Assembly (NCBI GenBank): GCA_018668255.1
Contig: JABISZ010000038.1
Span: forward strand, 1-64,000
Direction: 5' to 3'
Source: Pseudomonadota bacterium
GTDB taxonomy: Bacteria; Pseudomonadota; Gammaproteobacteria; Ga0077536
DNA: 64,000 nt
Shown here: positions 1 through 64,000 of the stretch, piece after piece
Position numbering within the stretch: the first letter of the stretch is position 1
Layout of the letters: each line of letters starts with the position of its first letter
The notes under the pieces: generated by a model
Told to the model about the DNA's origin: nothing
Databases searched by the model: none
The model's input: the letters and a program-made list of their open reading frames with translations, nothing else
Made by a program: the position numbers and the translations under genes

Positions 1-28
1 AGGATTTGGATGATGTTTAATTTTTTAA

Positions 29-955
29 TCATAGAAGGGAGGAATTTGAATTAGCTGTCATGAGAGAAGGCCAGCGTTTTAGTATTGTCATTGCGCAACG
101 ATTTGCTTCGTTAAGGTTGGGCCGGTGAATATCGGGAGTTGCATCCCCGTGATAGACCCAGCCCAGTTTTTGTAAGTTAGGGGCAATAGTATTGATTCGG
201 TCTGAGCGTTTAGCGGGCACGTCTATAATGCCTACTTTGGCTTTTGTGCTAAGAGCTTCAAAAATCATGGACACGCTATCCGCAGTGACCCAGATCCGAC
301 CGCAAGACTCTATCTTCTGGTCGATCCAGTTCAGTGGGAGGTCGTCTATTTGGAAGAACTTATCTTTAAGTATAGGGTCGTTCATGATCAGATTGGCAGT
401 ACCTGCCGGAGTTCGGCGCGAATTAGCAATTGTCCAAGTAGTGTGACTATCATCTTTTATTATATTTCGTATTTGCGAGACAAGGTCGTTAGCGTCCCAG
501 TTATGATGCCGGGAAGGGCCGCCGATTAAAACCACTCCATTATTTAAGGGCGGCGCTATGTTTGATCCGACTGGATTTAGAACCCCCTTCGTTTCTATTG
601 TATTTTGGCGAGGAGAGACCTTGTCGTGCTCAGGAATTATGCAGAGGTCAAACCAAGCTCTCGGTAATGATGGTTTCATAAGACAAATTGACAGACCACC
701 AGCTGTTTTTTTTGCTTTGATGAGAGCATTTTGACATTGGTGCCCGGCTCCAATTATCAAATGTGGAAGTGGAAGTTCTTGAGGTGGAGAGAATCTGCGG
801 CGCAGTAGGTTGAGCAGCTTAAAGCTCTCAAGACCGACTATATGAGTTTCTGCCGCTACCAGCTTAGATAGTGCGTTTGATAGGCCAAGTGATTGCCGGT
901 CGTGCCCGCGTCTTTTATCAGAGAGTTGCCAAATTACAATGGGAAGGTTTTTCAC
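29..955 (-). CDS. ELM1/DUF1022 family protein (glycosyltransferase-like)
   Basis: This 308-aa protein resembles the bacterial ELM1 (DUF1022, 'mitochondrial fission ELM1-like') family, whose members look like GT-B glycosyltransferases and are often near envelope genes. Visible family-like segments are the N-terminal WQLSDKRRGHDRQSLGL, the central FDLCIIPEHDKV followed by GPSRHHNW, and the C-terminal stretch around VTADSVSMIFEALST, which looks like a nucleotide-sugar-type binding end. No signal peptide or membrane segment is apparent. The start codon lies 9 nt after the aminotransferase gene stop on the same strand, so the two are probably cotranscribed. Its biochemical function is not established; family assignment is fairly confident. 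Confidence 0.72.
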   Translation of the reverse strand: MKNLPIVIWQLSDKRRGHDRQSLGLSNALSKLVAAETHIVGLESFKLLNLLRRRFSPPQELPLPHLIIGAGHQCQNALIKAKKTAGGLSICLMKPSLPRAWFDLCIIPEHDKVSPRQNTIETKGVLNPVGSNIAPPLNNGVVLIGGPSRHHNWDANDLVSQIRNIIKDDSHTTWTIANSRRTPAGTANLIMNDPILKDKFFQIDDLPLNWIDQKIESCGRIWVTADSVSMIFEALSTKAKVGIIDVPAKRSDRINTIAPNLQKLGWVYHGDATPDIHRPNLNEANRCAMTILKRWPSLMTANSNSSLL

Positions 956-964
956 AATGACAGG

Positions 965-1888
965 TTAAGCAATAGGTGTCAGCCAATTAGAGATGTCTTT
1001 GCGTTTCCCCGTAACGAGCTTGAGGTAAGCATCTTGTAGTCTTTGGGTTATCGGTCCTCGAGAACCAGAGCCTATGGTTCTATTATCCATTTGCCAGATG
1101 GGGGTAACTTCTGCGGCCGTGTCAGTGAAAAAAGCTTCTTCAGAGATGTAGATTTCGTCTCGGGTAATGCGTTTTTCAACGACCTTTAAGCCTTCGTCAT
1201 CAGCAAGTTTTAAAATTGTTGCACGGGTTATCCCCTCCAAAGAAGAACCGATTTGAGGAGTGAAGATTACACCATCTCGAACGATGAAAATATTTTCCCC
1301 AGACCCTTCGGCGACCATTCCTTCATTATCTAACAGCAAGGCTTCGTCATACCCGTCTCTGGCAGCCTCTTGGTGAGCGAGAACAGAGTTTATATAGTTG
1401 CCGGTTGCTTTTGCCCGACACATGACGCTGTTTACTAAATGCCTAGTGTACGAAGATGTTTTTATCCGAATGCCTTTTTCTAGAGCTTCCTCCCCAAGGT
1501 AAGCGCCCCAGAACCAAGTCGCGATGGCGACGTGCACAGACAAACCTTGAACACCAAGCCCTACTGACTCCGATCCATAATAAACCAATGGCCGGATATA
1601 GGCTGAAGTAAGTTTATTCAGTTTAACAGCCTGTATGCAGGCGTTTTCGATCACTTGCTTTTCATAAGGTATCGCCATTTCTAGGATATGAGCGGAGTCA
1701 TAAAGTCTTTTGATATGTTCTTTCAGGCGGAAGATAGCGGTCCCAGTACTTGTTTCGTAAGCTCGGATCCCTTCGAAAGCACCTACACCATAGTGAAGTG
1801 AATGAGTAAGCACATGTACGTTTGCATCTCGCCACGGAACCATTTGCCCATCCATCCATATGACACCGTCTCGATCCTTGTAGTCCAT
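965..1888 (-). CDS. ilvE: branched-chain amino acid aminotransferase (class IV PLP)
   Basis: Predicted to catalyse the last reversible step of valine, leucine and isoleucine synthesis, transferring amino groups between glutamate and branched-chain 2-oxo acids. The 307-aa length is normal for IlvE. The fold-type IV hallmarks are present: YGVGAFEGIRAY at 33-44, the PLP lysine K160 in CRAKATGNY, and EGSGENIFIV in the C-terminal half. It leads a two-gene minus-strand unit with the ELM1-family gene and is divergent from the class I aminotransferase at 2062. Class IV enzymes include D-amino-acid and aminodeoxychorismate paralogues, but the length and motifs fit IlvE best. Confidence 0.93.
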   Translation of the reverse strand: MDYKDRDGVIWMDGQMVPWRDANVHVLTHSLHYGVGAFEGIRAYETSTGTAIFRLKEHIKRLYDSAHILEMAIPYEKQVIENACIQAVKLNKLTSAYIRPLVYYGSESVGLGVQGLSVHVAIATWFWGAYLGEEALEKGIRIKTSSYTRHLVNSVMCRAKATGNYINSVLAHQEAARDGYDEALLLDNEGMVAEGSGENIFIVRDGVIFTPQIGSSLEGITRATILKLADDEGLKVVEKRITRDEIYISEEAFFTDTAAEVTPIWQMDNRTIGSGSRGPITQRLQDAYLKLVTGKRKDISNWLTPIA

Positions 1889-2049
1889 CCTAATAAGCTC
1901 CTAAGTTTCTGCCTTTGGTGTAAATTGCTCAAATGTGGTCAGTGTAACCGCTCTTTATTGAATTGCATCACAATTTGAGACTTAGTAGTACTGTAATTAT
2001 AGATTCTTTCAAACATTATTTTTATGTTTAGCCTGCGAAAAACACAGCG

Positions 2050-2055
2050 TATAAT
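2050..2055 (+). promoter_or_regulatory. consensus -10 (TATAAT) just before the aminotransferase start
   Basis: A perfect TATAAT ends 6 nt before the ATG at 2062. A weak -35 (TTTAGC, 2027-2032) lies 17 nt upstream. If it is used, transcription would begin at or next to the A of the ATG, giving a leaderless mRNA; no Shine-Dalgarno is visible upstream. Sequence match only. Confidence 0.45.
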
Positions 2056-2061
2056 TGTAAA

Positions 2062-3213
2062 ATGAATTTTATAAGCAAGTTGCCTGATGTGGGTACTACC
2101 ATCTTTACCATTATGTCCCAGATGGCGGAAGATTATAAAGCTATAAACCTATCTCAGGGCTATCCAGATTACGATCCTCCTCTAGAGCTTAAAGAAAGGT
2201 TAAATTGGCATGTCAATAACGGACATAATCAATATGCCCCTCTTGCAGGGATTGCAGCCTTGCGACAGCAATGTGCTTTCAAGATAAAAGAATATTATGA
2301 CCGTGATGTAAACTGGGATACTGAAGTAACGATTACGCCTGGAGCCACGGAAGCAATTTATTGCGCTATTACAGCAATTGTTCAACCGGGCGATGAGGTT
2401 ATTATGTTTGATCCGGTTTACGACTGCTACGATCCAGCTGTGCGGCTCTCCGGCGGTGTTCCGATACATTTAAAGCTTTGTTCCCCTGAGTATTCAATTG
2501 ATTGGCGGCAGGTTGAGAGCGCCATAAGCTCAAAGACTAAGGTCATAATAGTTAACTTCCCACATAATCCAACGGGCTCAATTATGTCAGATGATGATAT
2601 GATGCAGCTTGAAGAAATTGCTGTTAAATATGATCTAGTCGTAATTTCTGATGAAGTGTATGAGCACTTTGTGTTTGATGGAAAAAAGCATAAGAGTGTC
2701 TTATCTAGTCCTAAATTAGCGGCCCGCTCATTCGCGGTATTCTCCTTTGGTAAATCCTTCCATGCGACCGGATGGAAAACTGGGTATGTGGTGGCTTCAG
2801 CATTACTTACTAAAGAACTCAGAGCGGTCCATCAATTCGTAACTTTTGTAGCATTTACACCGGTGCAATTCGCGCTAGCTGATTATATGGCCTCCAATCC
2901 GGAGCATTTACAAAGCTTACCGAGTTTCTACGAGAAGAAAAGAGATATTTTTTGTTCTGCACTGAAGGAGTCGCGCTTTATTATCAAGCCCAGCAAAGGT
3001 ACTTTTTTTCAATTAGCAGACTACTCACGGATTGCGGACGTCCCGGATAAAGTGTATGCGGAATATTTGACTCAAGAAGTAGGGGTTGCGGCAATTCCGA
3101 TCTCGGTCTTCTTTGATGATCCGGACAGCGAAAGTAGTCGGGTAGTAAGATTTTGCTTTTGTAAAGAAGATGACACTTTGGCCAGTGCGGCAAAACTGTT
3201 GTGTGCTCTATAG
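2062..3213 (+). CDS. methionine-type aminotransferase (class I/II PLP)
   Basis: A 383-aa fold-type I aminotransferase most like the YbdL/MtnE methionine aminotransferase group, which uses methionine or aromatic amino acids with 2-oxo acids. The N-terminus KLPDVGTTIFTIMSQMA and SQGYPDYDPP match that group. NPTG is at 169-172, SDEVYEH follows near 196, and the PLP lysine is K231 in SFGKSFHATGWKTGYV. A kynurenine aminotransferase-like activity cannot be excluded because the families are close. The ATG at 2062 is supported by the homologous N-terminus although no Shine-Dalgarno is visible. It converges with fxsA, leaving 1 nt between the stops. Confidence 0.85.
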   Translation: MNFISKLPDVGTTIFTIMSQMAEDYKAINLSQGYPDYDPPLELKERLNWHVNNGHNQYAPLAGIAALRQQCAFKIKEYYDRDVNWDTEVTITPGATEAIYCAITAIVQPGDEVIMFDPVYDCYDPAVRLSGGVPIHLKLCSPEYSIDWRQVESAISSKTKVIIVNFPHNPTGSIMSDDDMMQLEEIAVKYDLVVISDEVYEHFVFDGKKHKSVLSSPKLAARSFAVFSFGKSFHATGWKTGYVVASALLTKELRAVHQFVTFVAFTPVQFALADYMASNPEHLQSLPSFYEKKRDIFCSALKESRFIIKPSKGTFFQLADYSRIADVPDKVYAEYLTQEVGVAAIPISVFFDDPDSESSRVVRFCFCKEDDTLASAAKLLCAL

Positions 3214-3214
3214 T

Positions 3215-3649
3215 CTAGTCATCTTCAACTTTGTAGTTCCCTTCTATTGTGTGGGTAGTAGTCGAGGAATTACCCGCCGGCTGATTGTGACGGCCAAATT
3301 TGCTGGCGAAATGCATGCATGCCCTTTGCCGGAGGAATGGAGACAGAAATATAAAGCCAATAACGTCAGTGATAAAACCCGGGGTCAATAAAAACAGCCC
3401 CGAAATCAGTAGAATAAAGGCTTCTAAAACGGCAACTGTAGGAGCTTCTCTGTTTAGAAAAGACGCATTGATCTTTGCCAAGACGGACACGCCCTCTCTT
3501 CTAACTAAAATCACGCCCAGTCCGGCAGTCAATAGAGCTAGCATTATTGTGGGAATAGCTCCGATAACATGACCAATTTTGATCAGCAAGAATAGCTCGC
3601 TTAATGGAACAGCAATGAACAACAAGAGAATAAAAAGCAAAGGATTCAT
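3215..3649 (-). CDS. fxsA: FxsA family membrane protein
   Basis: A small inner-membrane protein of the FxsA family, named for overproduction that relieves F-plasmid exclusion of phage T7; its normal role is unknown. From the ATG at 3649 it has 144 residues with hydrophobic segments near 2-22, 27-48 and 76-100, including the family motif LLTPGFITDVIGF, and a polar tail. A GTG at 3679 would add ten residues (MSSKFSRKLF), but homologues begin at MNPLL-like sequence, so the ATG is preferred. It is divergent from dsbD and convergent with the aminotransferase gene. Confidence 0.88.
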   Translation of the reverse strand: MNPLLFILLLFIAVPLSELFLLIKIGHVIGAIPTIMLALLTAGLGVILVRREGVSVLAKINASFLNREAPTVAVLEAFILLISGLFLLTPGFITDVIGFIFLSPFLRQRACMHFASKFGRHNQPAGNSSTTTHTIEGNYKVEDD

Positions 3650-3716
3650 GAAAAGTTTTCTGCTAAATTTACTAGACACCTATACTATCTCCTTTTCTTT
3701 TAGAAATACGAAGCAT

Positions 3717-5525
3717 ATGCGAGCTAAAAAATCGAATTTATTTTCTGTCCTACTAAATACAATTGTGGGGTTGGTATTAGCTAGTTTGGTCAATGTGTCT
3801 TTTGCAGCGGAATTAAAACTGCCGTTTCAAGAGGAAAAAAAGTCTGTGCGTAAGTTTTTGCCTCCGGAGCAGGCTTTTGGATTGATAGTTAAGCAGTCTA
3901 ACAGCCAGGCCTCATCGCTACACTTTGAAATTGCACCTGGATACTACATCTACAAACAAAAAATCGGTGTAAACCCACGAAATAAAAAAATAGAACTTTT
4001 AAGCCTTCAGCTCCCTTTAGGCGAATTAAAGGAAGATGAATTTTTCGGAGAATCTGAAATTTATCGCAAAAGCTTAGCTTTTAGTCCAACTTTTTCTAAT
4101 TCCTCTCTCGGAGATACTTTTGAGGCGGAAATTTCTTATCAGGGGTGCGCTGAAAATGGGATTTGCTACCCTCCTACAAAGAGAATGGTTTTATTGAAAA
4201 CTAGCAGCAATAGTGTCGCTCAAATGGAGAAGAGCTCTTCAATAACGCAGAGAATTGTGACGCAGCTGCATCAGAAATCATTTTTTTATGTATTGTTTGC
4301 TTTTTTTGTTTTTGGCCTATTGTTGTCTTTTACCCCCTGTGTTTTGCCTATGATTCCTATTTTGTCGGGAATTATAGTTGGGCGGACGCACTCGGGTGAA
4401 GACAGTAAGGCCTTACCTTTGTCCATTTTTTACGTTTTGGGTATGGCATCGATGTATTCTCTTATCGGGGTGGCTGCAGGATTTTTAGGGTACAGCTTTC
4501 ATTTATCTTTTCAAAAGCCTCCGGTTGTGATTCTCTTTTCGTTAGTGTTCGTTATTCTGGCATGCTCCATGTTTGGGCTGTTTAGACTGCAAGTCCCTTC
4601 TTTTATCAGTCGTCGGCTTGACGCGGCAAGTCGGAAACAGACTTCAGGGACTTACTTTGGAGTTTTCATGATGGGATTGATCTCCGCATTAATCGCAGGA
4701 CCGTGTTTGGCGCCGCCGTTAGCTGCTGCAATGACTTTTATTAGCCAAACAGGGTCACCAATCACGGGTGGGGCTGTTCTCTTTGTGATGGGGCTTGGGA
4801 TGGGTGTGCCGCTTATTGCCATAGGAGCCTCGGCCGGCTTTATACTGCCAAGAGTGGGTGGGTGGATGGAGCGAATAAATCAGCTTTTTGGTTTTATTTT
4901 TATATCTGTGGCTATAGTATTTTTAGAAAGAGTTGCCCACCCCAGCATACTATTTTCTTTGTGGTTATTGTTGCTGTTGGCATTTCTGATATGGTTTGGA
5001 TTGATAATTCATAAAACTAGTTTAATGTCTCGCCGCCCACAACTTAAATGGCTGGTGATGTCGTGTTACGCAATGATTTGTGGGTTTGGTCTATATTTTT
5101 ACTTGAACGGATCGCCTAGTCTCAGAACTTCATCAGACTTTGCGGAGAGCGAGCAAAATCAGGTGAGGTATCTATCTGTCTCTGAACTAACTCAATTACA
5201 AGCAGCTATTGATGCTTCAGTTGACACTGATCAGATTGTGATTTTGGATGTCTATGCCGATTGGTGTGTGGAGTGTCGGCACTTAGAAAAGAAAACATTT
5301 GAGCAGCCGCTGGTGCGCAGTTGGTTGAACGAGAATCAACTATTGAGATTTGACGTGACGGACAACAACCAAATGGATAGGAAATTTTTATCTCAATTTA
5401 TGTTATATGGACCGCCGGCTGTGCTCTTCTTTAAAAAGGGTAAAGAGGTAAGCGAATCGCGGACGATAGGTTTTGTAGATGCGAAGGAATTTTTGGAAAT
5501 CATAAAACAGGTTGAACAGAAGTGA
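3717..5525 (+). CDS. dsbD: thiol:disulfide interchange protein DsbD
   Basis: DsbD carries electrons from cytoplasmic thioredoxin across the inner membrane to periplasmic DsbC/DsbG and cytochrome c maturation proteins. From the ATG at 3717 the protein has 602 aa. A signal peptide (about 1-30, ending VSFA before AELKLPF) is followed by the alpha domain with C144 and C150 in GCAENGICYPPT, a polytopic beta domain with C208 (FTPCVLP) and C330 (AGPCLAPP), and a C-terminal thioredoxin-like gamma domain with CVEC at 517-520. All six functional cysteines are present. The open frame extends upstream to 3579 over fxsA, but only the 3717 start gives a sensible signal peptide. Its stop overlaps the next gene by 4 nt. 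Confidence 0.95.
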   Translation: MRAKKSNLFSVLLNTIVGLVLASLVNVSFAAELKLPFQEEKKSVRKFLPPEQAFGLIVKQSNSQASSLHFEIAPGYYIYKQKIGVNPRNKKIELLSLQLPLGELKEDEFFGESEIYRKSLAFSPTFSNSSLGDTFEAEISYQGCAENGICYPPTKRMVLLKTSSNSVAQMEKSSSITQRIVTQLHQKSFFYVLFAFFVFGLLLSFTPCVLPMIPILSGIIVGRTHSGEDSKALPLSIFYVLGMASMYSLIGVAAGFLGYSFHLSFQKPPVVILFSLVFVILACSMFGLFRLQVPSFISRRLDAASRKQTSGTYFGVFMMGLISALIAGPCLAPPLAAAMTFISQTGSPITGGAVLFVMGLGMGVPLIAIGASAGFILPRVGGWMERINQLFGFIFISVAIVFLERVAHPSILFSLWLLLLLAFLIWFGLIIHKTSLMSRRPQLKWLVMSCYAMICGFGLYFYLNGSPSLRTSSDFAESEQNQVRYLSVSELTQLQAAIDASVDTDQIVILDVYADWCVECRHLEKKTFEQPLVRSWLNENQLLRFDVTDNNQMDRKFLSQFMLYGPPAVLFFKKGKEVSESRTIGFVDAKEFLEIIKQVEQK

Positions 5526-6088
5526 GAATTAATTACTATCTTTTTCTTGGATTTCTGGCAATTCTTTTTGGTCTTGCGGGTTATCTTATATCGTCAGATA
5601 CACGTACCAGGATAGATCTCCACGAAGAGACTCAGATGCCTTCTGGAGAAGAGCGCCAGGTTTTAGAGTGGAAATTTCAAGATCTGAAGGGAGATAAGAG
5701 GCCGCTGTCATCATGGGTAAATGATGTTGTAGTTATTAACTTTTGGGCGACTTGGTGCCCTCCCTGCTTGAGAGAGATCCCTCTATTTACGAGGCTTCAG
5801 GAGAAGTATAGGAAAGATGGCTTACAATTTATTGGCGTTGCATTGGACTCTGAGGCGTCTGTGCGAGAATTTAAAGAGACAACAGTCGTAAACTACCCAT
5901 TGCTGATTGGCGACGCTGATGTCGTTCGTTTCATGGAAGTTTTAGGTAACGAGATAGGCGCGCTTCCTTTTACAGTGGTTTTGTCCCGAGAGGGGAGATT
6001 ACTTTACAGTCATATGGGTGAGTGGGAGCAGGTTGATGCAGAAAAAGAACTAGTTAAAATAATTAAAAATCTGCAAATCAGTCGCTAA
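5522..6088 (+). CDS. TlpA/ResA-like membrane-anchored thioredoxin
   Basis: A 188-aa periplasmic thiol-disulfide oxidoreductase of the TlpA/ResA/AhpC-TSA superfamily. An N-terminal hydrophobic segment (about 4-24) acts as anchor or uncleaved signal. The thioredoxin fold carries WCPPC with C79 and C82, and a cis-proline region at IGALPFTVV. The GTG start overlaps the dsbD stop (GTGA), so translation is probably coupled. The context suggests DsbD keeps this protein reduced, for example for cytochrome c maturation or repair of periplasmic thiols; the client is not shown by the sequence. Confidence 0.88.
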   Translation: MRINYYLFLGFLAILFGLAGYLISSDTRTRIDLHEETQMPSGEERQVLEWKFQDLKGDKRPLSSWVNDVVVINFWATWCPPCLREIPLFTRLQEKYRKDGLQFIGVALDSEASVREFKETTVVNYPLLIGDADVVRFMEVLGNEIGALPFTVVLSREGRLLYSHMGEWEQVDAEKELVKIIKNLQISR

Positions 6089-6180
6089 CGTAGCCTATAT
6101 TCTATAAACGTGTTTTTCAAAACCAGTGGAGTATGCTAGTATGTGCCACTTTCCGGACGGGGTCTTAGAGGGAGTTTTTT

Positions 6181-6618
6181 TTGCATAGCGTGCTGTTTTT
6201 AAATGGGCCGAATTTAAATCTACTGGGACGCAGAGAGCCTGAGGTCTATGGGCAGCTGTCACTTAGCGAGCTGAATAATCTTATGGTGGATAAAGCTAGC
6301 AGATTGGGCTTAGCCATAACAACTTATCAAAGCAACATTGAAGGTGAGTTGGTTAACCGAGTGCATAAGGCTAAGTTAGATGACGTTGATTTTATTGTCA
6401 TTAACCCTGGGGCTTATACGCACACAAGTGTTGCGATAAGAGATGCATTTTTAGGAACAGAAATCCCATTCATAGAAGTGCATTTATCCAATATCTTTTC
6501 GCGTGAATCTTTTCGCCACCAGTCTTACCTTTCAGACATAGCTATTGGTGTTATTTCGGGCTTCGGTGCTCATGGATATGAACTGGCGCTGCAAGCGGCT
6601 GTTGAGCAGCTCAGTTAG
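6181..6618 (+). CDS. aroQ: type II 3-dehydroquinate dehydratase
   Basis: Catalyses 3-dehydroquinate to 3-dehydroshikimate in the shikimate pathway. The 145-aa size is typical of the dodecameric type II enzyme. Active-site features are NGPNLNLLGRREPEVYG near the N-terminus (R18, Y23), NPGAYTHTS around 75-83 and H101 in EVHLSN. The start is TTG at 6181, supported by AGAGGGAG 7 nt or so upstream and by the conserved N-terminus. It lies directly upstream of accBC, the usual gammaproteobacterial arrangement. Confidence 0.95.
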   Translation: MHSVLFLNGPNLNLLGRREPEVYGQLSLSELNNLMVDKASRLGLAITTYQSNIEGELVNRVHKAKLDDVDFIVINPGAYTHTSVAIRDAFLGTEIPFIEVHLSNIFSRESFRHQSYLSDIAIGVISGFGAHGYELALQAAVEQLS

Positions 6619-6676
6619 AACGAGTGGATAGTTTTAAATACGTAAATATTTTGAGTTGAGTTATAGCGAGGATCAA

Positions 6677-7117
6677 GTGGATATTAGGAAAGTAAAAAAA
6701 TTAATAGAGTTGCTCGAGGAATCGGGAATAGCGGAGATTGAGATTCATGAAGGCGAAGAGTCTGTTAGGATCAGTAGAGGGCAAACAGCTAATGGTCAGA
6801 CAGCTGTCTTAGCACCCCCTCCGATCGTCGCAGCGCCTGCGGTTAATGCTCCGACATTGCCGCAATCGTTACCAACTGATTCTTCAAACCATATCACCTC
6901 GCCCATGGTTGGTACTTTTTATGCCGCAGCTTCTCCTGAATCAGCGCCATTCGTTACTGTTGGCCAGACTATTAATATTGGGGACACTCTTTGTATTATT
7001 GAAGCGATGAAGATAATGAACCCGATAGAGGCTGAGGTAGCTGGCACAGTTGTCGCTATTATCGCTCAGAACGGTTCTCCTGTTGAATACGGACAACCAT
7101 TATTTTTGATTTCTTAA
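6677..7117 (+). CDS. accB: acetyl-CoA carboxylase biotin carboxyl carrier protein
   Basis: BCCP carries carboxybiotin between biotin carboxylase (AccC) and carboxyltransferase in the first step of fatty acid synthesis. From GTG 6677 it has 146 aa: an N-terminal DIRKVKKLIELLEESG segment, a proline/alanine-rich linker (about 45-70) and a C-terminal biotinyl domain with K112 in EAMKIMN. The frame opens at TTG 6656, but GTG 6677 gives the standard family N-terminus and has GCGAGG 5 nt upstream, so it is preferred. accC follows 15 nt downstream. Confidence 0.95.
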   Translation: MDIRKVKKLIELLEESGIAEIEIHEGEESVRISRGQTANGQTAVLAPPPIVAAPAVNAPTLPQSLPTDSSNHITSPMVGTFYAAASPESAPFVTVGQTINIGDTLCIIEAMKIMNPIEAEVAGTVVAIIAQNGSPVEYGQPLFLIS

Positions 7118-7132
7118 ACGGTATTTTAACGA

Positions 7133-8476
7133 ATGTTTAATAAAGTATTAATTGCTAATCGTGGAGAGATCGCGCTCAGAATCCTTAGGGCATGTAGTGA
7201 ATTAGGTATTAAAACTGTGGCTGTTCATTCCGACGTGGATCGTGATCTGCAGCATGTCCGTTTGGCAGACGAGTCTGTTTGTATTGGCCCAGCGGCGCCT
7301 AATCTGAGCTATTTAAATGCACCAGGTGTCATTGCAGCTGCTGAATTAGCTGATGTTGATGCCATCCATCCTGGCTATGGCTTTTTATCTGAAAATGCAG
7401 ACTTCGCGGAGCAGGTAGAGCGCAGTGGCTTTGTCTTCATTGGGCCGAAAGCTGAGACAATGAGGATTATGGGCGACAAGCTATCGGCCATTCAAGCAAT
7501 GAAGGAGGCGGGTGTCCCTTGTGTCCCTGGCTCAGGGTGCGCGCTGGGCGATGATCCGGATGCAAATCTAGCGATGGGACGGGAGATAGGTTATCCAATA
7601 ATGATTAAGGCCTCCGGCGGCGGCGGCGGCAGAGGCATGCGTCCCGTGTTTGAAGAAAAGTCGCTTTTGGAGTCTATTGCTCTAACGCGTTCAGAGGCTG
7701 GTGCTGCTTTTAATAATGATAGTGTCTACTTAGAAAAGTATTTAGAGCACCCTCGTCATATTGAGATCCAAGTTCTTGCGGATAATTTTAGCAATGCTAT
7801 CCATCTAGGAGAAAGGGATTGTTCGATGCAGCGTCGGAACCAGAAAATAATAGAAGAGGCCCCTGCCCCAGGAATATCTAAAGAAATGCGGAACGAGTTA
7901 GGAACTCTTTGCGCCGAGGCCTGTAAACGAATTGACTATCGAGGAGCGGGTACCTTTGAGTTTCTCTACGAACACGGCAATTTTTATTTTATTGAAATGA
8001 ATACGCGAATACAGGTAGAACACCCTGTAACAGAAATGGTTACGGGTATCGATTTAGTAAAACAGCAGCTTTTGATTGCCGCGGGTCAGCCTCTGGCATA
8101 TGAGCAAAAGGACATCACATTAGCGGGACACGCTATTGAGTGTAGGATAAATGCAGAAGATCCCTATACCTTCCTCCCTTCTCCAGGCAATATTCGATCG
8201 TACCATGCAGCAGGAGGGAGAGGGGTTCGAGTTGACTCACATATTTATTCTGGCTATGCCGTTCCGCCAAACTATGATTCTCTGATTGGGAAATTAATCT
8301 GCCATGGCGACGATCGACTTGAAACAATAGCTAGAACTCAGAACGCTCTGAGGGAATTTGTTTTTGAGGGGATAAAAACGAATATACCTCTCCATCAAGA
8401 TCTACTTTCGAATGAGGATTTCCGAAAGGGTGGAGCTGACATCCACTACTTAGAAAGACTTCTTGATAAGGGTTAA
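7133..8476 (+). CDS. accC: acetyl-CoA carboxylase biotin carboxylase subunit
   Basis: Carboxylates the biotin of AccB using bicarbonate and ATP. The 447-aa ATP-grasp protein has the N-terminal [10 protein letters not shown]116 and K159 for ATP binding, the glycine loop GGGGGRGM at 162-169, CSMQRRNQK at 230-238, and [13 protein letters not shown] at 286-298 with the catalytic arginine region. Everything expected is intact. It is the second gene of accBC and prmA starts 5 nt after its stop. Confidence 0.97.
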
Positions 8477-8481
8477 TAAAA

Positions 8482-9348
8482 GTGTATGAAATCAGTTTCG
8501 AACTAGAGACTGATGTTTATGTGTTGATAGAACCAACTTTGTTGGCACTTGGGGCCGTCTCGATTACGCAGTCTGATGGCGATTGTGAAATGTTTGACGA
8601 GCCAGGACTTTCTAATATCAAGTCTTGGACAAATAGTGTCGTAAGAGCCCTTTTTGAATCCGCCCAGTCCTCTGCGCTGGCGGTAACTGAGTTACGAAAG
8701 TTGAAAGGCCTTACTAATATCGTTGAAACAAAGGTCACGGACTCGGGATGGCTTGACCGTTGGAAGTCTTCGTGGGTTCCTATGAGGTTTTCTGGCGGGC
8801 TCTGTGTGTGTCCAAGCTGGTTGAAGGCTCCTTCCGACGTTAGACACCTCCTTACCATTGATCCTGGACAAGCCTTTGGTACGGGTACTCATGAGACTAC
8901 GGCATTGTGCCTAAATTGGCTGGGGAACCATGTCTCTCTCTCGAATTTCACCGTTATCGACTATGGTTGTGGGTCAGGTATTTTAAGCATGGCGGCGGCG
9001 CTTTTTGGTGCGCAGACTGTGACTGCGATCGATATTGATCCTTTAGCTCTGTCTGTTTCTAGTAGCAATATTTGCGACAACAAACTAGAAGATAGGGTAT
9101 TTTGTGTAAGCGACGTTGTCGATATCCCTCGTGGCGCTGACTTACTTATTGCCAATATTTTAATGCAGCCTCTAATAGAGCTAGAAAGTTCTTTTGCGGC
9201 ATTAATTAAACCCGGTGGAGAGATTGTTTTGTCAGGGTTGCTGCGAATGCAGGTAGAGGTAATAAAGGATGTGTACTCAAGTAACTTTCGATTATCATCG
9301 TGCTCTGAACAAAATGGTTGGGCTCTTTTAGCAGGAGTAAGGAAATGA
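8482..9348 (+). CDS. prmA: ribosomal protein L11 methyltransferase
   Basis: PrmA trimethylates L11 using S-adenosylmethionine. The 288-aa protein has an N-terminal L11-binding domain, then the family signature PGQAFGTGTHETT at 128-140 and SAM motif I DYGCGSGILS at 160-169, with DIDPLA and NILMQPL further on. It starts with GTG at 8482, 5 nt after accC. Its stop codon overlaps the start of a possible 32-aa ORF at 9345. Confidence 0.94.
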   Translation: MYEISFELETDVYVLIEPTLLALGAVSITQSDGDCEMFDEPGLSNIKSWTNSVVRALFESAQSSALAVTELRKLKGLTNIVETKVTDSGWLDRWKSSWVPMRFSGGLCVCPSWLKAPSDVRHLLTIDPGQAFGTGTHETTALCLNWLGNHVSLSNFTVIDYGCGSGILSMAAALFGAQTVTAIDIDPLALSVSSSNICDNKLEDRVFCVSDVVDIPRGADLLIANILMQPLIELESSFAALIKPGGEIVLSGLLRMQVEVIKDVYSSNFRLSSCSEQNGWALLAGVRK

Positions 9349-9443
9349 TGGCTTTGGACGTTGTCTACTTGGCTATTAAAAATACACTAATGGTCCTATT
9401 CCTGCTTTCAGACAGACTGTTTTATGGCTATCATCGTGACTGA
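9345..9443 (+). CDS. possible 32-aa ORF coupled to prmA
   Basis: An ATGATG start overlaps the prmA stop (ATGA) and is preceded by AGGAGTAAGGAA, a strong Shine-Dalgarno-like sequence. The predicted peptide begins MMALDVVYLAIK, has a hydrophobic centre (NTLMVLFLLS) and ends YGYHRD. No family is recognised. The ribosome-binding motif is also prmA coding sequence, so it may be fortuitous. If real, it could be a small membrane peptide or a coupling leader for dusB, which starts 75 nt after its stop. Confidence 0.25.
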   Translation: MMALDVVYLAIKNTLMVLFLLSDRLFYGYHRD

Positions 9444-9518
9444 TCTGGTCAGTGGGAGCTGTTGTGGATTACGTTAAAGATATTGATGTTTAAAAAGTTA
9501 GGTTCCTGTGTTGTAACA

Positions 9519-10496
9519 ATGAAAATTATTAAGTCACATTTAAAAAATGCTATTGCTTTAGCGCCAATGGCGGGAGTTACAGATAAGCCGTTTAGAAAAG
9601 TCTGCCGTAAACTAGGTGCAGATTACGCTGTTTCTGAGATGGTGGCTTCTAGATTAGAGCTGTGGGATAGGCCTAATACTCGTGCTAGGCTAAATATGGA
9701 TGGCGAGGCTTCTCCTAGAGTGATTCAGCTGGTGGGCTCTGATCCTGAGGTCATGGCTAAGGCTGCTTGCATTGCGCAAGATAACGGTGCGGACGTAATT
9801 GACATTAATATGGGTTGTCCGGCCAAGAAAGTTTGCGGAAAAGCTGCTGGATCCGCGTTGATGAGAGACACTAAGAAAGTGAGCTCAATCCTTGCACGAG
9901 TAGTGAACTCTGTTCAAGTTCCAGTAACATTGAAAATCCGGACTGGATGGAGTTTAGAAAATAAAAATGCCGTTGATATTGCGCGTATAGCAGAGTCTGA
10001 AGGTATAACAGGTCTGGTGGTTCATGGCAGAACACGTGCTTGTAAGTTCAACGGGATGGCTGAGCATGCGACGGCAGCAAATATAAAACAAGCTGTTTTG
10101 ATCCCTGTGGTCGCAAACGGAGACATCACGTCAGGAGCCGTTGCGAAAAATTTGGTCGATAATTTTGGTATCGATGGCCTTATGATCGGGAGGGCGGCTA
10201 GAGGGAATCCTTGGTTGTTTGCGTCGGTAAAAGCAAGTCTCAATGACCTTCCCTGGGTGGCACCCACTCTTGAGGAGCGGGTTGCGGTAATGAGTGACCA
10301 TCTTCAGGGGATCCATGAACATTATGGGCAGCAAAAGGGTTTACTAATGGCGCGGAAGCATATTGGGTGGTACTTAGATGCCTTTCCTAATGCGCCTAGT
10401 TTGCGGAAGATTTTTCATACAATTCTGGATGTTGCTGAACAACAGGATTTTTTGCACAGTATTTTTAATCATGTATATGCGGACGTCGCAGCGTGA
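9519..10496 (+). CDS. dusB: tRNA-dihydrouridine synthase B
   Basis: An FMN-dependent enzyme that reduces specific uridines in the tRNA D-loop to dihydrouridine. From ATG 9519 it has 325 aa: a TIM barrel with APMAGVTDKPFR near the N-terminus and INMGCPAKKVCGK with C100 at the DusB catalytic cysteine position, followed by VHGRTR and IGRAARGNPWLF for FMN phosphate binding. The frame is open up to 9462, but family alignment favours MKIIKSHLKN. It overlaps fis by 4 nt, the classical dusB-fis operon in which Fis is the downstream product. Confidence 0.95.
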   Translation: MKIIKSHLKNAIALAPMAGVTDKPFRKVCRKLGADYAVSEMVASRLELWDRPNTRARLNMDGEASPRVIQLVGSDPEVMAKAACIAQDNGADVIDINMGCPAKKVCGKAAGSALMRDTKKVSSILARVVNSVQVPVTLKIRTGWSLENKNAVDIARIAESEGITGLVVHGRTRACKFNGMAEHATAANIKQAVLIPVVANGDITSGAVAKNLVDNFGIDGLMIGRAARGNPWLFASVKASLNDLPWVAPTLEERVAVMSDHLQGIHEHYGQQKGLLMARKHIGWYLDAFPNAPSLRKIFHTILDVAEQQDFLHSIFNHVYADVAA

Positions 10497-10741
10497 CAGA
10501 GACCTCTCCAATACCGTTTCGAGAGATGATTACGAAGGCATTAGATCAATATTTCAAAGACTTAAATGGTGAAACCCCCGTTGATCTATATGAAATGGTG
10601 TTGGTTGAGGTGGAAAAGCCGTTGCTTGAAATAGTTTTGCGAGAATCAAAAGGTAATTTATCTCTGGCGGCAAAGACATTGGGTATCAACAGAGGAACGC
10701 TGAGAACGCGCCTCCAAAAATATGGTTTGAAAAACAAATGA
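10493..10741 (+). CDS. fis: DNA-binding protein Fis
   Basis: A small nucleoid-associated, DNA-bending regulator of growth-dependent promoters and inversion or recombination sites. It has 82 aa with a GTG start overlapping dusB. The C-terminal helix-turn-helix is clear (about 54-77: [20 protein letters not shown]), with the dimerisation helices before it. It is shorter than E. coli Fis (98 aa), mainly in the N-terminal arm. The stop overlaps purH by 4 nt, tying it to purine synthesis genes, a common arrangement in non-enteric gammaproteobacteria. Confidence 0.93.
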
Positions 10742-12309
10742 GTAAGACTAATCGGAATTGGGCGTTGATCAGTGTTTCTGACAAAACGGGGATTGAAGGC
10801 TTTGCACGAATTTTAGTTGAATGCGGAATAGGCATTCTGTCAACTGGGGGTACAGCTACCGCGCTGAGAAATGCTGGAATAGCCGTTACGGATGTGTCGG
10901 ACAGAACTGGTTTCCCGGAATTAATGGAAGGGCGTTTAAAAACATTGCATCCGATAATCCACGGTGGAATTTTAGGCAGAAGAGGGATTGATGAGGATGC
11001 TATGCGTGATCATCAAATAGAACCAATTGATCTGGTAGTGGTGAACTTATACCCTTTCGAATCGACAGTTGCCCGAGCAGACTGCTCTCTTGCGGATGCT
11101 ATTGAGAATATTGATATTGGGGGGCCTACGATGTTGCGCGCCGCTGCAAAAAACCACCAAGCAGTCACTGTTGTCTGTGATCCCAAAGACTATTTTGAGG
11201 TTGCGCAACAACTTGAGAATAGTGGTAGCGTGACGGAAGAATATCGCTATAAGTTGGCTGCTAAGGTTTATAACCATACAGCTCAGTACGATAGTGCAAT
11301 CGCCGAATATTTGTCTGGCTCAAATACCTCCGCGCAAGAAAAATTTCCGCAAAAGCTAACACTTAGTTTGACCCGAAAGCAGGTTTTACGATATGGGGAA
11401 AATCCTCATCAGACAGCAGCTTTCTACAGCGAAGAAGGTCGCACAAATGGAACGGTTGTTGGTGCAGCTCAGCTACAGGGTAAGGAGCTTTCTTACAACA
11501 ATATCGCAGACACTGACGCAGCGCTAGATGCAGTAAGGACATTTACAGAGCCAGCGTGCTGTATTGTCAAACATGCCAATCCTTGCGGTGTTGCTGAGGC
11601 TGATAGTTTGTCATTAGCCTATGATTTAGCGTTTGCGACAGATCCGACATCAGCATTTGGAGGTATTTTAGCCTTCAATCGAATGGTTGACGCAGACCTA
11701 GCAAGAACTATTATTGAGCGACAATTTGTAGAAGTCATTATTGCGCCTGAAATTTCGACTGATGCATGTGACGTATTCAAAGCAAAAGAAAATATTCGAG
11801 TTTTAGAGACAGGGTTTTGGCCTGAAGAACCATTCAACCAAATAGAGTACAAGCGGGTGATGGGTGGGTTGCTCGTTCAAGAAAGAGACTATTGTGCCCA
11901 GCTAATGACTGAATCGGGATTGAAGTTAGTTACTCAAAGAGCGCCTACTTCACAGGAAGTGAAAGACCTTCTTTTTGCCTGGAAAGTCGTTGCTAGCGTA
12001 AAATCGAATGCGATTATTTATGCGCGGGATAGGCAAACACTAGGTATTGGCGCGGGACAGATGAGTCGAGTTTATAGTGCGCGGATCGCTGCGATAAAAG
12101 CGAAAGATGAAGGGCTGAATATTGTTGGTGCAGTCATGGCGTCCGATGCCTTTTTCCCATTTAGAGATGGGATCGATGCCGCAGCGGAGAATGGCATCTT
12201 GTCTATCATTCAGCCCGGTGGTTCAATACGGGATAACGAGATTATTAAGGCCGCTGATGAGCATGGTATTGCAATGGTTTTTACTAGAGAGAGACATTTT
12301 CGTCATTAG
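10738..12309 (+). CDS. purH: bifunctional AICAR transformylase / IMP cyclohydrolase
   Basis: Catalyses the last two steps to IMP in purine synthesis. The 523-aa protein has an N-terminal MGS-like IMP cyclohydrolase domain (about 1-150, with STGGTA near 35) and a C-terminal AICAR formyltransferase domain with [13 protein letters not shown] at 218-230 and K278-H279 in VKHANPCG. The end ERHFRH is the usual conserved terminus. It overlaps fis by 4 nt and precedes purD by 28 nt. Confidence 0.97.
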
Positions 12310-12337
12310 AAAAATATACACTATTGGAATATAAGAC

Positions 12338-13627
12338 ATGAAAGTATTGATTATCGGCGGCGGCGGAAGAGAGCACGCCCTAGCATGGAAGTGCGCGCAA
12401 TCACCGTTAGCAGATTTGGTTTTTTGTGCACCCGGCAATCCTGGGACTAGTTATGAAAAGCTAGTTAAGAATGTTCCAATTGAAGCAGATGAAACTAGTT
12501 TGCTTGTGGATTTTGCGCAGGCTGAGAAGATAGACCTTACTATCGTTGGTCCTGAGGCGCCGTTGGCGGCTGGGGTCGTAGATGCCTTTGAAGCTGCAGG
12601 TCTGCTTTGTTTCGGGCCTACGAAACAGGCAGCCATTTTAGAAGCCTCTAAATCTTACACCAAGGATTTTTTAAAACGCTACGGGATCCCATCTGGAGAC
12701 TACGAAGTGTTTGTTGATATAGATAGTGCCGTAGATTACATAAATAGCGTTCCTATACCTGTTGTTGTGAAGGCTGACGGCTTGGCCGCTGGTAAAGGAG
12801 TAGTGGTAGCTGTTACCAGAGATCAGGCTCTCAAGGCTGCTCATGATATGTTGGAGGAAAATGCCTTCGGAGATGCGGGTGCGAAAATCGTTGTAGAGGA
12901 ATTTCTGACAGGGGAAGAAGCCAGTTTCATTTGTATGACTGACGGCGTTACGGCTATACCTTTTGCGTCTTCACAAGATCATAAGGCACGAGATGAGGGC
13001 GACAAAGGCCCCAACACCGGAGGGATGGGGGCGTATTCTCCGGCGCCGATTATTGATGATGAGATGGAGCAAGAAATAATTCGTACTGTTGTCCTGCCTA
13101 CACTAAAAGGAATGCAGCAGGATGGTCGTCCCTATAAAGGGTTCTTATATGCTGGTCTTATGATTGGTGCTGACAAAGTGCCAAAGGTACTAGAATTTAA
13201 TTGCCGTTTTGGCGATCCCGAAACACAACCAATCATGTGCCGGTTACTCTCAGACCTTGTAGAGTCTTGCTTGCAAGTATTACAAGGTGATGCCGACAAG
13301 GTTGAATTAGAATGGGATTCTCGAGCTGCTTTAGGTGTAGTTATGGCGGCAGGCGGTTATCCTTTTGACTATTCGAAAGGTGATGTCATTTCGGGATTAG
13401 AGAACGAAACACCTAATACAAAAGTTTTTCATGCGGGCACCAAAGTCAACGAAGTGGGATGTGTTACTTCAGGAGGTAGAGTCTTGTGTGTGGTAGGCTT
13501 GGGCTCCACTGTTGAGGCGGCTCAGGCGGAAGCTTACGCTCGAGCCGGCAATATAGATTGGCCTGGAAAATTTTTTCGCAAAGACATCGGTTATCGAGCG
13601 GTACTAAGAGAACAGAATAAGAGTTAG
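12338..13627 (+). CDS. purD: phosphoribosylamine-glycine ligase
   Basis: GAR synthetase; joins glycine to phosphoribosylamine with ATP in purine synthesis. The 429-aa ATP-grasp enzyme shows the N-terminal GGGGREHALAWK, GPEAPLAAG at 71-79, the ATP loop VKADGLAAGKGVVVA from 144, the GPNTGGMGAYSPAP segment and EFNCRFGDPETQ. It follows purH and overlaps the end of hisH on the other strand by 4 nt, so the two operons converge with no intergenic terminator space. Confidence 0.97.
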   Translation: MKVLIIGGGGREHALAWKCAQSPLADLVFCAPGNPGTSYEKLVKNVPIEADETSLLVDFAQAEKIDLTIVGPEAPLAAGVVDAFEAAGLLCFGPTKQAAILEASKSYTKDFLKRYGIPSGDYEVFVDIDSAVDYINSVPIPVVVKADGLAAGKGVVVAVTRDQALKAAHDMLEENAFGDAGAKIVVEEFLTGEEASFICMTDGVTAIPFASSQDHKARDEGDKGPNTGGMGAYSPAPIIDDEMEQEIIRTVVLPTLKGMQQDGRPYKGFLYAGLMIGADKVPKVLEFNCRFGDPETQPIMCRLLSDLVESCLQVLQGDADKVELEWDSRAALGVVMAAGGYPFDYSKGDVISGLENETPNTKVFHAGTKVNEVGCVTSGGRVLCVVGLGSTVEAAQAEAYARAGNIDWPGKFFRKDIGYRAVLREQNKS

Positions 13628-14277
13628 CAGCTCCCGTTCCAAGTTACAAAGTTCTTTAATAGTGTTAGTCCAAATGCTGCACTTTTTTCTGGATGGAATT
13701 GAGTTGCGAAAACATTGTTTTTTGCAATGGCAGAAGTGAAGTCTAGAATGTGTTCGGTTTTGCTTGCCACTAATGCTTTGTCTTGAACTTCTACAAAGTA
13801 ACTATGCACGAAGTAAAACCGACTGCTCGTGGGAATGCCTGCTGTCAAAGGGTGAGGTCTAGTCCATTGCACTTCATTCCACCCCATGTGTGGAATTTTT
13901 TCTCGCGGCGTGGTTTTTTTTCGGTCGATTTCTTGATGATGGAAACGTTTTACGACGCCATCGTATATTCCTAGGCATGGGGTATTATCATTTTCTTCGC
14001 TTGTTAGCATTAATGACTGAAGACCAAGGCAAATCCCTAGGAAAGGTTTTTCGGCGATAGCCTCTTTTACGGATTCAATGAGATCAAGTTTCTGTAGCTG
14101 GCTCATGCAATTTGCGATAGCGCCTTGTCCAGGGAAAACAACACGATCAGCAGCAGCGATGACTGTAGGATCATTCGTGACCTCCACTTTCTCCTGACTT
14201 ACTGCGACTTTTTCTAGCGCTTTGAACACAGAGCGAAGATTGCTGCTTCCATAATCGATGATGGCAATTTTTGACAT
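13624..14277 (-). CDS. hisH: imidazole glycerol phosphate synthase glutaminase subunit
   Basis: The glutamine amidotransferase subunit that feeds ammonia to HisF in histidine synthesis. From ATG 14277 it has 217 aa of class I amidotransferase fold, with nucleophile C83 in FLGICLGLQSLM and the H195/E197 pair in QFHPEKS. The frame is open five codons further upstream, but MSKIAIIDYGSSNLRSV is the family start. It follows hisB; hisA and hisF, commonly next, are absent here because purD converges immediately. Confidence 0.95.
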   Translation of the reverse strand: MSKIAIIDYGSSNLRSVFKALEKVAVSQEKVEVTNDPTVIAAADRVVFPGQGAIANCMSQLQKLDLIESVKEAIAEKPFLGICLGLQSLMLTSEENDNTPCLGIYDGVVKRFHHQEIDRKKTTPREKIPHMGWNEVQWTRPHPLTAGIPTSSRFYFVHSYFVEVQDKALVASKTEHILDFTSAIAKNNVFATQFHPEKSAAFGLTLLKNFVTWNGSC

Positions 14278-14295
14278 AGACGAATTAAGCAATAC

Positions 14296-14892
14296 TTATA
14301 GTACGCCCTTGGTAGAAGGCATTTTTCCTGCCATACGTGGATCTAACTGAACAGCCATCCGCAATGCGCGTCCGAAGGCTTTGAATACTGTTTCGATTAT
14401 GTGGTGCGCGTTTCGACCCCTAATGTTATCAATATGGACTGTGCAATTCGCGTGGTTAACAAACCCTTGAAAAAACTCGAAGAACAGGTCAACGTCAAAA
14501 TCACCAATTAAGGCACGGGGGAATTTAACTTCGTAGGTTAATCCAGGGCGGCCAGACAGATCTATGACGACGCGCGACAGTGCTTCATCTAGTGGGACGT
14601 AAGCATGGCCATATCTCGTGATCGCTTTTTTATCGCTTAGAGCTTTGTTAACCGCTTGTCCTAAGGTTATGCCCACATCCTCTACAGTATGATGGCCATC
14701 GATTTCTAGATCTCCAATAGCGGTGATATCCAAATCAATGAGGCCGTGTCGCGAAATCTGGTCAAGCATGTGCTCGAGAAGAGGTATTCCTGTTTGAAAT
14801 TTCCCATTCCCAACCCCGTCGATATCTATATTGATTTTGATATCGGTCTCTTTTGTTTTTCTCTCAACACTAGCAGTGCGTTTGTTTGTCAT
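14296..14892 (-). CDS. hisB: imidazoleglycerol-phosphate dehydratase
   Basis: Dehydrates imidazoleglycerol phosphate to imidazoleacetol phosphate in histidine synthesis, using two Mn ions. The 198-aa monofunctional form lacks the N-terminal phosphatase domain of E. coli HisB. Metal-binding motifs are [10 protein letters not shown] (H67, H68, E71) and [12 protein letters not shown] (H163, H164, E167). hisH starts 18 nt downstream. It is divergent from hemF across a 95-nt gap. Confidence 0.96.
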
Positions 14893-14987
14893 TTTTTAGA
14901 TATACTGAATTGGTTGACTATGGAGCGTACATTAACAGGTCGCGCTCCATTTGATAAGTAAAAGAAGTGAAAAAGTGAGATGACGCA

Positions 14988-15917
14988 ATGTCTAAATATA
15001 TAGGAAGCGATGATCTCGAAAGAGTAGAGAACTGGTTTATAGGCTTTCAGGATAAAGTTTGTCTGTCCTTAGAAACATTAGATGCGACCGGAGTTTTTAT
15101 AGAAGATAAGTGGGAACGTGGGGACTTGGGTATCGGTAGTACGAGAATTCTGACTGAAGGTGAAATTTTTGAGCAAGCCGGAGTAAATTTCTCATCTGTA
15201 AAAGGTGATGCTTTACCACCTGCGGCTACTGCAAAGCGACCTGAGTTAGTGGGTCGAAGTTTTCAGGCTATGGGTGTGTCTATAGTGGTACATCCAAGAA
15301 ACCCATATGTACCTACCACGCATGCGAACTTGCGATTTATAAGAGCAGACAAGCAAGGCGAAGAACCGGTGTGGTGGTTTGGCGGTGGTTTCGATTTAAC
15401 GCCTTATTATGGGTTTGAAGAGGATGCGATCTCTTGGCATAAATTGGCGAGAGCTGCATGTGTCAAATATGGAGATGAGGTCTACCCCCAGTTCAAAAAA
15501 TGGTGCGACGATTATTTTTATCTTAGGCATCGAAACGAACAGAGAGGCATCGGGGGGCTATTTTTTGATGATTTGAATCAATGGTCTTTTGAAGAATGCT
15601 TAGATTTTGTTCAAGGAGTCGGGATCAATTTCCTAGATGCGTACCGCCCTATTGTAGAGCGCCGGAAAGCCCTGCCATATTCAACAAGGGAGCGCGATTT
15701 TCAGCTTTATCGGCGGGGACGGTATGTGGAATTTAATCTAGTCTATGACCGAGGGACCCTTTTTGGACTGCAATCAGGTGGGAGGACTGAATCAATTCTA
15801 ATGTCACTCCCTCCGCTGGTCCGATGGGAGTATGACTATATTCCTAAGCCAGGGAGTGCCGAGGCGAAATTACATGAGTGCTTTCTTAAGCCTAAGGACT
15901 GGATTGGCTCTAGTTGA
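14988..15917 (+). CDS. hemF: oxygen-dependent coproporphyrinogen III oxidase
   Basis: Converts coproporphyrinogen III to protoporphyrinogen IX with O2 in haem synthesis. The 309-aa length is typical. Conserved stretches are [15 protein letters not shown] (103-117), [30 protein letters not shown] and the C-terminal [12 protein letters not shown]. The enzyme is a soluble homodimer. It appears to be a single-gene unit with its own promoter, divergent from hisB. Presence of the aerobic form implies growth with oxygen. Confidence 0.97.
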
Positions 15918-16019
15918 TCGGCTAACCTTTTTAAGGTGGTGTTAGTTGCCTTTTCTCACCACGAGTGAGTTAGAGTAACCGTAGCGAGATGTACATTAGC
16001 CATAAATTTATGCTTTCTC

Positions 16020-17108
16020 TTATCTAATACCATTTTCAATCAGAACTTTTCTCAACCCTTTGATGGCTGGAAAGACTTCATTATTAGAATCGCAATCGTT
16101 CTCGTCAAAGGCTTTTTGCTCTAGCTCACAGATAACTCTGTCTTCGGCAAAAATCCCGTTAGTGAACCAAATAATAAATGGCCAAAACATATCAAGTAGG
16201 AAACCCATCTTTGGCCGTTTGATCATCATTAGACCAAAGGTATGATTTTTTTTATTATCCTTATCAATTGGAACATAAATATTCCATAGATCAAGCGCCG
16301 GTTCTTTGCTGCCTGCGGTCCAAAATTTGAGAGTTTGATAAGGGTATTCGGTTCTGATAGTCATCAGATCTCGCTCACCTGCAGCAGCCTTGGGCCTGTC
16401 ACCTAGCATGAACTTTTCACCGAGCGGTTGTGAGCCACTTGCTCGGGTGAAGGTATAGTCTGCTTCGAACCAATTTTTTCCTTCTCGCATACCTAAGAAC
16501 ATCGTTTTTATTCCACCCATGAGCTTTCTATGAAGAAACTGGTGGTTCATATCCATTAGGTTTTCATGCATAAAAGTATAGTGACAGTCGACTTTTCTAT
16601 TCAGGTATCGCGTTTTATATTTCGGGTTGTCCGCAGAAGGGAGATTGGGGAACATTGCGTCTTCCATTTTTTCAGGATCACCTGGAAATATAAAAAACAG
16701 GCCGTAAGCCTCGCGAGAGGGATAATGGCGCACTTGGTTCCGTTTTGTTTTACTGCTATCAAGATATGGAATACTTATACATTTTCCTTGAGCATCGTAT
16801 ACCCATCCGTGATAGCCGCATTTTAGAGTACACCCCGCTACTTTTCCGATATCGAGCGGTACTTGGCGGTGAGCGCAACGATTTTCAAGCGCAAAAGCCT
16901 CACCATTTTTTGGACGGACAAGCACAATAGGATCTCCGGAAAAAGTCACCGCAAGTGTTTTACCTAATTTAAGATCTTTTGAGCGCGCTACCGGATACCA
17001 AAAGTTTGGATCGATGCCTGTTTTGCGTATATCAGCTATCTCACTGCCAAAGTCTACTTCGGTGATTCCAGATGACTCGTTAATTTTAGGGGATGATTCA
17101 ATAGACAT
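16020..17108 (-). CDS. Rieske-type ring-hydroxylating oxygenase, alpha subunit-like
   Basis: A 362-aa Rieske non-haem iron oxygenase. The N-terminal [2Fe-2S] ligands are C78-x-H80 and C97-x2-H100, and the catalytic domain has the mononuclear iron site around D186, H189 and H193 (ENLMDMNHQFLH). The length and layout fit the VanA/demethylase-like or sterol-ring oxygenase groups, which act as monooxygenases or O/N-demethylases. No signal peptide is seen. No ferredoxin-reductase component lies next to it, so the electron donor must be elsewhere. Its minus-strand neighbour at 17165 is a flavodoxin-like protein. The substrate is unknown. Confidence 0.83.
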   Translation of the reverse strand: MSIESSPKINESSGITEVDFGSEIADIRKTGIDPNFWYPVARSKDLKLGKTLAVTFSGDPIVLVRPKNGEAFALENRCAHRQVPLDIGKVAGCTLKCGYHGWVYDAQGKCISIPYLDSSKTKRNQVRHYPSREAYGLFFIFPGDPEKMEDAMFPNLPSADNPKYKTRYLNRKVDCHYTFMHENLMDMNHQFLHRKLMGGIKTMFLGMREGKNWFEADYTFTRASGSQPLGEKFMLGDRPKAAAGERDLMTIRTEYPYQTLKFWTAGSKEPALDLWNIYVPIDKDNKKNHTFGLMMIKRPKMGFLLDMFWPFIIWFTNGIFAEDRVICELEQKAFDENDCDSNNEVFPAIKGLRKVLIENGIR

Positions 17109-17164
17109 ATGGTGACCTTGCTAAAGTTCGGGGCCGTCGTGTGAGTGACTTTTCATTTAGTACG

Positions 17165-17632
17165 TTAATATAGCCCTAATTCTAGCCCTTCCGATAGCGA
17201 CATGCCCAATTCTCTGCAGTTTTCTAATGTATCTTCTGTTATTCCATCTCTGGAAATGATTGGTTCGGCAACAGCTTTCCATCCTAGACCCTTTATAATT
17301 CGCTCTATTGATGAGACAGCACCATTACCATCGTTGCCTGCCGCAACAAACAGGGCGTAGGGAAGACCTCTCGATGAGTCTAGGCATTCATAATAGATTT
17401 CTTCGAAAAAGAATTTAACAGCACCCGACATATACCCGAAGTTTTCTGGAGTTCCTATGATAATTGCATCAGCTTTTTTTACCGCTTTTATTGAAGCGTG
17501 CAGTGGGTTTAATGTTTCAAGGTGGATATTTTCGCAGATGCTGGCTCCGGCAATAACAGCCTCGGCCATTCTATGCACGGTACCGGAACGGGAATGGTGC
17601 ACAATCAGGAGGTTTTTTAGCTTCGTTGCCAT
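17165..17632 (-). CDS. flavodoxin/NADPH-dependent FMN reductase family protein
   Basis: A 155-aa flavodoxin-fold protein. The N-terminal phosphate-binding loop SRSGTVHRMAEAV (about 14-26) and GTPENFGYMSGAVKFFFEEI (about 59-78) match the WrbA/NADPH-dependent FMN reductase superfamily. It may bind FMN and move electrons between NAD(P)H and an acceptor. It sits upstream of the Rieske oxygenase gene on the same strand with a 56-nt gap, so a supply role is possible but unproven. It is divergent from the hydrolase gene at 17679. Confidence 0.75.
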   Translation of the reverse strand: MATKLKNLLIVHHSRSGTVHRMAEAVIAGASICENIHLETLNPLHASIKAVKKADAIIIGTPENFGYMSGAVKFFFEEIYYECLDSSRGLPYALFVAAGNDGNGAVSSIERIIKGLGWKAVAEPIISRDGITEDTLENCRELGMSLSEGLELGLY

Positions 17633-17678
17633 AAGTATATAATGACATTATTGAAATAGGATTACATAAGGAATGTAA

Positions 17679-18569
17679 ATGATCTTAAAAAAGCAGATGA
17701 TCAACGTTGCGGTTGCAGGAGGGGAACTTGCCGTAGCGAGATGGCCAAATAATGGCCCTACTATTGTTTTAGTGCATGGAATTTCATCGTCTCATTTGGC
17801 TTGGGGATCTATTGCCGAAAAGCTGAGTAGTTTGGGTTTCGATGTCATTGCACCTGACTTGAGAGGACGTGGAGCTAGCAATAGCTTGCAGGGACGATAC
17901 GGCTTGCCTGCGCATCAAGAAGACTTGTGCAGAGTGATTGAACAGTTAAGTCAAAAACCAGTCTTTTTAGCCGGACACTCAATGGGGGCTTATGTTGGTG
18001 TAGAGTTTGGAGTTCGTTTCCCTGATTATTTGGAGCGGCTGATATTAGTGGATGGAGGGCTGGCACTGCCAAGGCCGTCAAGTATGGAGCCTGAAGATTA
18101 TTTAAGGAAAACATTAGGTCCAGCAGTTGATCGTCTTTCATTAGAGTTCAAAAGTATAGAGGATTATCTAGATTTTTGGCACAAGCACCCCGCTTTTTTG
18201 GACGCTATAAACTGGAACGATGATGTAGAGCGTTTTTTTACTTACGACCTGAAAGAAATATCCGGCGGCTATAAGAGCCGTGTTGTTAAGGAGGCTGTTT
18301 TTGAGGACGGTAAAGATCTGATGGCTCCTGCGATGGTAAGCATGATTGATCAGGTGACTGCCCCGATGTTGCTAATGACAGCTGAGCGTGGCTTGCTGAA
18401 TCAGCCGAAGCCTATGCTGCCCATGCAGACGGTTGAAGAGAAGTCTATTGCAATAGAGCACCTAACTTGGATGGAAATTCCTGCTACTAACCATTACTCA
18501 ATAACGCTTTCGACTGGAATTGGTCCTGTCGCAAAAGCGATTGAAGTGTTCTGTGGGCTAGAAAGCTAG
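17679..18569 (+). CDS. alpha/beta-fold hydrolase
   Basis: A 296-aa cytoplasmic alpha/beta hydrolase. It shows the oxyanion HG at 33-34 (LVHGISSSH), DLRGRGAS near 60, the nucleophile elbow GHSMG with S101, and a C-terminal histidine in ATNHYSITL near 275. Such enzymes cleave esters, ring-fission products or lactones, and the specific substrate cannot be read from the sequence. It is divergent from the flavodoxin-like and Rieske genes, which suggests but does not prove a shared catabolic role. Confidence 0.85.
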   Translation: MILKKQMINVAVAGGELAVARWPNNGPTIVLVHGISSSHLAWGSIAEKLSSLGFDVIAPDLRGRGASNSLQGRYGLPAHQEDLCRVIEQLSQKPVFLAGHSMGAYVGVEFGVRFPDYLERLILVDGGLALPRPSSMEPEDYLRKTLGPAVDRLSLEFKSIEDYLDFWHKHPAFLDAINWNDDVERFFTYDLKEISGGYKSRVVKEAVFEDGKDLMAPAMVSMIDQVTAPMLLMTAERGLLNQPKPMLPMQTVEEKSIAIEHLTWMEIPATNHYSITLSTGIGPVAKAIEVFCGLES

Positions 18570-18582
18570 AACTATAAAGCAG

Positions 18583-20421
18583 CTAACTCGCTTCTGCTTT
18601 ATCGGATGAGCGCTGTGTGCGCTTTCTCTCGTTTTCAGTGAGCTGTCGCTTACGCAATCTTATTGCTTTGGGGGTTACTTCTACTAATTCATCGTCGGCG
18701 ATAAACTCAAGAGCTCGTTCAAGATCAAAGATTATAGGAGGAGAGAGAATTAAATTTTCATCGGTGCCCGCTGCGCGAATATTGTTAAGTTGTTTAGCTT
18801 TCAGTGGGTTCACTACTAAGTCATTGTCGCGAGAATGTTGTCCAATAATCATTCCTTCAAAAATTTCGTCACCGTGGCCTGTAAATAAGCGGCCTCTCTC
18901 TTGAAGATTGAACAACGCGAAAGCCAAAGCCTTCCCATTTCCGTTTGAAATAAGAACTCCCTTGTTGCGAGCCGCGATTAAACCGGTTTCGAGCGGGCGG
19001 TAGCCGTCAAAACTTGAGAAAATTAACCCATTTCCTGCGGTGGCAGTCATGAATTCAGTTCGAAAGCCAATTAGACCTCTAGCTGGAATAGTGTAGTCTA
19101 ATCGTACACGACCAGTTCCATCAGGTTGCATATTTTGAAGACTTCCCCGTCTAACGCCTAAGCGCTCCATGACCGCGCCCTGGAACTCTTCTGGAACGTC
19201 AACGACTACTTGTTCAAAAGGTTCAGATTTTACGCCATCGACTTCTTTCACGATGACTTGTGGCCGTCCAACACAAAAAGCGAAGCCTTCTCGTCTCATA
19301 TTCTCAATTAAGATTGAAATATGAAGCTCTCCCCTACCAGATATTATAAGGATCTTAGGGTCTTCTGTTTTCTCTACACGTAACGCCACGTTAGCAATAA
19401 GCTCTTGTTCCAACCTTTCCAAGATTTGACGACTTGTGACGAATTTGCCTTCTTTCCCAGCGAAAGGTGAATCTGATACTTCGAAAGTCATACTAACTGT
19501 TGGCTCATCCACGGAGAGAGGGGTCATCGGATCCGGGTGATCTGGGTCGCACAAGGTGTCTGAAATTCGCAGTTTATCTATGCCTGTGATAGCTATGATA
19601 TCGCCTGCTTCAGCTGAGTCTCTGACTTCCCTTTCGAGCCCTTGAAACCCTAGAACCTCCAAAACTTTACCACGTCTGGATATACCGTCTCGGTCAATAA
19701 TGACCAGAGATTGATTGGTCTTAATAGTTCCTCGTGTAATCCTCCCTATCCCTATAGCGCCTACATAGCTTGAGTAGTCCAGAGAGCTGATTTGCATTTG
19801 CAAAGGACCATCTAGATTGACAGGCGGAGGCGGGATATGTTTCACGATCGCTTCGAATAGTGAATCCATAGTAGTTTCTGTTCCATTCTCATCAATTCGT
19901 GCATAGCCTTGAAGAGCTGATGCATAGATGACTGGAAAGTCCAACTGTTCGTCTGTAGCGCCAAGTTTATCAAAGAGATCAAATGTACGATCTAAAACCC
20001 AGCTTGGTCTAGCGCCATCCCTGTCACATTTGTTTATCACGACGAGTGGCTTTAATCCATGTTGGAAGGCTTTCTGCGTGACAAAGCGTGTTTGGGGCAT
20101 TGGTCCATCTACAGCGTCTACGAGCAGCAAGACAGAATCCACCATTGATAGGATCCGCTCTACCTCACCACCGAAATCAGCATGTCCAGGAGTGTCGACG
20201 ATATTTATTCGATAGTCTTTCCAGCTCAAAGAGGTGTTTTTAGCGAGGATGGTTATCCCCCTCTCTTGTTCGATGTCATTGCTGTCCATCACACGAATGT
20301 TAGCGTTTCCTCTTCGATGGTCGAGTGTTCCGGTTTGCTTAAGGAGCTCGTCCACTAGAGTGGTCTTGCCGTGGTCGACGTGCGCCACGATGGCGAGATT
20401 ACGCAGGTTTTCAGTTGACAT
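18583..20421 (-). CDS. typA: ribosome-associated GTPase TypA/BipA
   Basis: A translational GTPase related to EF-G and LepA, involved in 50S assembly and stress or low-temperature growth. The 612-aa length is typical. The G1 motif [10 protein letters not shown] is near residue 13, [14 protein letters not shown] gives G3, and [10 protein letters not shown] gives G4; domains II, III and V and the BipA-specific C-terminal domain follow ([19 protein letters not shown] and [12 protein letters not shown]). The tail ends in a basic/polar stretch. It is convergent with the hydrolase gene and downstream of the rhodanese gene on the same strand. Confidence 0.97.
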
Positions 20422-20453
20422 ATATTAAGACCGCTGTTTGACAGTTGTTAAGA

Positions 20454-20861
20454 TTAGCCTTGTCTCCACGGTAATCCGTGAAATTTCCAGCCATTTATTT
20501 TACTTCGATGGCTATAGTCATCCTTATCGCCTTCGAAGCCTTCATCGACGTTAAAAAGAGTTGTGTAGCCGGCCTCTTCGAGCTTGAGCGCAGCATCCAT
20601 CGAACGAGCACCGCTTCTGCAAATTAGCAGGATCGGTCTATCTTGATGGATAGCCGTTTCACTTCTAGCTAGTGCATCAACTTCCTGTACAAAATTTTCG
20701 TTAACTTCCCAGCCTGGATAGTCTTTCCACACTATGTTTTTTGCTACCAAGGGATGACCGATGTAGCTATATTCAAGCTTCGAGCGGACATCGATGAGGA
20801 TGGACGAAGAGTTTTTCTCGAGAAAATCGTTAGCCTCGATTGGGTTAAAGGATTGTACCAA
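20454..20861 (-). CDS. rhodanese-like domain protein
   Basis: A 135-aa single-domain rhodanese. The persulfide cysteine is C81 in LLICRSGARSMDA, and ILIDVRSKLEYSYIGHPLVA is the conserved CH2A-like start of the fold. Single-domain rhodaneses move sulfane sulfur or take part in tRNA thiolation and cyanide or selenium handling; the specific role is unclear. It lies 32 nt upstream of typA on the same strand and is probably cotranscribed. Confidence 0.87.
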   Translation of the reverse strand: MVQSFNPIEANDFLEKNSSSILIDVRSKLEYSYIGHPLVAKNIVWKDYPGWEVNENFVQEVDALARSETAIHQDRPILLICRSGARSMDAALKLEEAGYTTLFNVDEGFEGDKDDYSHRSKINGWKFHGLPWRQG

Positions 20862-20961
20862 GGTCGCTTACCACTGCCGCTTAAGTAAATCGGCGCGATT
20901 ATACACATATAATTCATAAACAAGTGACTATAATTAAGCTTTAGTAGATGAGACTTAAAAA

Positions 20962-21792
20962 TTGCCTAACGAAAAAGATAAGTTCAAGGAGACTGCGAAG
21001 GCCAGTATGGCAGTCAAAGCTGATCGCTATAAGCTCTATGAGTCATCTGTGCAGTGTGCTGAGACAGAGGTCGACTTTGTAGAATATGAATTTAAAAAAT
21101 TGAGAGGGCGTCGAGCTGCTCTTCTGCGTGAAGATTTTTGTGGGACTGCAGCAGTGTGCTTTGAATGGGCCAGTCGTGGACGAGAAAACACTGCAATTGG
21201 CGTCGATATAGACGGAGAAGTGCTTAATTGGGCGAACGAGAACCATCTTCCTCAGTTAAAGGGTACCGCCCGTTCTAATGTAAAACTAATTAGAGGAGAT
21301 GTGCTGAAGGTCTCAACACCTCAGCAGGATGTCATTCTGGCAATGAACTTTAGCTACTGGTTGTTTAAGGAACGGAAAATACTGTTAGCTTATTTTAAAA
21401 AGGTGCGAAAAAATCTTGAGGTAGATGGAATTTTTTTCTTGGACTGCTTCGGTGGAAGTGATGCCTATCGAGAGTTAAAAGAACGAACTAAGCTTGATGG
21501 GTTTACCTATGTTTGGGATCAAGCGGCTTATAATCCGGTTAACAGCGATATTAGTTGCCATATACATTTTCATTTTCCTGATAAGTCTAAATTGGAAAAA
21601 GCATTCACTTATGACTGGCGATTATGGACCCTGCCAGAGATACGCGAACTATTGCTAGAAGCGGGATTTTCTGAAGTCATTATTTACGCCCAAGCCGTCG
21701 ACTCGGTCACTGAAGGGCCATCTCAGATGGAGCCGGTTTTAAGTATGGATGCAGATCTAGGGTGGATCGCCTACGTGGGGGCATTAAATTAA
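20962..21792 (+). CDS. class I SAM-dependent methyltransferase
   Basis: A 276-aa methyltransferase with SAM motif I in LREDFCGTAAVCFEWA, motif II GVDIDGEVLNWA and a central AMNFSYWLFKER. The KADRYKLYESSVQC N-terminal element is shared with a widespread uncharacterised bacterial methyltransferase group. The substrate is unknown. The chosen start is TTG 20962; ATG 21007 would remove 15 residues and is possible. It is a single plus-strand gene upstream of the phosphate regulon. Confidence 0.78.
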   Translation: MPNEKDKFKETAKASMAVKADRYKLYESSVQCAETEVDFVEYEFKKLRGRRAALLREDFCGTAAVCFEWASRGRENTAIGVDIDGEVLNWANENHLPQLKGTARSNVKLIRGDVLKVSTPQQDVILAMNFSYWLFKERKILLAYFKKVRKNLEVDGIFFLDCFGGSDAYRELKERTKLDGFTYVWDQAAYNPVNSDISCHIHFHFPDKSKLEKAFTYDWRLWTLPEIRELLLEAGFSEVIIYAQAVDSVTEGPSQMEPVLSMDADLGWIAYVGALN

Positions 21793-21805
21793 ACTCTGGT
21801 TTCCG

Positions 21806-21824
21806 TTGTCATATAACTGTCATA
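21806..21824 (+). promoter_or_regulatory. PhoB-binding site (Pho box) upstream of pstC
   Basis: TTGTCATATAACTGTCATA contains two TGTCAT direct repeats 11 nt apart and differs from the E. coli Pho box core only in its first base. A TATATT -10 candidate (21834-21839) lies 10 nt downstream, the spacing expected when PhoB replaces a -35 element. PhoB and PhoR are encoded nearby at 28906 and 27545. The pstC start is 132 nt downstream, so the leader is long. Confidence 0.88.
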
Positions 21825-21956
21825 TTATTTTTCTATATTGCTACTACTGGTCTAATTCTATATTGAAACTCTTGTTGCTATAGTGAAGGCTATACATTCT
21901 TCTTTCACATTTAATTACCCAACAGCTTTAGGGCTAGTGAGAATAATCTAGTAATC

Positions 21957-24206
21957 ATGTCTTCGATAACGTCATCTGCAAAGAATCTCTCCCTTGAAAG
22001 GCGCCGTTTAATAAAAGATCGCGTATTCGCGTGGGTTATGAGTATAGGTGGAGTGATTGTGATTGCGGCTATCGCGCTTATCTTTCTTTTTCTTTTCTAC
22101 TCTGTTGCGCCGTTATTTCAAGCGGCGAAAGTGGGGGCAGTTACCCAATTTGATGTTGATTATGCAGAGGCTCCGCTGTACGTCTCTCTCGAAGAATATA
22201 AAGAGATAGGTTTGCAGATATCTGAGGGAGGTAGTTATCAGTTTTTTTCTACAGATAGCGGAAGCATTATAGAATCTAGCTCTCTGAATTTCTTATCAGG
22301 GACGAAAATGTCTTCCTTCGCAGTAGGAGCTCTGACCAGTAACGTCATAATTACAGGCTCCGATGATGGCCGTGCGGACGTCTTTAAGGCTAATTACACA
22401 ATTTCCTACCCTAATGATAAGAGGCTCGTGAGTCCATCGTTAATAAGACCCTTAGAAGGTGAAAAGCTCGTTTTAGATGAGAACGGTGTGGCTATCCGAT
22501 TAATAACTGGCCAGTCGACTGAAGATGAGGTCACTGTTCTGGGCGTCTCGGAAGACGGAAGCGTTAACCTTGTTGGTGCAGTTAAAGAGTCTTCATTTTT
22601 GGATGACACAGGCGAATGGGTCATAGAGCGCTCCACTTTGCGCTTAGATGGCAATCAAATTAGTCATTTAGCCATGAATGTCGATCAGAGAGAGGCGTAT
22701 CTCCTATCCCGTGACGGAATGCTCGAGCTTTACGATATTACCAATAAAACATCTCCTCGATTGATTGATCGCGTTAAAGTTGTTGAGGGTTCTGTTAGAC
22801 CTACAGCACTAAAGTATTTGAGTGGGGGGTTGTCAGTTATAGTTGGAGATAGCCAAGGAAATTTATCCCACTGGTTTCCTGTGCGCAATCGGGGCAATAT
22901 TGCAAGTTTGCGAAAAATTCGTTCTTTTATCCCGATGAATAGTGGTGTTGTGGATATTGCAGCTGAGTATGACCGCAAAGCATTTGGCGTGATTGATCGG
23001 AAAGGTAACTTCTCTCTCTACCATGCGACGGCAGAACGACGAGTTTTTTCTGGTGCTTTGGGAACTCAAGTACTATCTGAGGGGATTAAGTTTTCCCCGA
23101 GAGCCGATGCGATTACTTTTCGAGCTGAAAATGGCAGTATTGGGATGGTTGAAGTACATAACGAGCACCCTGAAGTTTCATTTTCGGCTTTGTGGCAGGA
23201 GGTCTGGTATGAAAGTCGGGATAAACCTTTATATGTCTGGCAATCTTCAGCTTCTAATAATGACTTTGAACCTAAGTTTAGCCTAACTCCCCTAGCTTAC
23301 GGTACGTTAAAGGCTACTTTCTATTCCATGTTATTTGCTATCCCGCTGGCGGTATTAGGTGCTATTTATACGGCATATTTCATGTCAGCCGGAATGCGCA
23401 AGATTGTTAAACCTTCGATAGAGATCATGGCTGCATTACCTACTGTTATTCTAGGATTTTTAGCTGGACTCTGGCTGGCGCCATTAATTGAGCGTTATTT
23501 GCCAGGTTTTACAATGGCTCTATTGGTTATGCCCATAATGGTATTATTGGCTGCCTTTAGCTGGGCTTGGCTCCCTTCAAGATGGAAAATTATAGATATG
23601 GATGGGTGGGAGGGACTATTTTTGGTGCCGATTATTTTAATTGGTGCTTATTTGAGCTTTATTCTTGGAGAGTTTATCCAGATCTACTTTTTTGACGGTA
23701 GCTTAACGCATTGGCTGGCAACAGCTTGGGGCATTACTTACGACCAACGTAATTCTCTTGTGGTCGGGATAGCGATAGGTTTTGCAGTGATTCCGACAAT
23801 ATTTTCTATAAGCGAGGATGCGGTTTTTGGTGTTCCTCACTCTCTGACACAAGGGTCTCTGGCTCTGGGGGCAACGAGATGGCAAACGGCTCTAAGAGTA
23901 ATCCTGTTGACGGCAAGCCCAGGTATTTTTTCCGCCATAATGATAGGTATGGGTAGAGCAGTTGGCGAAACAATGATTGTGTTGATGGCTACTGGTAATA
24001 CACCAATCATGGATCTCAATATTTTTGAAGGATTCAGGGCTCTGTCGGCAAATATTGCTGTTGAAATGCCAGAAGCAGAGGTAGCAAGCACTCACTACCG
24101 AATTCTTTTTCTTGCGGCGCTCGTTTTATTTTTGGTGACTTTTATGGTTAATACAGTTGCTGAAGTAGTGCGCCAGAGACTAAGACAGAAGTATTCGAGC
24201 TTATAA
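21957..24206 (+). CDS. pstC: phosphate ABC transporter permease PstC (long form)
   Basis: A membrane subunit of the high-affinity phosphate importer. At 749 aa it is more than twice the E. coli length (319). After TM1 (about 26-54) comes a roughly 400-residue extracytoplasmic insert with repeated beta-rich segments (such as ITGSDDGRADVFK and GNFSLYHATAERR), suggesting a WD40-like propeller. The usual six-helix permease domain follows from about residue 450, with the ABC-contact EAA loop SLALGATRWQTALRVI and GMGRAVGETM. Long PstC proteins are known in several gammaproteobacteria. It is first in pst, directly behind a Pho box; no pstS is present. Confidence 0.93.
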   Translation: MSSITSSAKNLSLERRRLIKDRVFAWVMSIGGVIVIAAIALIFLFLFYSVAPLFQAAKVGAVTQFDVDYAEAPLYVSLEEYKEIGLQISEGGSYQFFSTDSGSIIESSSLNFLSGTKMSSFAVGALTSNVIITGSDDGRADVFKANYTISYPNDKRLVSPSLIRPLEGEKLVLDENGVAIRLITGQSTEDEVTVLGVSEDGSVNLVGAVKESSFLDDTGEWVIERSTLRLDGNQISHLAMNVDQREAYLLSRDGMLELYDITNKTSPRLIDRVKVVEGSVRPTALKYLSGGLSVIVGDSQGNLSHWFPVRNRGNIASLRKIRSFIPMNSGVVDIAAEYDRKAFGVIDRKGNFSLYHATAERRVFSGALGTQVLSEGIKFSPRADAITFRAENGSIGMVEVHNEHPEVSFSALWQEVWYESRDKPLYVWQSSASNNDFEPKFSLTPLAYGTLKATFYSMLFAIPLAVLGAIYTAYFMSAGMRKIVKPSIEIMAALPTVILGFLAGLWLAPLIERYLPGFTMALLVMPIMVLLAAFSWAWLPSRWKIIDMDGWEGLFLVPIILIGAYLSFILGEFIQIYFFDGSLTHWLATAWGITYDQRNSLVVGIAIGFAVIPTIFSISEDAVFGVPHSLTQGSLALGATRWQTALRVILLTASPGIFSAIMIGMGRAVGETMIVLMATGNTPIMDLNIFEGFRALSANIAVEMPEAEVASTHYRILFLAALVLFLVTFMVNTVAEVVRQRLRQKYSSL

Positions 24207-24221
24207 CTAAGTGCAGGAAAA

Positions 24222-25895
24222 ATGAAGAAAAATTCATCTATAAAGCTTTGGCTAAGCAGTGGTGCTCCAGGAATTTGGATGACAGCCGCAACTGTTAGCT
24301 TCTGTCTTATTATGGTTTTTGGCCTTCTTGGTTTGATTATGTTTGAGGGCTTGGGACATTTTTGGCCAAAGAATAGCGTGATGTTAGAGATTAAAAGCGC
24401 TAACTCTGAGGCGCGCTACGAGTTAGGGGAGGTAGTAGACAGAGAGACGGTGCCCGCTGAACAGGTTCGTGCGTTGGGGATTTTTGTTCCAGAGGGGCAA
24501 GCCGCAGTAGATAGGATTTTACTAAAAACAGGGAATCGAGACGTTGTTGGGTTTGATTTTCATTGGTATGCAACGACGCAATTTACCAGTCTTGAGTACC
24601 CGTTAGCCGCTTTTACTGCCGAACGAGAGGAATGGGGAAATTTCTATGGATTCGCTAAAGGTCTAGAGCAGGAGGGTAAAAAGCTTAACTTAGGAGATCA
24701 ACTCTGGCCTGAGATAGAACTTCGATTGGATAGGAAAAATGAGTTGAAGGATAGGATTAATCATCTTCAGAAAAAAGAAATGGGGAAAGTGAATCATAAT
24801 ATTGAACGATTGAGATTGAGGAGCAAGAAACTTGATTTAGCGCAAGCTGCTCTGAACGACTCTCGATACTCTGAAATTGCACAGGAACGTTTAACATGGG
24901 ATAAACGCTATCAAGTCCTTAGCCTCGAACTGGCAAAATTGTATTCCGAAATGTCTCGAGACGCACTGGTCGTGTCCACTGCGTCTGGACAAACGTTAAA
25001 ACTGCCATTTAGCACCCTCATTAATGTCTTTCAGCCGAATCGAATGAGTGTACTTGACAAGTTGGGGCACTATTTCATGAAGGTTGGAGAATTTGTTTTC
25101 GACGACCCTCGGGAAGCAAATACGGAAGGAGGAGTGTTTCCAGCAATCTTCGGAACAGTGATGATGGTGATGCTGATGTCTGTAATTGTGACCCCCTTTG
25201 GTGTTATTGCTGCAATTTACTTGCATGAGTATGCCCACCAAGGTCGATGGACACAGATTATTCGTATTGCTGTGAACAACTTGGCAGGGGTCCCGTCAAT
25301 TGTTTACGGTGTTTTCGGGTTAGGTTTTTTTGTGTATATAGTGGGTGGGTCAATAGATAAGCTAATGTTCCCCGCTTTACTACCTGCACCGACGTTCGGT
25401 ACCCCAGGTTTGCTATGGTCGTCTCTGACACTTGCATTGCTGACTGTGCCCGTAGTTATAGTTGCTACGGAAGAAGGGCTGTCGAGGATTCCAAGGAATA
25501 TTCGCGAGGGAAGCTTAGCCTTAGGTGCTACAAAAGCTGAGACCCTTTGGAGGACAGTTCTCCCTATGGCGACACCTGCGATGATTACAGGGTTGATTCT
25601 CGCAGTCGCAAGAGCGGCAGGGGAAGTGGCGCCTTTAATGATGGTTGGAGTCGTAAAGATGGCCCCTGCGCTTCCGCTAGACACGAATTTCCCTTACTTG
25701 CATTTAGACCAAAAATTCATGCACTTAGGGTTTCATATTTATGATGTCGGATTTCAGAGCCCAAATGTTGAGGCTGCCAGGCCGCTAGTATATGCAACAT
25801 CGCTTTTATTAGTAGTAATAATTATTGCATTAAACTTAACAGCAATAATCGTACGAAACAGGCTCCGTGAAAAATATGATAGCGCTGAATCATAA
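24222..25895 (+). CDS. pstA: phosphate ABC transporter permease PstA (long form)
   Basis: The partner permease to PstC. It has 557 aa instead of about 300. After TM1 (about 17-43) there is a periplasmic insert up to about residue 300, with a charged helical stretch near 165-245 that looks like a coiled coil. The permease core follows, with the EAA loop SLALGATKAETLWRTVLP and ARAAGEVAPLMMVG. The insert is matched by the large insert of PstC, so the two may form a shared extracytoplasmic structure. It begins 16 nt after pstC and precedes pstB by 15 nt. Confidence 0.93.
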   Translation: MKKNSSIKLWLSSGAPGIWMTAATVSFCLIMVFGLLGLIMFEGLGHFWPKNSVMLEIKSANSEARYELGEVVDRETVPAEQVRALGIFVPEGQAAVDRILLKTGNRDVVGFDFHWYATTQFTSLEYPLAAFTAEREEWGNFYGFAKGLEQEGKKLNLGDQLWPEIELRLDRKNELKDRINHLQKKEMGKVNHNIERLRLRSKKLDLAQAALNDSRYSEIAQERLTWDKRYQVLSLELAKLYSEMSRDALVVSTASGQTLKLPFSTLINVFQPNRMSVLDKLGHYFMKVGEFVFDDPREANTEGGVFPAIFGTVMMVMLMSVIVTPFGVIAAIYLHEYAHQGRWTQIIRIAVNNLAGVPSIVYGVFGLGFFVYIVGGSIDKLMFPALLPAPTFGTPGLLWSSLTLALLTVPVVIVATEEGLSRIPRNIREGSLALGATKAETLWRTVLPMATPAMITGLILAVARAAGEVAPLMMVGVVKMAPALPLDTNFPYLHLDQKFMHLGFHIYDVGFQSPNVEAARPLVYATSLLLVVIIIALNLTAIIVRNRLREKYDSAES

Positions 25896-25910
25896 GGATT
25901 AATAATTAAT

Positions 25911-26750
25911 ATGGCTACAAATAATCAAGCTAAACCAACAAGCGCATTAGATTCTATCAAGATAGATATAGACGGCGCTAGTCCGACGAGTAGGCCTCAG
26001 ACATGCTTGCATGTAGACGGCTTGGACTTGTTTTATGGAGATTCTCAGGCATTAAACAATATTAAAATGTCTATTGCGGAGAAGAAAGTGACGGCTTTTA
26101 TAGGCCCTTCTGGATGCGGGAAATCTACTCTTTTAAGGTGCTTCAATCGAATGAATGATTTGATAAGCTCTGTGCGAATAACAGGGAAAGTACACCTTAA
26201 GGAACAAGATATATACGCTAAAGATATAAATGTTGCGTTACTGAGGCAAAGGGTAGGGATGGTTTTCCAAAAGCCTAATCCTTTCCCTAAGTCGATTTAT
26301 GATAATGTTGCTTATGGCCTCCGCATTCAAGGCATTAAAGGGAGGAAGATACTAGACGAGGCGGTGGAGAGGGCGTTACGGTCAGCCGCCTTATGGGAAG
26401 AGGTTAAGGACAGGTTGACTGAGTCCGCTTTGGGGCTCTCGGGTGGACAACAACAACGGCTTGTAATTGCCCGTGCGATAGCGATTGAGCCGGAAGTTTT
26501 GTTACTAGATGAACCGGCGTCGGCGCTGGACCCTATTTCGACCTTGAAAATCGAAGAATTAATTTATGAGCTAAAGAACGATTACACGATTGTAATCGTC
26601 ACTCACAATATGCAACAAGCCGCTAGAGTTTCTGATTACACTGCTTTCATGTATCTTGGAGACCTTGTTGAGTTTGGAGACACAACAACTATTTTTACGA
26701 GGCCGGCGGAGAAAAAAACCGAAGATTACATCACAGGCCGGTACGGATGA
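25911..26750 (+). CDS. pstB: phosphate ABC transporter ATP-binding protein
   Basis: The ATPase of the Pst phosphate importer. The 279-aa protein has Walker [10 protein letters not shown] at 65-73, the Q-loop VFQKPNPFP, the signature LSGGQQQR, Walker B VLLLDEP and the switch histidine in [14 protein letters not shown]. An N-terminal extension of about 30 residues precedes the ABC core. Its 3' end is followed by phoU after 61 nt. PstB, with PhoU and PhoR, also takes part in phosphate signalling. Confidence 0.97.
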
Positions 26751-26811
26751 ATTATTCGCATGCCCGCTTTGTTTTGGGTATAGTCATTTCAACCGATCTT
26801 GGAGCGATGAT

Positions 26812-27531
26812 ATGAGTACTAGCAGGCTGCCTAATCATATATCTCAACAATTTGACAATGAGCTCCAAGATATACGCTCGAAAGTCCTGGCGATGGGAGG
26901 ATTGGTCGAGCAGCACTTGGAGAAAGTACTGTCATTCTTTTCCAAAGGTGAATTAGAAGGCGCAGAGTATGTAGCTGTCAGCGATCACCTTATAAATGCC
27001 CTCGAAGTTGAGATTGACCAAGATTGTAGTGATGTCTTGGTGAGGAGACAGCCTGCTGCCATGGATTTGAGGCTAGTCTTAGCTGTGAGCAAGACAATCA
27101 CTGATTTAGAGCGCATGGGCGATGAGATTGAAAAAATTGCGCGACTGATTACCCACGAACCAACAGTCTTATCCGGTAATTCATATTATCATTCGGCTTC
27201 TACTCTAGGAAAACATGTCGCTCTAATGGTCAGGAACTCTTTAGACACTTTTGCTCGTATGGATTCTGGTGCGGCATTGCAGGTTGCTATGGCTGATAGA
27301 GAGATCGATGTAGAAACTGGCGCTATCTTGCGTGAATTAATGACTTACATGATGGAAGATCCAAGAAAAATTTCTCCGGTTCTAGATGTGATTCTTGCGG
27401 TTAGGGCTCTCGAGCGCGTTGGGGATCACGCGAAAAATATTGCAGAGAATGTAATTTATTTGGTGGAAGGTAGGAATGTGCGTCACGTATCTTTGGAGCA
27501 GATTCAAAAAGAGTTAGAGCAAGGAAATTAG
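26812..27531 (+). CDS. phoU: phosphate signalling protein PhoU
   Basis: A cytoplasmic negative modulator linking the Pst transporter to the PhoR kinase. From ATG 26812 the protein has 239 aa and two PhoU three-helix repeats, each with the metal-binding E/D-rich motif (TDLERMGDEIEKIA and RALERVGDHAKNIAENV). The open frame extends to 26656 inside pstB, but GGAG 7 nt upstream of 26812 and family length support the shorter form. It closes the pst operon and faces phoR, 13 nt away. Confidence 0.95.
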   Translation: MSTSRLPNHISQQFDNELQDIRSKVLAMGGLVEQHLEKVLSFFSKGELEGAEYVAVSDHLINALEVEIDQDCSDVLVRRQPAAMDLRLVLAVSKTITDLERMGDEIEKIARLITHEPTVLSGNSYYHSASTLGKHVALMVRNSLDTFARMDSGAALQVAMADREIDVETGAILRELMTYMMEDPRKISPVLDVILAVRALERVGDHAKNIAENVIYLVEGRNVRHVSLEQIQKELEQGN

Positions 27532-27544
27532 TCGGTTCAATCAA

Positions 27545-28846
27545 TCACTCTCTTTCTTGAAGGACTTCCTCCAATGGGAAGTCAATACTGAAGCAGCTAC
27601 CAACTCCTATTTTGCTGACGATCCGTAAGGACGCGCCATGCCGTCTGACAATATGTTTAACTATGGCGAGCCCTAGGCCGTTTCCCGCGCCATCTGAGAG
27701 TCGTGAACGTGCCCCGTCGATCCTATAAAACCGCTCAGTGACCCTATTGAGGTGCTCTGGGGCGATCCCAATTCCATTATCTTCGACTTCGAACGAGATG
27801 CACTTGGCCTTCTTGCTCCAGCGAATGACAACAGTGCCACCATCAGGAGTATAGTGGATTGCGTTAAATATAAGATTTGAAAAAGCGCTATATACCTCCT
27901 GTTTACTTCCTAGAATTATTGTGTTCTGGTCAATTTGGAGTTCAATTTTTAGCTTTTTGTTTACGGCTAGCACCTGTCCTGCTGTGCAGGCACCTGTGAT
28001 AATTTTTTCACCGTTTACTTTTTCGATTTTCGCTAAAGGTTGGCCTGCATCGAGTCGAGAGAGCTCTAAAAGTGAGTCGACTAGTTCTGACATCTGGTTG
28101 GCGTGGACTCGCATATGTTCTATAGCAGGTAACCATTCTGTTGGGCATTTGTCATGTTGCTCGGCTAGCATTTCAGCATACCCTTTGAGCACAGTCAGTG
28201 GCGTTTTGAGTTCATGAGACACATTTGCCACGAAATCGCTACGCGCTTGGTCTGCTTGGCGAATAAGTGTGGTGTCTCTCGCTAGCAATACTCGATGGGT
28301 ATCGTTAAAAGGGCCTAGCAGGAGCGATAGATAGGTATTTGACTTGGTGGGGCTCGCTATATCGAGTGTTTCCTCTTCTTTCTGGTTTTCTTCGATGAAA
28401 GTTCTGAGTAATGGGAGCCTAACTAAGTTTGTTATCCGTTGTTTTTTATCTTCAGGCCAGCGAACATCTAAGTATTTGCTTGCTGCAGGGTTAGCCCACT
28501 CAACTTCGTCTGAAAAGTTTAGTATAACTATCGCATCAGGCCATGCGCTGGTGGCTTCTTCAAATTGCCTTAAGACCCCGGAGAGCTTTTTCCGACGTCT
28601 TTGATGGCTGAGAAAAAGCTGGTTAAGAGAATAGGATAAGTCTTCAAAGATCCCAGACCCACCAGATAGTTCCGAGCTACTTCGCCCACCGATCCATTTA
28701 GAGAGAAGGTGCAGATCGTGGTGGAGTCTCGCGACATATAGGAGAAGCGCTAATATTAAGCTGAGCATTAAGGAGCCAAATAACAGCCCGCACACCAGTC
28801 CAATGAGCAGGAAACTTACTAAGCGCCAGAAGTCTCCTAGTCTCAT
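27545..28846 (-). CDS. phoR: phosphate regulon sensor histidine kinase
   Basis: The membrane-bound kinase/phosphatase that controls PhoB according to phosphate transport. The 433-aa protein has two closely spaced hydrophobic helices at about 9-39 with almost no periplasmic loop, a linker, a PAS domain (about 95-200), the HisKA box with H211 in VSHELKTPLTVL, and HATPase N, G1 and G2 boxes (NLIFNAIHYTPDGG, VEDNGIGI, GNGLGLAIVKHI). Lack of a sensory loop is typical of PhoR, which reads Pst/PhoU rather than phosphate itself. phoB is upstream with a 59-nt gap. Confidence 0.95.
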   Translation of the reverse strand: MRLGDFWRLVSFLLIGLVCGLLFGSLMLSLILALLLYVARLHHDLHLLSKWIGGRSSSELSGGSGIFEDLSYSLNQLFLSHQRRRKKLSGVLRQFEEATSAWPDAIVILNFSDEVEWANPAASKYLDVRWPEDKKQRITNLVRLPLLRTFIEENQKEEETLDIASPTKSNTYLSLLLGPFNDTHRVLLARDTTLIRQADQARSDFVANVSHELKTPLTVLKGYAEMLAEQHDKCPTEWLPAIEHMRVHANQMSELVDSLLELSRLDAGQPLAKIEKVNGEKIITGACTAGQVLAVNKKLKIELQIDQNTIILGSKQEVYSAFSNLIFNAIHYTPDGGTVVIRWSKKAKCISFEVEDNGIGIAPEHLNRVTERFYRIDGARSRLSDGAGNGLGLAIVKHIVRRHGASLRIVSKIGVGSCFSIDFPLEEVLQERE

Positions 28847-28905
28847 TTAATTATCCGCATATTTATGGTGTAGGTAGAGAGTATCACTTTTCTTTTAGTG
28901 CTCCG

Positions 28906-29601
28906 TCAGCTCAATGTTTCGCTAAAAAGATATCCAGAACCTCTGACTGTTTGAATTAGGTTGTCTGACTTATGTGGCTCAAGAATTTTTCGAAGCCTTC
29001 GTATGTGAACATCTACAGTACGATCTTCGATAAAAGTATTGGTTCCCCAGACTTGATCTAGCAACTGATTTCGCGAATGTACTCGATCAGGGTGACTCAT
29101 AAAGAAATGCAGTAATTTGAATTCGAGGGGGCTGAGTGCTAATTGTTCAGCACCGCAATAAGCACGTCGAGATTTGAATTCTAAACGAAGTGCAGCCGTT
29201 TTTAGGGTACCTGATGTCCCGGGATTTGAGTCTGAGCGGCGAAGAAGAGCCCGGACTCTAGCAATTAGCTCAGGTGTAGAAAAGGGCTTCGTTATATAAT
29301 CATCTGCACCGGCATCGAGCGCAGTGACTTTGTCTGTTTCTTCACTTTTTGCAGTCAAAAGAATAATTGGTATGGATTTGGTGTTTGGAGTCTTCTTTAA
29401 TCTACGAGTAAACTCTAAGCCGCTTAAACCGGGCATCATCCAGTCTAGAAGGATTAAGTCTGGGGTAAGGTTTTCTAGCATTTCAAATGCTGCGTTTACG
29501 TTAGGCGCCTCTAAGCTGCTATAGCCTTCTTGCGTGAGTGCCATCGACAACATCTGTCGAATAGCGACTTCATCTTCGACTATTAGTATTTTGGCTGTCA
29601 T
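28906..29601 (-). CDS. phoB: phosphate regulon response regulator
   Basis: An OmpR/PhoB-family regulator that binds Pho boxes when phosphorylated. The 231-aa protein has a receiver domain with D53 in LILLDWMMPGLSG, the conserved K in LLTAKSEE, and a C-terminal winged helix ending LIQTVRGSGYLFSE, with VDVHIRRLRKIL as recognition helix region. It lies upstream of phoR in the common phoBR order. I see no convincing Pho box in its own 219-nt upstream gap. Confidence 0.96.
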   Translation of the reverse strand: MTAKILIVEDEVAIRQMLSMALTQEGYSSLEAPNVNAAFEMLENLTPDLILLDWMMPGLSGLEFTRRLKKTPNTKSIPIILLTAKSEETDKVTALDAGADDYITKPFSTPELIARVRALLRRSDSNPGTSGTLKTAALRLEFKSRRAYCGAEQLALSPLEFKLLHFFMSHPDRVHSRNQLLDQVWGTNTFIEDRTVDVHIRRLRKILEPHKSDNLIQTVRGSGYLFSETLS

Positions 29602-29829
29602 GAATTTAGTTACACTAGGTTGTCAATGGTGATGAGTATCATAGTAACCAAATGTTTAAAGGTTTGTTACCTTTTCCCTTCCGCTATCTAATGCACTTTG
29701 TTTTGCCTGAACATGCAGCGATCCTGTATGCTCTTGGTCGTGACAGCCAAGACTCCTTTTTGAGACTAAATATATTATACAGAGTGCCCGGCGAAGCAAG
29801 TTTTTCGGGTTAATGGAGAGATGTTTGAA

Positions 29830-32433
29830 ATGCAGGATTTCCTGAAAGATCGCTATGACCCGCAGAAAATAGAGGTGGCAGTCCAGAAAGATTGGCATGA
29901 TAGAGAGGTTTTCAAGGTAACGGAAGATCCCTCTCGTGAAAAATTCTACTGTCTTTCTATGTTTCCTTATCCTAGTGGTCGCTTGCATATGGGACATGTG
30001 CGTAACTACACAATTGGTGACGTGATTTCTCGTTATCACCGGATGAATGGGAAAAATGTAATGCAACCAATGGGTTGGGATGCATTCGGCTTACCTGCAG
30101 AGAATGCTGCCATCGAAAATGGGACCCATCCCGCTGCATGGACCAAAGAAAATATTGCGTATATGCGCGATCAACTAAAGAGATTGGGTTTTGGTTATGA
30201 CTGGTCACGTGAGTTCGCAACCTGTGACCCTGACTATTATCGTTGGGAGCAGTGGTTTTTCACTAAGCTTTACGAGCAAGGGCTAGTCTATAGAAAAACG
30301 GCCGCCGTCAATTGGGATCCGGTTGATAAGACTGTGCTGGCAAACGAACAGGTCATCGATGGGCGTGGCTGGAGATCCGGAGCATTGGTTGAGCGGAAGG
30401 AAATCCCGCAGTGGTTTTTGAAAATCACGGAGTATGCTGAGGAGTTGCTTAGCGAGCTAGACACTATGGATGAATGGCCTGCTGCCGTGAAAACCATGCA
30501 GAGAAACTGGATTGGTAAGTCAGAAGGTTTGGCCTTGAAGTTTTCAATTGAAAATGAAGGGGGCGAGCTTGAAGTCTTTACTACCAGGCCGGATACGATT
30601 TTTGGGGCTAGCTATATGGCTGTTGCGCCAGAGCACCCTATAGCAGTCCAAGCGGCTAAAAATAATTCTGACTTACTGACATTTTTAGAAGTATGTAAAA
30701 GTCAGTCAACTTCGGAAGCGCTTGTGGAAAAAATGGAAAAAAAAGGCATGCCGTTAGACCTGTATGCTATTCATCCCATGACAGGAGAGCGGATTCCTAT
30801 ATGGGTCGCTAATTTCGTGCTAATGACATACGGAACTGGTGCTGTTATGGCGGTGCCTGCACACGATCAGAGAGACTGGGAATTTGCTAAGAAGTACGGA
30901 TTACCAATACGTCAAGTGATCCAAACAGAAGATGACTCTGTTCTAGTAAATGATTTAGGAGCAGTTTCGGGGTATGGCGTTACTGTAAATAGTGGGGAAT
31001 ACTCAGGTCTCGCGTTTGATAAAGCCTATGAATCAATCTGTTCACATCTAGAACTCAAGAAACTAGGGCATCGTCAGGTGCAGTACCGATTGCGGGATTG
31101 GCTGGTATCGCGGCAACGTTATTGGGGCTGCCCTATCCCAATTATGTATGACGACGAAGGGAAAGAAATAGCGGTTGCGGGAGACGTCTTACCTGTTTTG
31201 TTGCCGAAAGACGTTAATTTAGATGGGTCGCCATCCCCTCTTTCAAAGGCATCTGATTTTCTCAATGTGGCTCTGCCTGATGGGCGGACAGCTCGGCGTG
31301 AGACTGACACGTTTGATACTTTTTTTGAATCTTCGTGGTATTTCTCGCGTTTCTGTTGTCCTGATCAATCTACTAAGATGCTTGATGAGCGAGCGAATTA
31401 CTGGATGCCGGTAGATATTTATATTGGAGGAATTGAGCACGCAGTTTTACATCTCCTTTATGCACGTTTTTTTCATAAAGCGATGCGTGATGCTGGTTTG
31501 GTTACATCTAGTGAGCCTTTTAAACGACTGCTTACGCAAGGTATGGTATGCAAAGAGACCTATTTTAGGGATGGAGAGAACGGAAGGAAGAAATACTTCA
31601 GTCCCGAGCAGGTAGAAGTAGAGCTTGATGCCAAGGGGCGACCGGTCAGTGCTCTTCTTAAAGAGGACCAATTAGCTGTGAATATTGGCCCCGTTGAGAA
31701 AATGTCAAAATCGAAAAATAATGGAGTTGACCCACAAGCCCTTATAGATACTTATGGGGCAGATACAGTCAGGTTGTATACTATGTTTGCAGCTCCTCCT
31801 GAACATACATTGGAGTGGTCGGATTCTGCCGTAGAGGGCTCTTCACGCTTTTTAAAATCACTATGGAGGCTGATTTTAGACCATAAAGCGGAGAACTCAT
31901 TTTCTACAACTAAGCCGTCAGCTGTCACCTCTGACGAGTTATTAGGCTTGAGGCGGCATATTCATCAGGCTATTGTTAAGGTAACAGATGATATTTCAAG
32001 ACGTTATAAGTTCAATACTGCGATTGCAGCTATCATGGAGCTAGTCAATCACTTGGCTCGATTTGACTCGCATGAGTCTGCGACCCATGCTATTCGCCAG
32101 GAGGGGTTTGAGGTAGTTGTTAGACTCCTCGCGCCGTTTGTTCCTCATGTTTCGCAAATACTGTGGAATGGGCTTGGTCAAAGTGGTGATTTAATAGATG
32201 TGTCATGGCCGATTGAGGATAAATCGGCTTTGGAGCTCGATATATTAGAGCTAGTAGTACAAGTTAATGGACGAAAGAGAGCATTAGTGAAAGTGCCTGT
32301 TGCAGCGACAAAAAAAGAGTGTGAAGAAGTGGGGCTTGCCGACGAGAATGTGGCGCGTTTTACTATTGGCCAAACGGTTAAGAAAATAATTGTAGTGCCT
32401 GGGAAACTTATTAATATAGTAGTTGGTGACTAG
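29830..32433 (+). CDS. leuS: leucyl-tRNA synthetase
   Basis: A class I synthetase that charges tRNA-Leu. It has 867 aa from ATG 29830 (870 from ATG 29821). HMGH lies in PSGRLHMGHVRNYT, the CP1 editing domain occupies about 220-420 (FTTRPDTIFGASYMAVAPEH and GTGAVMAVPAHDQRDWEF), and KMSKS follows at about 624-628. The GGAGAG motif ends directly at ATG 29821, so spacing there is too short and I prefer the second ATG. It heads the lptE-holA-proA-nadD-rsfS-rlmH-maf series. Confidence 0.96.
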   Translation: MQDFLKDRYDPQKIEVAVQKDWHDREVFKVTEDPSREKFYCLSMFPYPSGRLHMGHVRNYTIGDVISRYHRMNGKNVMQPMGWDAFGLPAENAAIENGTHPAAWTKENIAYMRDQLKRLGFGYDWSREFATCDPDYYRWEQWFFTKLYEQGLVYRKTAAVNWDPVDKTVLANEQVIDGRGWRSGALVERKEIPQWFLKITEYAEELLSELDTMDEWPAAVKTMQRNWIGKSEGLALKFSIENEGGELEVFTTRPDTIFGASYMAVAPEHPIAVQAAKNNSDLLTFLEVCKSQSTSEALVEKMEKKGMPLDLYAIHPMTGERIPIWVANFVLMTYGTGAVMAVPAHDQRDWEFAKKYGLPIRQVIQTEDDSVLVNDLGAVSGYGVTVNSGEYSGLAFDKAYESICSHLELKKLGHRQVQYRLRDWLVSRQRYWGCPIPIMYDDEGKEIAVAGDVLPVLLPKDVNLDGSPSPLSKASDFLNVALPDGRTARRETDTFDTFFESSWYFSRFCCPDQSTKMLDERANYWMPVDIYIGGIEHAVLHLLYARFFHKAMRDAGLVTSSEPFKRLLTQGMVCKETYFRDGENGRKKYFSPEQVEVELDAKGRPVSALLKEDQLAVNIGPVEKMSKSKNNGVDPQALIDTYGADTVRLYTMFAAPPEHTLEWSDSAVEGSSRFLKSLWRLILDHKAENSFSTTKPSAVTSDELLGLRRHIHQAIVKVTDDISRRYKFNTAIAAIMELVNHLARFDSHESATHAIRQEGFEVVVRLLAPFVPHVSQILWNGLGQSGDLIDVSWPIEDKSALELDILELVVQVNGRKRALVKVPVAATKKECEEVGLADENVARFTIGQTVKKIIVVPGKLINIVVGD

Positions 32434-32435
32434 AG

Positions 32436-32948
32436 ATGGTGAGGCTTGGGGCAATATTATTGACGTCGTTTTTGGGATTGGCGATGGCTAGCTGCGGCGG
32501 TTGGCAATTGAGAGGGGTAGGTCAAAATACTGTCGCTGATATTCCTATCCATGTGGTGGAGAAAAATGCTCGCTCTGTGGGACGTGCTTTCCGTGAACAA
32601 TGGTCTTCTTTGGGAGGCGGTTTAGTTGCTATTAGAGATGCAGACTTCACCTTAATAATCGAGCAAGAGCAATACGTGCGCAGCCTTCTTTCTGTTTCAC
32701 CTAAGACAGGAAAAGCTCGGGAAATTAATCTTAAGTTGGAGGTGAAATTTAGCATGCGCTCTAACGATGGGACCCTCCTAATAGCCGAACAAGTCTTTGG
32801 AGCAGAGAGAGACTTTATATTCGACGAAACTTCTGTTTATGGGTCCAATGAGAATAGTGTAGTTTTGAAAGAGGCATTAGCGAAATTAGTCGCTATTGAG
32901 GTAGCTGCGAGAGCGTCATCTTCGGCCGCTGCTTATCGAGAGAAATAA
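32436..32948 (+). CDS. lptE: LPS-assembly lipoprotein LptE
   Basis: The outer-membrane lipoprotein plug of the LptDE translocon, which inserts lipopolysaccharide. The 170-aa protein starts with a lipoprotein signal (hydrophobic 4-18, then MASCGGWQLRG, with the probable lipidated C19 or C20), and CGGWQLRG is the typical LptE mature start. The rest is beta-rich with low conservation. The location between leuS (2-nt gap) and holA is the conserved gammaproteobacterial position and supports the call. Confidence 0.9.
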   Translation: MVRLGAILLTSFLGLAMASCGGWQLRGVGQNTVADIPIHVVEKNARSVGRAFREQWSSLGGGLVAIRDADFTLIIEQEQYVRSLLSVSPKTGKAREINLKLEVKFSMRSNDGTLLIAEQVFGAERDFIFDETSVYGSNENSVVLKEALAKLVAIEVAARASSSAAAYREK

Positions 32949-32957
32949 GACGAGCTC

Positions 32958-34004
32958 GTGAAAGTTTCGATTGATAGGTTCAGTGATCAGCTAGAGAAAG
33001 TTGAGGTCGGCAGCCTGTTTTTTTTCTATGGAACAGAGCCTCTACAGTTGGCTGAGTGTCGAGATAAGGTTCGTGAACGACTATTGTCCCTAGCTGTTGA
33101 TGAACGCATTTCTTTTGATATGAGCGGCAAAGATGCTTGGGGAAGCTTGGGGGCGGAGCTAAATGCGCAATCCTTGTTTGCGTCTGCTAGGCTCATCGAA
33201 GTTTTTTTAGATGGCAAGAGCATAGACAAAGACGGTTTATCTATACTCGAAAAAATAATAAACTCGCCGAGTCAGGATAATTATTTCGTCTTTACTGTTC
33301 CGGTTGCCTCTTCTTTGAAGAAAGCCAAATGGTTTAGCCTTCTTGAGAATGCTGCACTATCTGTCGAATGTCGAGAGCTTCGGAGTCGCGAGACCGCTGG
33401 TTGGATTGGTCGCCGTGCACAACAATTATTCGGCAAGAAGATCGATTTATCGGTTTGTGAGTTGGTTGCCGACTATTCGGAAGGCAACTTACTTGGGGCA
33501 GCTCAGGCGTTAGAGAAAATTTCTCTAATAGTTGAATCCGAGATAGTAACACTTGCTGATGCTTTGCAGGCTTTGTCTGACAATGCTCGTTTTGATAGTT
33601 ACCAATTAATTGATGCTCTTTTAAAAAGCGATTTCCCCAGAGCCATACGTGTCTTAAGAGGATTAAAAGGAATTGGTTCGGAGCCTGTTTTAATTGTTTG
33701 GGCTCTAAGTAGAGAGCTACGCCAGCTGGTTTTGATGAGTGAGAAAATCGGTGCAGGCGCTTCCGTTTCACAGGTGGTTGATCATTTTCGGATTTGGGGA
33801 AATCGGAAGGCAGCGGTAGAGAAAGTTTTAAGACGCAAGTCTCTTGAGGAGTTGCGTGCTCTTCTTATTCGGTTACATTATTTAGATACGATAGTAAAAG
33901 GCGCGCGTTCTGGGAGTGTTTGGGATGAAATTGAAATATTCTCGATGGAGATTTGCGATATCATTGGGATTAATCATTATGTGACAGGGTTGTTTAAGGC
34001 GTGA
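32958..34004 (+). CDS. holA: DNA polymerase III delta subunit
   Basis: HolA opens the beta sliding clamp as part of the clamp loader. The 348-aa protein shows the N-terminal LFFFYGTEPLQLAECRDKVR, the DMSGKDAW segment and an AAA-like C-terminal region with ALQALSDNARFDSYQLIDALL and ALSRELRQLV. The Walker motifs are degenerate, as usual for delta. It uses a GTG start 9 nt after lptE. Confidence 0.94.
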   Translation: MKVSIDRFSDQLEKVEVGSLFFFYGTEPLQLAECRDKVRERLLSLAVDERISFDMSGKDAWGSLGAELNAQSLFASARLIEVFLDGKSIDKDGLSILEKIINSPSQDNYFVFTVPVASSLKKAKWFSLLENAALSVECRELRSRETAGWIGRRAQQLFGKKIDLSVCELVADYSEGNLLGAAQALEKISLIVESEIVTLADALQALSDNARFDSYQLIDALLKSDFPRAIRVLRGLKGIGSEPVLIVWALSRELRQLVLMSEKIGAGASVSQVVDHFRIWGNRKAAVEKVLRRKSLEELRALLIRLHYLDTIVKGARSGSVWDEIEIFSMEICDIIGINHYVTGLFKA

Positions 34005-34008
34005 GTGT

Positions 34009-35283
34009 ATGGAAAATAAAAAAACAATTATTTCGGATGTCGAAGGTTATGTTTTAAGAGCCGCTAAATCTGCTTTTGAAGTGAAGCGAGAGTTTTCTCA
34101 AGCTACGACAGCAATGAAAAATAGTGCTCTTCGCTTAATGGCTGCATCGATAGGTGATCGAAAAAATCAAATTCTAGATGCGAATAAAACCGATTTGGCG
34201 CACGCGGAAAATATTGATCCTGCTTTGTTAGAGCGGTTAGAGCTCACTGAAAAAAGAGTGTGCGAAATGATGAATGGAATTTTATCTGTCGTGGAACTGG
34301 CTGATCCTGTCGGCTCGATATCTCGTTTGGAGAGACGTCCTTCCGGCATAGAGGTTGGCCGCATGCGAGTGCCTTTGGGCATGATAGGTGTTATCTACGA
34401 AGCCCGTCCTGCGGTGACTGCAGATGTTTCGGCGTTGGCTATAAAGTCTGGAAATGTAGCATTATTGAAAGGAGGGTCAGAGGCTCAATTTTCTAACCAA
34501 GTTATTGCGGGTTGCGTTCAGGAGGGGCTTTCGGCATCGGGACTTCCTGTGTCAGGGATCATATCTCTTGATACAACTGATCGTCGAGCTGTTGGTACAA
34601 TGTTAAAACTCAAAGAATACATTGACGTGATTGTACCTCGAGGAGGCAAAGGGCTGTGCCAGAGAGTTGCTACGGAAGCGACAATGCCTTCGATCCAACA
34701 CCTAGATGGGGTCTGCCATGTTTTCTTAGAAGACTCTGCGGAAATAGACAAAGCAATTGCGATTGCGACAAATGCTAAGACGCAGCGATACGGCACTTGC
34801 AACACCATGGAGACATTGTTGGCAACTCCTGCCGCGGCGTCAAGAATTTTCCCAAAACTCTTAGAAGAATTTGTATTAAGGGGTGTGGAATTGCGAGGGT
34901 GCTCGCATACCAGAGAGTTTTCAGATGCAGTGATCGAAGCGACTGAAGAGGACTGGTATACGGAATATTTGGCACCGATTTTGTCTGTTAGGATAGTAGG
35001 TAACATAGATGAAGCGATGGCGCATATTACAAAGTATGGCTCTGGGCATTCTGAGGCCATTGTTACTGAAAGCATATCCTTGGCTAGGACATTTCTGAAC
35101 GAAGTAGACTCAAGTTCGGTAATAGTAAATGCTTCAACACGCTTTGCAGACGGTTTCGAGTACGGTTTAGGCGCAGAAATGGGGATTAGCACGAGTAAAT
35201 TTCATGCTAGAGGACCGGTCGGCTTAGAAGGTTTGACGTCGGAAAAATGGGTGGTCATTGGTAGTGGCCAGATTCGAGAGTAA
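34009..35283 (+). CDS. proA: gamma-glutamyl phosphate reductase
   Basis: Reduces gamma-glutamyl phosphate to glutamate semialdehyde with NADPH in proline synthesis. The 424-aa aldehyde-dehydrogenase-fold enzyme has the catalytic C264 in RYGTCNTMETLL, with PLGMIGVIYEARP near 124 and IDVIVPRGGKGLC near 205. It begins 4 nt after holA. proB is not in the window; in many gammaproteobacteria it is elsewhere, near obg. Confidence 0.96.
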   Translation: MENKKTIISDVEGYVLRAAKSAFEVKREFSQATTAMKNSALRLMAASIGDRKNQILDANKTDLAHAENIDPALLERLELTEKRVCEMMNGILSVVELADPVGSISRLERRPSGIEVGRMRVPLGMIGVIYEARPAVTADVSALAIKSGNVALLKGGSEAQFSNQVIAGCVQEGLSASGLPVSGIISLDTTDRRAVGTMLKLKEYIDVIVPRGGKGLCQRVATEATMPSIQHLDGVCHVFLEDSAEIDKAIAIATNAKTQRYGTCNTMETLLATPAAASRIFPKLLEEFVLRGVELRGCSHTREFSDAVIEATEEDWYTEYLAPILSVRIVGNIDEAMAHITKYGSGHSEAIVTESISLARTFLNEVDSSSVIVNASTRFADGFEYGLGAEMGISTSKFHARGPVGLEGLTSEKWVVIGSGQIRE

Positions 35284-35318
35284 GAATTCATGCTTTTGAT
35301 TTATTCAACGGGGGCTTC

Positions 35319-35957
35319 GTGATAAGTGGTCCCCCAATAGGGGTGCTGGGAGGCAGCTTCGACCCTGTACATTGCGGGCACCTTCACCTTGCTAAGGAAG
35401 CCTATAACGCCGCTGGCTTATCAGAAGTCCGATTTGTCCCTTTAAACGTCCCCGCTCATAAACAATCTTCGGCAACAGGTATCGCTGATAAATGTGATAT
35501 GTTGCGGACTGTGATGGTTCCACCTTTCGTATTAGATTTAGTTGAGATCGAGCGAGGTGGAGTCAGCTATACTATAGATACTTTAAAGCAACTGAGATCT
35601 GCTTTTCCTGATAGGCCGCTTTGCCTGGTGCTGGGCAGAGATGCATTTATTCATTTGGCTTCTTGGAAAGACTATCAGCAGCTGCTTGATTTCTGCCATC
35701 TAGTGGTGGTGGCTCGGGCTGAGGCTGAAGAAAAGATTCCTGATGCGTTAGCATTGATTATTAAGGATGTCGTTGTTGATGAGAGAGATGCTTTGCACCG
35801 TAACCTTTCAGGTAAGGTTTTTTTTGTAGACGCTCCGTTGGTAGAGATATCATCCAGTAATGTCCGACAGAAATTATTGCAGAAGCAGACTATCGATGGG
35901 CTAGTACCGGATTCAGTGTTGGATATTATTAATAACAAGGGTTTATATCGAGGATGA
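35319..35957 (+). CDS. nadD: nicotinate-nucleotide adenylyltransferase
   Basis: Forms deamido-NAD from nicotinate mononucleotide and ATP. The 212-aa nucleotidyltransferase has GGSFDPVHCGHLHLA with the HxGH signature at 18-21 and the C-terminal ISSSNVRQKL. GTG start at 35319 with GGGGG just upstream. The quinolinate synthase gene nadA lies at 51313, so the de novo NAD pathway is represented. The stop overlaps rsfS by 4 nt. Confidence 0.95.
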   Translation: MISGPPIGVLGGSFDPVHCGHLHLAKEAYNAAGLSEVRFVPLNVPAHKQSSATGIADKCDMLRTVMVPPFVLDLVEIERGGVSYTIDTLKQLRSAFPDRPLCLVLGRDAFIHLASWKDYQQLLDFCHLVVVARAEAEEKIPDALALIIKDVVVDERDALHRNLSGKVFFVDAPLVEISSSNVRQKLLQKQTIDGLVPDSVLDIINNKGLYRG

Positions 35958-36304
35958 AAAATACTGAGAAAACTGCAGATAGCTTGAAAGATTTGATGTC
36001 ACAAGGCTTGCTAGATGGAAAGGCCTTGGATGTGAAATCGTTTGATGTGCGGGGACTCTCTAGCATCGCAGATTTTATGTTGATCGCATCGGGCCAGTCG
36101 ACCAGGCAGGTAAAAGCATTAAGTGAGCGCGTTTGTATGGATGCCAAGGAGGCGGGTTATCGCATCCTCGGGACGGAAGGCGAGAATACCTGCCAGTGGG
36201 TTTTGGTTGATGCAGGGGACGTGCTTGTGCACATAATGCACCCGGATGCGAGAGAATTCTATCAGTTGGAACGCTTATGGTCGGATTACTCCGCTGACCA
36301 CTAG
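35954..36304 (+). CDS. rsfS: ribosome silencing factor RsfS
   Basis: RsfS binds ribosomal protein uL14 on the 50S subunit and blocks subunit joining when nutrients are short. The 116-aa protein contains FDVRGLSSIADFMLIASGQSTRQVKAL and WVLVDAGDVLVHIMHPDAREFYQLERLW, the two conserved blocks of the family. It overlaps nadD by 4 nt and precedes rlmH, the standard order. Confidence 0.95.
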   Translation: MKNTEKTADSLKDLMSQGLLDGKALDVKSFDVRGLSSIADFMLIASGQSTRQVKALSERVCMDAKEAGYRILGTEGENTCQWVLVDAGDVLVHIMHPDAREFYQLERLWSDYSADH

Positions 36305-36322
36305 AGTTTGGCCGGTTGTGAG

Positions 36323-36787
36323 ATGATCTTCACCGTCTACTGTGTTTCTCACCGGCCCTCATCTTGGGTGAAGCTAGCTATTACAGAGTATAAGAAAAGG
36401 CTCCCTAGGAACTTTACTTTTGAATTTGTTTACATTTCCCCCTCATCACATAGTTCTAACTCAGGAATACGCATGCGCGAAGAAGGGGACCGTCTGATAA
36501 AGGCAATCCCAAAAGAGACTTACTTGGTTTCTCTTGAAGTGTCTGGAAAGCCATTATCGACCGAAGCATTAGTCAAAAAAATGACCTATTTTCAAGAAGA
36601 ATCGCTAAAAGTAGCTATAGCTATAGGCGGTGCGGATGGCCTATCGCTAAATGTTGCAGATAGGAGCAAGGAGTCATGGTCTTTGTCCGCGTTAACGTTA
36701 CCCCATCAGGTGGTTCAAGTTGTACTGGCAGAGCAGATTTATCGAGGGTGGAGTATATTACAAAGACATCCCTACCATAGGGCATGA
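36323..36787 (+). CDS. rlmH: 23S rRNA (pseudouridine1915-N3)-methyltransferase
   Basis: RlmH methylates pseudouridine 1915 in helix 69 of 23S rRNA. From ATG 36323 it has 154 aa with a SPOUT knot: IAIGGADGLS for SAM, and the highly conserved end SWSLSALTLPHQVVQVVLAEQIYRGWSI followed by HPYHR. TTG 36308 would add five residues, but MIFTVYCVSHRP aligns with the family start. maf begins 4 nt downstream. Confidence 0.95.
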   Translation: MIFTVYCVSHRPSSWVKLAITEYKKRLPRNFTFEFVYISPSSHSSNSGIRMREEGDRLIKAIPKETYLVSLEVSGKPLSTEALVKKMTYFQEESLKVAIAIGGADGLSLNVADRSKESWSLSALTLPHQVVQVVLAEQIYRGWSILQRHPYHRA

Positions 36788-36791
36788 CGGG

Positions 36792-37373
36792 ATGCTGGTA
36801 TTAGCCTCCAACTCGGAAAGACGCAGAGACTTTATGACGCTGCTTGGTGTTGAATTTACTATTCATAGTGCTGATGTGGACGAAACTGCAAGTGAAGGAG
36901 AAATCCCTATAGATTATGTGCGGCGGGTTGCATTAGCTAAAGCAAAAGCAGTCGAAAGCAAATCAAAGCCCAATACTCAAATTTTAGCTGCAGATACTGC
37001 AGTTTGCTTGGATGGAAACATTCTTGGTAAGCCTGTTGGGAAAGCCCATGCATTAGAGATGTACCAGCAATTGGCTGGACGGTGGCATGATGTCCATACC
37101 GCTGTCGCTTTTATTGGTTCGCAGGGCCAGATAAAAACGTTTGTGGTAACGTCTCAAGTAGAAATTGCCTCCATGGATAGTATCGTTTGGGAGGCTTATT
37201 GGGCCTCGGGGGAGCCGCAAGGGAAAGCAGGAGGTTATGCGATACAAGGCCTGGGAGGTGCTTTTGTTAGAAAGGTATCGGGAAGCTACTCTTCGGTAGT
37301 GGGGTTACCTTTAGTCGAAACAGTGGAGTTGTTCAACAGGATGGGGATCCCTCATAAATTTAGCAGGAGCTGA
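36792..37373 (+). CDS. Maf-type nucleotide pyrophosphatase (YhdE-like)
   Basis: A house-cleaning enzyme that hydrolyses dTTP, UTP and modified nucleotides to monophosphates. From ATG 36792 the protein has 193 aa: LVLASNSERRRDFM at the N-terminus (SxRR loop), DVDETASEGE, the catalytic region AADTAVCLDGNILGKP, and GGYAIQGLGGAFVRKVSGSYSSVVGLPLVET, which matches the YhdE subgroup. The reading frame is open back to 36720 inside rlmH; that extension is unlikely. It closes the operon and converges with hppA. Confidence 0.92.
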   Translation: MLVLASNSERRRDFMTLLGVEFTIHSADVDETASEGEIPIDYVRRVALAKAKAVESKSKPNTQILAADTAVCLDGNILGKPVGKAHALEMYQQLAGRWHDVHTAVAFIGSQGQIKTFVVTSQVEIASMDSIVWEAYWASGEPQGKAGGYAIQGLGGAFVRKVSGSYSSVVGLPLVETVELFNRMGIPHKFSRS

Positions 37374-37411
37374 ATTTATGAGAGAGCACCCTAATATCTT
37401 AGTTGTTAGAG

Positions 37412-39430
37412 CTATAGTAGAGGAATCATTAATAAAGCAACGATGTTAATGATCTTAATCAGAGGATTAATAGCTGGCCCTGCAGTGTCCTTATAAGGAT
37501 CGCCTACGGTATCACCGGTAACAGCCGCTTTGTGAGCTTCTGATCCCTTGCCGCCGCAGTTTCCATCTTCTATGTACTTCTTCGCATTATCCCAAGCGCC
37601 ACCTCCGGTGGTCATTGAGATAGCTAGGAAAAGGCCTGTGATTATGGTCCCTATTAGAAGGCCTCCAAGTGCCTTAGGACCTAGTATTAGTCCTACAAGC
37701 ACTGGGAGTATTACTGGAAGCAAAGAAGGGATGATCATTTCTTTGATAGCGGCCTTGGTGAGCAAGTCAACTGCCCGGGAGTAATCTGGCTTTCCAGTTC
37801 CTTCCATAATTCCTGAAATTTCTTTGAATTGTCTTCTTACTTCATGCACGACTGATGCAGCGGCTCGGCCTACTGCCTCCATTCCCATGGCTGCAAAAAG
37901 AAATGGAATCATTCCGCCCAAAAATAGCCCGATAATTACCTCGTGGTCAGATAAAAGAAACTGGACTCCTTTTCCAGCCGCCTCAAGTCCAGCAGTATAG
38001 TCAGCGAACAAGACCAAGGCCGCTAAGGCCGCTGAGCCAATTGCATAGCCTTTGGTAACAGCTTTAGTGGTGTTACCTACAGCATCAAGCTTATCTGTGA
38101 TCACACGAATTTCACTTGGGAGATCAGACATTTCAGCGATACCGCCGGCATTATCTGTAATAGGGCCAAATGCGTCTAGAGCGACGATAATTCCTGTCAT
38201 TGACAACATTGAAGTTGCGGCTATCGCAATGCCGTAAAGTCCAGCCCATTCATGAGCATAGTAAATGCTTGCACAGATAACTATGACCGGAACAGCACAA
38301 GCTTTCATAGAAACACCGAGACCCGCAATCATGTTGGTAGCGTGACCGGTTTCAGATGCTTTCGCTATATGTTTCACGGGAGCGTATTCAGTTCCAGTGT
38401 AGTACTCAGTTATTAATACAAGAGCCGCTGTTAGGAGGAGGCCTATTATGGCGCAGGCAAATAATCCGTTAGCCTGGGTCGGCATTAATTCTTGAGTAAT
38501 TGGATAAAACGCTGCACCCGCTATCACCGCGGCAGCAATTAAGCCTTTATAAAGTGCGCCCATTACGCTGCCGTCTTCTTTAGATCTGACGAAGAAACAC
38601 CCAATAATTGAAGCTAAGATGGATACGCCACCGAGCACCAATGGATAGATTACAGCGTTGGCTCCCAATGTATCGATCATAAGATGGCCTAACAGCATTG
38701 TAGCTATTACTGTCACCGCATAAGTTTCGAAGAGATCTGCAGCCATACCCGCGCAATCACCAACATTGTCTCCAACATTGTCTGCTATGACGGCGGGGTT
38801 TCTTGGGTCATCTTCTGGGATACCCGCTTCAACCTTCCCGACGAGATCTGCTCCAACATCAGCACCTTTGGTGAAAATGCCACCGCCGAGCCGGGCAAAA
38901 ATTGAAATGAGTGAACCGCCGAACGCAAGACCAATTAGTGGATGGATGTCTCCCTCATGTCCGCCCAGGTAGGCGTAGTATCCTGCGACGCCAAGCAAGC
39001 CCAACCCAACCACGAGCAGACCTGTGATTGCGCCTCCACGAAATGCGACCTGCAGGGCAGCATTCATCCCAGTTTTAGCGGCTTCAGCCGTTCTGAGGTT
39101 AGAGCGAACAGAGATATTCATGCCAATGTAGCCTGCAACGCCGGATAAAACGGCACCAACCAGAAATCCCATTGCTGTAGGGCCTCCTATAGCGAGCCAT
39201 AGGGCAACAAACAAAACTACCCCGACAACACTGATGGCCATATATTGGCGATTTAGGTATGCGTTAGCTCCTTCCTGAATGGCCGCTGCAATTTCTCGCA
39301 TACGATCATTCCCTTGCGGTTGAGCAAGTATCCAGCGTACGGAGATAGCACCGTAAACTAGTGCTGCTACACCGCAAAGAATAGAAAATAATAAAGCGTT
39401 GTCGGATATGTGCGTTAAAAGTGCATCCAT
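37412..39430 (-). CDS. hppA: membrane H+-translocating pyrophosphatase (K+-independent type)
   Basis: Hydrolyses pyrophosphate in the cytoplasm and pumps protons outward, saving PPi energy. The 672-aa protein is highly hydrophobic with about 16 helices. PPi/Mg-binding motifs are [12 protein letters not shown] at 217-228 and [17 protein letters not shown] near the C-terminus. The [10 protein letters not shown] segment has K456 and T459 at the positions that distinguish K+-independent enzymes (K/T) from K+-dependent ones (A/G). It is the downstream partner of the PPi-dependent phosphofructokinase gene on the same strand. Confidence 0.95.
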
Positions 39431-39508
39431 TGATAGAGGCCCCTGACGTTATGGTTGTTTAAAAACAGTTAAATATTCTTGAATGTGGCACGAATGCCAG
39501 TTCAGGTT

Positions 39509-40807
39509 TCACTTGAGCGGCAATATTGTACTTTTATTCCTGCCCAGATCAAAATTCTCTTTGACTTTTTTTGCTACAGGTTTGTTTTGGAGCCTCACGT
39601 ATTCAGGGAGGCCATCTGTATACGGTGGGTAATCTTCCCCCATAATCAGCGGTCTCAAGTAGCCTCTGCATGCAGAAGTAATACCAAACCCGTCCTCCGA
39701 GATGTAATGCCTAGGAAGTTTCTTCTCGATATTGGCAACGTTCACGAGTTCCGTATGGCTGATGGACCAACTATAAGGTTCGGATGAAGTTCTCAATATA
39801 ATGGGCATGACTGCACTCTTTCCTGCTAACGCCATTTCGACTGCTGCAGCGCCAAGTGCATATGCTTGCTCTACATCTGTTTTAGACGCTATGTGTCTAG
39901 CTGCTCTCTGCAGATAGTCAGCAACTGCCCAATGGTACTTTAGACCTAGATTTTTCTGGATTAAAGTTGCGATCACTGGAGCAGCCCCACCTAGCTGAGA
40001 ATGTCCAAATGCATCAGTTAGCCCAGAGTCAGCTAAAAACGCTCCATTTTTGCGTTTCACTCCCTCCGATACGACGATCGCGCAATATCCGTATTCTTTG
40101 ACGCAATGATCAACTTTTGTAAGAAATTTTTCCTCATCAAGTTCTATTTCGGGGAAAAGTATGATGTGCGGGGCATCACTATCTTGATTAGAGGCAAGTC
40201 CACCGGCTGCCGCGATCCAACCAGCATGACGTCCCATCACTTCAAGAACAAAAACTTTTGTGGATGTTTTAGACATAGATGCAACATCAAAGCCGGCCTC
40301 CTTGATGGAGATGGCGACATACTTAGCTACCGAGCCAAATCCAGGGCAGTTATCGGTGATAGGCAAGTCATTATCGACAGTTTTAGGAATACCGATACAT
40401 GTCAGAGGGTAGTCATTTTCTAGACTAAAAGTAGCAACCTTGTTAGTTGTGTCCTGTGAATCCCCTCCCCCGTTATAGAAAAAATACTTTATATTGTGAG
40501 CCTTGAAGACTTCAATTAGCCTCGCGTATTCATCTGAATTTTCTTTTGGATCTTTTAGCTTGTGGCGACACGATCCGAAAGCACCAGCAGGAGTATGCCT
40601 CAGAGCTGCTATTGCCGAAGAGCTTTCAGCAGATGTATCAATTAAATCTTCTGTTAGAGCTCCAATAATTCCATTTCGCCCTGCAAATACATTTCCTATT
40701 TCTTGGCTATCTCTACAAGCTTCTATGACGCCGCAGGCAGAAGCATTTATTACAGCAGTTACTCCTCCTGATTGCGCATAAAAGGCATTTGGTTTTTCTT
40801 CAGACAT
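39509..40807 (-). CDS. pfp: pyrophosphate-dependent 6-phosphofructokinase
   Basis: Interconverts fructose 6-phosphate and fructose 1,6-bisphosphate with PPi/Pi, reversibly. From ATG 40807 it has 432 aa. The donor-site motif is GGGDS at 113-117, where D116 replaces the glycine that ATP enzymes use (GGDGS), and PKTVDND is at 141-147; both indicate PPi use. MGRHAGWIAAAG and VVSEGVKRK are the other PFK blocks. The frame is open up to 40870, but MSEEKPNAFYAQSGG is the natural start. It precedes hppA by 78 nt on the same strand. Confidence 0.93.
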   Translation of the reverse strand: MSEEKPNAFYAQSGGVTAVINASACGVIEACRDSQEIGNVFAGRNGIIGALTEDLIDTSAESSSAIAALRHTPAGAFGSCRHKLKDPKENSDEYARLIEVFKAHNIKYFFYNGGGDSQDTTNKVATFSLENDYPLTCIGIPKTVDNDLPITDNCPGFGSVAKYVAISIKEAGFDVASMSKTSTKVFVLEVMGRHAGWIAAAGGLASNQDSDAPHIILFPEIELDEEKFLTKVDHCVKEYGYCAIVVSEGVKRKNGAFLADSGLTDAFGHSQLGGAAPVIATLIQKNLGLKYHWAVADYLQRAARHIASKTDVEQAYALGAAAVEMALAGKSAVMPIILRTSSEPYSWSISHTELVNVANIEKKLPRHYISEDGFGITSACRGYLRPLIMGEDYPPYTDGLPEYVRLQNKPVAKKVKENFDLGRNKSTILPLK

Positions 40808-40972
40808 AAATTTGCTCGCACTCCCAGTACTTTTTCGTATAAATATAGCGTATAGACTCCCAGCTATCACTGCAGGGCTTCTGTTTTGATCAGATTACAA
40901 TATTTTAAGCCAGTTTTCTTGCTCTAAGTGTTAACCTTATGCCTTACGGCTAAAAATGTTGGGTACATTAAT

Positions 40973-42427
40973 ATGATGCGTTTTTTAAAGTGTTTTGTGC
41001 TGTTAGCGATGTTTGTGTTTTGCAAATTTGGTAGTAGCCAAGAGAATATTGATTTACCTGACTTCGGTGATTCTGCTGGGGCAATAATTTCGCCGGAGCA
41101 GGAGCGTAAACTTGGCGAAAGTTTTGTGCGTCAAATGAGAAAGGTAATGCCTCTCGTAGTCGACGAGGAGGTTGAGGACTACATAAGGGGTCTTGGTGAG
41201 AATTTAGCTGAAGATGCTGGCTATTATGGCGACTTTCAGTTTTTTGTCGTTGATAGCCCTGTCATAAACGCATTTGCTGTACCAGGTGGGTTTGTAGCCT
41301 TTCATACTGGCTTGATATTAGAAACTGCGCATGAAGCTGAGCTCGCGTCTGTGATGGGACATGAAATTGCTCATGTAACGCAACGACACGGGGCCCGAAT
41401 GATAGAAGCGGGTACACGAATGAATATGCCAGCTATCGCAGCTATGTTTGCCGCGATAGCTTTAACGGCGGTAAATCCTGAGGCCGGAATGGCGGCTTTA
41501 ATGGCTACGCAGGCTGCATCGCAACAAATGCAGATTAATTTCACTCGAGCGAATGAGAAAGAAGCAGATTCAATAGGTATCCGATTAATGGCAGATGCTG
41601 GCTACGACACATCAAAAATGGCGACATTTTTTGAGAAAATGATGAGAGCTAGTCGCTATAGTGATCCTGCCTACATCCCCGAATATCTGCGTAGCCACCC
41701 TATTACGATCAATCGAATATCTGCCGCATTTAGTCGAGCAAAAACCGTACGACCTGAGATAGTGAGGGAAGATAGCTATAGCTATCACTTGGTAAAAGCC
41801 AAGCTGAAAGTTCGTGCTGCCGCTGATCCTGCTCAAGCTGTCAGAGCTTTTGAGTCTATATTGAAGGATCGCAGATACGTCTATGAGGAGGTGGCCCATT
41901 ACGGTTACGCCTTGGCATTAACAGAAGCGGGTAATTTCCGTAAGGCCAGAGTGGAGGTTGAAAGCTTAATAAGACAGTTTCCGACAGTGGTCCCATATAG
42001 GATCGCGGCGGGTGCGCTCGAAAAAAGAGCTCGTAATTACCCTAGATCAGCTGCTAGTTTCAAGAGTGCTTACGAGCTGGAGCCGGAGAACCGCGCGGCT
42101 GTTTATGGGTATGTTGACGCATTAAATACACTAGGCAGACCAGAGCATGCCAAGAACATCCTTAGCGAGTACGGGCTGTCTGATAGGAGAGATCCAAGGT
42201 ATTTTAATCTCTTAGCGCAAGCAGAAAATTTACTAGGACAGAAGGTTAAAGAGCATTCAGCGTTGGCTGAATACTACCTTAGCGTAGGTCAGTTCCCCCA
42301 TGCCGCGGAGCAGCTCCGGCTGGCCAGACGGACCAAGGGCTTGAGCAATTATCAGCGGCAAAAGCTTCTTTACAGGCTGGATGAGGTCGAGCAGATCATT
42401 TTGGATTTGGAGGACCCGCGTCGATAG
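40973..42427 (+). CDS. BepA-like M48 metalloprotease with TPR domain
   Basis: A periplasmic zinc protease and chaperone of the BepA/YfgC type, which assists or degrades outer-membrane proteins such as LptD. From ATG 40973 there are 484 aa: a signal peptide (about 1-23, ending GSSQ), the zinc motif HEIAH at 130-134 in VMGHEIAHVTQRHGARM, the third ligand glutamate in NEKEADSIG, and TPR-like helices from about residue 280 to the end. Two adjacent ATGs (40973, 40976) are equally possible. It is the last normal gene before the tRNA-derived left boundary. Confidence 0.9.
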   Translation: MMRFLKCFVLLAMFVFCKFGSSQENIDLPDFGDSAGAIISPEQERKLGESFVRQMRKVMPLVVDEEVEDYIRGLGENLAEDAGYYGDFQFFVVDSPVINAFAVPGGFVAFHTGLILETAHEAELASVMGHEIAHVTQRHGARMIEAGTRMNMPAIAAMFAAIALTAVNPEAGMAALMATQAASQQMQINFTRANEKEADSIGIRLMADAGYDTSKMATFFEKMMRASRYSDPAYIPEYLRSHPITINRISAAFSRAKTVRPEIVREDSYSYHLVKAKLKVRAAADPAQAVRAFESILKDRRYVYEEVAHYGYALALTEAGNFRKARVEVESLIRQFPTVVPYRIAAGALEKRARNYPRSAASFKSAYELEPENRAAVYGYVDALNTLGRPEHAKNILSEYGLSDRRDPRYFNLLAQAENLLGQKVKEHSALAEYYLSVGQFPHAAEQLRLARRTKGLSNYQRQKLLYRLDEVEQIILDLEDPRR

Positions 42428-42458
42428 ATTTTTTATGCTTTAAAAAGATTCTTAAAAT

Positions 42459-42515
42459 TGGTGGGCTGTGGAGGATTTGAACCTACGACCATCGGATTAA
42501 AAGTCCGGTGCTTTA
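42459..42515 (-). pseudogene. partial tRNA-Lys (3' part), island left boundary
   Basis: A 57-nt copy of the 3' portion of tRNA-Lys, in the same orientation as the intact gene at 48706-48781. It runs from the 5' side of the anticodon stem through the TTT anticodon, variable region, T arm, acceptor 3' strand and CCA. There are three internal differences from the intact gene at 42467, 42471 and 42513, and 41 nt (42472-42512) are identical. The D arm and acceptor 5' strand are missing, so no functional tRNA can be made. It is best read as the duplicated attachment half of an integrated element. Confidence 0.9.
42472..42512. repeat. attachment-like direct repeat, left copy (41 nt)
   Basis: Identical over 41 nt to 48719-48759 inside the tRNA-Lys gene; distance 6,247 bp. 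It contains the anticodon loop and T-arm 5' part, regions that tyrosine recombinases commonly use as crossover sites. Direct orientation fits excision or integration rather than inversion. Confidence 0.88.
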
Positions 42516-42598
42516 TATTTTCTAATATTATATAAGCTATTTTTTATTAATAAAATACAGGCACAAGTGTTGGTGAAATTGAAAAAAAGGAAAGTACC

Positions 42599-44290
42599 TT
42601 GAACGAGAAAATGTTTGGGCTGATTCGAGGGTTGTTCCTCATACTTCCTTTTTTTGTTTTTTTTAGCACTGTAACCGCCGACCTATCTGAAAGTTCTTCC
42701 GAGACCATCTACATCAATGGGCGAATCTATACGGTAGATGATGAACGTCGATGGGTTGAAGCCATGGCAGTTACTGGAGCTGTTATCAGTGCGGTTGGAA
42801 GCACTGCTGATATGAAGTCGATGGCTGGAAAGTCCACGCGGGTTATAGATCTGCAAGGAAAGATGGTGATGCCTGGCATCCATGATGCACATACCCACCT
42901 ATTGCATGCAGGTCTAAAATGGACTCACGAGTGTCGCCTTCCTCCCAACGCTGGGCGCGATGCAATATTAGAAACGCTGCAAGGTTGCTCCGAACAAAGT
43001 GAGGACGACGATTGGATAGTAGCAGGGGATTACAACCCAAATATACCAGGCAATGAAAAACTTGATAGGAAATTTTTAGATCAAGCGTTCCCGGATAAAG
43101 CCATTTACATCTACGATTTTACAATTCATCACGCTTTGGTTAACTCAAAGGCCTTGACTTTGGCAGGGATACATTCGGGAACGGCTGACCCGCCGGGAGG
43201 AAAGGTAGTTAAAGATATTGTTACTGGTGAACCGACGGGCGAACTTATTGAAATGGCTACAGCACTGGTCTCTCGTGTAATCCCTCCGTATGATGCTGAA
43301 ATAAACGGGAACGCCTTGCGTTATTCAATAGCCCGCTGTCATCAGTATGGCATCACTTCAGTTCAAGAAGCTTCCGGTACGCCCACACTACTTCAACTCT
43401 ATAACGAATTTGATCATAGTCAAGAGCTTAATCTCTTTGTTATGACGCATATTGTGTGGGGTAGTGAAAAATGGGGAGACGAAACGGTTTCGGGTTTAGA
43501 TGATCTAATAGCAGCGCGCGACAAGTTTTCAAGTCGTCACGTAACAACAAACGCTACTAAGGTTTGGATGGATGGGGCACCGCTTCCTCCTCACTTTACA
43601 CAAGCTGGCATAGAGGCTACAAGCGATGGAGTTCAACTAGATAAGCTTCTATTTGATCAGAAGCGATTAGCAGACAAGCTGACTGAGTGGAGTCAACTGG
43701 GCATAAAACCAAAAATTCATGTCGCCGGGGCAGGTTCGGTTCGAGTAGCGTTGAATGCAATTGAGGATGCGTACCGAGGAGTGCCGACGCAAGTTCCGCG
43801 TCCAGATTTGGCACATAGCAACCTCATATCCGAGGTTGATGTCGAACGATACGCGAAGCTTGGAGTGGTCGCGGAGATGTCTCCAGCCATTTGGCACTAC
43901 GGTCACGTGGAGGGCTTCGAAGTGGTCGATGATTGGTGGCCATTTGCATCTTTGCTTGCTGCGGGTGCGCACATTACGATTGCATCTGATTGGATATTGC
44001 CACCAAACCCGAATCTATTTCCGGCTCTCGCGGGTGTGATTTCGAGACCAAAAGAATCTGTTGGTTTGGCTGATGCAATTGAGATGATGACTCGCAATGG
44101 CGCTGTTAGCGTAGGGCAGTTTGACCGATTCGGCAGTATTGAAGTAGGCAAGCTTGCCAATTTTATTGTTTTAGATCGTGATCTTTTTGCGATTAAAACG
44201 AGCGAGATTGCCACCACTAATGTTCTGATGACAGTTTTTGAAGGGAAAACAGTTTATTTAAATGCCATAGCATCTCCCAAATGGCGATGA
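42599..44290 (+). CDS. exported YtcJ-like amidohydrolase
   Basis: A 563-aa amidohydrolase of the YtcJ/amidohydrolase_3 group. This group includes N-substituted formamide deformylase (NfdA) and many uncharacterised exported hydrolases. A Sec-type signal (about 6-27, FGLIRGLFLILPFFVFF, then TVTADL) precedes the composite domain. The metal motif HDAHTHL has H98 and H100, IHHALVN lies further on, a possible metal-bridging lysine lies near TKVWMDGAP, and TIASDW holds the late aspartate. TTG start with AAAGGAAAG upstream. It is the first gene inside the island, 84 nt from the tRNA fragment. The substrate is not evident. Confidence 0.85.
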   Translation: MNEKMFGLIRGLFLILPFFVFFSTVTADLSESSSETIYINGRIYTVDDERRWVEAMAVTGAVISAVGSTADMKSMAGKSTRVIDLQGKMVMPGIHDAHTHLLHAGLKWTHECRLPPNAGRDAILETLQGCSEQSEDDDWIVAGDYNPNIPGNEKLDRKFLDQAFPDKAIYIYDFTIHHALVNSKALTLAGIHSGTADPPGGKVVKDIVTGEPTGELIEMATALVSRVIPPYDAEINGNALRYSIARCHQYGITSVQEASGTPTLLQLYNEFDHSQELNLFVMTHIVWGSEKWGDETVSGLDDLIAARDKFSSRHVTTNATKVWMDGAPLPPHFTQAGIEATSDGVQLDKLLFDQKRLADKLTEWSQLGIKPKIHVAGAGSVRVALNAIEDAYRGVPTQVPRPDLAHSNLISEVDVERYAKLGVVAEMSPAIWHYGHVEGFEVVDDWWPFASLLAAGAHITIASDWILPPNPNLFPALAGVISRPKESVGLADAIEMMTRNGAVSVGQFDRFGSIEVGKLANFIVLDRDLFAIKTSEIATTNVLMTVFEGKTVYLNAIASPKWR

Positions 44291-44328
44291 AACAACTAAC
44301 TTTTAACAGTGAGTAAATAATATAAAAG

Positions 44329-44715
44329 GTGGATGTATTGAATAAGTCGACAATGAAAGAAAAACATGTTCTTGTTTGCACGTGGAGCCCTAATGAAAAA
44401 TGGAAAGGATTGTCTGATGTGGAGAAACGAGAATTTTTGACTGCTGTTGCAGTTAGTGCAGCGAGCGCTAAAAAGGGTGGCATGGATATTCTCGGCTGGG
44501 GTGCACTTGATCGGGCTGTGTCCAATCCGGCACCTCAAAGTTTTTGTGGCATCTTCGCCGTAGATAATCGAGATAGCTTACATGCTGTTGACCAAGCGAT
44601 CGAACTATGCGGGTGGTATGAATATTTTGATCACGTCAATGTTGGTGCTCAATTGCATGGTCAAAATGGCATAGAGGCAACTGATGCCTTATGCAACCTT
44701 TTGGGTGTAATGTGA
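44329..44715 (+). CDS. small DUF6616-like protein
   Basis: A 128-codon frame (GTG 44329; TTG 44338 or ATG 44353 are alternative starts, and AAAAGG at 44324 best serves TTG 44338). The sequence has GGMDILGWGALDRA and AIELCGWYEYFDHVNV, which resemble the small alpha+beta-barrel-like proteins I remember as DUF6616. No catalytic function is known to me. It sits between two exported enzymes and has no signal peptide itself. Such dimeric ferredoxin-like folds often act as small isomerases, cyclases or monooxygenases in catabolic clusters, but nothing here proves that. Confidence 0.6.
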   Translation: MDVLNKSTMKEKHVLVCTWSPNEKWKGLSDVEKREFLTAVAVSAASAKKGGMDILGWGALDRAVSNPAPQSFCGIFAVDNRDSLHAVDQAIELCGWYEYFDHVNVGAQLHGQNGIEATDALCNLLGVM

Positions 44716-44796
44716 CATTGAAGAATGATCGAGAGCTAACTAGCGAGTAATCTACTTTAGATTAAACACATGCTTAATACTTGGGGGTGGATTTTC

Positions 44797-46194
44797 ATGG
44801 ATAGACAACGACGAAAATTTATTAAAAAGACAGCGGCTGGCTTGATTGCAGCACCAGTATTAGCGTCGTCCGCTTCGAACATTGCTTCGGGTAAAGAGTC
44901 GGTAGACACCATCGTCATTGGTGGTGGTTTTGCAGGAGTAACCGCGGGACGAGAGTTGAGCGCACGAGGCTTAAATACGCTCGTGCTAGAGGCGCAGCCT
45001 CGAATGGGAGGTCGAGTACTGACATTGCCTTTGGCCGGGCACGATATAGATTTAGGCGGGACTTGGGTGGGTTGGTCGCAACCGCACGTTTGGACCGAGA
45101 TCATGCGGTACGGCCTCTCTATTGATGAGACAGCAGCAGTCAATGCGGAGACAGCTATCTGGTTCGATAATCAAAAACGAATAGAAGGTAGCGCAGAGAC
45201 TTATGCTGAAATATTTGAGCGAGCCGCGGGAGTTTTCTACGGTCCGGCACGTGAAGCTTTCCCAAGACCTTTTGACCCGTTATATGCCAAAGGTTTTGGG
45301 CATCTCGATGCGATGAACCCAGTCGACGCGATCAATAAGTTGCAATTGAGCCAGGTCGAGAAAGATATGATGCTGTCGCTTGCAGGCATCAACGCGCACG
45401 CACCTCCAGTGCAATCAAGCTATTTAGATCAACTGCGATGGTTTGCTTTAGGTGATTTTGACGTGTGGAATATGTGGGATAATCTTGGGCGCTATCGTAT
45501 TAGTGGCGGAGCTGAAAAGTTATTGCAAAGGATGCAAGGAGACAGTGGGGCTGAGTTTCTATTGGATTCCCCAGTGAAATCCATTATTAGCGATGAAGGA
45601 ATAGTAACCGTCACAACTAATACTGGAAAGGTTTATCATGCGCGCGCCGCAGTGGTTGCAGTTCCGTTGAACTGTTTGGGTGATATCGAATTTCAGCCTT
45701 CTCTTGGGGCTGTGAAAAGTCGAGTGAGTAAGGCGCGACATACTGGATCGGGTACTAAAATTTATGCTCGCGTTAAAAATGTGAAAGCTCCTGTGATGTG
45801 CCAAGGAACGATAGACATGCCACTCAACTTTTTATGGACAGAGTATGTAGATGACGATAGTCAGATTTTAGTTGGGTTTGGAACCAGCGATAAGTTACTC
45901 GACATTAACTCTGAAGCAGCTGTTCGGCGCGCGATTAAAAGTTTTCTACCGGAGGCTGAGTTACTTGAGTTTTTCACTTACGACTGGAACGCGGATCCTT
46001 ACTCGAAGGGCACTTGGTGCATGTATCGCCCTCATGTTTTGACGGAGGATTTTAAACAGTTACAGGAAAATCAAGAGAACATATATTTTAGCGGCGCGGA
46101 CATTGCCTATGGTTGGCGTGGTTTTATTGATGGCGCTATCGAGAGCGGTTTACGGGTAGGTCGTGAAGTGGCTGATGGTTTGAAGAAAGGATAA
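44797..46194 (+). CDS. Tat-exported flavin-dependent amine oxidase
   Basis: A 465-aa FAD oxidase of the monoamine-oxidase family. The N-terminus MDRQRRKFIKKTAAGLIAAP is a twin-arginine signal (RR at 5-6, then hydrophobic), so the folded holoenzyme is probably exported. The dinucleotide-binding motif is VIGGGFAGVTAGREL (about 40-54), followed by GGRVLT, and the C-terminal FAD motif is YFSGADIAYGWRGFIDGAIESGLRVG. It would oxidise an amine to an aldehyde or imine with release of ammonia and H2O2. ATG 44797 has GGGGGTGG upstream and gives a clean Tat signal; the frame itself opens at 44770. Confidence 0.85.
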   Translation: MDRQRRKFIKKTAAGLIAAPVLASSASNIASGKESVDTIVIGGGFAGVTAGRELSARGLNTLVLEAQPRMGGRVLTLPLAGHDIDLGGTWVGWSQPHVWTEIMRYGLSIDETAAVNAETAIWFDNQKRIEGSAETYAEIFERAAGVFYGPAREAFPRPFDPLYAKGFGHLDAMNPVDAINKLQLSQVEKDMMLSLAGINAHAPPVQSSYLDQLRWFALGDFDVWNMWDNLGRYRISGGAEKLLQRMQGDSGAEFLLDSPVKSIISDEGIVTVTTNTGKVYHARAAVVAVPLNCLGDIEFQPSLGAVKSRVSKARHTGSGTKIYARVKNVKAPVMCQGTIDMPLNFLWTEYVDDDSQILVGFGTSDKLLDINSEAAVRRAIKSFLPEAELLEFFTYDWNADPYSKGTWCMYRPHVLTEDFKQLQENQENIYFSGADIAYGWRGFIDGAIESGLRVGREVADGLKKG

Positions 46195-46555
46195 TGTTGA
46201 GATTAAGAACTCTGAAATGGACTTTATTGAATAAAAAATGAATGGTTTTACTAGTGTTATGTGTCTGCTCGGCTTTATTTGTCTGTTCTTAGCCCCGTTT
46301 ACAGGTCTGACTGTGGGTAGGAGCAGTAGCGTTTTTCGTTATTGAGTGGATATTGAGTAACAGCTAGGACAGTGGCTATTATAGCGGTAATCATTTCAAT
46401 CTCCGTCGAAGGTTTCTTGTCCATCCCAGACTTCGCTCTTACCACAAAAACAATAGAAAAATTAAGTCCGCGTGGGTGAAACATTAATGTAAAATTGACG
46501 TAGTACCTTAATTAGTTGAGATAAAAATCGTGACTGCTGTTAAAAACCTTCCCCA
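46195..46555. other. 361-nt gap in the island
   Basis: No convincing gene. A 35-codon ORF at 46238-46345 (plus) encodes a hydrophobic peptide (MNGFTSVMCLLGFICLFLAP start) but has no clear ribosome-binding site. A 61-codon frame on the minus strand (46299-46484) shows no known features. A GTG at 46530 begins a short frame reading MTAVKNLPHC that overlaps the start of the next gene in another frame, which may be a relic of a frameshift. Confidence 0.5.
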
Positions 46556-47626
46556 TTGCGTAAACCTATTCCTCCAACTAGTAAATCATCAATCGATGCC
46601 CGAAAACTATTTCCAAGCATGAAAGTTGAGGTAGACAGTGCGACTGTTGCGGTTGCCGATCTATATCACAATTGGCTTACAGGATTGGTTTTGGGATTGG
46701 TTACGCATAAGGGAAAAGAAATTGCTGCGAAGTTTGTTTTCAAGCTTTTCCGACACCAGCATCACAAGAATTTTCTTCCCGGTCTGAAGAAACTAAATCT
46801 TTCTCACTTACCTGACGCTGTTGCTGCCGCACAGTACCATTATTTTTCTAATCAACTGGGTGGTGTCAAAGTCGAGTATCTGAAGATTTCCGATCGGAAA
46901 GCTTGGATACGATACCCTCCCCCAAGATGGATTTGGGCGGGCACTGCTATTTGCGGTATCCCGAAAGAGGTTAATAATGAAATGATGTATGGGTGGCATG
47001 CTCACAACGGTGTTTCCCTTGGGAATCCTAAGCTTGGATTCGTATGCACCAAAACAACGGTTGAAGGCCAACCTGGCTTAGAAGGCTACTACTTAGAATA
47101 TGATCATGACTTAACCAAACGTGAGCGTTTGCGTTTCTCTCCTAATGAGTCTTGCCCGTACATAGATACGAATACATTACCAACCCTCGACTACGAATCA
47201 TGGCCTGAAATTAGACAATCTAAGGCATATAGAAATTATTCAATGGAGTATGTTCGGAATGCATTGCCTATTCTAGTGGAACTGTTAGGCGAGAAAGAAG
47301 CTTTGAAAATCGGTGGCTTAAGTGCACGGCAAATAGGCATGCACTGCTATGATCGCATTGCAAGTGAGGCTGGCTTAACTGGTGATAAAGTAGCAGATTT
47401 TCTCGATTTACTGGAATTCATCCTAGCTGGCTCCGGAGATACTTGGGTTAGAGAAAAAACCAGCATTAAAGTGGGCGCACCTGCTAGGATATCGAAAAAT
47501 CTCACCGTATCCGAGACGATCCAAGAGCTTCTCAATGCACCTTTAGAAGGTCTCCTTGCGACGCACAATCGTTTTCTGAAATTAGATCGTGTAAAAGCCG
47601 ATACCCTTAGTATTATAAAGCGCTAG
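46556..47626 (+). CDS. unrecognised 356-codon island protein
   Basis: I do not recognise this family. The frame starts at TTG 46556; the first ATG is 46619 (M22). No signal peptide is apparent. Visible features are a basic helical segment with FRHQHHKNFLPGLKK near 67-81, a central aromatic-rich part with RKAWIRYPPPRW and YGWHAHNGVSLGNPKLGFV (about 114-165), and a helical C-terminal third with MEYVRNALPILVELLGEKEAL. The middle may be a ligand-binding or small catalytic domain. No catalytic triad or cofactor motif is evident. Its place between an amine oxidase and an NTF2-fold gene suggests a linked metabolic role. Confidence 0.7.
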   Translation: MRKPIPPTSKSSIDARKLFPSMKVEVDSATVAVADLYHNWLTGLVLGLVTHKGKEIAAKFVFKLFRHQHHKNFLPGLKKLNLSHLPDAVAAAQYHYFSNQLGGVKVEYLKISDRKAWIRYPPPRWIWAGTAICGIPKEVNNEMMYGWHAHNGVSLGNPKLGFVCTKTTVEGQPGLEGYYLEYDHDLTKRERLRFSPNESCPYIDTNTLPTLDYESWPEIRQSKAYRNYSMEYVRNALPILVELLGEKEALKIGGLSARQIGMHCYDRIASEAGLTGDKVADFLDLLEFILAGSGDTWVREKTSIKVGAPARISKNLTVSETIQELLNAPLEGLLATHNRFLKLDRVKADTLSIIKR

Positions 47627-47953
47627 GGTCTAAGTCAGGACCTGATGCGCTAACCTCTCGTAGGCCAGTGTTTATAGATTATCAACGGCGTGTTTGCTTC
47701 CCCGACGAAGAAATTATCATCAGATGAGATGAGAGGAATAGAAGACTTTTAAAGCTTTTGAAAACTAGCGACGTTAGGAGTAAGCATCTGCAAGACCTAG
47801 AGTTGGCGGTCGCAAAGGACTACCTAAGACATCATTGGATAGGATTCAAAGGGTAGAAATTATTCACTCTTATACTTGAGAGGCGGAACTAGCTAAAGTA
47901 AGTTTATTCGCATAATAATACTGGTCTATATCGGGAATAGAGGAGACAGGCTT
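47627..47953. other. 327-nt gap in the island
   Basis: No full gene. A stop-free stretch of 42 codons (47728-47856, plus) reads KHLQDLELAVAKDYLRHHW in its second half and lacks a start codon. It could be the end of a decayed gene, but I cannot link it to any family. The last 70 nt before the next gene are AT-rich and could hold its promoter. Confidence 0.4.
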
Positions 47954-48454
47954 ATGGATAAAATCACTGAAGTTCAAGCTCGATTTGCGATTGAGGAGCT
48001 ATTCGCACAATACGCTCATACCATCGATAGTTATGACGTCTCTGGTTGGGTTAATTGCTTTACTGCCGACGGAGTTTTCGAAGTCGCCGGAGAGGAGGAC
48101 GATAGTGTGAGATTTACTGGACACAAACAACTAACTGTCTTTGCGCAAGCACATGTTCGTCTTCTACCCGGCACTCGTCATGTTATGACAAACCATGTAA
48201 TAGAATTTGAGAATGAAACATCTGCGCGACATAAGTGTGTATTGAGTGGAACGCTAAGTAGACCTGAGTCGGTCTATGTATTTGCTTCCGGTTGGTACGA
48301 GAGCAGCGTCGTATTGGTAAATGAAGACTGGAAAATCAGTCATAGAAAGGTTTACTTGGATAATGCGGAAGCCATCGGAGTAGAGCCGTTAGCGTCGCAC
48401 ATGCAGCCGATGATTGGTTGGATAATGGAGAACGGCAAGGCCGCAAAAAACTAA
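47954..48454 (+). CDS. SnoaL/NTF2-like domain protein
   Basis: A 166-aa protein of the NTF2/SnoaL-like fold. The N-terminal ITEVQARFAIEELFAQYAHTIDSYDVSGWVNCFTADGVFEV is the usual alpha-helical start with the tyrosine and aspartate residues that line the cavity. Members are small isomerases, dehydratases, cyclases or the beta subunits of ring-hydroxylating oxygenases. A clear Shine-Dalgarno (GAGGAGA) precedes ATG 47954. It is the last gene before the tRNA-Lys boundary and has no signal peptide, so it acts in the cytoplasm. Confidence 0.82.
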   Translation: MDKITEVQARFAIEELFAQYAHTIDSYDVSGWVNCFTADGVFEVAGEEDDSVRFTGHKQLTVFAQAHVRLLPGTRHVMTNHVIEFENETSARHKCVLSGTLSRPESVYVFASGWYESSVVLVNEDWKISHRKVYLDNAEAIGVEPLASHMQPMIGWIMENGKAAKN

Positions 48455-48705
48455 AAACCCAAGCGCTACAATCTATGAGGCGCGCATTATTCTTGCTTTT
48501 ATGATTTAGCGCTTTTAAAGTCGATTTAGGGCCGTCGCGTTGACGATCTGGCTGGACGTATTTGGAGTTTGCTTATCTAAATTCTTTATTGTGGGGCTTT
48601 GCTCAAGAACGAAATGCTATGATTTAAGTGATCTGAAGAAAACCCTTTTATATCAGGATACCTCGTCGAGGTACTTGAAACTTAGGGAATTTAATTGAAG
48701 AGTAA

Positions 48706-48781
48706 TGGTGGGCCGTGTAGGATTTGAACCTACGACCATCGGATTAAAAGTCCGGTGCTCTACCAACTGAGCTAACGGCCC
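48706..48781 (-). tRNA. tRNA-Lys(UUU)
   Basis: A complete 76-nt tRNA with encoded CCA on the minus strand. The acceptor stem GGGCCGT pairs with ACGGCCC, the D loop contains AGTTGGTAGA, the anticodon loop is CTTTTAA with TTT, and the T arm has GTTCAAATCC. It matches the E. coli tRNA-Lys layout, including the GGGxCGTTAGCTCAG 5' end. Its 3' end faces the island, whose far edge holds a truncated copy. Confidence 0.97.
48719..48759. repeat. attachment-like direct repeat, right copy (41 nt)
   Basis: The counterpart of 42472-42512, lying inside the intact tRNA-Lys gene. It is identical over 41 nt. Homology extends with few mismatches to the CCA end (48706) on one side and stops at about 48762 on the other. 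Confidence 0.88.
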
Positions 48782-48916
48782 TTCAATTAAAAGTGATCAT
48801 ATAAAAGCAACTTGATATAGTATTCCATCTTATGAAAGAAGCCTAAGCTTGCGATAGCTATCTTCATTAGACGTAATTTTACATCCGCGTTGGTGCGCAT
48901 TCTATTGCACTTTCCC

Positions 48917-48959
48917 AAGTAGGCCAAGTGGATTTTATCGAAGTAGGCCAAGTGGATTT
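48917..48959. repeat. short tandem duplication, period 24 nt
   Basis: AAGTAGGCCAAGTGGATTT occurs at 48917-48935 and again at 48941-48959 with 5 nt between. Only two copies exist. It lies in the gap between tRNA-Lys and fmdB, upstream of the fmdB start by about 64 nt. It may be a recent slippage duplication. Confidence 0.75.
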
Positions 48960-49022
48960 CTCAGAGAAGTTTTTCTAGAACGGCTTCCAGTACTTTATAT
49001 TGCAAACACATAGGAATAAGTA

Positions 49023-49355
49023 ATGCCAATTTATGAATATCAATGCCAAGTATGCGGTAATAAGTGCGAAATTATGCACCGTATGAGTGAGGGGCCGTCA
49101 AGAGATTGTAGCGAGTGCGGATCGGCTAACTTGAAAAAATTGATCTCTGCCGTAGGGTTTAAATTGAAAGGGACTGGATGGTATGAGACCGACTTCAAAC
49201 ACAGCGGAAGCGATAAAAACAAAGACGAGGGGAGTAAAACCTCAGGAAAAGAAAGTTCTTCTTCCGAAGATAAGAAATCTAGCGGTACAAAAAATGAGAC
49301 TACAGGTAAATCCGCGAGCGTTAAATCCAGTAGTGTCGCAAAGTCGTCCGAATAA
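49023..49355 (+). CDS. FmdB family zinc-ribbon protein
   Basis: A 110-aa protein with an N-terminal FmdB/CxxC zinc ribbon: MPIYEYQCQVCGNKCEIMH with C8 and C11, then C29 and C32 in RDCSECGSA, and GFKLKGTGWYETDF. The tail from about residue 65 is low-complexity lysine/serine-rich. Such proteins often precede aspS; the role is unknown, with early links to formamidase regulation. No membrane segment. Confidence 0.88.
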   Translation: MPIYEYQCQVCGNKCEIMHRMSEGPSRDCSECGSANLKKLISAVGFKLKGTGWYETDFKHSGSDKNKDEGSKTSGKESSSSEDKKSSGTKNETTGKSASVKSSSVAKSSE

Positions 49356-49390
49356 GACGTGAATTTATGGTGTCTCATTGCACCAGACCC

Positions 49391-49396
49391 AAGGAG
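49391..49396 (+). promoter_or_regulatory. strong Shine-Dalgarno of the aspS leader ORF
   Basis: AAGGAG lies 8 nt upstream of ATG 49405, an ideal arrangement for that 13-codon ORF. The real aspS ATG at 49450 has no such motif nearby, so ribosomes recruited here may reach aspS by coupling. Confidence 0.55.
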
Positions 49397-49404
49397 TACG
49401 TATC

Positions 49405-49446
49405 ATGCACGGATCCTTAAGCCCTCAAATTTTTAGTGTTATTTAG
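49405..49446 (+). CDS. 13-codon leader ORF upstream of aspS
   Basis: Encodes MHGSLSPQIFSVI followed by TAG, which ends 3 nt before the aspS ATG and is in the same frame. AAGGAG precedes it at good spacing. It contains no aspartate codons, so classical Asp attenuation is not suggested. The arrangement implies translational coupling or termination-reinitiation. It could equally be the remnant of an N-terminal extension closed by a stop codon. Confidence 0.4.
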   Translation: MHGSLSPQIFSVI

Positions 49447-49449
49447 CCC

Positions 49450-51225
49450 ATGAGAACTCACTACTGCGGTACTATAAACGAAAAATTAATCGATGAAGAA
49501 GTTGTATTGTGCGGCTGGGTGCATCGCAGGCGCGACCACGGTGGGGTAATCTTTATAGATTTAAGAGATCGGACAGGGATAGCACAGGTGGTCATTGATC
49601 CTGATACTCCTGATAGTTTTAAATTGGCTGAATCGGTGAGAGGTGAATATGTTTTGTCTATCTCAGGTAAAATTCGAAACCGACCGTCGGGAACCACAAA
49701 CCAAGATATGCCAACAGGAATGGTGGAGGTTTTAGTTTCCACCCTTACTGTTTTAAACCAATCAAAAACCCCTCCTTTCCAACTTGATGATGAAAATGTT
49801 CATGATGATGTCAGGTTAAAATATCGATATATAGACCTGCGGACTGAACGGATGCAGAAAAACCTGATGCTGCGGGCTAAGTTGAGTCGGGTATTTCGGA
49901 GTTATCTTGACGAAACGGGTTTTCTGGAAGTTGAGACGCCTATTTTAACAAAAGCGACCCCGGAAGGTGCGCGTGATTATCTGGTTCCAAGTCGGACACA
50001 TCCAGGTCAATTTTTTGCTTTACCGCAGTCGCCGCAGCTCTTTAAGCAGTTGTTAATGATGTCAGGACTGGATAGATATTATCAAATTGTAAGGTGTTTC
50101 AGGGATGAGGACTTGCGTGCTGACAGGCAGCCGGAGTTCACACAAGTAGATATCGAGGTCTCATTCACCGACGAGCTTTCTATTATGAAGATGATGGAGG
50201 CTATGGTTTGTAAAATCTTCACCTCGATTTTGAATATTGAGATACCAGCTCCTTTTTTGCGTATGACTTATGCTGAGGCGATGAGTGACTATGGTTCTGA
50301 CAAACCTGATCTCAGAAACCCTTTGAGGTTGACTGAAGTCGGAGATCTTTTGCTAGATACTGATTTCAAAGTGTTCTCAGGCCCAGCAAAGAGTGAAAGT
50401 GGCCGCGTGGCAGCAATGCGCATTCCTAATGGCTGTGGGCTTTCCAGAAAGCAGTTAGATGAATATGCTACTTTTGTTGCCCGTTATGGAGCAAAAGGTC
50501 TTGCGTATATCAAAGTGAATGATATCGACTCTGGTTCAGAGGGCCTACAATCCCCCATCGTAAAATTTTTGGATCCGAAAATTGTAAGTGATTTGCTGAA
50601 AAGAGTAGGCTGCGTTAGTGGCGATCTGGTTTTTTTTGGGGCAGATGAAGCGACGATTGTTAATGCTTCACTAGGTGCGTTGAGAGATAAAGTTGCCAGT
50701 GACATGTCCTTGTTAGAAGACGACTGGCGGTTCCTGTGGGTTGTGGACTTTCCTATGTTCGAATGGGATGCCGCTTCGAAGAGATGGAGCGCGCTTCATC
50801 ATCCTTTTACTGCTCCCAAGGATGACATCGATGAAGTAGTTCGAGAACCTAGCAAGGCAATTTCTCGCGCCTACGATATGATACTGAATGGATGTGAAAT
50901 TGGAGGAGGATCAATTAGAATCCACCAATCTGAAGTTCAGAGTAAAGTATTTGACCTGGTAGGCATGAGCGAAGAAGAGGCCGATGAAAAATTTGGATTT
51001 CTTACCGACGCCTTGCAATATGGGTGCCCTCCACATGGAGGAATTGCTTTTGGATTGGATCGATTGGCTATGTTAATGGCCGGAGAACAATCAATTAGAG
51101 AGATGATTGCCTTCCCTAAAACGCAGTCTGCTGGTTGTTTGCTCACGTCAGCCCCCAGTGAAGTCGGCATAAAGCAGCTTCAAGAGCTCTCTATCAAGGT
51201 CAAAAAGCTTATTAAACTAGACTAA
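49450..51225 (+). CDS. aspS: aspartyl-tRNA synthetase, probably non-discriminating
   Basis: A 591-aa bacterial-type class II synthetase: N-terminal OB-fold ([20 protein letters not shown]), motif 1 around [20 protein letters not shown], motif 2 [14 protein letters not shown], an inserted GAD domain (about 290-420), and motif 3 [13 protein letters not shown]30 in RRRDHG is the residue associated with non-discriminating enzymes that also charge tRNA-Asn (as in Pseudomonas aeruginosa), where E. coli has leucine. This would require a GatCAB amidotransferase. The start is set by the conserved MRTHYCG, although no ribosome-binding site is visible. Confidence 0.96.
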
Positions 51226-51312
51226 CGTTTTTTTAATAGACTGTTTTTTCCTCACAAGCTTGGCATCAATGCTGCTATACGTTGTAGACTGATGAGATTG
51301 AGATAGCCGGGT

Positions 51313-52392
51313 ATGAGAGACCGAATGCGAACTAATGAAACTAATATCGTCGACTACTTATCTGATTTGCCCCCTGTTCATCACGAGGTTCTTAACAAGG
51401 ATCGACAAGAACAGCTAACGGGCGAGATTGGAGATCTGTTATTGGAGCGAGACGCCGTTTTGGTAGCTCATTATTACACTGATGGCACAATTCAGTCTTT
51501 GGCAGACAGCTCTGGCGGCTATGTTTCTGACTCACTGGATATGGCGCGATTTGGTCGTGAGCATGAAGCGAAGACGTTAGTAGTCGCGGGAGTGAGGTTT
51601 ATGGGAGAGACCGCAAAAATTCTGAGTCCGGAGAAAACTATTCTTACCCCTGATTTGAGTGCGAACTGCTCGTTAGATTTAGGCTGTGATCCGGGCGAAT
51701 TTGCTGCTTTTTGCGATCAACATCCTGATCGCACTGTGGTGGTCTACGCAAATACCAGTGCTCGAGTGAAGGCGCGGTCAGACTGGATGGTAACTTCTGG
51801 TAGCGCTCTAGATGTGGTTAATTTTCTTCACGAGAAAGGGGAGAAAATCTTATGGGCTCCAGATAAGCATTTAGGTAATTATATCGAGTCTCAGACTGGA
51901 GCGGATATGCTTCTCTGGAATGCCTCTTGTGTTGTGCATGATGAGTTCAAAGGGGAGGGGCTTGCCAACATGCGACTTGAGTATCCAGATGCGCGCGTTC
52001 TCGTGCACCCTGAGTCTCCTGCAAGCGTAATTGCTCAAGCTGATTATGTCGGATCTACCTCAGGCTTGATAAGTCAGGTACGAGAGTCGAGCGCTGAAAC
52101 CTTTATTGTCGCGACCGATAAAGGCATTTTTCATAAAATGCGAGCGGTCGCACCTACTAAGATACTTTTGGAGGCCCCTACGGCAGGAAAAGGTGCGACG
52201 TGTCGTAGCTGTGCTGAGTGTCCTTGGATGGCGATGAACAGTTTGGTAAAAATCCGAGATGTTTTACGAGATGGCTCAAATGAAATCGTTGTTCCTTTTG
52301 ATATAGCGCGGCAAGCTCGTATCCCGATTGAGCGCTTGTTAGAATTTTCTAAGAAGAGAAAGATAGTTGTTATTGGGAATAATGATGCGTGA
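51313..52392 (+). CDS. nadA: quinolinate synthase
   Basis: Makes quinolinate from iminoaspartate and dihydroxyacetone phosphate for NAD synthesis, using a [4Fe-4S] cluster. The 359-aa protein shows [16 protein letters not shown] near 51, the cysteine in [19 protein letters not shown], and the [13 protein letters not shown] motif near the C-terminus; three cluster cysteines are present. nadD is at 35319. nadB is not in the window. Confidence 0.95.
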
Positions 52393-52464
52393 AGAAGCCA
52401 TCCCATCAGTTTTGCCTTCAAATTATTTTATTACATACGTTTTCTAGGAGAGATCGACGCAATC

Positions 52465-53217
52465 ATGGCAGGTCATAGTAAGTGGGCAAATATTCAGCAT
52501 AAGAAAGGTAAAACCGATGCTAAGCGCGGGAAATTATTTACTCGACTTATCAGAGAAGTTACGGTCGCCGCTCGTCTAGGCGGAGCGGATGTAAAGGCTA
52601 ACCCTAGATTGCGGTCAGCTATTGAGACAGCGTTGTCGGCGAACATGGCGAAAGATACTGTAGAGCGTGCTGCTGCTAGAGGTGCCGGAGATCTTGCTAG
52701 CGATAGCTATGAAGAACTCCGTTATGAAGGCTATGGACCTCATGGTGTCGCGGTAGTTGTAGATTGTATGACTGATAATCGCAATAGGACTGTTGCCGAG
52801 ATTAGGCATGCGTTTTCGAAGTGTGGCGGAAAGCTAGGTACGGACGGATCGGTTTCGTATTTGTTTCAAAAAATTGGATATCTTTCATTTGGGTCTGAGA
52901 TAGATCAAGATGCTCTAATGGACGCTGCGATAGAAGCTGGAGCCGATGATGTATTGGTTGGGGATGATGGAGGCCAGGAAATTTTGATCAACCCTGACGA
53001 TTTTCACGCTGTTGCGAGCGATATTTTAGCTGCTGGATACGTTCCGGAGACACAAGAAGTAACTCTAAGAGCCGACACAACTGTTGAGTTAGAGTTAGAG
53101 CAAGCTGAAAAAATGATGTATTTTATCGACATGCTTGAGGAGTTAGATGATGTGCAAAAAGTTTATTCTAATGCAGAGATATCAAATCAGGTCTTAGACG
53201 CTCTTGGGGCTTCTTAG
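52465..53217 (+). CDS. YebC/PmpR family regulatory protein
   Basis: A 250-aa protein with the YebC/TACO1 start MAGHSKWANIQHKKGKTDAKRGKLF and GPHGVAVVVDCMTDNRNRTVAE in domain 2. Family members act as transcription regulators and, per more recent work, as translation factors that help ribosomes through proline-rich stretches. It directly precedes ruvC (15-nt gap) in the usual yebC-ruvC-ruvA-ruvB order. Confidence 0.94.
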   Translation: MAGHSKWANIQHKKGKTDAKRGKLFTRLIREVTVAARLGGADVKANPRLRSAIETALSANMAKDTVERAAARGAGDLASDSYEELRYEGYGPHGVAVVVDCMTDNRNRTVAEIRHAFSKCGGKLGTDGSVSYLFQKIGYLSFGSEIDQDALMDAAIEAGADDVLVGDDGGQEILINPDDFHAVASDILAAGYVPETQEVTLRADTTVELELEQAEKMMYFIDMLEELDDVQKVYSNAEISNQVLDALGAS

Positions 53218-53232
53218 TGTGTTAGGCCTTTT

Positions 53233-53736
53233 GTGTCGTTAATTCTTGGAATTGACCCGGGTTCGCAAATTACGGGATACGGCCTCGTAGAAGCGCTTAG
53301 TGGGAAGATTCGTTGCGTTGACTACGGTTGCATTAAGCTCGGGACGGGGAGAGTGGAGCTTCGCTTGGCGACACTCTTTCAAGAGTTATTAGATCTTGGC
53401 GCCAAGTACCAGCTCGTTGAAGTTGCCATAGAAAAAGTTTTTGTAGGTAAAAGTGTCTCTTCTGCACTGAAGCTTGGTCAAGCTCGCGGAGTCGCGCTAA
53501 TGTTTGCAGGCAGAGAAGGGCTTCCAACTTTTGAATATTCTCCTACTGAAATAAAAAAAGCTACAGTGGGCCGAGGACATGCCGATAAGGCACAGGTACA
53601 GCATATGATGAAAGTACTTTTAGGCTTGCAGTCGATTCCACCTCCGGACGCTGCTGATGCACTTGCAGTAGCGATCTGTCACGCTCATACTTCTAGATTC
53701 ACCGGTCGATTATCTGATTTTGGAGCGGAGCAGTGA
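53233..53736 (+). CDS. ruvC: Holliday junction resolvase RuvC
   Basis: Cleaves Holliday junctions symmetrically. The 167-aa RNase H-fold nuclease has the four acidic residues D8 (LGIDPGS), E67 (VAIEKVF), D139 and D142 (PPDAADALA), each one position after the E. coli numbering. GTG start. It overlaps ruvA by 4 nt. No LexA-like box is evident upstream, since it follows yebC closely. Confidence 0.96.
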   Translation: MSLILGIDPGSQITGYGLVEALSGKIRCVDYGCIKLGTGRVELRLATLFQELLDLGAKYQLVEVAIEKVFVGKSVSSALKLGQARGVALMFAGREGLPTFEYSPTEIKKATVGRGHADKAQVQHMMKVLLGLQSIPPPDAADALAVAICHAHTSRFTGRLSDFGAEQ

Positions 53737-54326
53737 TAGGGCGTATCTCAGGAGTTTTAGTTGAAAAAGCTGCACAAAAAATTGTCATCGATTGTCTTGG
53801 GTTAGGCTATGAACTCGAGACTTCTCTTACCACCTTTTTAAAGCTACCTGACCTGGGACAGAAAGTTTCATTGCACACGCACCTCACTATCAGAGATGAT
53901 GCACACCTTCTTTATGGGTTTTCCAGTGAGAGTGAGAGAGGATTGTTTCGGAGTTTGCTCAAAGTAAATGGGGTGGGGACTAAAGTTGCCTTGGTGATTT
54001 TGTCTGGTATGGATGCTTTGTCGTTTGCGAATTGTGTGCATAACGAAGATGTGGCGCGTTTGAGTTTATTGCCTGGTTTAGGGAAAAAAACTTCAGAAAG
54101 ACTAATTGTTGAAATGCGAGACCGAGTATCTGACTTTGTAGGAGAGGAAACCGATGGAGCTGGTTCTAAGCTCGCCAGAGATTGTGCAGCTGACGCGATT
54201 AGCGGGCTAGTTGCGCTAGGTTATAAAGCGCAAGAAGCCAGTAAATATGTTCACGCAATTGATGCCGGTGATTTGACGAGCGAAAATATTATTCGTGAAG
54301 TGCTGAAAAAACTGGTAAAAAAATGA
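53733..54326 (+). CDS. ruvA: Holliday junction branch migration protein RuvA
   Basis: A tetrameric junction-binding protein that loads RuvB. The 197-aa protein has an N-terminal OB fold (MIGRISGVLVEKA, HTHLTIRDDAHLLYGF), helix-hairpin-helix motifs (LLKVNGVGTKVALVILSG and LSLLPGLGKKTSERLIVEM) and the C-terminal domain that binds RuvB (ADAISGLVALGYK). GTG start overlapping ruvC. ruvB begins 15 nt downstream. Confidence 0.96.
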   Translation: MIGRISGVLVEKAAQKIVIDCLGLGYELETSLTTFLKLPDLGQKVSLHTHLTIRDDAHLLYGFSSESERGLFRSLLKVNGVGTKVALVILSGMDALSFANCVHNEDVARLSLLPGLGKKTSERLIVEMRDRVSDFVGEETDGAGSKLARDCAADAISGLVALGYKAQEASKYVHAIDAGDLTSENIIREVLKKLVKK

Positions 54327-54341
54327 TATTTGGTAACGACG

Positions 54342-55379
54342 ATGTCTGAATCTGAGCGCTTGATTACCGGAGCACCTATGCGGGACGACCGTGAGATGGA
54401 GCCATCTATTCGTCCTCAACTGTTGGTGGACTACATAGGCCAGACTAGCGTCCACGAGCAAATGGAAGTTTTTATTGGAGCTGCGAAGAAGCGAAATGAG
54501 GCGTTAGATCACGTTTTGATTTCTGGGCCACCTGGCTTGGGGAAGACTACTCTGGCGAACATTATCGCTAATGAAATGGGCGTTCAGCTGCGTCAAACAT
54601 CGGGGCCAGTATTGGAAAAGGCAGGTGACTTAGCCGCCCTATTGACTAACCTAGAACCCCATGATGTTTTGTTTATTGACGAGATTCATAGACTCAACCC
54701 TTTGGTAGAAGAGGTTCTCTACCCCGCGATGGAAGACTACCAGCTAGATATCATGATTGGGGAAGGTCCCTCCGCAAGGGCGATAAAGCTAGATTTGCCA
54801 AAATTCACACTGATTGGTGCAACTACTAGAGCGGGACTATTAACGTCTCCATTCAGAGATAGGTTTGGTATTTCACAGCGATTGGAGTTTTATTCGGCGC
54901 AGGATCTAGCCCTGATTATTCATAGATCGGCTGGGATTTTAAATGTGAACATAGATCCGGAAGCAAAAGTGGAGCTGGCTAGACGTTCGCGAGGGACGCC
55001 CCGTATTGCTAACCGGCTGCTTAGAAGGGCTAGAGACTTTGCTGAGATGAAAGGAGATGGAAAGTTAACTGGCGACGTCGCTAGTAAGGCGTTGGACATG
55101 TTAAATGTTGATGCTAATGGCTTGGATACTATGGATCGTAATCTGTTACTTGCAGTCATGGAGAAGTTTGACGGGGGACCAGTTGGAATTGATAGCCTTG
55201 CTGCCGCAATAAGTGAAGAGAAGGGTACTATAGAAGATGTTATAGAGCCCTACCTGATACAACAGGGGTTCTTAATGCGCACACCTCGTGGCCGTGTTGT
55301 GACGTCTCAGACGTGGCAACACTTCGGAATAACACCCTCACAGCACAGTAATACTTTTAGAGACGAACAACTTTCGTAG
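54342..55379 (+). CDS. ruvB: Holliday junction DNA helicase RuvB
   Basis: The AAA+ motor for branch migration. From ATG 54342 it has 345 aa, with [11 protein letters not shown], Walker [12 protein letters not shown], Walker [10 protein letters not shown], sensor 1 GATTRAG, and the C-terminal winged helix ([15 protein letters not shown]). The open frame extends to TTG 54330, four residues longer. ybgC follows within a few bases. Confidence 0.97.
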
Positions 55380-55383
55380 ATGT

Positions 55384-55794
55384 GTGGTAAGAATGAAGGG
55401 TGAATCTATTTTTAGGGTTTATTATGAGGATACTGATGCGGGAGGTATTGTTTATCACGCTAATTATTTGCGATTTATGGAGCGTGGAAGGGCAGAATGG
55501 CTTAGATCTTTGGGGCTTGATCAAAACATATTAAAAACAGATTACAGTATCTTATTTGTTGTCGTGAAGTCTGAGATATATTACAAAAGCCCCGCCCGAC
55601 TTGACGATCAGATAAAGGTTTTTACGGAGGTAAAACAGTTGAAAAGAGCGAGTGTTATTTTTGCGCAGAGGATCGAGAATTCTCTAGTTGAGCTATGCAT
55701 GGCTAATAATGTCGTGGCTTGTGTCGATTCTAAGAGTCTTGTGCCGAAGCGAATTCCAGATCAGTTACTAGGTATCTTTACGAATGGAGACTGA
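55384..55794 (+). CDS. ybgC: Tol-Pal associated acyl-CoA thioesterase YbgC
   Basis: A hotdog-fold 4-hydroxybenzoyl-CoA-type thioesterase, probably acting on short acyl-CoA or acyl-ACP. It has 136 aa from GTG 55384 (ATG 55393 is equally plausible). YYEDTDAGGIVYHANYLRFMERGRAEWL holds the catalytic aspartate and conserved residues. It starts the Tol-Pal operon and overlaps tolQ by 11 nt. Confidence 0.94.
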   Translation: MVRMKGESIFRVYYEDTDAGGIVYHANYLRFMERGRAEWLRSLGLDQNILKTDYSILFVVVKSEIYYKSPARLDDQIKVFTEVKQLKRASVIFAQRIENSLVELCMANNVVACVDSKSLVPKRIPDQLLGIFTNGD

Positions 55795-56461
55795 TCTATC
55801 AATTCTCAGTTTGATTTGGGGGGCTAGCTCATTAGTAAAAGTAGTGATGCTTTTGTTGTTAGGAGCCTCTTTTGTTTCATGGGCTATTATTTTTGCTAAA
55901 CGACATTTGATTCTGCAGGTTAGAGACGACATGTTGATTTTCGAGGATGAGTTTTGGGGTACCGATGATCTTACGGAGTTGTACAATACTGTTTCCCAGG
56001 ACTTCTCCGGCAAAGGCAATGTGATGCAATCCGTTTTCGAAGCCGGCTTTAGGGAGTTTATGCGACTTCGGGAACAGCAAGGATTGTTGCCGTCCGAAAT
56101 ACTTAGTGGTTCGGAGAGAGCTATGAAAGTAGCGTTAGGGCGAAGCCTTGAAGCCTTGGAGACGGACTTACCAAAGTTAGCCACTATCGGATCAGTAAGC
56201 CCTTATATAGGACTTTTTGGCACAGTCTGGGGGATCATGAATTCTTTCCAAGCCCTAGGTAACGTCAATCAAGCAACTCTTGCGATGGTGGCTCCAGGGA
56301 TATCAGAGGCTCTTATCGCAACAGCGATGGGTCTTTTTGCTGCTATTCCGGCTGTTATCGGGTTCAATAGTTTCTCCACTAGAATTGACCATATTTATGG
56401 TAGATCAGAACTTTTCATTGAGGAATTTTTGGCAATATTACAGCGACAGGCTAGAGATTAA
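55784..56461 (+). CDS. tolQ: Tol-Pal motor subunit TolQ
   Basis: An inner-membrane proton-channel subunit homologous to ExbB and MotA, powering TolA for outer-membrane constriction and lipid transport. The 225-aa protein has three transmembrane helices (about 16-36, 130-152 and 165-190) with YIGLFGTVWGIMNSF and ISEALIATAMGLFAAIPAVIGFN in the last two. It overlaps ybgC and precedes tolR by 9 nt. Confidence 0.96.
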   Translation: METDLSILSLIWGASSLVKVVMLLLLGASFVSWAIIFAKRHLILQVRDDMLIFEDEFWGTDDLTELYNTVSQDFSGKGNVMQSVFEAGFREFMRLREQQGLLPSEILSGSERAMKVALGRSLEALETDLPKLATIGSVSPYIGLFGTVWGIMNSFQALGNVNQATLAMVAPGISEALIATAMGLFAAIPAVIGFNSFSTRIDHIYGRSELFIEEFLAILQRQARD

Positions 56462-56470
56462 GGAAGCGCT

Positions 56471-56896
56471 TTGAACACGAGACAGCGGAGTCGCCGGAAA
56501 CTAATGTCTGAGATTAATGTGGTCCCTTATATAGATGTAATGCTAGTCTTGTTAGTCATCTTTATGGTCACGGCCCCATTGGTAACTCAAGGAGTAAAAA
56601 TCACACTTCCGCAGGTGCCTTCGAAAATAATCCCTTCTGAGCAGAGCGAACCGATAATTGTTACGGTCGACTCCCAAGGGAGCTTGTATGTTGATGTAGG
56701 AGAAAGCACTGAGACGGCTATTACAGAAGAAATGCTGATTACTCGCGTAGCAGCTATTATTAAGTACCGTCCTGGTTCACAGTTTTTACTGAGGGGTGAT
56801 GAAGCTGTAGATTATGGGCGTGTAGTTCGCGTGATGGCATTAATTCAGGGCGCTGGCGTTGAGAGTGTTGGCCTCATTACGCAGTCACCAAGGTAG
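56471..56896 (+). CDS. tolR: Tol-Pal motor subunit TolR
   Basis: The ExbD-like partner of TolQ. The 141-aa protein has one N-terminal helix (about 18-38) carrying the essential aspartate in YIDVMLVLLVIFMVTAPL, preceded by EINVVPYID. The periplasmic domain ends in VMALIQGAGVESVGLIT. Starts with TTG 56471, with AGGAAG 4 nt upstream. It is followed by tolA after 13 nt. Confidence 0.95.
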   Translation: MNTRQRSRRKLMSEINVVPYIDVMLVLLVIFMVTAPLVTQGVKITLPQVPSKIIPSEQSEPIIVTVDSQGSLYVDVGESTETAITEEMLITRVAAIIKYRPGSQFLLRGDEAVDYGRVVRVMALIQGAGVESVGLITQSPR

Positions 56897-56909
56897 GATT
56901 GCCTTGAAA

Positions 56910-57722
56910 ATGTTCCCTTGGTTAAAAACACACGTGATTACGTCTCCTCTATTGCATTCGACTGGGGTTCATCTATTAATGTTTTTACTCGTGATAACCG
57001 GTTTTAGCTTTGATGTAGAAGAAAAAATGACTGGTAGTCCACCTGAAAAAATCGTCCGTGCGGTGGCTATCAATGCCGAAATTTTAGATCAAGAGATTAA
57101 GAAAATAAGAAAAGCTGAGAACAGGCAAGAGGCAGAAAAAAAACAACGACTAAGGGAGCTTGAAAGAGAGACGGCAGCGCTTTTAAAAAAACGTGATTCC
57201 TCGCAAAAACGACTAGCTAAATTGGCAGCAGAAAATAAGCGACTAAAAAACGAAGAAAAAAAAGCGACTCAAAAAAAATTACTAGCAGACAGAAAAGCTA
57301 AAGTTGCACAGATAAAAGCTAAAGAAGCTGATTTAAAACTAGTTGAAGCAGAAAAAATGCGTCGTGCAGCACAGGCTCGATATAAGGAAACTGAGTTAGC
57401 GCGCAAACAGGCTGCGTCTTTTGCCGAAAAAGAGGCGGAATCGGCTGAGATTGCACGGTATACGACTGCTATTCACGGACGGGTAAGGAGGTTTTTCAAC
57501 ATACTACCTAACTTTGAGGGACTGATTTGTGTCCTTGATATTCGGTTGTTACCGGACGGGAATGTGGCCACTGTGTCCGTGCAGAAAAGTAGTGGCAACG
57601 AAGTATTTGATCGCCATGCTGAGAATGCTGTGAGAAAATCTGCGCCATTGCCCGTTCCTGATGAGCCACAGATTTTCAAGAAAATGAGAAGAATATCTTT
57701 TGTTTTTGATCCAAAGTTCTAG
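56910..57722 (+). CDS. tolA: Tol-Pal system protein TolA
   Basis: Links the TolQR motor to Pal and TolB across the periplasm. From ATG 56910 it has 270 aa: a TM helix at about 16-38, a long charged coiled coil (about 55-190) rich in K, A and E, and a C-terminal TonB-like domain with LPDGNVATVSVQKSSGNEVFDRHAENAV. It is shorter than E. coli TolA (421), mainly in the coiled coil. TTG 56904 is an alternative start and has AGGA 5 nt upstream. tolB overlaps the 3' end. Confidence 0.93.
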   Translation: MFPWLKTHVITSPLLHSTGVHLLMFLLVITGFSFDVEEKMTGSPPEKIVRAVAINAEILDQEIKKIRKAENRQEAEKKQRLRELERETAALLKKRDSSQKRLAKLAAENKRLKNEEKKATQKKLLADRKAKVAQIKAKEADLKLVEAEKMRRAAQARYKETELARKQAASFAEKEAESAEIARYTTAIHGRVRRFFNILPNFEGLICVLDIRLLPDGNVATVSVQKSSGNEVFDRHAENAVRKSAPLPVPDEPQIFKKMRRISFVFDPKF

Positions 57723-59025
57723 AATCAAATCTCAATTTTACAGAGCCGCTTTGCTTGTCTGCTTGGCTGCAGGTCCTGCATTAACATCGGCTAGCAATCT
57801 TGTTATAAAAATCGAAAAAGGAGTAGTCAAGCCTCTGCTCATTGGCGTGATTCCTTTCAAGACGGGTGATGTGGCGTTACCATTTCAATTTTCAACAATA
57901 ATTAGTCGTAATTTAGAAAGAACGGGGTTGTTCTCTGCCATCCCATTGGAAGATATGCCGCAAACGCCCCTATTTCGTGCTGTCAATTTCAAAAGTTGGA
58001 CGGCATTGGGTGTCGAAAATCTGGTCACGGGAGAAGTCAAAAGAAAGGGAGTTGAGCAGTACGAGCTTGAGTTTAGATTGCTTGATACATTTAAAAAATC
58101 AACATTGCTGGGATATCGGATCCCGTTTGATCCTAGTAATTCGCGGTTTGTGGCCCATAAAGCTACTGATTTCATCTATAATAAGCTGCTGGGAAAGCAG
58201 GGCGCATTTACAAGCTTGCTAGCCTATATAACTGTCGTGAAAAACTCTGAAAAAAGGAAGGTATACCGATTAGTAGTGGCTGAGTCAGATGGCCATAGTC
58301 CTAGAACAATTGTGAAATCATATGAACCCCTTATGTCTCCTGCATGGTCCCACAATGGAAAACAGCTCGCATACGTTTCTTTTGAAAGTAAAAATTCTGC
58401 AATCTATTTACAAAATTTAAGTGATGGAAAGAGACAGCTACTAGTTTCCGGAAAGGGTATAAACAGTGCACCCTCATTTTCTCCTGATGGAACTCGCGTA
58501 GCGATGACATTATCGAGGGATGGAAACCCCGAGATTTACCTTTATTATTTGTCAACAGGGCAGTTAGAAAGAATAACTCGGCACGGAGCAATTGATACAG
58601 AACCATCCTGGTCTCCGGATGGAGATACATTAATTTTTACGTCTGACCGGGGTGCAGGAGCACAGATTTATTCTTATAAGTTTGACGGGGTGCCGCCGCA
58701 AAGAGTTACCTATAATATGGGGACATATAATGTAAGAGGAAGGTATTCTCCAGATGGTAGAAAAATTGCCGTTGTACATGGGGGGGAAGATGGGTACCAG
58801 ATTGGGGTGCTTGATTTGAAAAGTAATATTTATGAAATGCTCACCACAGGGATACTTGATGAATCACCCAGTTTTGCTCCTAATGGAAGTATGATTATCT
58901 ATTCTACTATGACCGATAAAGGTAGTCAGCTAGCCGCCGCATCGGTTGACGGCTATATGCAACAAACATTAGAGCAGCAAGTAGGAGAGGTGCGTGAGCC
59001 TGTCTGGGGGCCTTTGGTCCGTTAA
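57700..59025 (+). CDS. tolB: Tol-Pal system beta-propeller protein TolB
   Basis: A periplasmic protein that binds Pal through its beta-propeller and regulates outer-membrane attachment. The 441-aa frame starts at TTG 57700 (TTG 57706 is an alternative), overlapping tolA by 23 nt. A signal peptide (about 14-31, LLVCLAAGPALTSA) precedes the N-terminal domain, and five or six propeller repeats follow with SPDG/WSPDG motifs (MSPAWSHNGKQLAY, PSFSPDGTRVAM, PSWSPDGDTLIF). Confidence 0.95.
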   Translation: MFLIQSSRIKSQFYRAALLVCLAAGPALTSASNLVIKIEKGVVKPLLIGVIPFKTGDVALPFQFSTIISRNLERTGLFSAIPLEDMPQTPLFRAVNFKSWTALGVENLVTGEVKRKGVEQYELEFRLLDTFKKSTLLGYRIPFDPSNSRFVAHKATDFIYNKLLGKQGAFTSLLAYITVVKNSEKRKVYRLVVAESDGHSPRTIVKSYEPLMSPAWSHNGKQLAYVSFESKNSAIYLQNLSDGKRQLLVSGKGINSAPSFSPDGTRVAMTLSRDGNPEIYLYYLSTGQLERITRHGAIDTEPSWSPDGDTLIFTSDRGAGAQIYSYKFDGVPPQRVTYNMGTYNVRGRYSPDGRKIAVVHGGEDGYQIGVLDLKSNIYEMLTTGILDESPSFAPNGSMIIYSTMTDKGSQLAAASVDGYMQQTLEQQVGEVREPVWGPLVR

Positions 59026-59062
59026 GGGGATTGTTAAAGTGTTATTTATTATGGAGAAACAT

Positions 59063-59611
59063 ATGAAATATAGATTTTTAAGAGTATTGCCCGTTATCTT
59101 GTTATCAATACCTCTTTGCTCTTGTGGGACTTCTTTTATGAAGAAGGATGAACAGATCAAAGCAGCAACAGTTCCGTCAGTGGTTGTGGGTGACTCTGTT
59201 GCGACTACTAAGGGTATGGGCTCTAGGGACTATCAGGCGACAGCGATAAATGACACTGCCAGAGCGTCCGACGTAGGTTCTAGTTTAGAGGAAAAGATTA
59301 TTTACTTTGATTATGACAGCTCCAAGATTCCTGAAAAATTCCTTAACTTGGTCCGTTTGCATGCATCTAACCTAGTCAGTGACCCTGGTATATCGGTTAC
59401 TTTGGAGGGACACAGCGATGAGCGTGGCTCTCGAGAGTACAATTTAGCACTGGGTGAGCGGCGGGCAATGTCGGTCCGTCAACAGCTTGTTCTACTTGGC
59501 GTATCCGCAGGTCAATTAACTGTTGTTAGCTACGGCGAGGAGCGACCGGCGGATGATGGCCATAATGATGCTGCATATGGGATAAATCGCAGGGTAGAGT
59601 TAAGGTACTAA
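59063..59611 (+). CDS. pal: peptidoglycan-associated lipoprotein Pal
   Basis: An outer-membrane lipoprotein that binds peptidoglycan. From ATG 59063 it has 182 aa: lipoprotein signal with LSIPLCSCG (C18/C20 region), a short linker, and an OmpA-like domain with YFDYDSSKIP, LEGHSDERGSREYNLALGERRA (diaminopimelate-binding loop) and YGINRRVELRY. GGAG 6 nt upstream sets this start; the open frame begins at 58994 inside tolB. cpoB follows 3 nt later. Confidence 0.96.
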   Translation: MKYRFLRVLPVILLSIPLCSCGTSFMKKDEQIKAATVPSVVVGDSVATTKGMGSRDYQATAINDTARASDVGSSLEEKIIYFDYDSSKIPEKFLNLVRLHASNLVSDPGISVTLEGHSDERGSREYNLALGERRAMSVRQQLVLLGVSAGQLTVVSYGEERPADDGHNDAAYGINRRVELRY

Positions 59612-59614
59612 ACA

Positions 59615-60442
59615 ATGCAATTGTTTGGGTGTAACTGTGTTTGCAGGCTTATGATTTTTGGTGTTTTGTTTGCCTGCGGCATTTACGCTACTATTTTAAG
59701 TTCTGAGGAGATTGAGCTGCCGTCGCGTAGTCATGAGGTTGATGGCGAGATTATTTCTACATTATTGCAGCGAGTTGGACATCTGGAAAATGAGATTAAG
59801 GTCTTGCGTGCCGAGCTTGAAGACAAGACTTTCTCCTTAGACCGTTCTCTGAGAGAGGTTCAGCTGCACGTGGCCAATTTTTCTGACGTGACGGAAGATA
59901 CTGAAAAAATTACACCCTCGAATGTTTTAAACGATCCTAGTGCTGAGAGTTTCCCCGTGAGAATTGAGCCTGATCGTCAAGTTCTCGATAAGGAGAAGCT
60001 TGTATCCTCGCAGTTTTCGGAGAAGCCCTTTTTTTTGGAACAAGAGCCGATGGCTTTAGATCCAGATACTCTTTATCGGAAGGGTGCCGATTTTTTCAAA
60101 ACAGGGTTCTATCTAGAGGCAATTGAAGCTTATAGCAGCTTCATAAAAGATCATCCTGCACACACGCGGGTGGGTGGTGCGACCTATCACTTGGGTGAAG
60201 CCTACTATGAGTTACGGTTCTTTAAAAAAGCGATACTGCAGTATGAACGCTTGATCGAAGTCTTCCCGGAAAACGCTGTTAAACCGCATGCGATGCTTAA
60301 ACTAGCCTATTGTTACTATGAGATAGGAGAGCCAGAAGAGTCGCTTGCCATCCTTGAGCGAATTAAGCTGTTCTTCCCCGGGTCCAAGGTTGCTGAGCTT
60401 TCCGAGAGACGGCTAAAGAGATTAATGTTTGAATCTCCATAG
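59615..60442 (+). CDS. cpoB: Tol-Pal system TPR protein CpoB/YbgF
   Basis: A periplasmic coordinator of peptidoglycan synthesis and outer-membrane constriction. The 275-aa protein has an N-terminal hydrophobic export signal (about 10-30), a coiled-coil segment (about 45-85, HLENEIKVLRAELEDK), a variable linker, and TPR repeats from about 145 (LYRKGADFFKTGFYLEAIEAYSSF, GGATYHLGEAYYELRFF) to the end. It closes the tol operon and converges with murU, 19 nt away. Confidence 0.93.
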   Translation: MQLFGCNCVCRLMIFGVLFACGIYATILSSEEIELPSRSHEVDGEIISTLLQRVGHLENEIKVLRAELEDKTFSLDRSLREVQLHVANFSDVTEDTEKITPSNVLNDPSAESFPVRIEPDRQVLDKEKLVSSQFSEKPFFLEQEPMALDPDTLYRKGADFFKTGFYLEAIEAYSSFIKDHPAHTRVGGATYHLGEAYYELRFFKKAILQYERLIEVFPENAVKPHAMLKLAYCYYEIGEPEESLAILERIKLFFPGSKVAELSERRLKRLMFESP

Positions 60443-60461
60443 AAGTTGAGAGAAGGTACTA

Positions 60462-61133
60462 TCAGAGGGCGTTCAGTATGTTAACTTTCTTGCGCGCATC
60501 TGCCAGCCTCGACTTTGTTCCTATATCAAACCACTGCCCATCATAAATCGTACCTTGTAGTAATTTCTTGTTTGCTGCGGTAAAAAGCAGCGGTCCTAAT
60601 GGTTGGTGTTCGCTAGTGGGGTGAGAAAAAAATGATGGTGGGTAAATACCAATCCCTGAATAGGTGTAAAGATTTTTATCGGCTTTCATGACCCACGATC
60701 CATCGATACTGAAATCACCCTCCGAGCTGTATTCGGGGTTCGGCACCAAAATAAGATGAGGGTAGTTAGTGCTTGTTTTCAATTGGCTAAAGCTCATGTC
60801 AGTCCAAACATCAGCGTTTATCAGCAGAAAAGGCGTTTGCCCTAGCAAAGGGAGGGCTTTAACTACACCGCCGGCAGTTTCAAGTGGAGGAGTCGGCTCT
60901 CTAGAATATGTAATGGTCAATCCATACCGCTCTCCTTGACCGATTATTTCTTCTATCATGCCGCCCAAATAAGAAGTATTTATAACCACCTCGGAAAAAC
61001 CTGATAGTTTTAGACGCTTCAAGTGTCGCTCTAATAGGCTTTCACCGTTGATTTTTATTAAAGGTTTGGGAAGTTTCTCTGTCAAGGGCATGAGTCTTTC
61101 CCCACGGCCCGCTGCTAATATCATTGCTTTCAA
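60462..61133 (-). CDS. murU: N-acetylmuramate alpha-1-phosphate uridylyltransferase
   Basis: Makes UDP-MurNAc in the cell-wall recycling bypass described in Pseudomonas, so it is linked to intrinsic fosfomycin tolerance. The 223-aa nucleotidyltransferase has the signature MILAAGRGERLMPLTEKLPKPLI at the N-terminus and LLINADVWTDM for metal binding near 105-115. RmlA-like mannose- or glucose-1-phosphate transferases are the alternative, but the length and E/K-P-L-I pattern fit MurU. No amgK kinase gene is next to it. Confidence 0.82.
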   Translation of the reverse strand: MKAMILAAGRGERLMPLTEKLPKPLIKINGESLLERHLKRLKLSGFSEVVINTSYLGGMIEEIIGQGERYGLTITYSREPTPPLETAGGVVKALPLLGQTPFLLINADVWTDMSFSQLKTSTNYPHLILVPNPEYSSEGDFSIDGSWVMKADKNLYTYSGIGIYPPSFFSHPTSEHQPLGPLLFTAANKKLLQGTIYDGQWFDIGTKSRLADARKKVNILNAL

Positions 61134-61256
61134 AGTTGTTCATCCAGAATTTGTTAACACCAGAGGCACTGTAAGGGTACCCAAAGTTCCTCTACAATGT
61201 AATCCTCTTGCCGAAACCGGCTATATGAATATTATAAATATGTGTTTTGATCAGTT

Positions 61257-62213
61257 TTGTTAGTTATTGTCCTTTCTATTCTTTTTGGTTTAGCCATACT
61301 GGTTTGGGGGGCTGACAAGTTTGTAGATGGGGCGGTTTCTCTTTCTGCGGGTCTTGGTATCTCAGAGCTACTATGTGGCATTCTGATTGTAGGTTTAGCG
61401 ACATCTGCCCCCGAGTTATTTGTGTCTGCTGGATCTGCGCTGGAAAGCAAGCCACTTCTGGGCATTGCAAATGCTTTGGGTTCGAATATCGCGAATATTG
61501 GATTGGTGCTAGGCCTCGCAATAATGCTTAGTCCAAAGCTTTTAGAAGTGCCTAAAACATTGAGCAATACAGCTTTAATGGTTGTTGCTATGGTGGTGGC
61601 TTTTTTTGTACTTTACGACCTCAGACTAGCCGTGATTGATGGGATCCTTCTTTTATCTGTCTTGGCGCTAAGTTTGGCGCTGTCGGTTCGTTTTGCGCGA
61701 GCTGACGAGATGGGCGAACTCCGATCTTCACTCCCTGATTACTCCCGTCCTGTGAGTTTATATAAAGCGATTTTCGTTTTGTTTCTTGGTTTAGGAATGT
61801 TACTTGCTGGCGCGAAGATGCTCGTTTGGGGAGCCGTTGATTTAGCTAGAGTTTTAGGTGTAAGCGAGACAATAATTGGATTAACTATAGTTGCAGTAGG
61901 AACGAGTCTTCCCGAACTCGCCGCTTCGTTGATTGGAGTCTTTAAAAGAAAATCTGATATCGCGATAGGCAATATTATTGGTTCTAATGTTTTTAATAGC
62001 TTGGCTGTTCTAGCGATGCCCGCTTTGCTCGCACCTACAGATATTTCCAAAGAGGTTTTCTTCAGAGATGTTTGTTATATGCTTGGTGTAGGGTTAATGT
62101 TGTTGTTAGTTGTCTTAGTGAAAAGAGAAAAAGGTTATTTTTCTCGGACGTCTGGAGCAGTTATGTTGGTCAGTTTTATTTCGTATCAGGTTATAGTTTA
62201 TTTGAGTATTTAA
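61257..62213 (+). CDS. calcium/sodium antiporter YrbG-like
   Basis: An inner-membrane CaCA-family antiporter of 318 aa with about ten helices in two homologous halves. The alpha repeats are GLATSAPELFVSAGSALESKPLLGIANALGSNIANIGLVLG and VAVGTSLPELAASLIGVFKRKSDIAIGNIIGSNVFNSLAVL in outline, each with the acidic residue E in the SAPE/LPE motif. TTG start with no clear ribosome-binding site; an in-frame stop 9 nt upstream prevents extension. It stands directly upstream of kdsD, as in E. coli. Confidence 0.92.
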   Translation: MLVIVLSILFGLAILVWGADKFVDGAVSLSAGLGISELLCGILIVGLATSAPELFVSAGSALESKPLLGIANALGSNIANIGLVLGLAIMLSPKLLEVPKTLSNTALMVVAMVVAFFVLYDLRLAVIDGILLLSVLALSLALSVRFARADEMGELRSSLPDYSRPVSLYKAIFVLFLGLGMLLAGAKMLVWGAVDLARVLGVSETIIGLTIVAVGTSLPELAASLIGVFKRKSDIAIGNIIGSNVFNSLAVLAMPALLAPTDISKEVFFRDVCYMLGVGLMLLLVVLVKREKGYFSRTSGAVMLVSFISYQVIVYLSI

Positions 62214-62253
62214 TGCCAAGGGATACTGCGGCATCTTCGCGAAGGTATAGATA

Positions 62254-63258
62254 ATGAATCGAAAAAAAATGAGCGAGACAAAAAAAATTAATCGGTCGGA
62301 CTTGAAGAAAATATGTGCAAAAGTTTTGGAGATAGAAGCTCGTGTATTGACTTCTATCTCAAGAGGGGTAGACGATTCATTTGCTATTGCTATAGAGTAT
62401 TTGCTTGCCTGTAGCGGCCGTGTAGTTATTCTCGGCGTAGGGAAATCAGGGCACATAGGTGGTAAAATTGCGGCCACGCTTGCTAGTACAGGGACTCCGG
62501 CATTTTTTGTACATGCTGGCGAAGCCAGTCATGGTGATATGGGTATGATCGTTTCTGCCGATTTAGTTGTGGCAATTTCTAATTCTGGGGAAACCTCCGA
62601 ACTGACAGTCTTACTTCCAATGATTAAGCGACTCGGCGTGAAACTTATCAGTATGACTGGTAGTGAATCATCTTCATTAGCGAAAGCGTCGACTGTTCAT
62701 TTACATGTGAAAGTTTTAGAGGAAGCCTGTCCACTTGGGCTCGCGCCAACGTCGAGTACCACAGCAGCCTTAGCAATTGGAGACGCGCTTGCTGTAGCGC
62801 TTTTACAAGCTCGCGGTTTCACTGAATCTGATTTTGCTAAAGCGCACCCTGGAGGTGCTTTAGGACGACGACTCCTGATAAAGGTAGAGGATATTATGCA
62901 TTCGGGCGCCCAAATGCCGGTGGTTCTCAGCGGAGTCTCCGTTAGCGAAGCACTTAGAGAAATCAGTAGAGCAGGATTGGGAGTGGCCGCCGTTTTATCG
63001 GCACTGGGGGATGTTGTTGGAGTTTTTACAGACGGGGATTTGAGGCGCATGTTAGATGCAGGACATGATTTACGGATTGCACCCGTTGAAGACTTCATGA
63101 CAAAGGATTGTGAAATGGTTACCGCGGACATTCTGGCTGCAGAGGCCCTTAATATAATGCAGGATAAAAAAATCAATGCTCTTTTAGTAACTGATTCTCA
63201 AGGGGCGCTAGCCGGCATCTTGAATATGCACGATTTATTATTAGCAAAAGTATTCTGA
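62254..63258 (+). CDS. kdsD: arabinose-5-phosphate isomerase
   Basis: Converts ribulose 5-phosphate to arabinose 5-phosphate, the first committed step to Kdo for lipopolysaccharide. The 334-aa protein has a SIS sugar-isomerase domain (about 45-185; VVILGVGKSGHIGGKIAATLAS, VVAISNSGETSEL) and two CBS domains (about 210-334). ATG 62254 or ATG 62269 could start it. The next gene is lptC at 63260, so the phosphatase gene kdsC that normally follows is missing here. Confidence 0.95.
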   Translation: MNRKKMSETKKINRSDLKKICAKVLEIEARVLTSISRGVDDSFAIAIEYLLACSGRVVILGVGKSGHIGGKIAATLASTGTPAFFVHAGEASHGDMGMIVSADLVVAISNSGETSELTVLLPMIKRLGVKLISMTGSESSSLAKASTVHLHVKVLEEACPLGLAPTSSTTAALAIGDALAVALLQARGFTESDFAKAHPGGALGRRLLIKVEDIMHSGAQMPVVLSGVSVSEALREISRAGLGVAAVLSALGDVVGVFTDGDLRRMLDAGHDLRIAPVEDFMTKDCEMVTADILAAEALNIMQDKKINALLVTDSQGALAGILNMHDLLLAKVF

Positions 63259-63259
63259 A

Positions 63260-63847
63260 ATGTCTGACATTGTAAAAGCTTGGGGATTCTCTCTTTTTGC
63301 CAGTTTTACTGCCATCGCCAGTTTCTGGTTACTGTTGGATTCCGATAACGATGCTTATTATGAGACGAAAGAAGACTTTAGAGCTCCGGACTATTCTTTC
63401 GAAGAAATGAATCGTAGGACCGGAAGCGAGCTTGGGGGATTAAAAAACGTACTCGATGCCGATTTGGTGGAACACTTTCCTAAAGACGACTCTATGGAGC
63501 TGGTTCGGCCTTATTTGAAAATTTATAATGATTCTGATGAGCCATGGCATATTAAGTCTGAAACAGGCTGGGTGAGCTCAGGGAATGAGGTAATTCTTCT
63601 GCACGGTGAGGTAGAAATATGGAAAAATGGGAAGAATAGGAAGCGCATCTTACAGGCACTTACTACTGAGCTTCGTATTTTACCCAACCAAGAGTACGCT
63701 CAAACTGATAATACAGCGATAATCATCGGTCCGTCCTCCGTAACTCATGCTTTAGGCTTCAGGGCTAATTTTTCTCTCAACCATCTGGAGCTGATTGAGC
63801 GCGTAAGGACCAAACATAGCAAAAAAAGTTCGAGGGTTGGATTGTGA
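63260..63847 (+). CDS. lptC: LPS export protein LptC
   Basis: A bitopic inner-membrane protein that receives LPS from LptBFG and passes it to LptA. The 195-aa protein has one N-terminal helix (about 5-26) and a beta-jellyroll periplasmic domain with WHIKSETGWVSSGNEVILLHGEVEI, the family-typical region. It begins 1 nt after kdsD and overlaps lptA by 4 nt. Confidence 0.92.
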   Translation: MSDIVKAWGFSLFASFTAIASFWLLLDSDNDAYYETKEDFRAPDYSFEEMNRRTGSELGGLKNVLDADLVEHFPKDDSMELVRPYLKIYNDSDEPWHIKSETGWVSSGNEVILLHGEVEIWKNGKNRKRILQALTTELRILPNQEYAQTDNTAIIIGPSSVTHALGFRANFSLNHLELIERVRTKHSKKSSRVGL

Positions 63848-64000
63848 TAATTACATGGTTTTTTAGAGTTAAGTATCCCGCTTTGGCAAGCTTATTTTGT
63901 CTCACTCTATTCAGTCACGTTTACGGGTTATCAAGTGACTTTGAGCAACCGATTGAGATAGAGGCAGATTTTGCAGAACTCGATGACGAGAAAGGAGTGA
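63844..64000 (+). CDS. lptA: LPS transport periplasmic protein LptA (5' part)
   Basis: The first 52 codons are present and the gene leaves the window. The GTG start overlaps the lptC stop. The N-terminus has a hydrophobic signal (about 11-25) and then DFEQPIEIEADFAELDDEKGV, the usual LptA mature start with the beta-jellyroll beginning. It is the periplasmic bridge subunit for LPS. Confidence 0.9.
   Translation, partial: MIITWFFRVKYPALASLFCLTLFSHVYGLSSDFEQPIEIEADFAELDDEKGV

Follow-up and report, generated by a model that had tools for sequence, protein, structure and literature searches.

An integrase-less gene block at a tRNA-Lys insertion hotspot of a gammaproteobacterium is probably the remnant of a P4-type integrative element

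The window, by which we mean the whole stretch of 64,000 nucleotides that was analysed (contig JABISZ010000038.1), comes from a draft genome of 106 contigs. ARAGORN detected one tRNA gene in the whole window, tRNA-Lys(ttt), i.e. with anticodon UUU, on the minus strand at positions 48706-48781. The 3' part of this gene is present once more, in the same orientation, at the distal end of a block of five genes, as a 57-nt fragment that is cut in the D-loop (42459-42515, minus strand). The fragment and its counterpart in the intact gene (48706-48762) are identical at 54 of 57 positions (95%) and lie 6247 bp apart; the mismatches leave an identical run of 41 nt. A search of the whole source genome with tRNA-Lys as query retrieved the fragment at E = 1e-19, and hence it is not a chance match. 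Its score with the Rfam tRNA model is 28.1 bits, just short of the cut-off of 29, as would fit a damaged tRNA. The first-pass annotation had described the two tRNA copies, their distance, the identical run and the position of the block on the 3' side of the intact gene, and ARAGORN and the repeat search bear this layout out. The intact tRNA gene forms the attL-like end of the block and the fragment the attR-like end. The block is flanked by a conserved neighbour, a bepA-like M48 protease (40928-42427, plus strand), on its left and by an fmdB-family zinc ribbon gene (49023-49355, plus strand) followed by aspS on its right.

All cargo lies on the plus strand. The first gene encodes an amidohydrolase of 563 amino acids from a TTG start (Amidohydro_3; 42599-44290; PF07969, E = 8e-73), the second a DUF6616 protein of ~121 amino acids (44350-44715; PF20321, E = 3e-23), and the third a flavin amine oxidoreductase of 474 amino acids (44770-46194; PF01593, E = 1e-49). 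The fourth unit (46612-47753) is a module consisting of an orphan gene for a 335-aa protein and its 3' region. The orphan protein had no sequence match in Pfam, NCBIfam, PHROG, PADLOC or PDB, and no viral relatives of it were found; its predicted structure was mediocre (pLDDT 69), and a fold search with it yielded no significant match. The fifth gene encodes a SnoaL-like protein of 166 amino acids (47954-48454; PF13577). It is preceded at 47858-47892 (plus strand) by the end of a dispersed intergenic repeat of ~90 nt (RE), which also occurs by itself at roughly twelve intergenic locations across the genus. By eye, RE does not resemble attC. Each open reading frame of the interval was compared with profiles and databases, and none matched a recombinase. 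Furthermore, a six-frame search of the source genome with PF00589 found six tyrosine recombinases, none of them on the window contig. The earlier statement that no integrase or transposase is visible in the interval therefore holds.

We compared six congeneric genomes (G000-G005, of which G000 is the source of the window) and 30 further genomes of the family, all of them drafts and several incomplete. With the aspS protein as a housekeeping yardstick, G001 and G003 are the nearest relatives (95-98% identity to the window), while G002, G004 and G005 reach ~69%. G001 carries an identical copy of the intact tRNA-Lys, and G003 a near-identical one, flanks included. Both genomes are collinear with the window up to 42455-42457 and then again from 48674, so that the 3' flank of tRNA-Lys (48674-48705, minus strand; 95% identity in blastn) is where collinearity ends on that side. 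Instead of the five genes, the site in G001 and G003 holds a 2.2-kb gene for an FAD-dependent oxidoreductase, and no tRNA fragment was found there in either genome. In G002 and G004, 106 bp separate the end of bepA from tRNA-Lys. Different cargo follows between tRNA-Lys and fmdB in G002, and other cargo likewise follows tRNA-Lys in G004, where fmdB is on a separate contig. In G005, the SnoaL gene stands directly before fmdB, with no tRNA between them.

In every congener that spans the site, cargo of some kind separates bepA from fmdB. The plain order occurs in another genus of the family, g4: bepA, 15 bp, tRNA-Lys, 301 bp and fmdB in G008, and bepA, 45 bp, tRNA-Lys, 212 bp and fmdB in G022. 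Varied contents in the congeners and an empty order outside the genus mark the stretch from bepA to fmdB as a hotspot within the genus. The locus is thus a real tRNA-Lys insertion hotspot, and the block is strain-specific. An empty order of the kind that the first-pass annotation had proposed to look for exists at the level of the family, while no exact empty allele was found in the congeneric genomes, and the nearest relatives hold another gene. The annotation had also named a partial tRNA in lineages lacking the cargo as evidence against its reading. A decayed tRNA-Lys-like piece in relatives without this cargo gives a weak signal, reached by 2 of 1000 shuffles in G004 and 70 of 1000 in G002. 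A candidate piece in G001 was not significant (205 of 1000 shuffles).

The same comparisons separate the cargo genes from each other. Within the genus, the amine oxidoreductase gene occurs only in the source genome, and one other genome of the family has a 59% match. The module with the orphan gene is 93% identical to a module adjoining tRNA-Gly in G001 and G003, and the source genome has no second copy of this gene. Homology to the SnoaL module of G005 begins at the RE end, and the SnoaL protein shares 93% of its amino acids with the product of the gene beside fmdB in that genome, against ~69% for aspS. It is 78-81% identical to its counterparts in genus g4, and a C-terminal SnoaL piece near tRNA-Met in G003 is 94% identical. 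The SnoaL identities in G005 and g4 and the absence of the amine oxidase from the congeners mark the cargo as of horizontal origin. We searched the relatives for the whole block and found no second copy. Judged by these matches, the five genes are a mosaic of different histories rather than one clean element. The G+C content of the block (0.42-0.47) is the same as that of its flanks, by which we rejected compositional foreignness; this similarity fits exchange within the clade.

The draft state of the source genome raises the question whether the block is a chimera of assembly or binning, joined through tRNA sequence. The tRNA-Gly locus, where G001 has the gene for the 335-aa protein, is indeed split across three contigs (C77, C8 and C15) in the source genome, and the break falls exactly at the place that this gene occupies in G001. 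Nevertheless, several internal junctions of the block are not repeats, the fragment has distinct flanks of its own, and G005 independently carries the same SnoaL gene beside fmdB. We consider such an artefact extremely unlikely.

On its island side, the fragment continues into an AT-rich tail of ~41 nt (42516-42556, minus strand). This tail recurs on two other contigs of the source genome, C73 and C40, and each copy directly adjoins a tRNA-Lys-like 3' piece. The unit on C73 has kept the full 57-nt piece, which derives from a clearly different tRNA-Lys-like sequence. The unit on C40 has kept the anticodon loop and the D-arm side, and its 3' side is not recognisable as tRNA. From the anticodon loop (TTAAAAG) onwards into the tail, the three copies match one another, but their 3' halves differ. 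Moreover, C73 and C40 share 89% identity over 250 nt, through AGTAGACATATAGTAGACA, a direct repeat with a period of 11 bp, and on into RE. The tail in the window ends before the 11-bp repeat, and repeats of this kind are absent at both ends of the block. An Rfam search with the C40 unit matched no known RNA, and viral and genome-wide scans with the tail pattern gave either nothing or only four matches in Bartonella, which we rejected as they have no tRNA sequence at the match. Along ~100 nt, the tails of C73 and C40 match the sequence 5' of the intact tRNA-Lys in G002 and G004 (0 of 1000 shuffles), which suggests that the tail may come from a tRNA-Lys leader and not from a classical phage arm. 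The leader of the intact tRNA-Lys in the window is unrelated to that of G002 (623 of 1000 shuffles).

Repeats with the 11-bp period also occur at other tRNA genes of the genus. The pattern AAAGTAGACA-N4-GTAGACA has five sites in the six genomes, and none for the reversed control. Two of them lie between tRNA-Gln and an integrase, on C13 of G003, where the 3' half of the tRNA has decayed, and on C35 of G004, where the tRNA is intact; this integrase is called P4-type from its match to a phage-integrase profile and an N-terminus that looks similar by eye. The G003 integrase at tRNA-Gln was not found in viral contigs. The third site is 62 nt 5' of an intact tRNA-Gln in G000, and the remaining two are the tails on C73 and C40. 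In G000 and G004, an integrase that combines an Arm-DNA-bind_3 with a Phage_integrase domain follows tRNA-Met; this pair of domains is the basis for calling the integrases at tRNA-Met and tRNA-Cys P4-type. Repeats of the TGACCTAC type, with the same 11-bp period, lie on the 3' side of tRNA-Met in both genomes. Fragments of tRNA-Met with the same 57-nt extent are present on one contig of G004 and in G022, which belongs to the other genus; they share a tail, with the same type of repeat beside them. In G004, the integrase and the fragment belong to separate contigs, and we assume here that they mark the two ends of a single element. At tRNA-Lys itself, TGCATnC pairs with a period of 11 were found on the 3' side in G003 (TGCATCC) and on the 5' side in G002 (TGCATAC). 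Among the 58 flanks tested for 11-bp repeats of 7-mers, about one was expected to have such a repeat and five had one; the single tRNA-Lys cases are hence weak. We regard the 11-bp-period repeats as putative arm sites of the integrases.

These arm-type repeats bear on the possibility that the block is an active cargo element, moved in trans by an integrase encoded elsewhere, for instance one of the type found at tRNA-Gln next to TGTCTAC pairs. The units on C40 and C73 carry the exact repeat found 5' of tRNA-Gln (21 of 21 positions), and cargo of the block is met again at other sites anchored by tRNA genes. In the window, however, the block has no such repeat at either end, and its lack of a second whole copy in the relatives likewise argues against this explanation, which we regard as very unlikely.

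A tandem duplicate that decayed is the most serious alternative. It supposes that two copies of tRNA-Lys stood between bepA and fmdB in the genus, that the one on the bepA side decayed in G000, and that cargo entered between them through ordinary recombination, homologous or illegitimate, with no site-specific integration involved. The match of the C73 and C40 tails to the 5' flank of tRNA-Lys in G002 and G004 speaks for it. The spacing in C73 and C40 equals a whole tRNA-Lys unit (57 nt, ~19 altered nt, a ~72-nt leader and the repeat), and the repeat in G002 lies 73 nt from the 5' end of tRNA-Lys. Moreover, the intact tRNA-Lys of G002 and G004 is on the bepA side, with the cargo beyond its 5' end, and a weak tRNA-like remnant lies beside this tRNA-Lys. 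Yet the same 57-nt cut and an 11-bp repeat occur at tRNA-Met, where an integrase of the fitting kind adjoins the intact gene, and tail and fragment together have been dispersed to C73 and C40. The three copies in the source genome match between anticodon loop and tail and diverge in the 3' half, a pattern that a crossover would be expected to leave, but simple decay would not. We therefore think that a tandem duplicate is an unlikely origin of the fragment.

Taken together, the block is probably what erosion has left of a P4-type integrative element at tRNA-Lys, which has lost its integrase and was refilled with cargo of the clade. A P4-type element, with an integrase of the Arm-DNA-bind_3 and tyrosine recombinase type, would have entered tRNA-Lys by a crossover at the anticodon loop or close to it. 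Of attR, the 57-nt fragment and its tail would remain, and the intact tRNA gene would represent attL. Later, the integrase would have disappeared together with both sets of arm sites, which would leave the block unable to excise by itself. Cargo modules that pass between members of the clade would then have filled the emptied space, and some of these modules sit at other tRNA-anchored sites in relatives. Besides the possible origin of the tail from a tRNA-Lys leader and the weakness of the single repeats at tRNA-Lys, two observations count against the remnant reading. None of the six congeneric genomes has an integrase linked to tRNA-Lys, with the window copy devoid of arm repeats, and the block does not differ from its flanks in G+C. 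The first-pass annotation had proposed site-specific integration at the tRNA 3' end. The hotspot, the strain-specific block, the missing integrase and the element-side tail, which leads to arm-type repeats in the sister copies, are in line with that proposal; the mosaic cargo and the lack of arm sites at both ends are not, and no cleanly att-bounded element survives at the site. A tRNA island may thus lose its integrase, its arm sites and most of one att end, and yet the site may stay a hotspot of exchange between species. Where uncultured bacteria are known from draft genomes, cargo without an integrase could be traced by means of the three dispersed tRNA-Lys-like units, which have a common tail and, in two cases, arm-type repeats.

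A broader scheme is conceivable, if rather doubtful. One family of P4-type integrases would serve several tRNA genes in the genus, with arms that differ (TGTCTAC, TGCATnC and TGACCTAC pairs, all with the 11-bp period). The element ends would carry whole or 5'-degenerate tRNA copies, either of which may survive, and modules would shuttle in trans. The working tRNA-Lys would then be the bepA-side copy in G002 and G004 and the fmdB-side copy in G000, G001 and G003, and small integrase-less modules would move between islands at tRNA-Lys, tRNA-Gly and tRNA-Met. Element ends that carry tRNA copies along with their leaders would reconcile the match of the tails to the leaders of G002 and G004 with the unmatched leader in the window.

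Among known systems, the islands of P4-type tyrosine integrases share with the block an intact tRNA at one end, a same-orientation 3' tRNA block at the other, and variable cargo on the 3' side. The congeners carry Arm-DNA-bind_3 integrases with direct-repeat arms beside tRNA-Gln and tRNA-Met, whereas the block in the window has neither integrase nor arm repeats, carries mosaic cargo and is not cleanly bounded. Lacking an integrase and arm sites, it is not an intact integrative element. Tycheposons, as they appear in the two papers that cite them (PMC10872708, PMC11389934), likewise carry cargo at tRNA genes, and tyrosine recombinases act at several tRNAs within the genus studied here. Unlike tycheposons as presented there, the block contains no recombinase and is for that reason not one of them. 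It behaves as an additive flexible genomic island anchored at a tRNA gene does, with different cargo at the same site: the FAD oxidoreductase in G001 and G003, and other genes in G002, G004 and G005. Such an additive island of aquatic bacteria is fGI-2 of the Methylophilaceae, at tRNA-Lys(ctt) (PMC10872708). It resembles our locus in repeated insertion at tRNA-Lys, in recurring tRNA pieces before the island, and in metabolic cargo that varies between strains and species (PMC10872708). The repeated piece of fGI-2 is the 20-mer ACCAGCTGAGCTAATCCCCC (PMC10872708), compared with the 57-nt 3' part in the window; in our own reading, ACCAGCTGAGCTAATCCCCC is the reverse complement of a tRNA 5' end.

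A second integrase-less block at a tRNA-Lys, besides that of the window, is found in another genus (locus L077). A 47-nt 3' fragment of tRNA-Lys (13090-13136) lies 3.3 kb from the intact tRNA-Lys (16369-16444). Two ORFs are located in between, one of which is a putative ATPase as judged by eye, and an integrase is not obvious in this interval. Also in another genus, at L078, a mere 700 bp separate a tRNA-Met (7174-7250) from its 57-nt 3' fragment (6474-6530), and the tail of this fragment is the same as that of the tRNA-Met fragment in the congener G004. At L142 (253-2093) an integrase adjoins a tRNA-Gln copy with an intact 5' half and a 3' half that decayed where it stood. This copy mirrors the window's tRNA-Lys fragment, which kept the 3' part.

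The window's own genome contains two further tRNA-Lys-like 3' pieces with tails (L099 4186-4492, minus strand; L134 3723-4042, plus strand). Both carry the same AT-rich tail as the window's fragment, the 11-bp-period repeat and the RE repeat, and neither adjoins an intact tRNA-Lys. One of the two comes after an AraC-type gene and the other after speD.

RE is an intergenic repeat of ~90 nt, containing ACCGAAGGGGGCGGGGGCCTTAT...TATACTTGAG, that is dispersed through the genus and had no match in Rfam. Copies were located in L134 (620-709, 3945-4042, 5040-5130 and 9286-9331), L099 (747-832 and 4186-4268), L195, L196 and the window (47858-47892). Copies along one contig frequently share the same orientation.

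Among the cargo genes, the family of the orphan 335-aa protein (window 46619-47623) is present in all six of the six genomes of the genus and also in two other genera (40-64%), with zero matches across all profile libraries used. A C-terminal piece of a SnoaL gene in the congener G003 (L150 6364-6674), ~0.6 kb from tRNA-Met and on the 3' side of that tRNA, is 94% identical to the corresponding part of the window's SnoaL gene. Furthermore, a perfect 19-nt direct repeat (AAGTAGGCCAAGTGGATTT; window 48917-48959), its copies 24 bp apart, lies between tRNA-Lys and fmdB.
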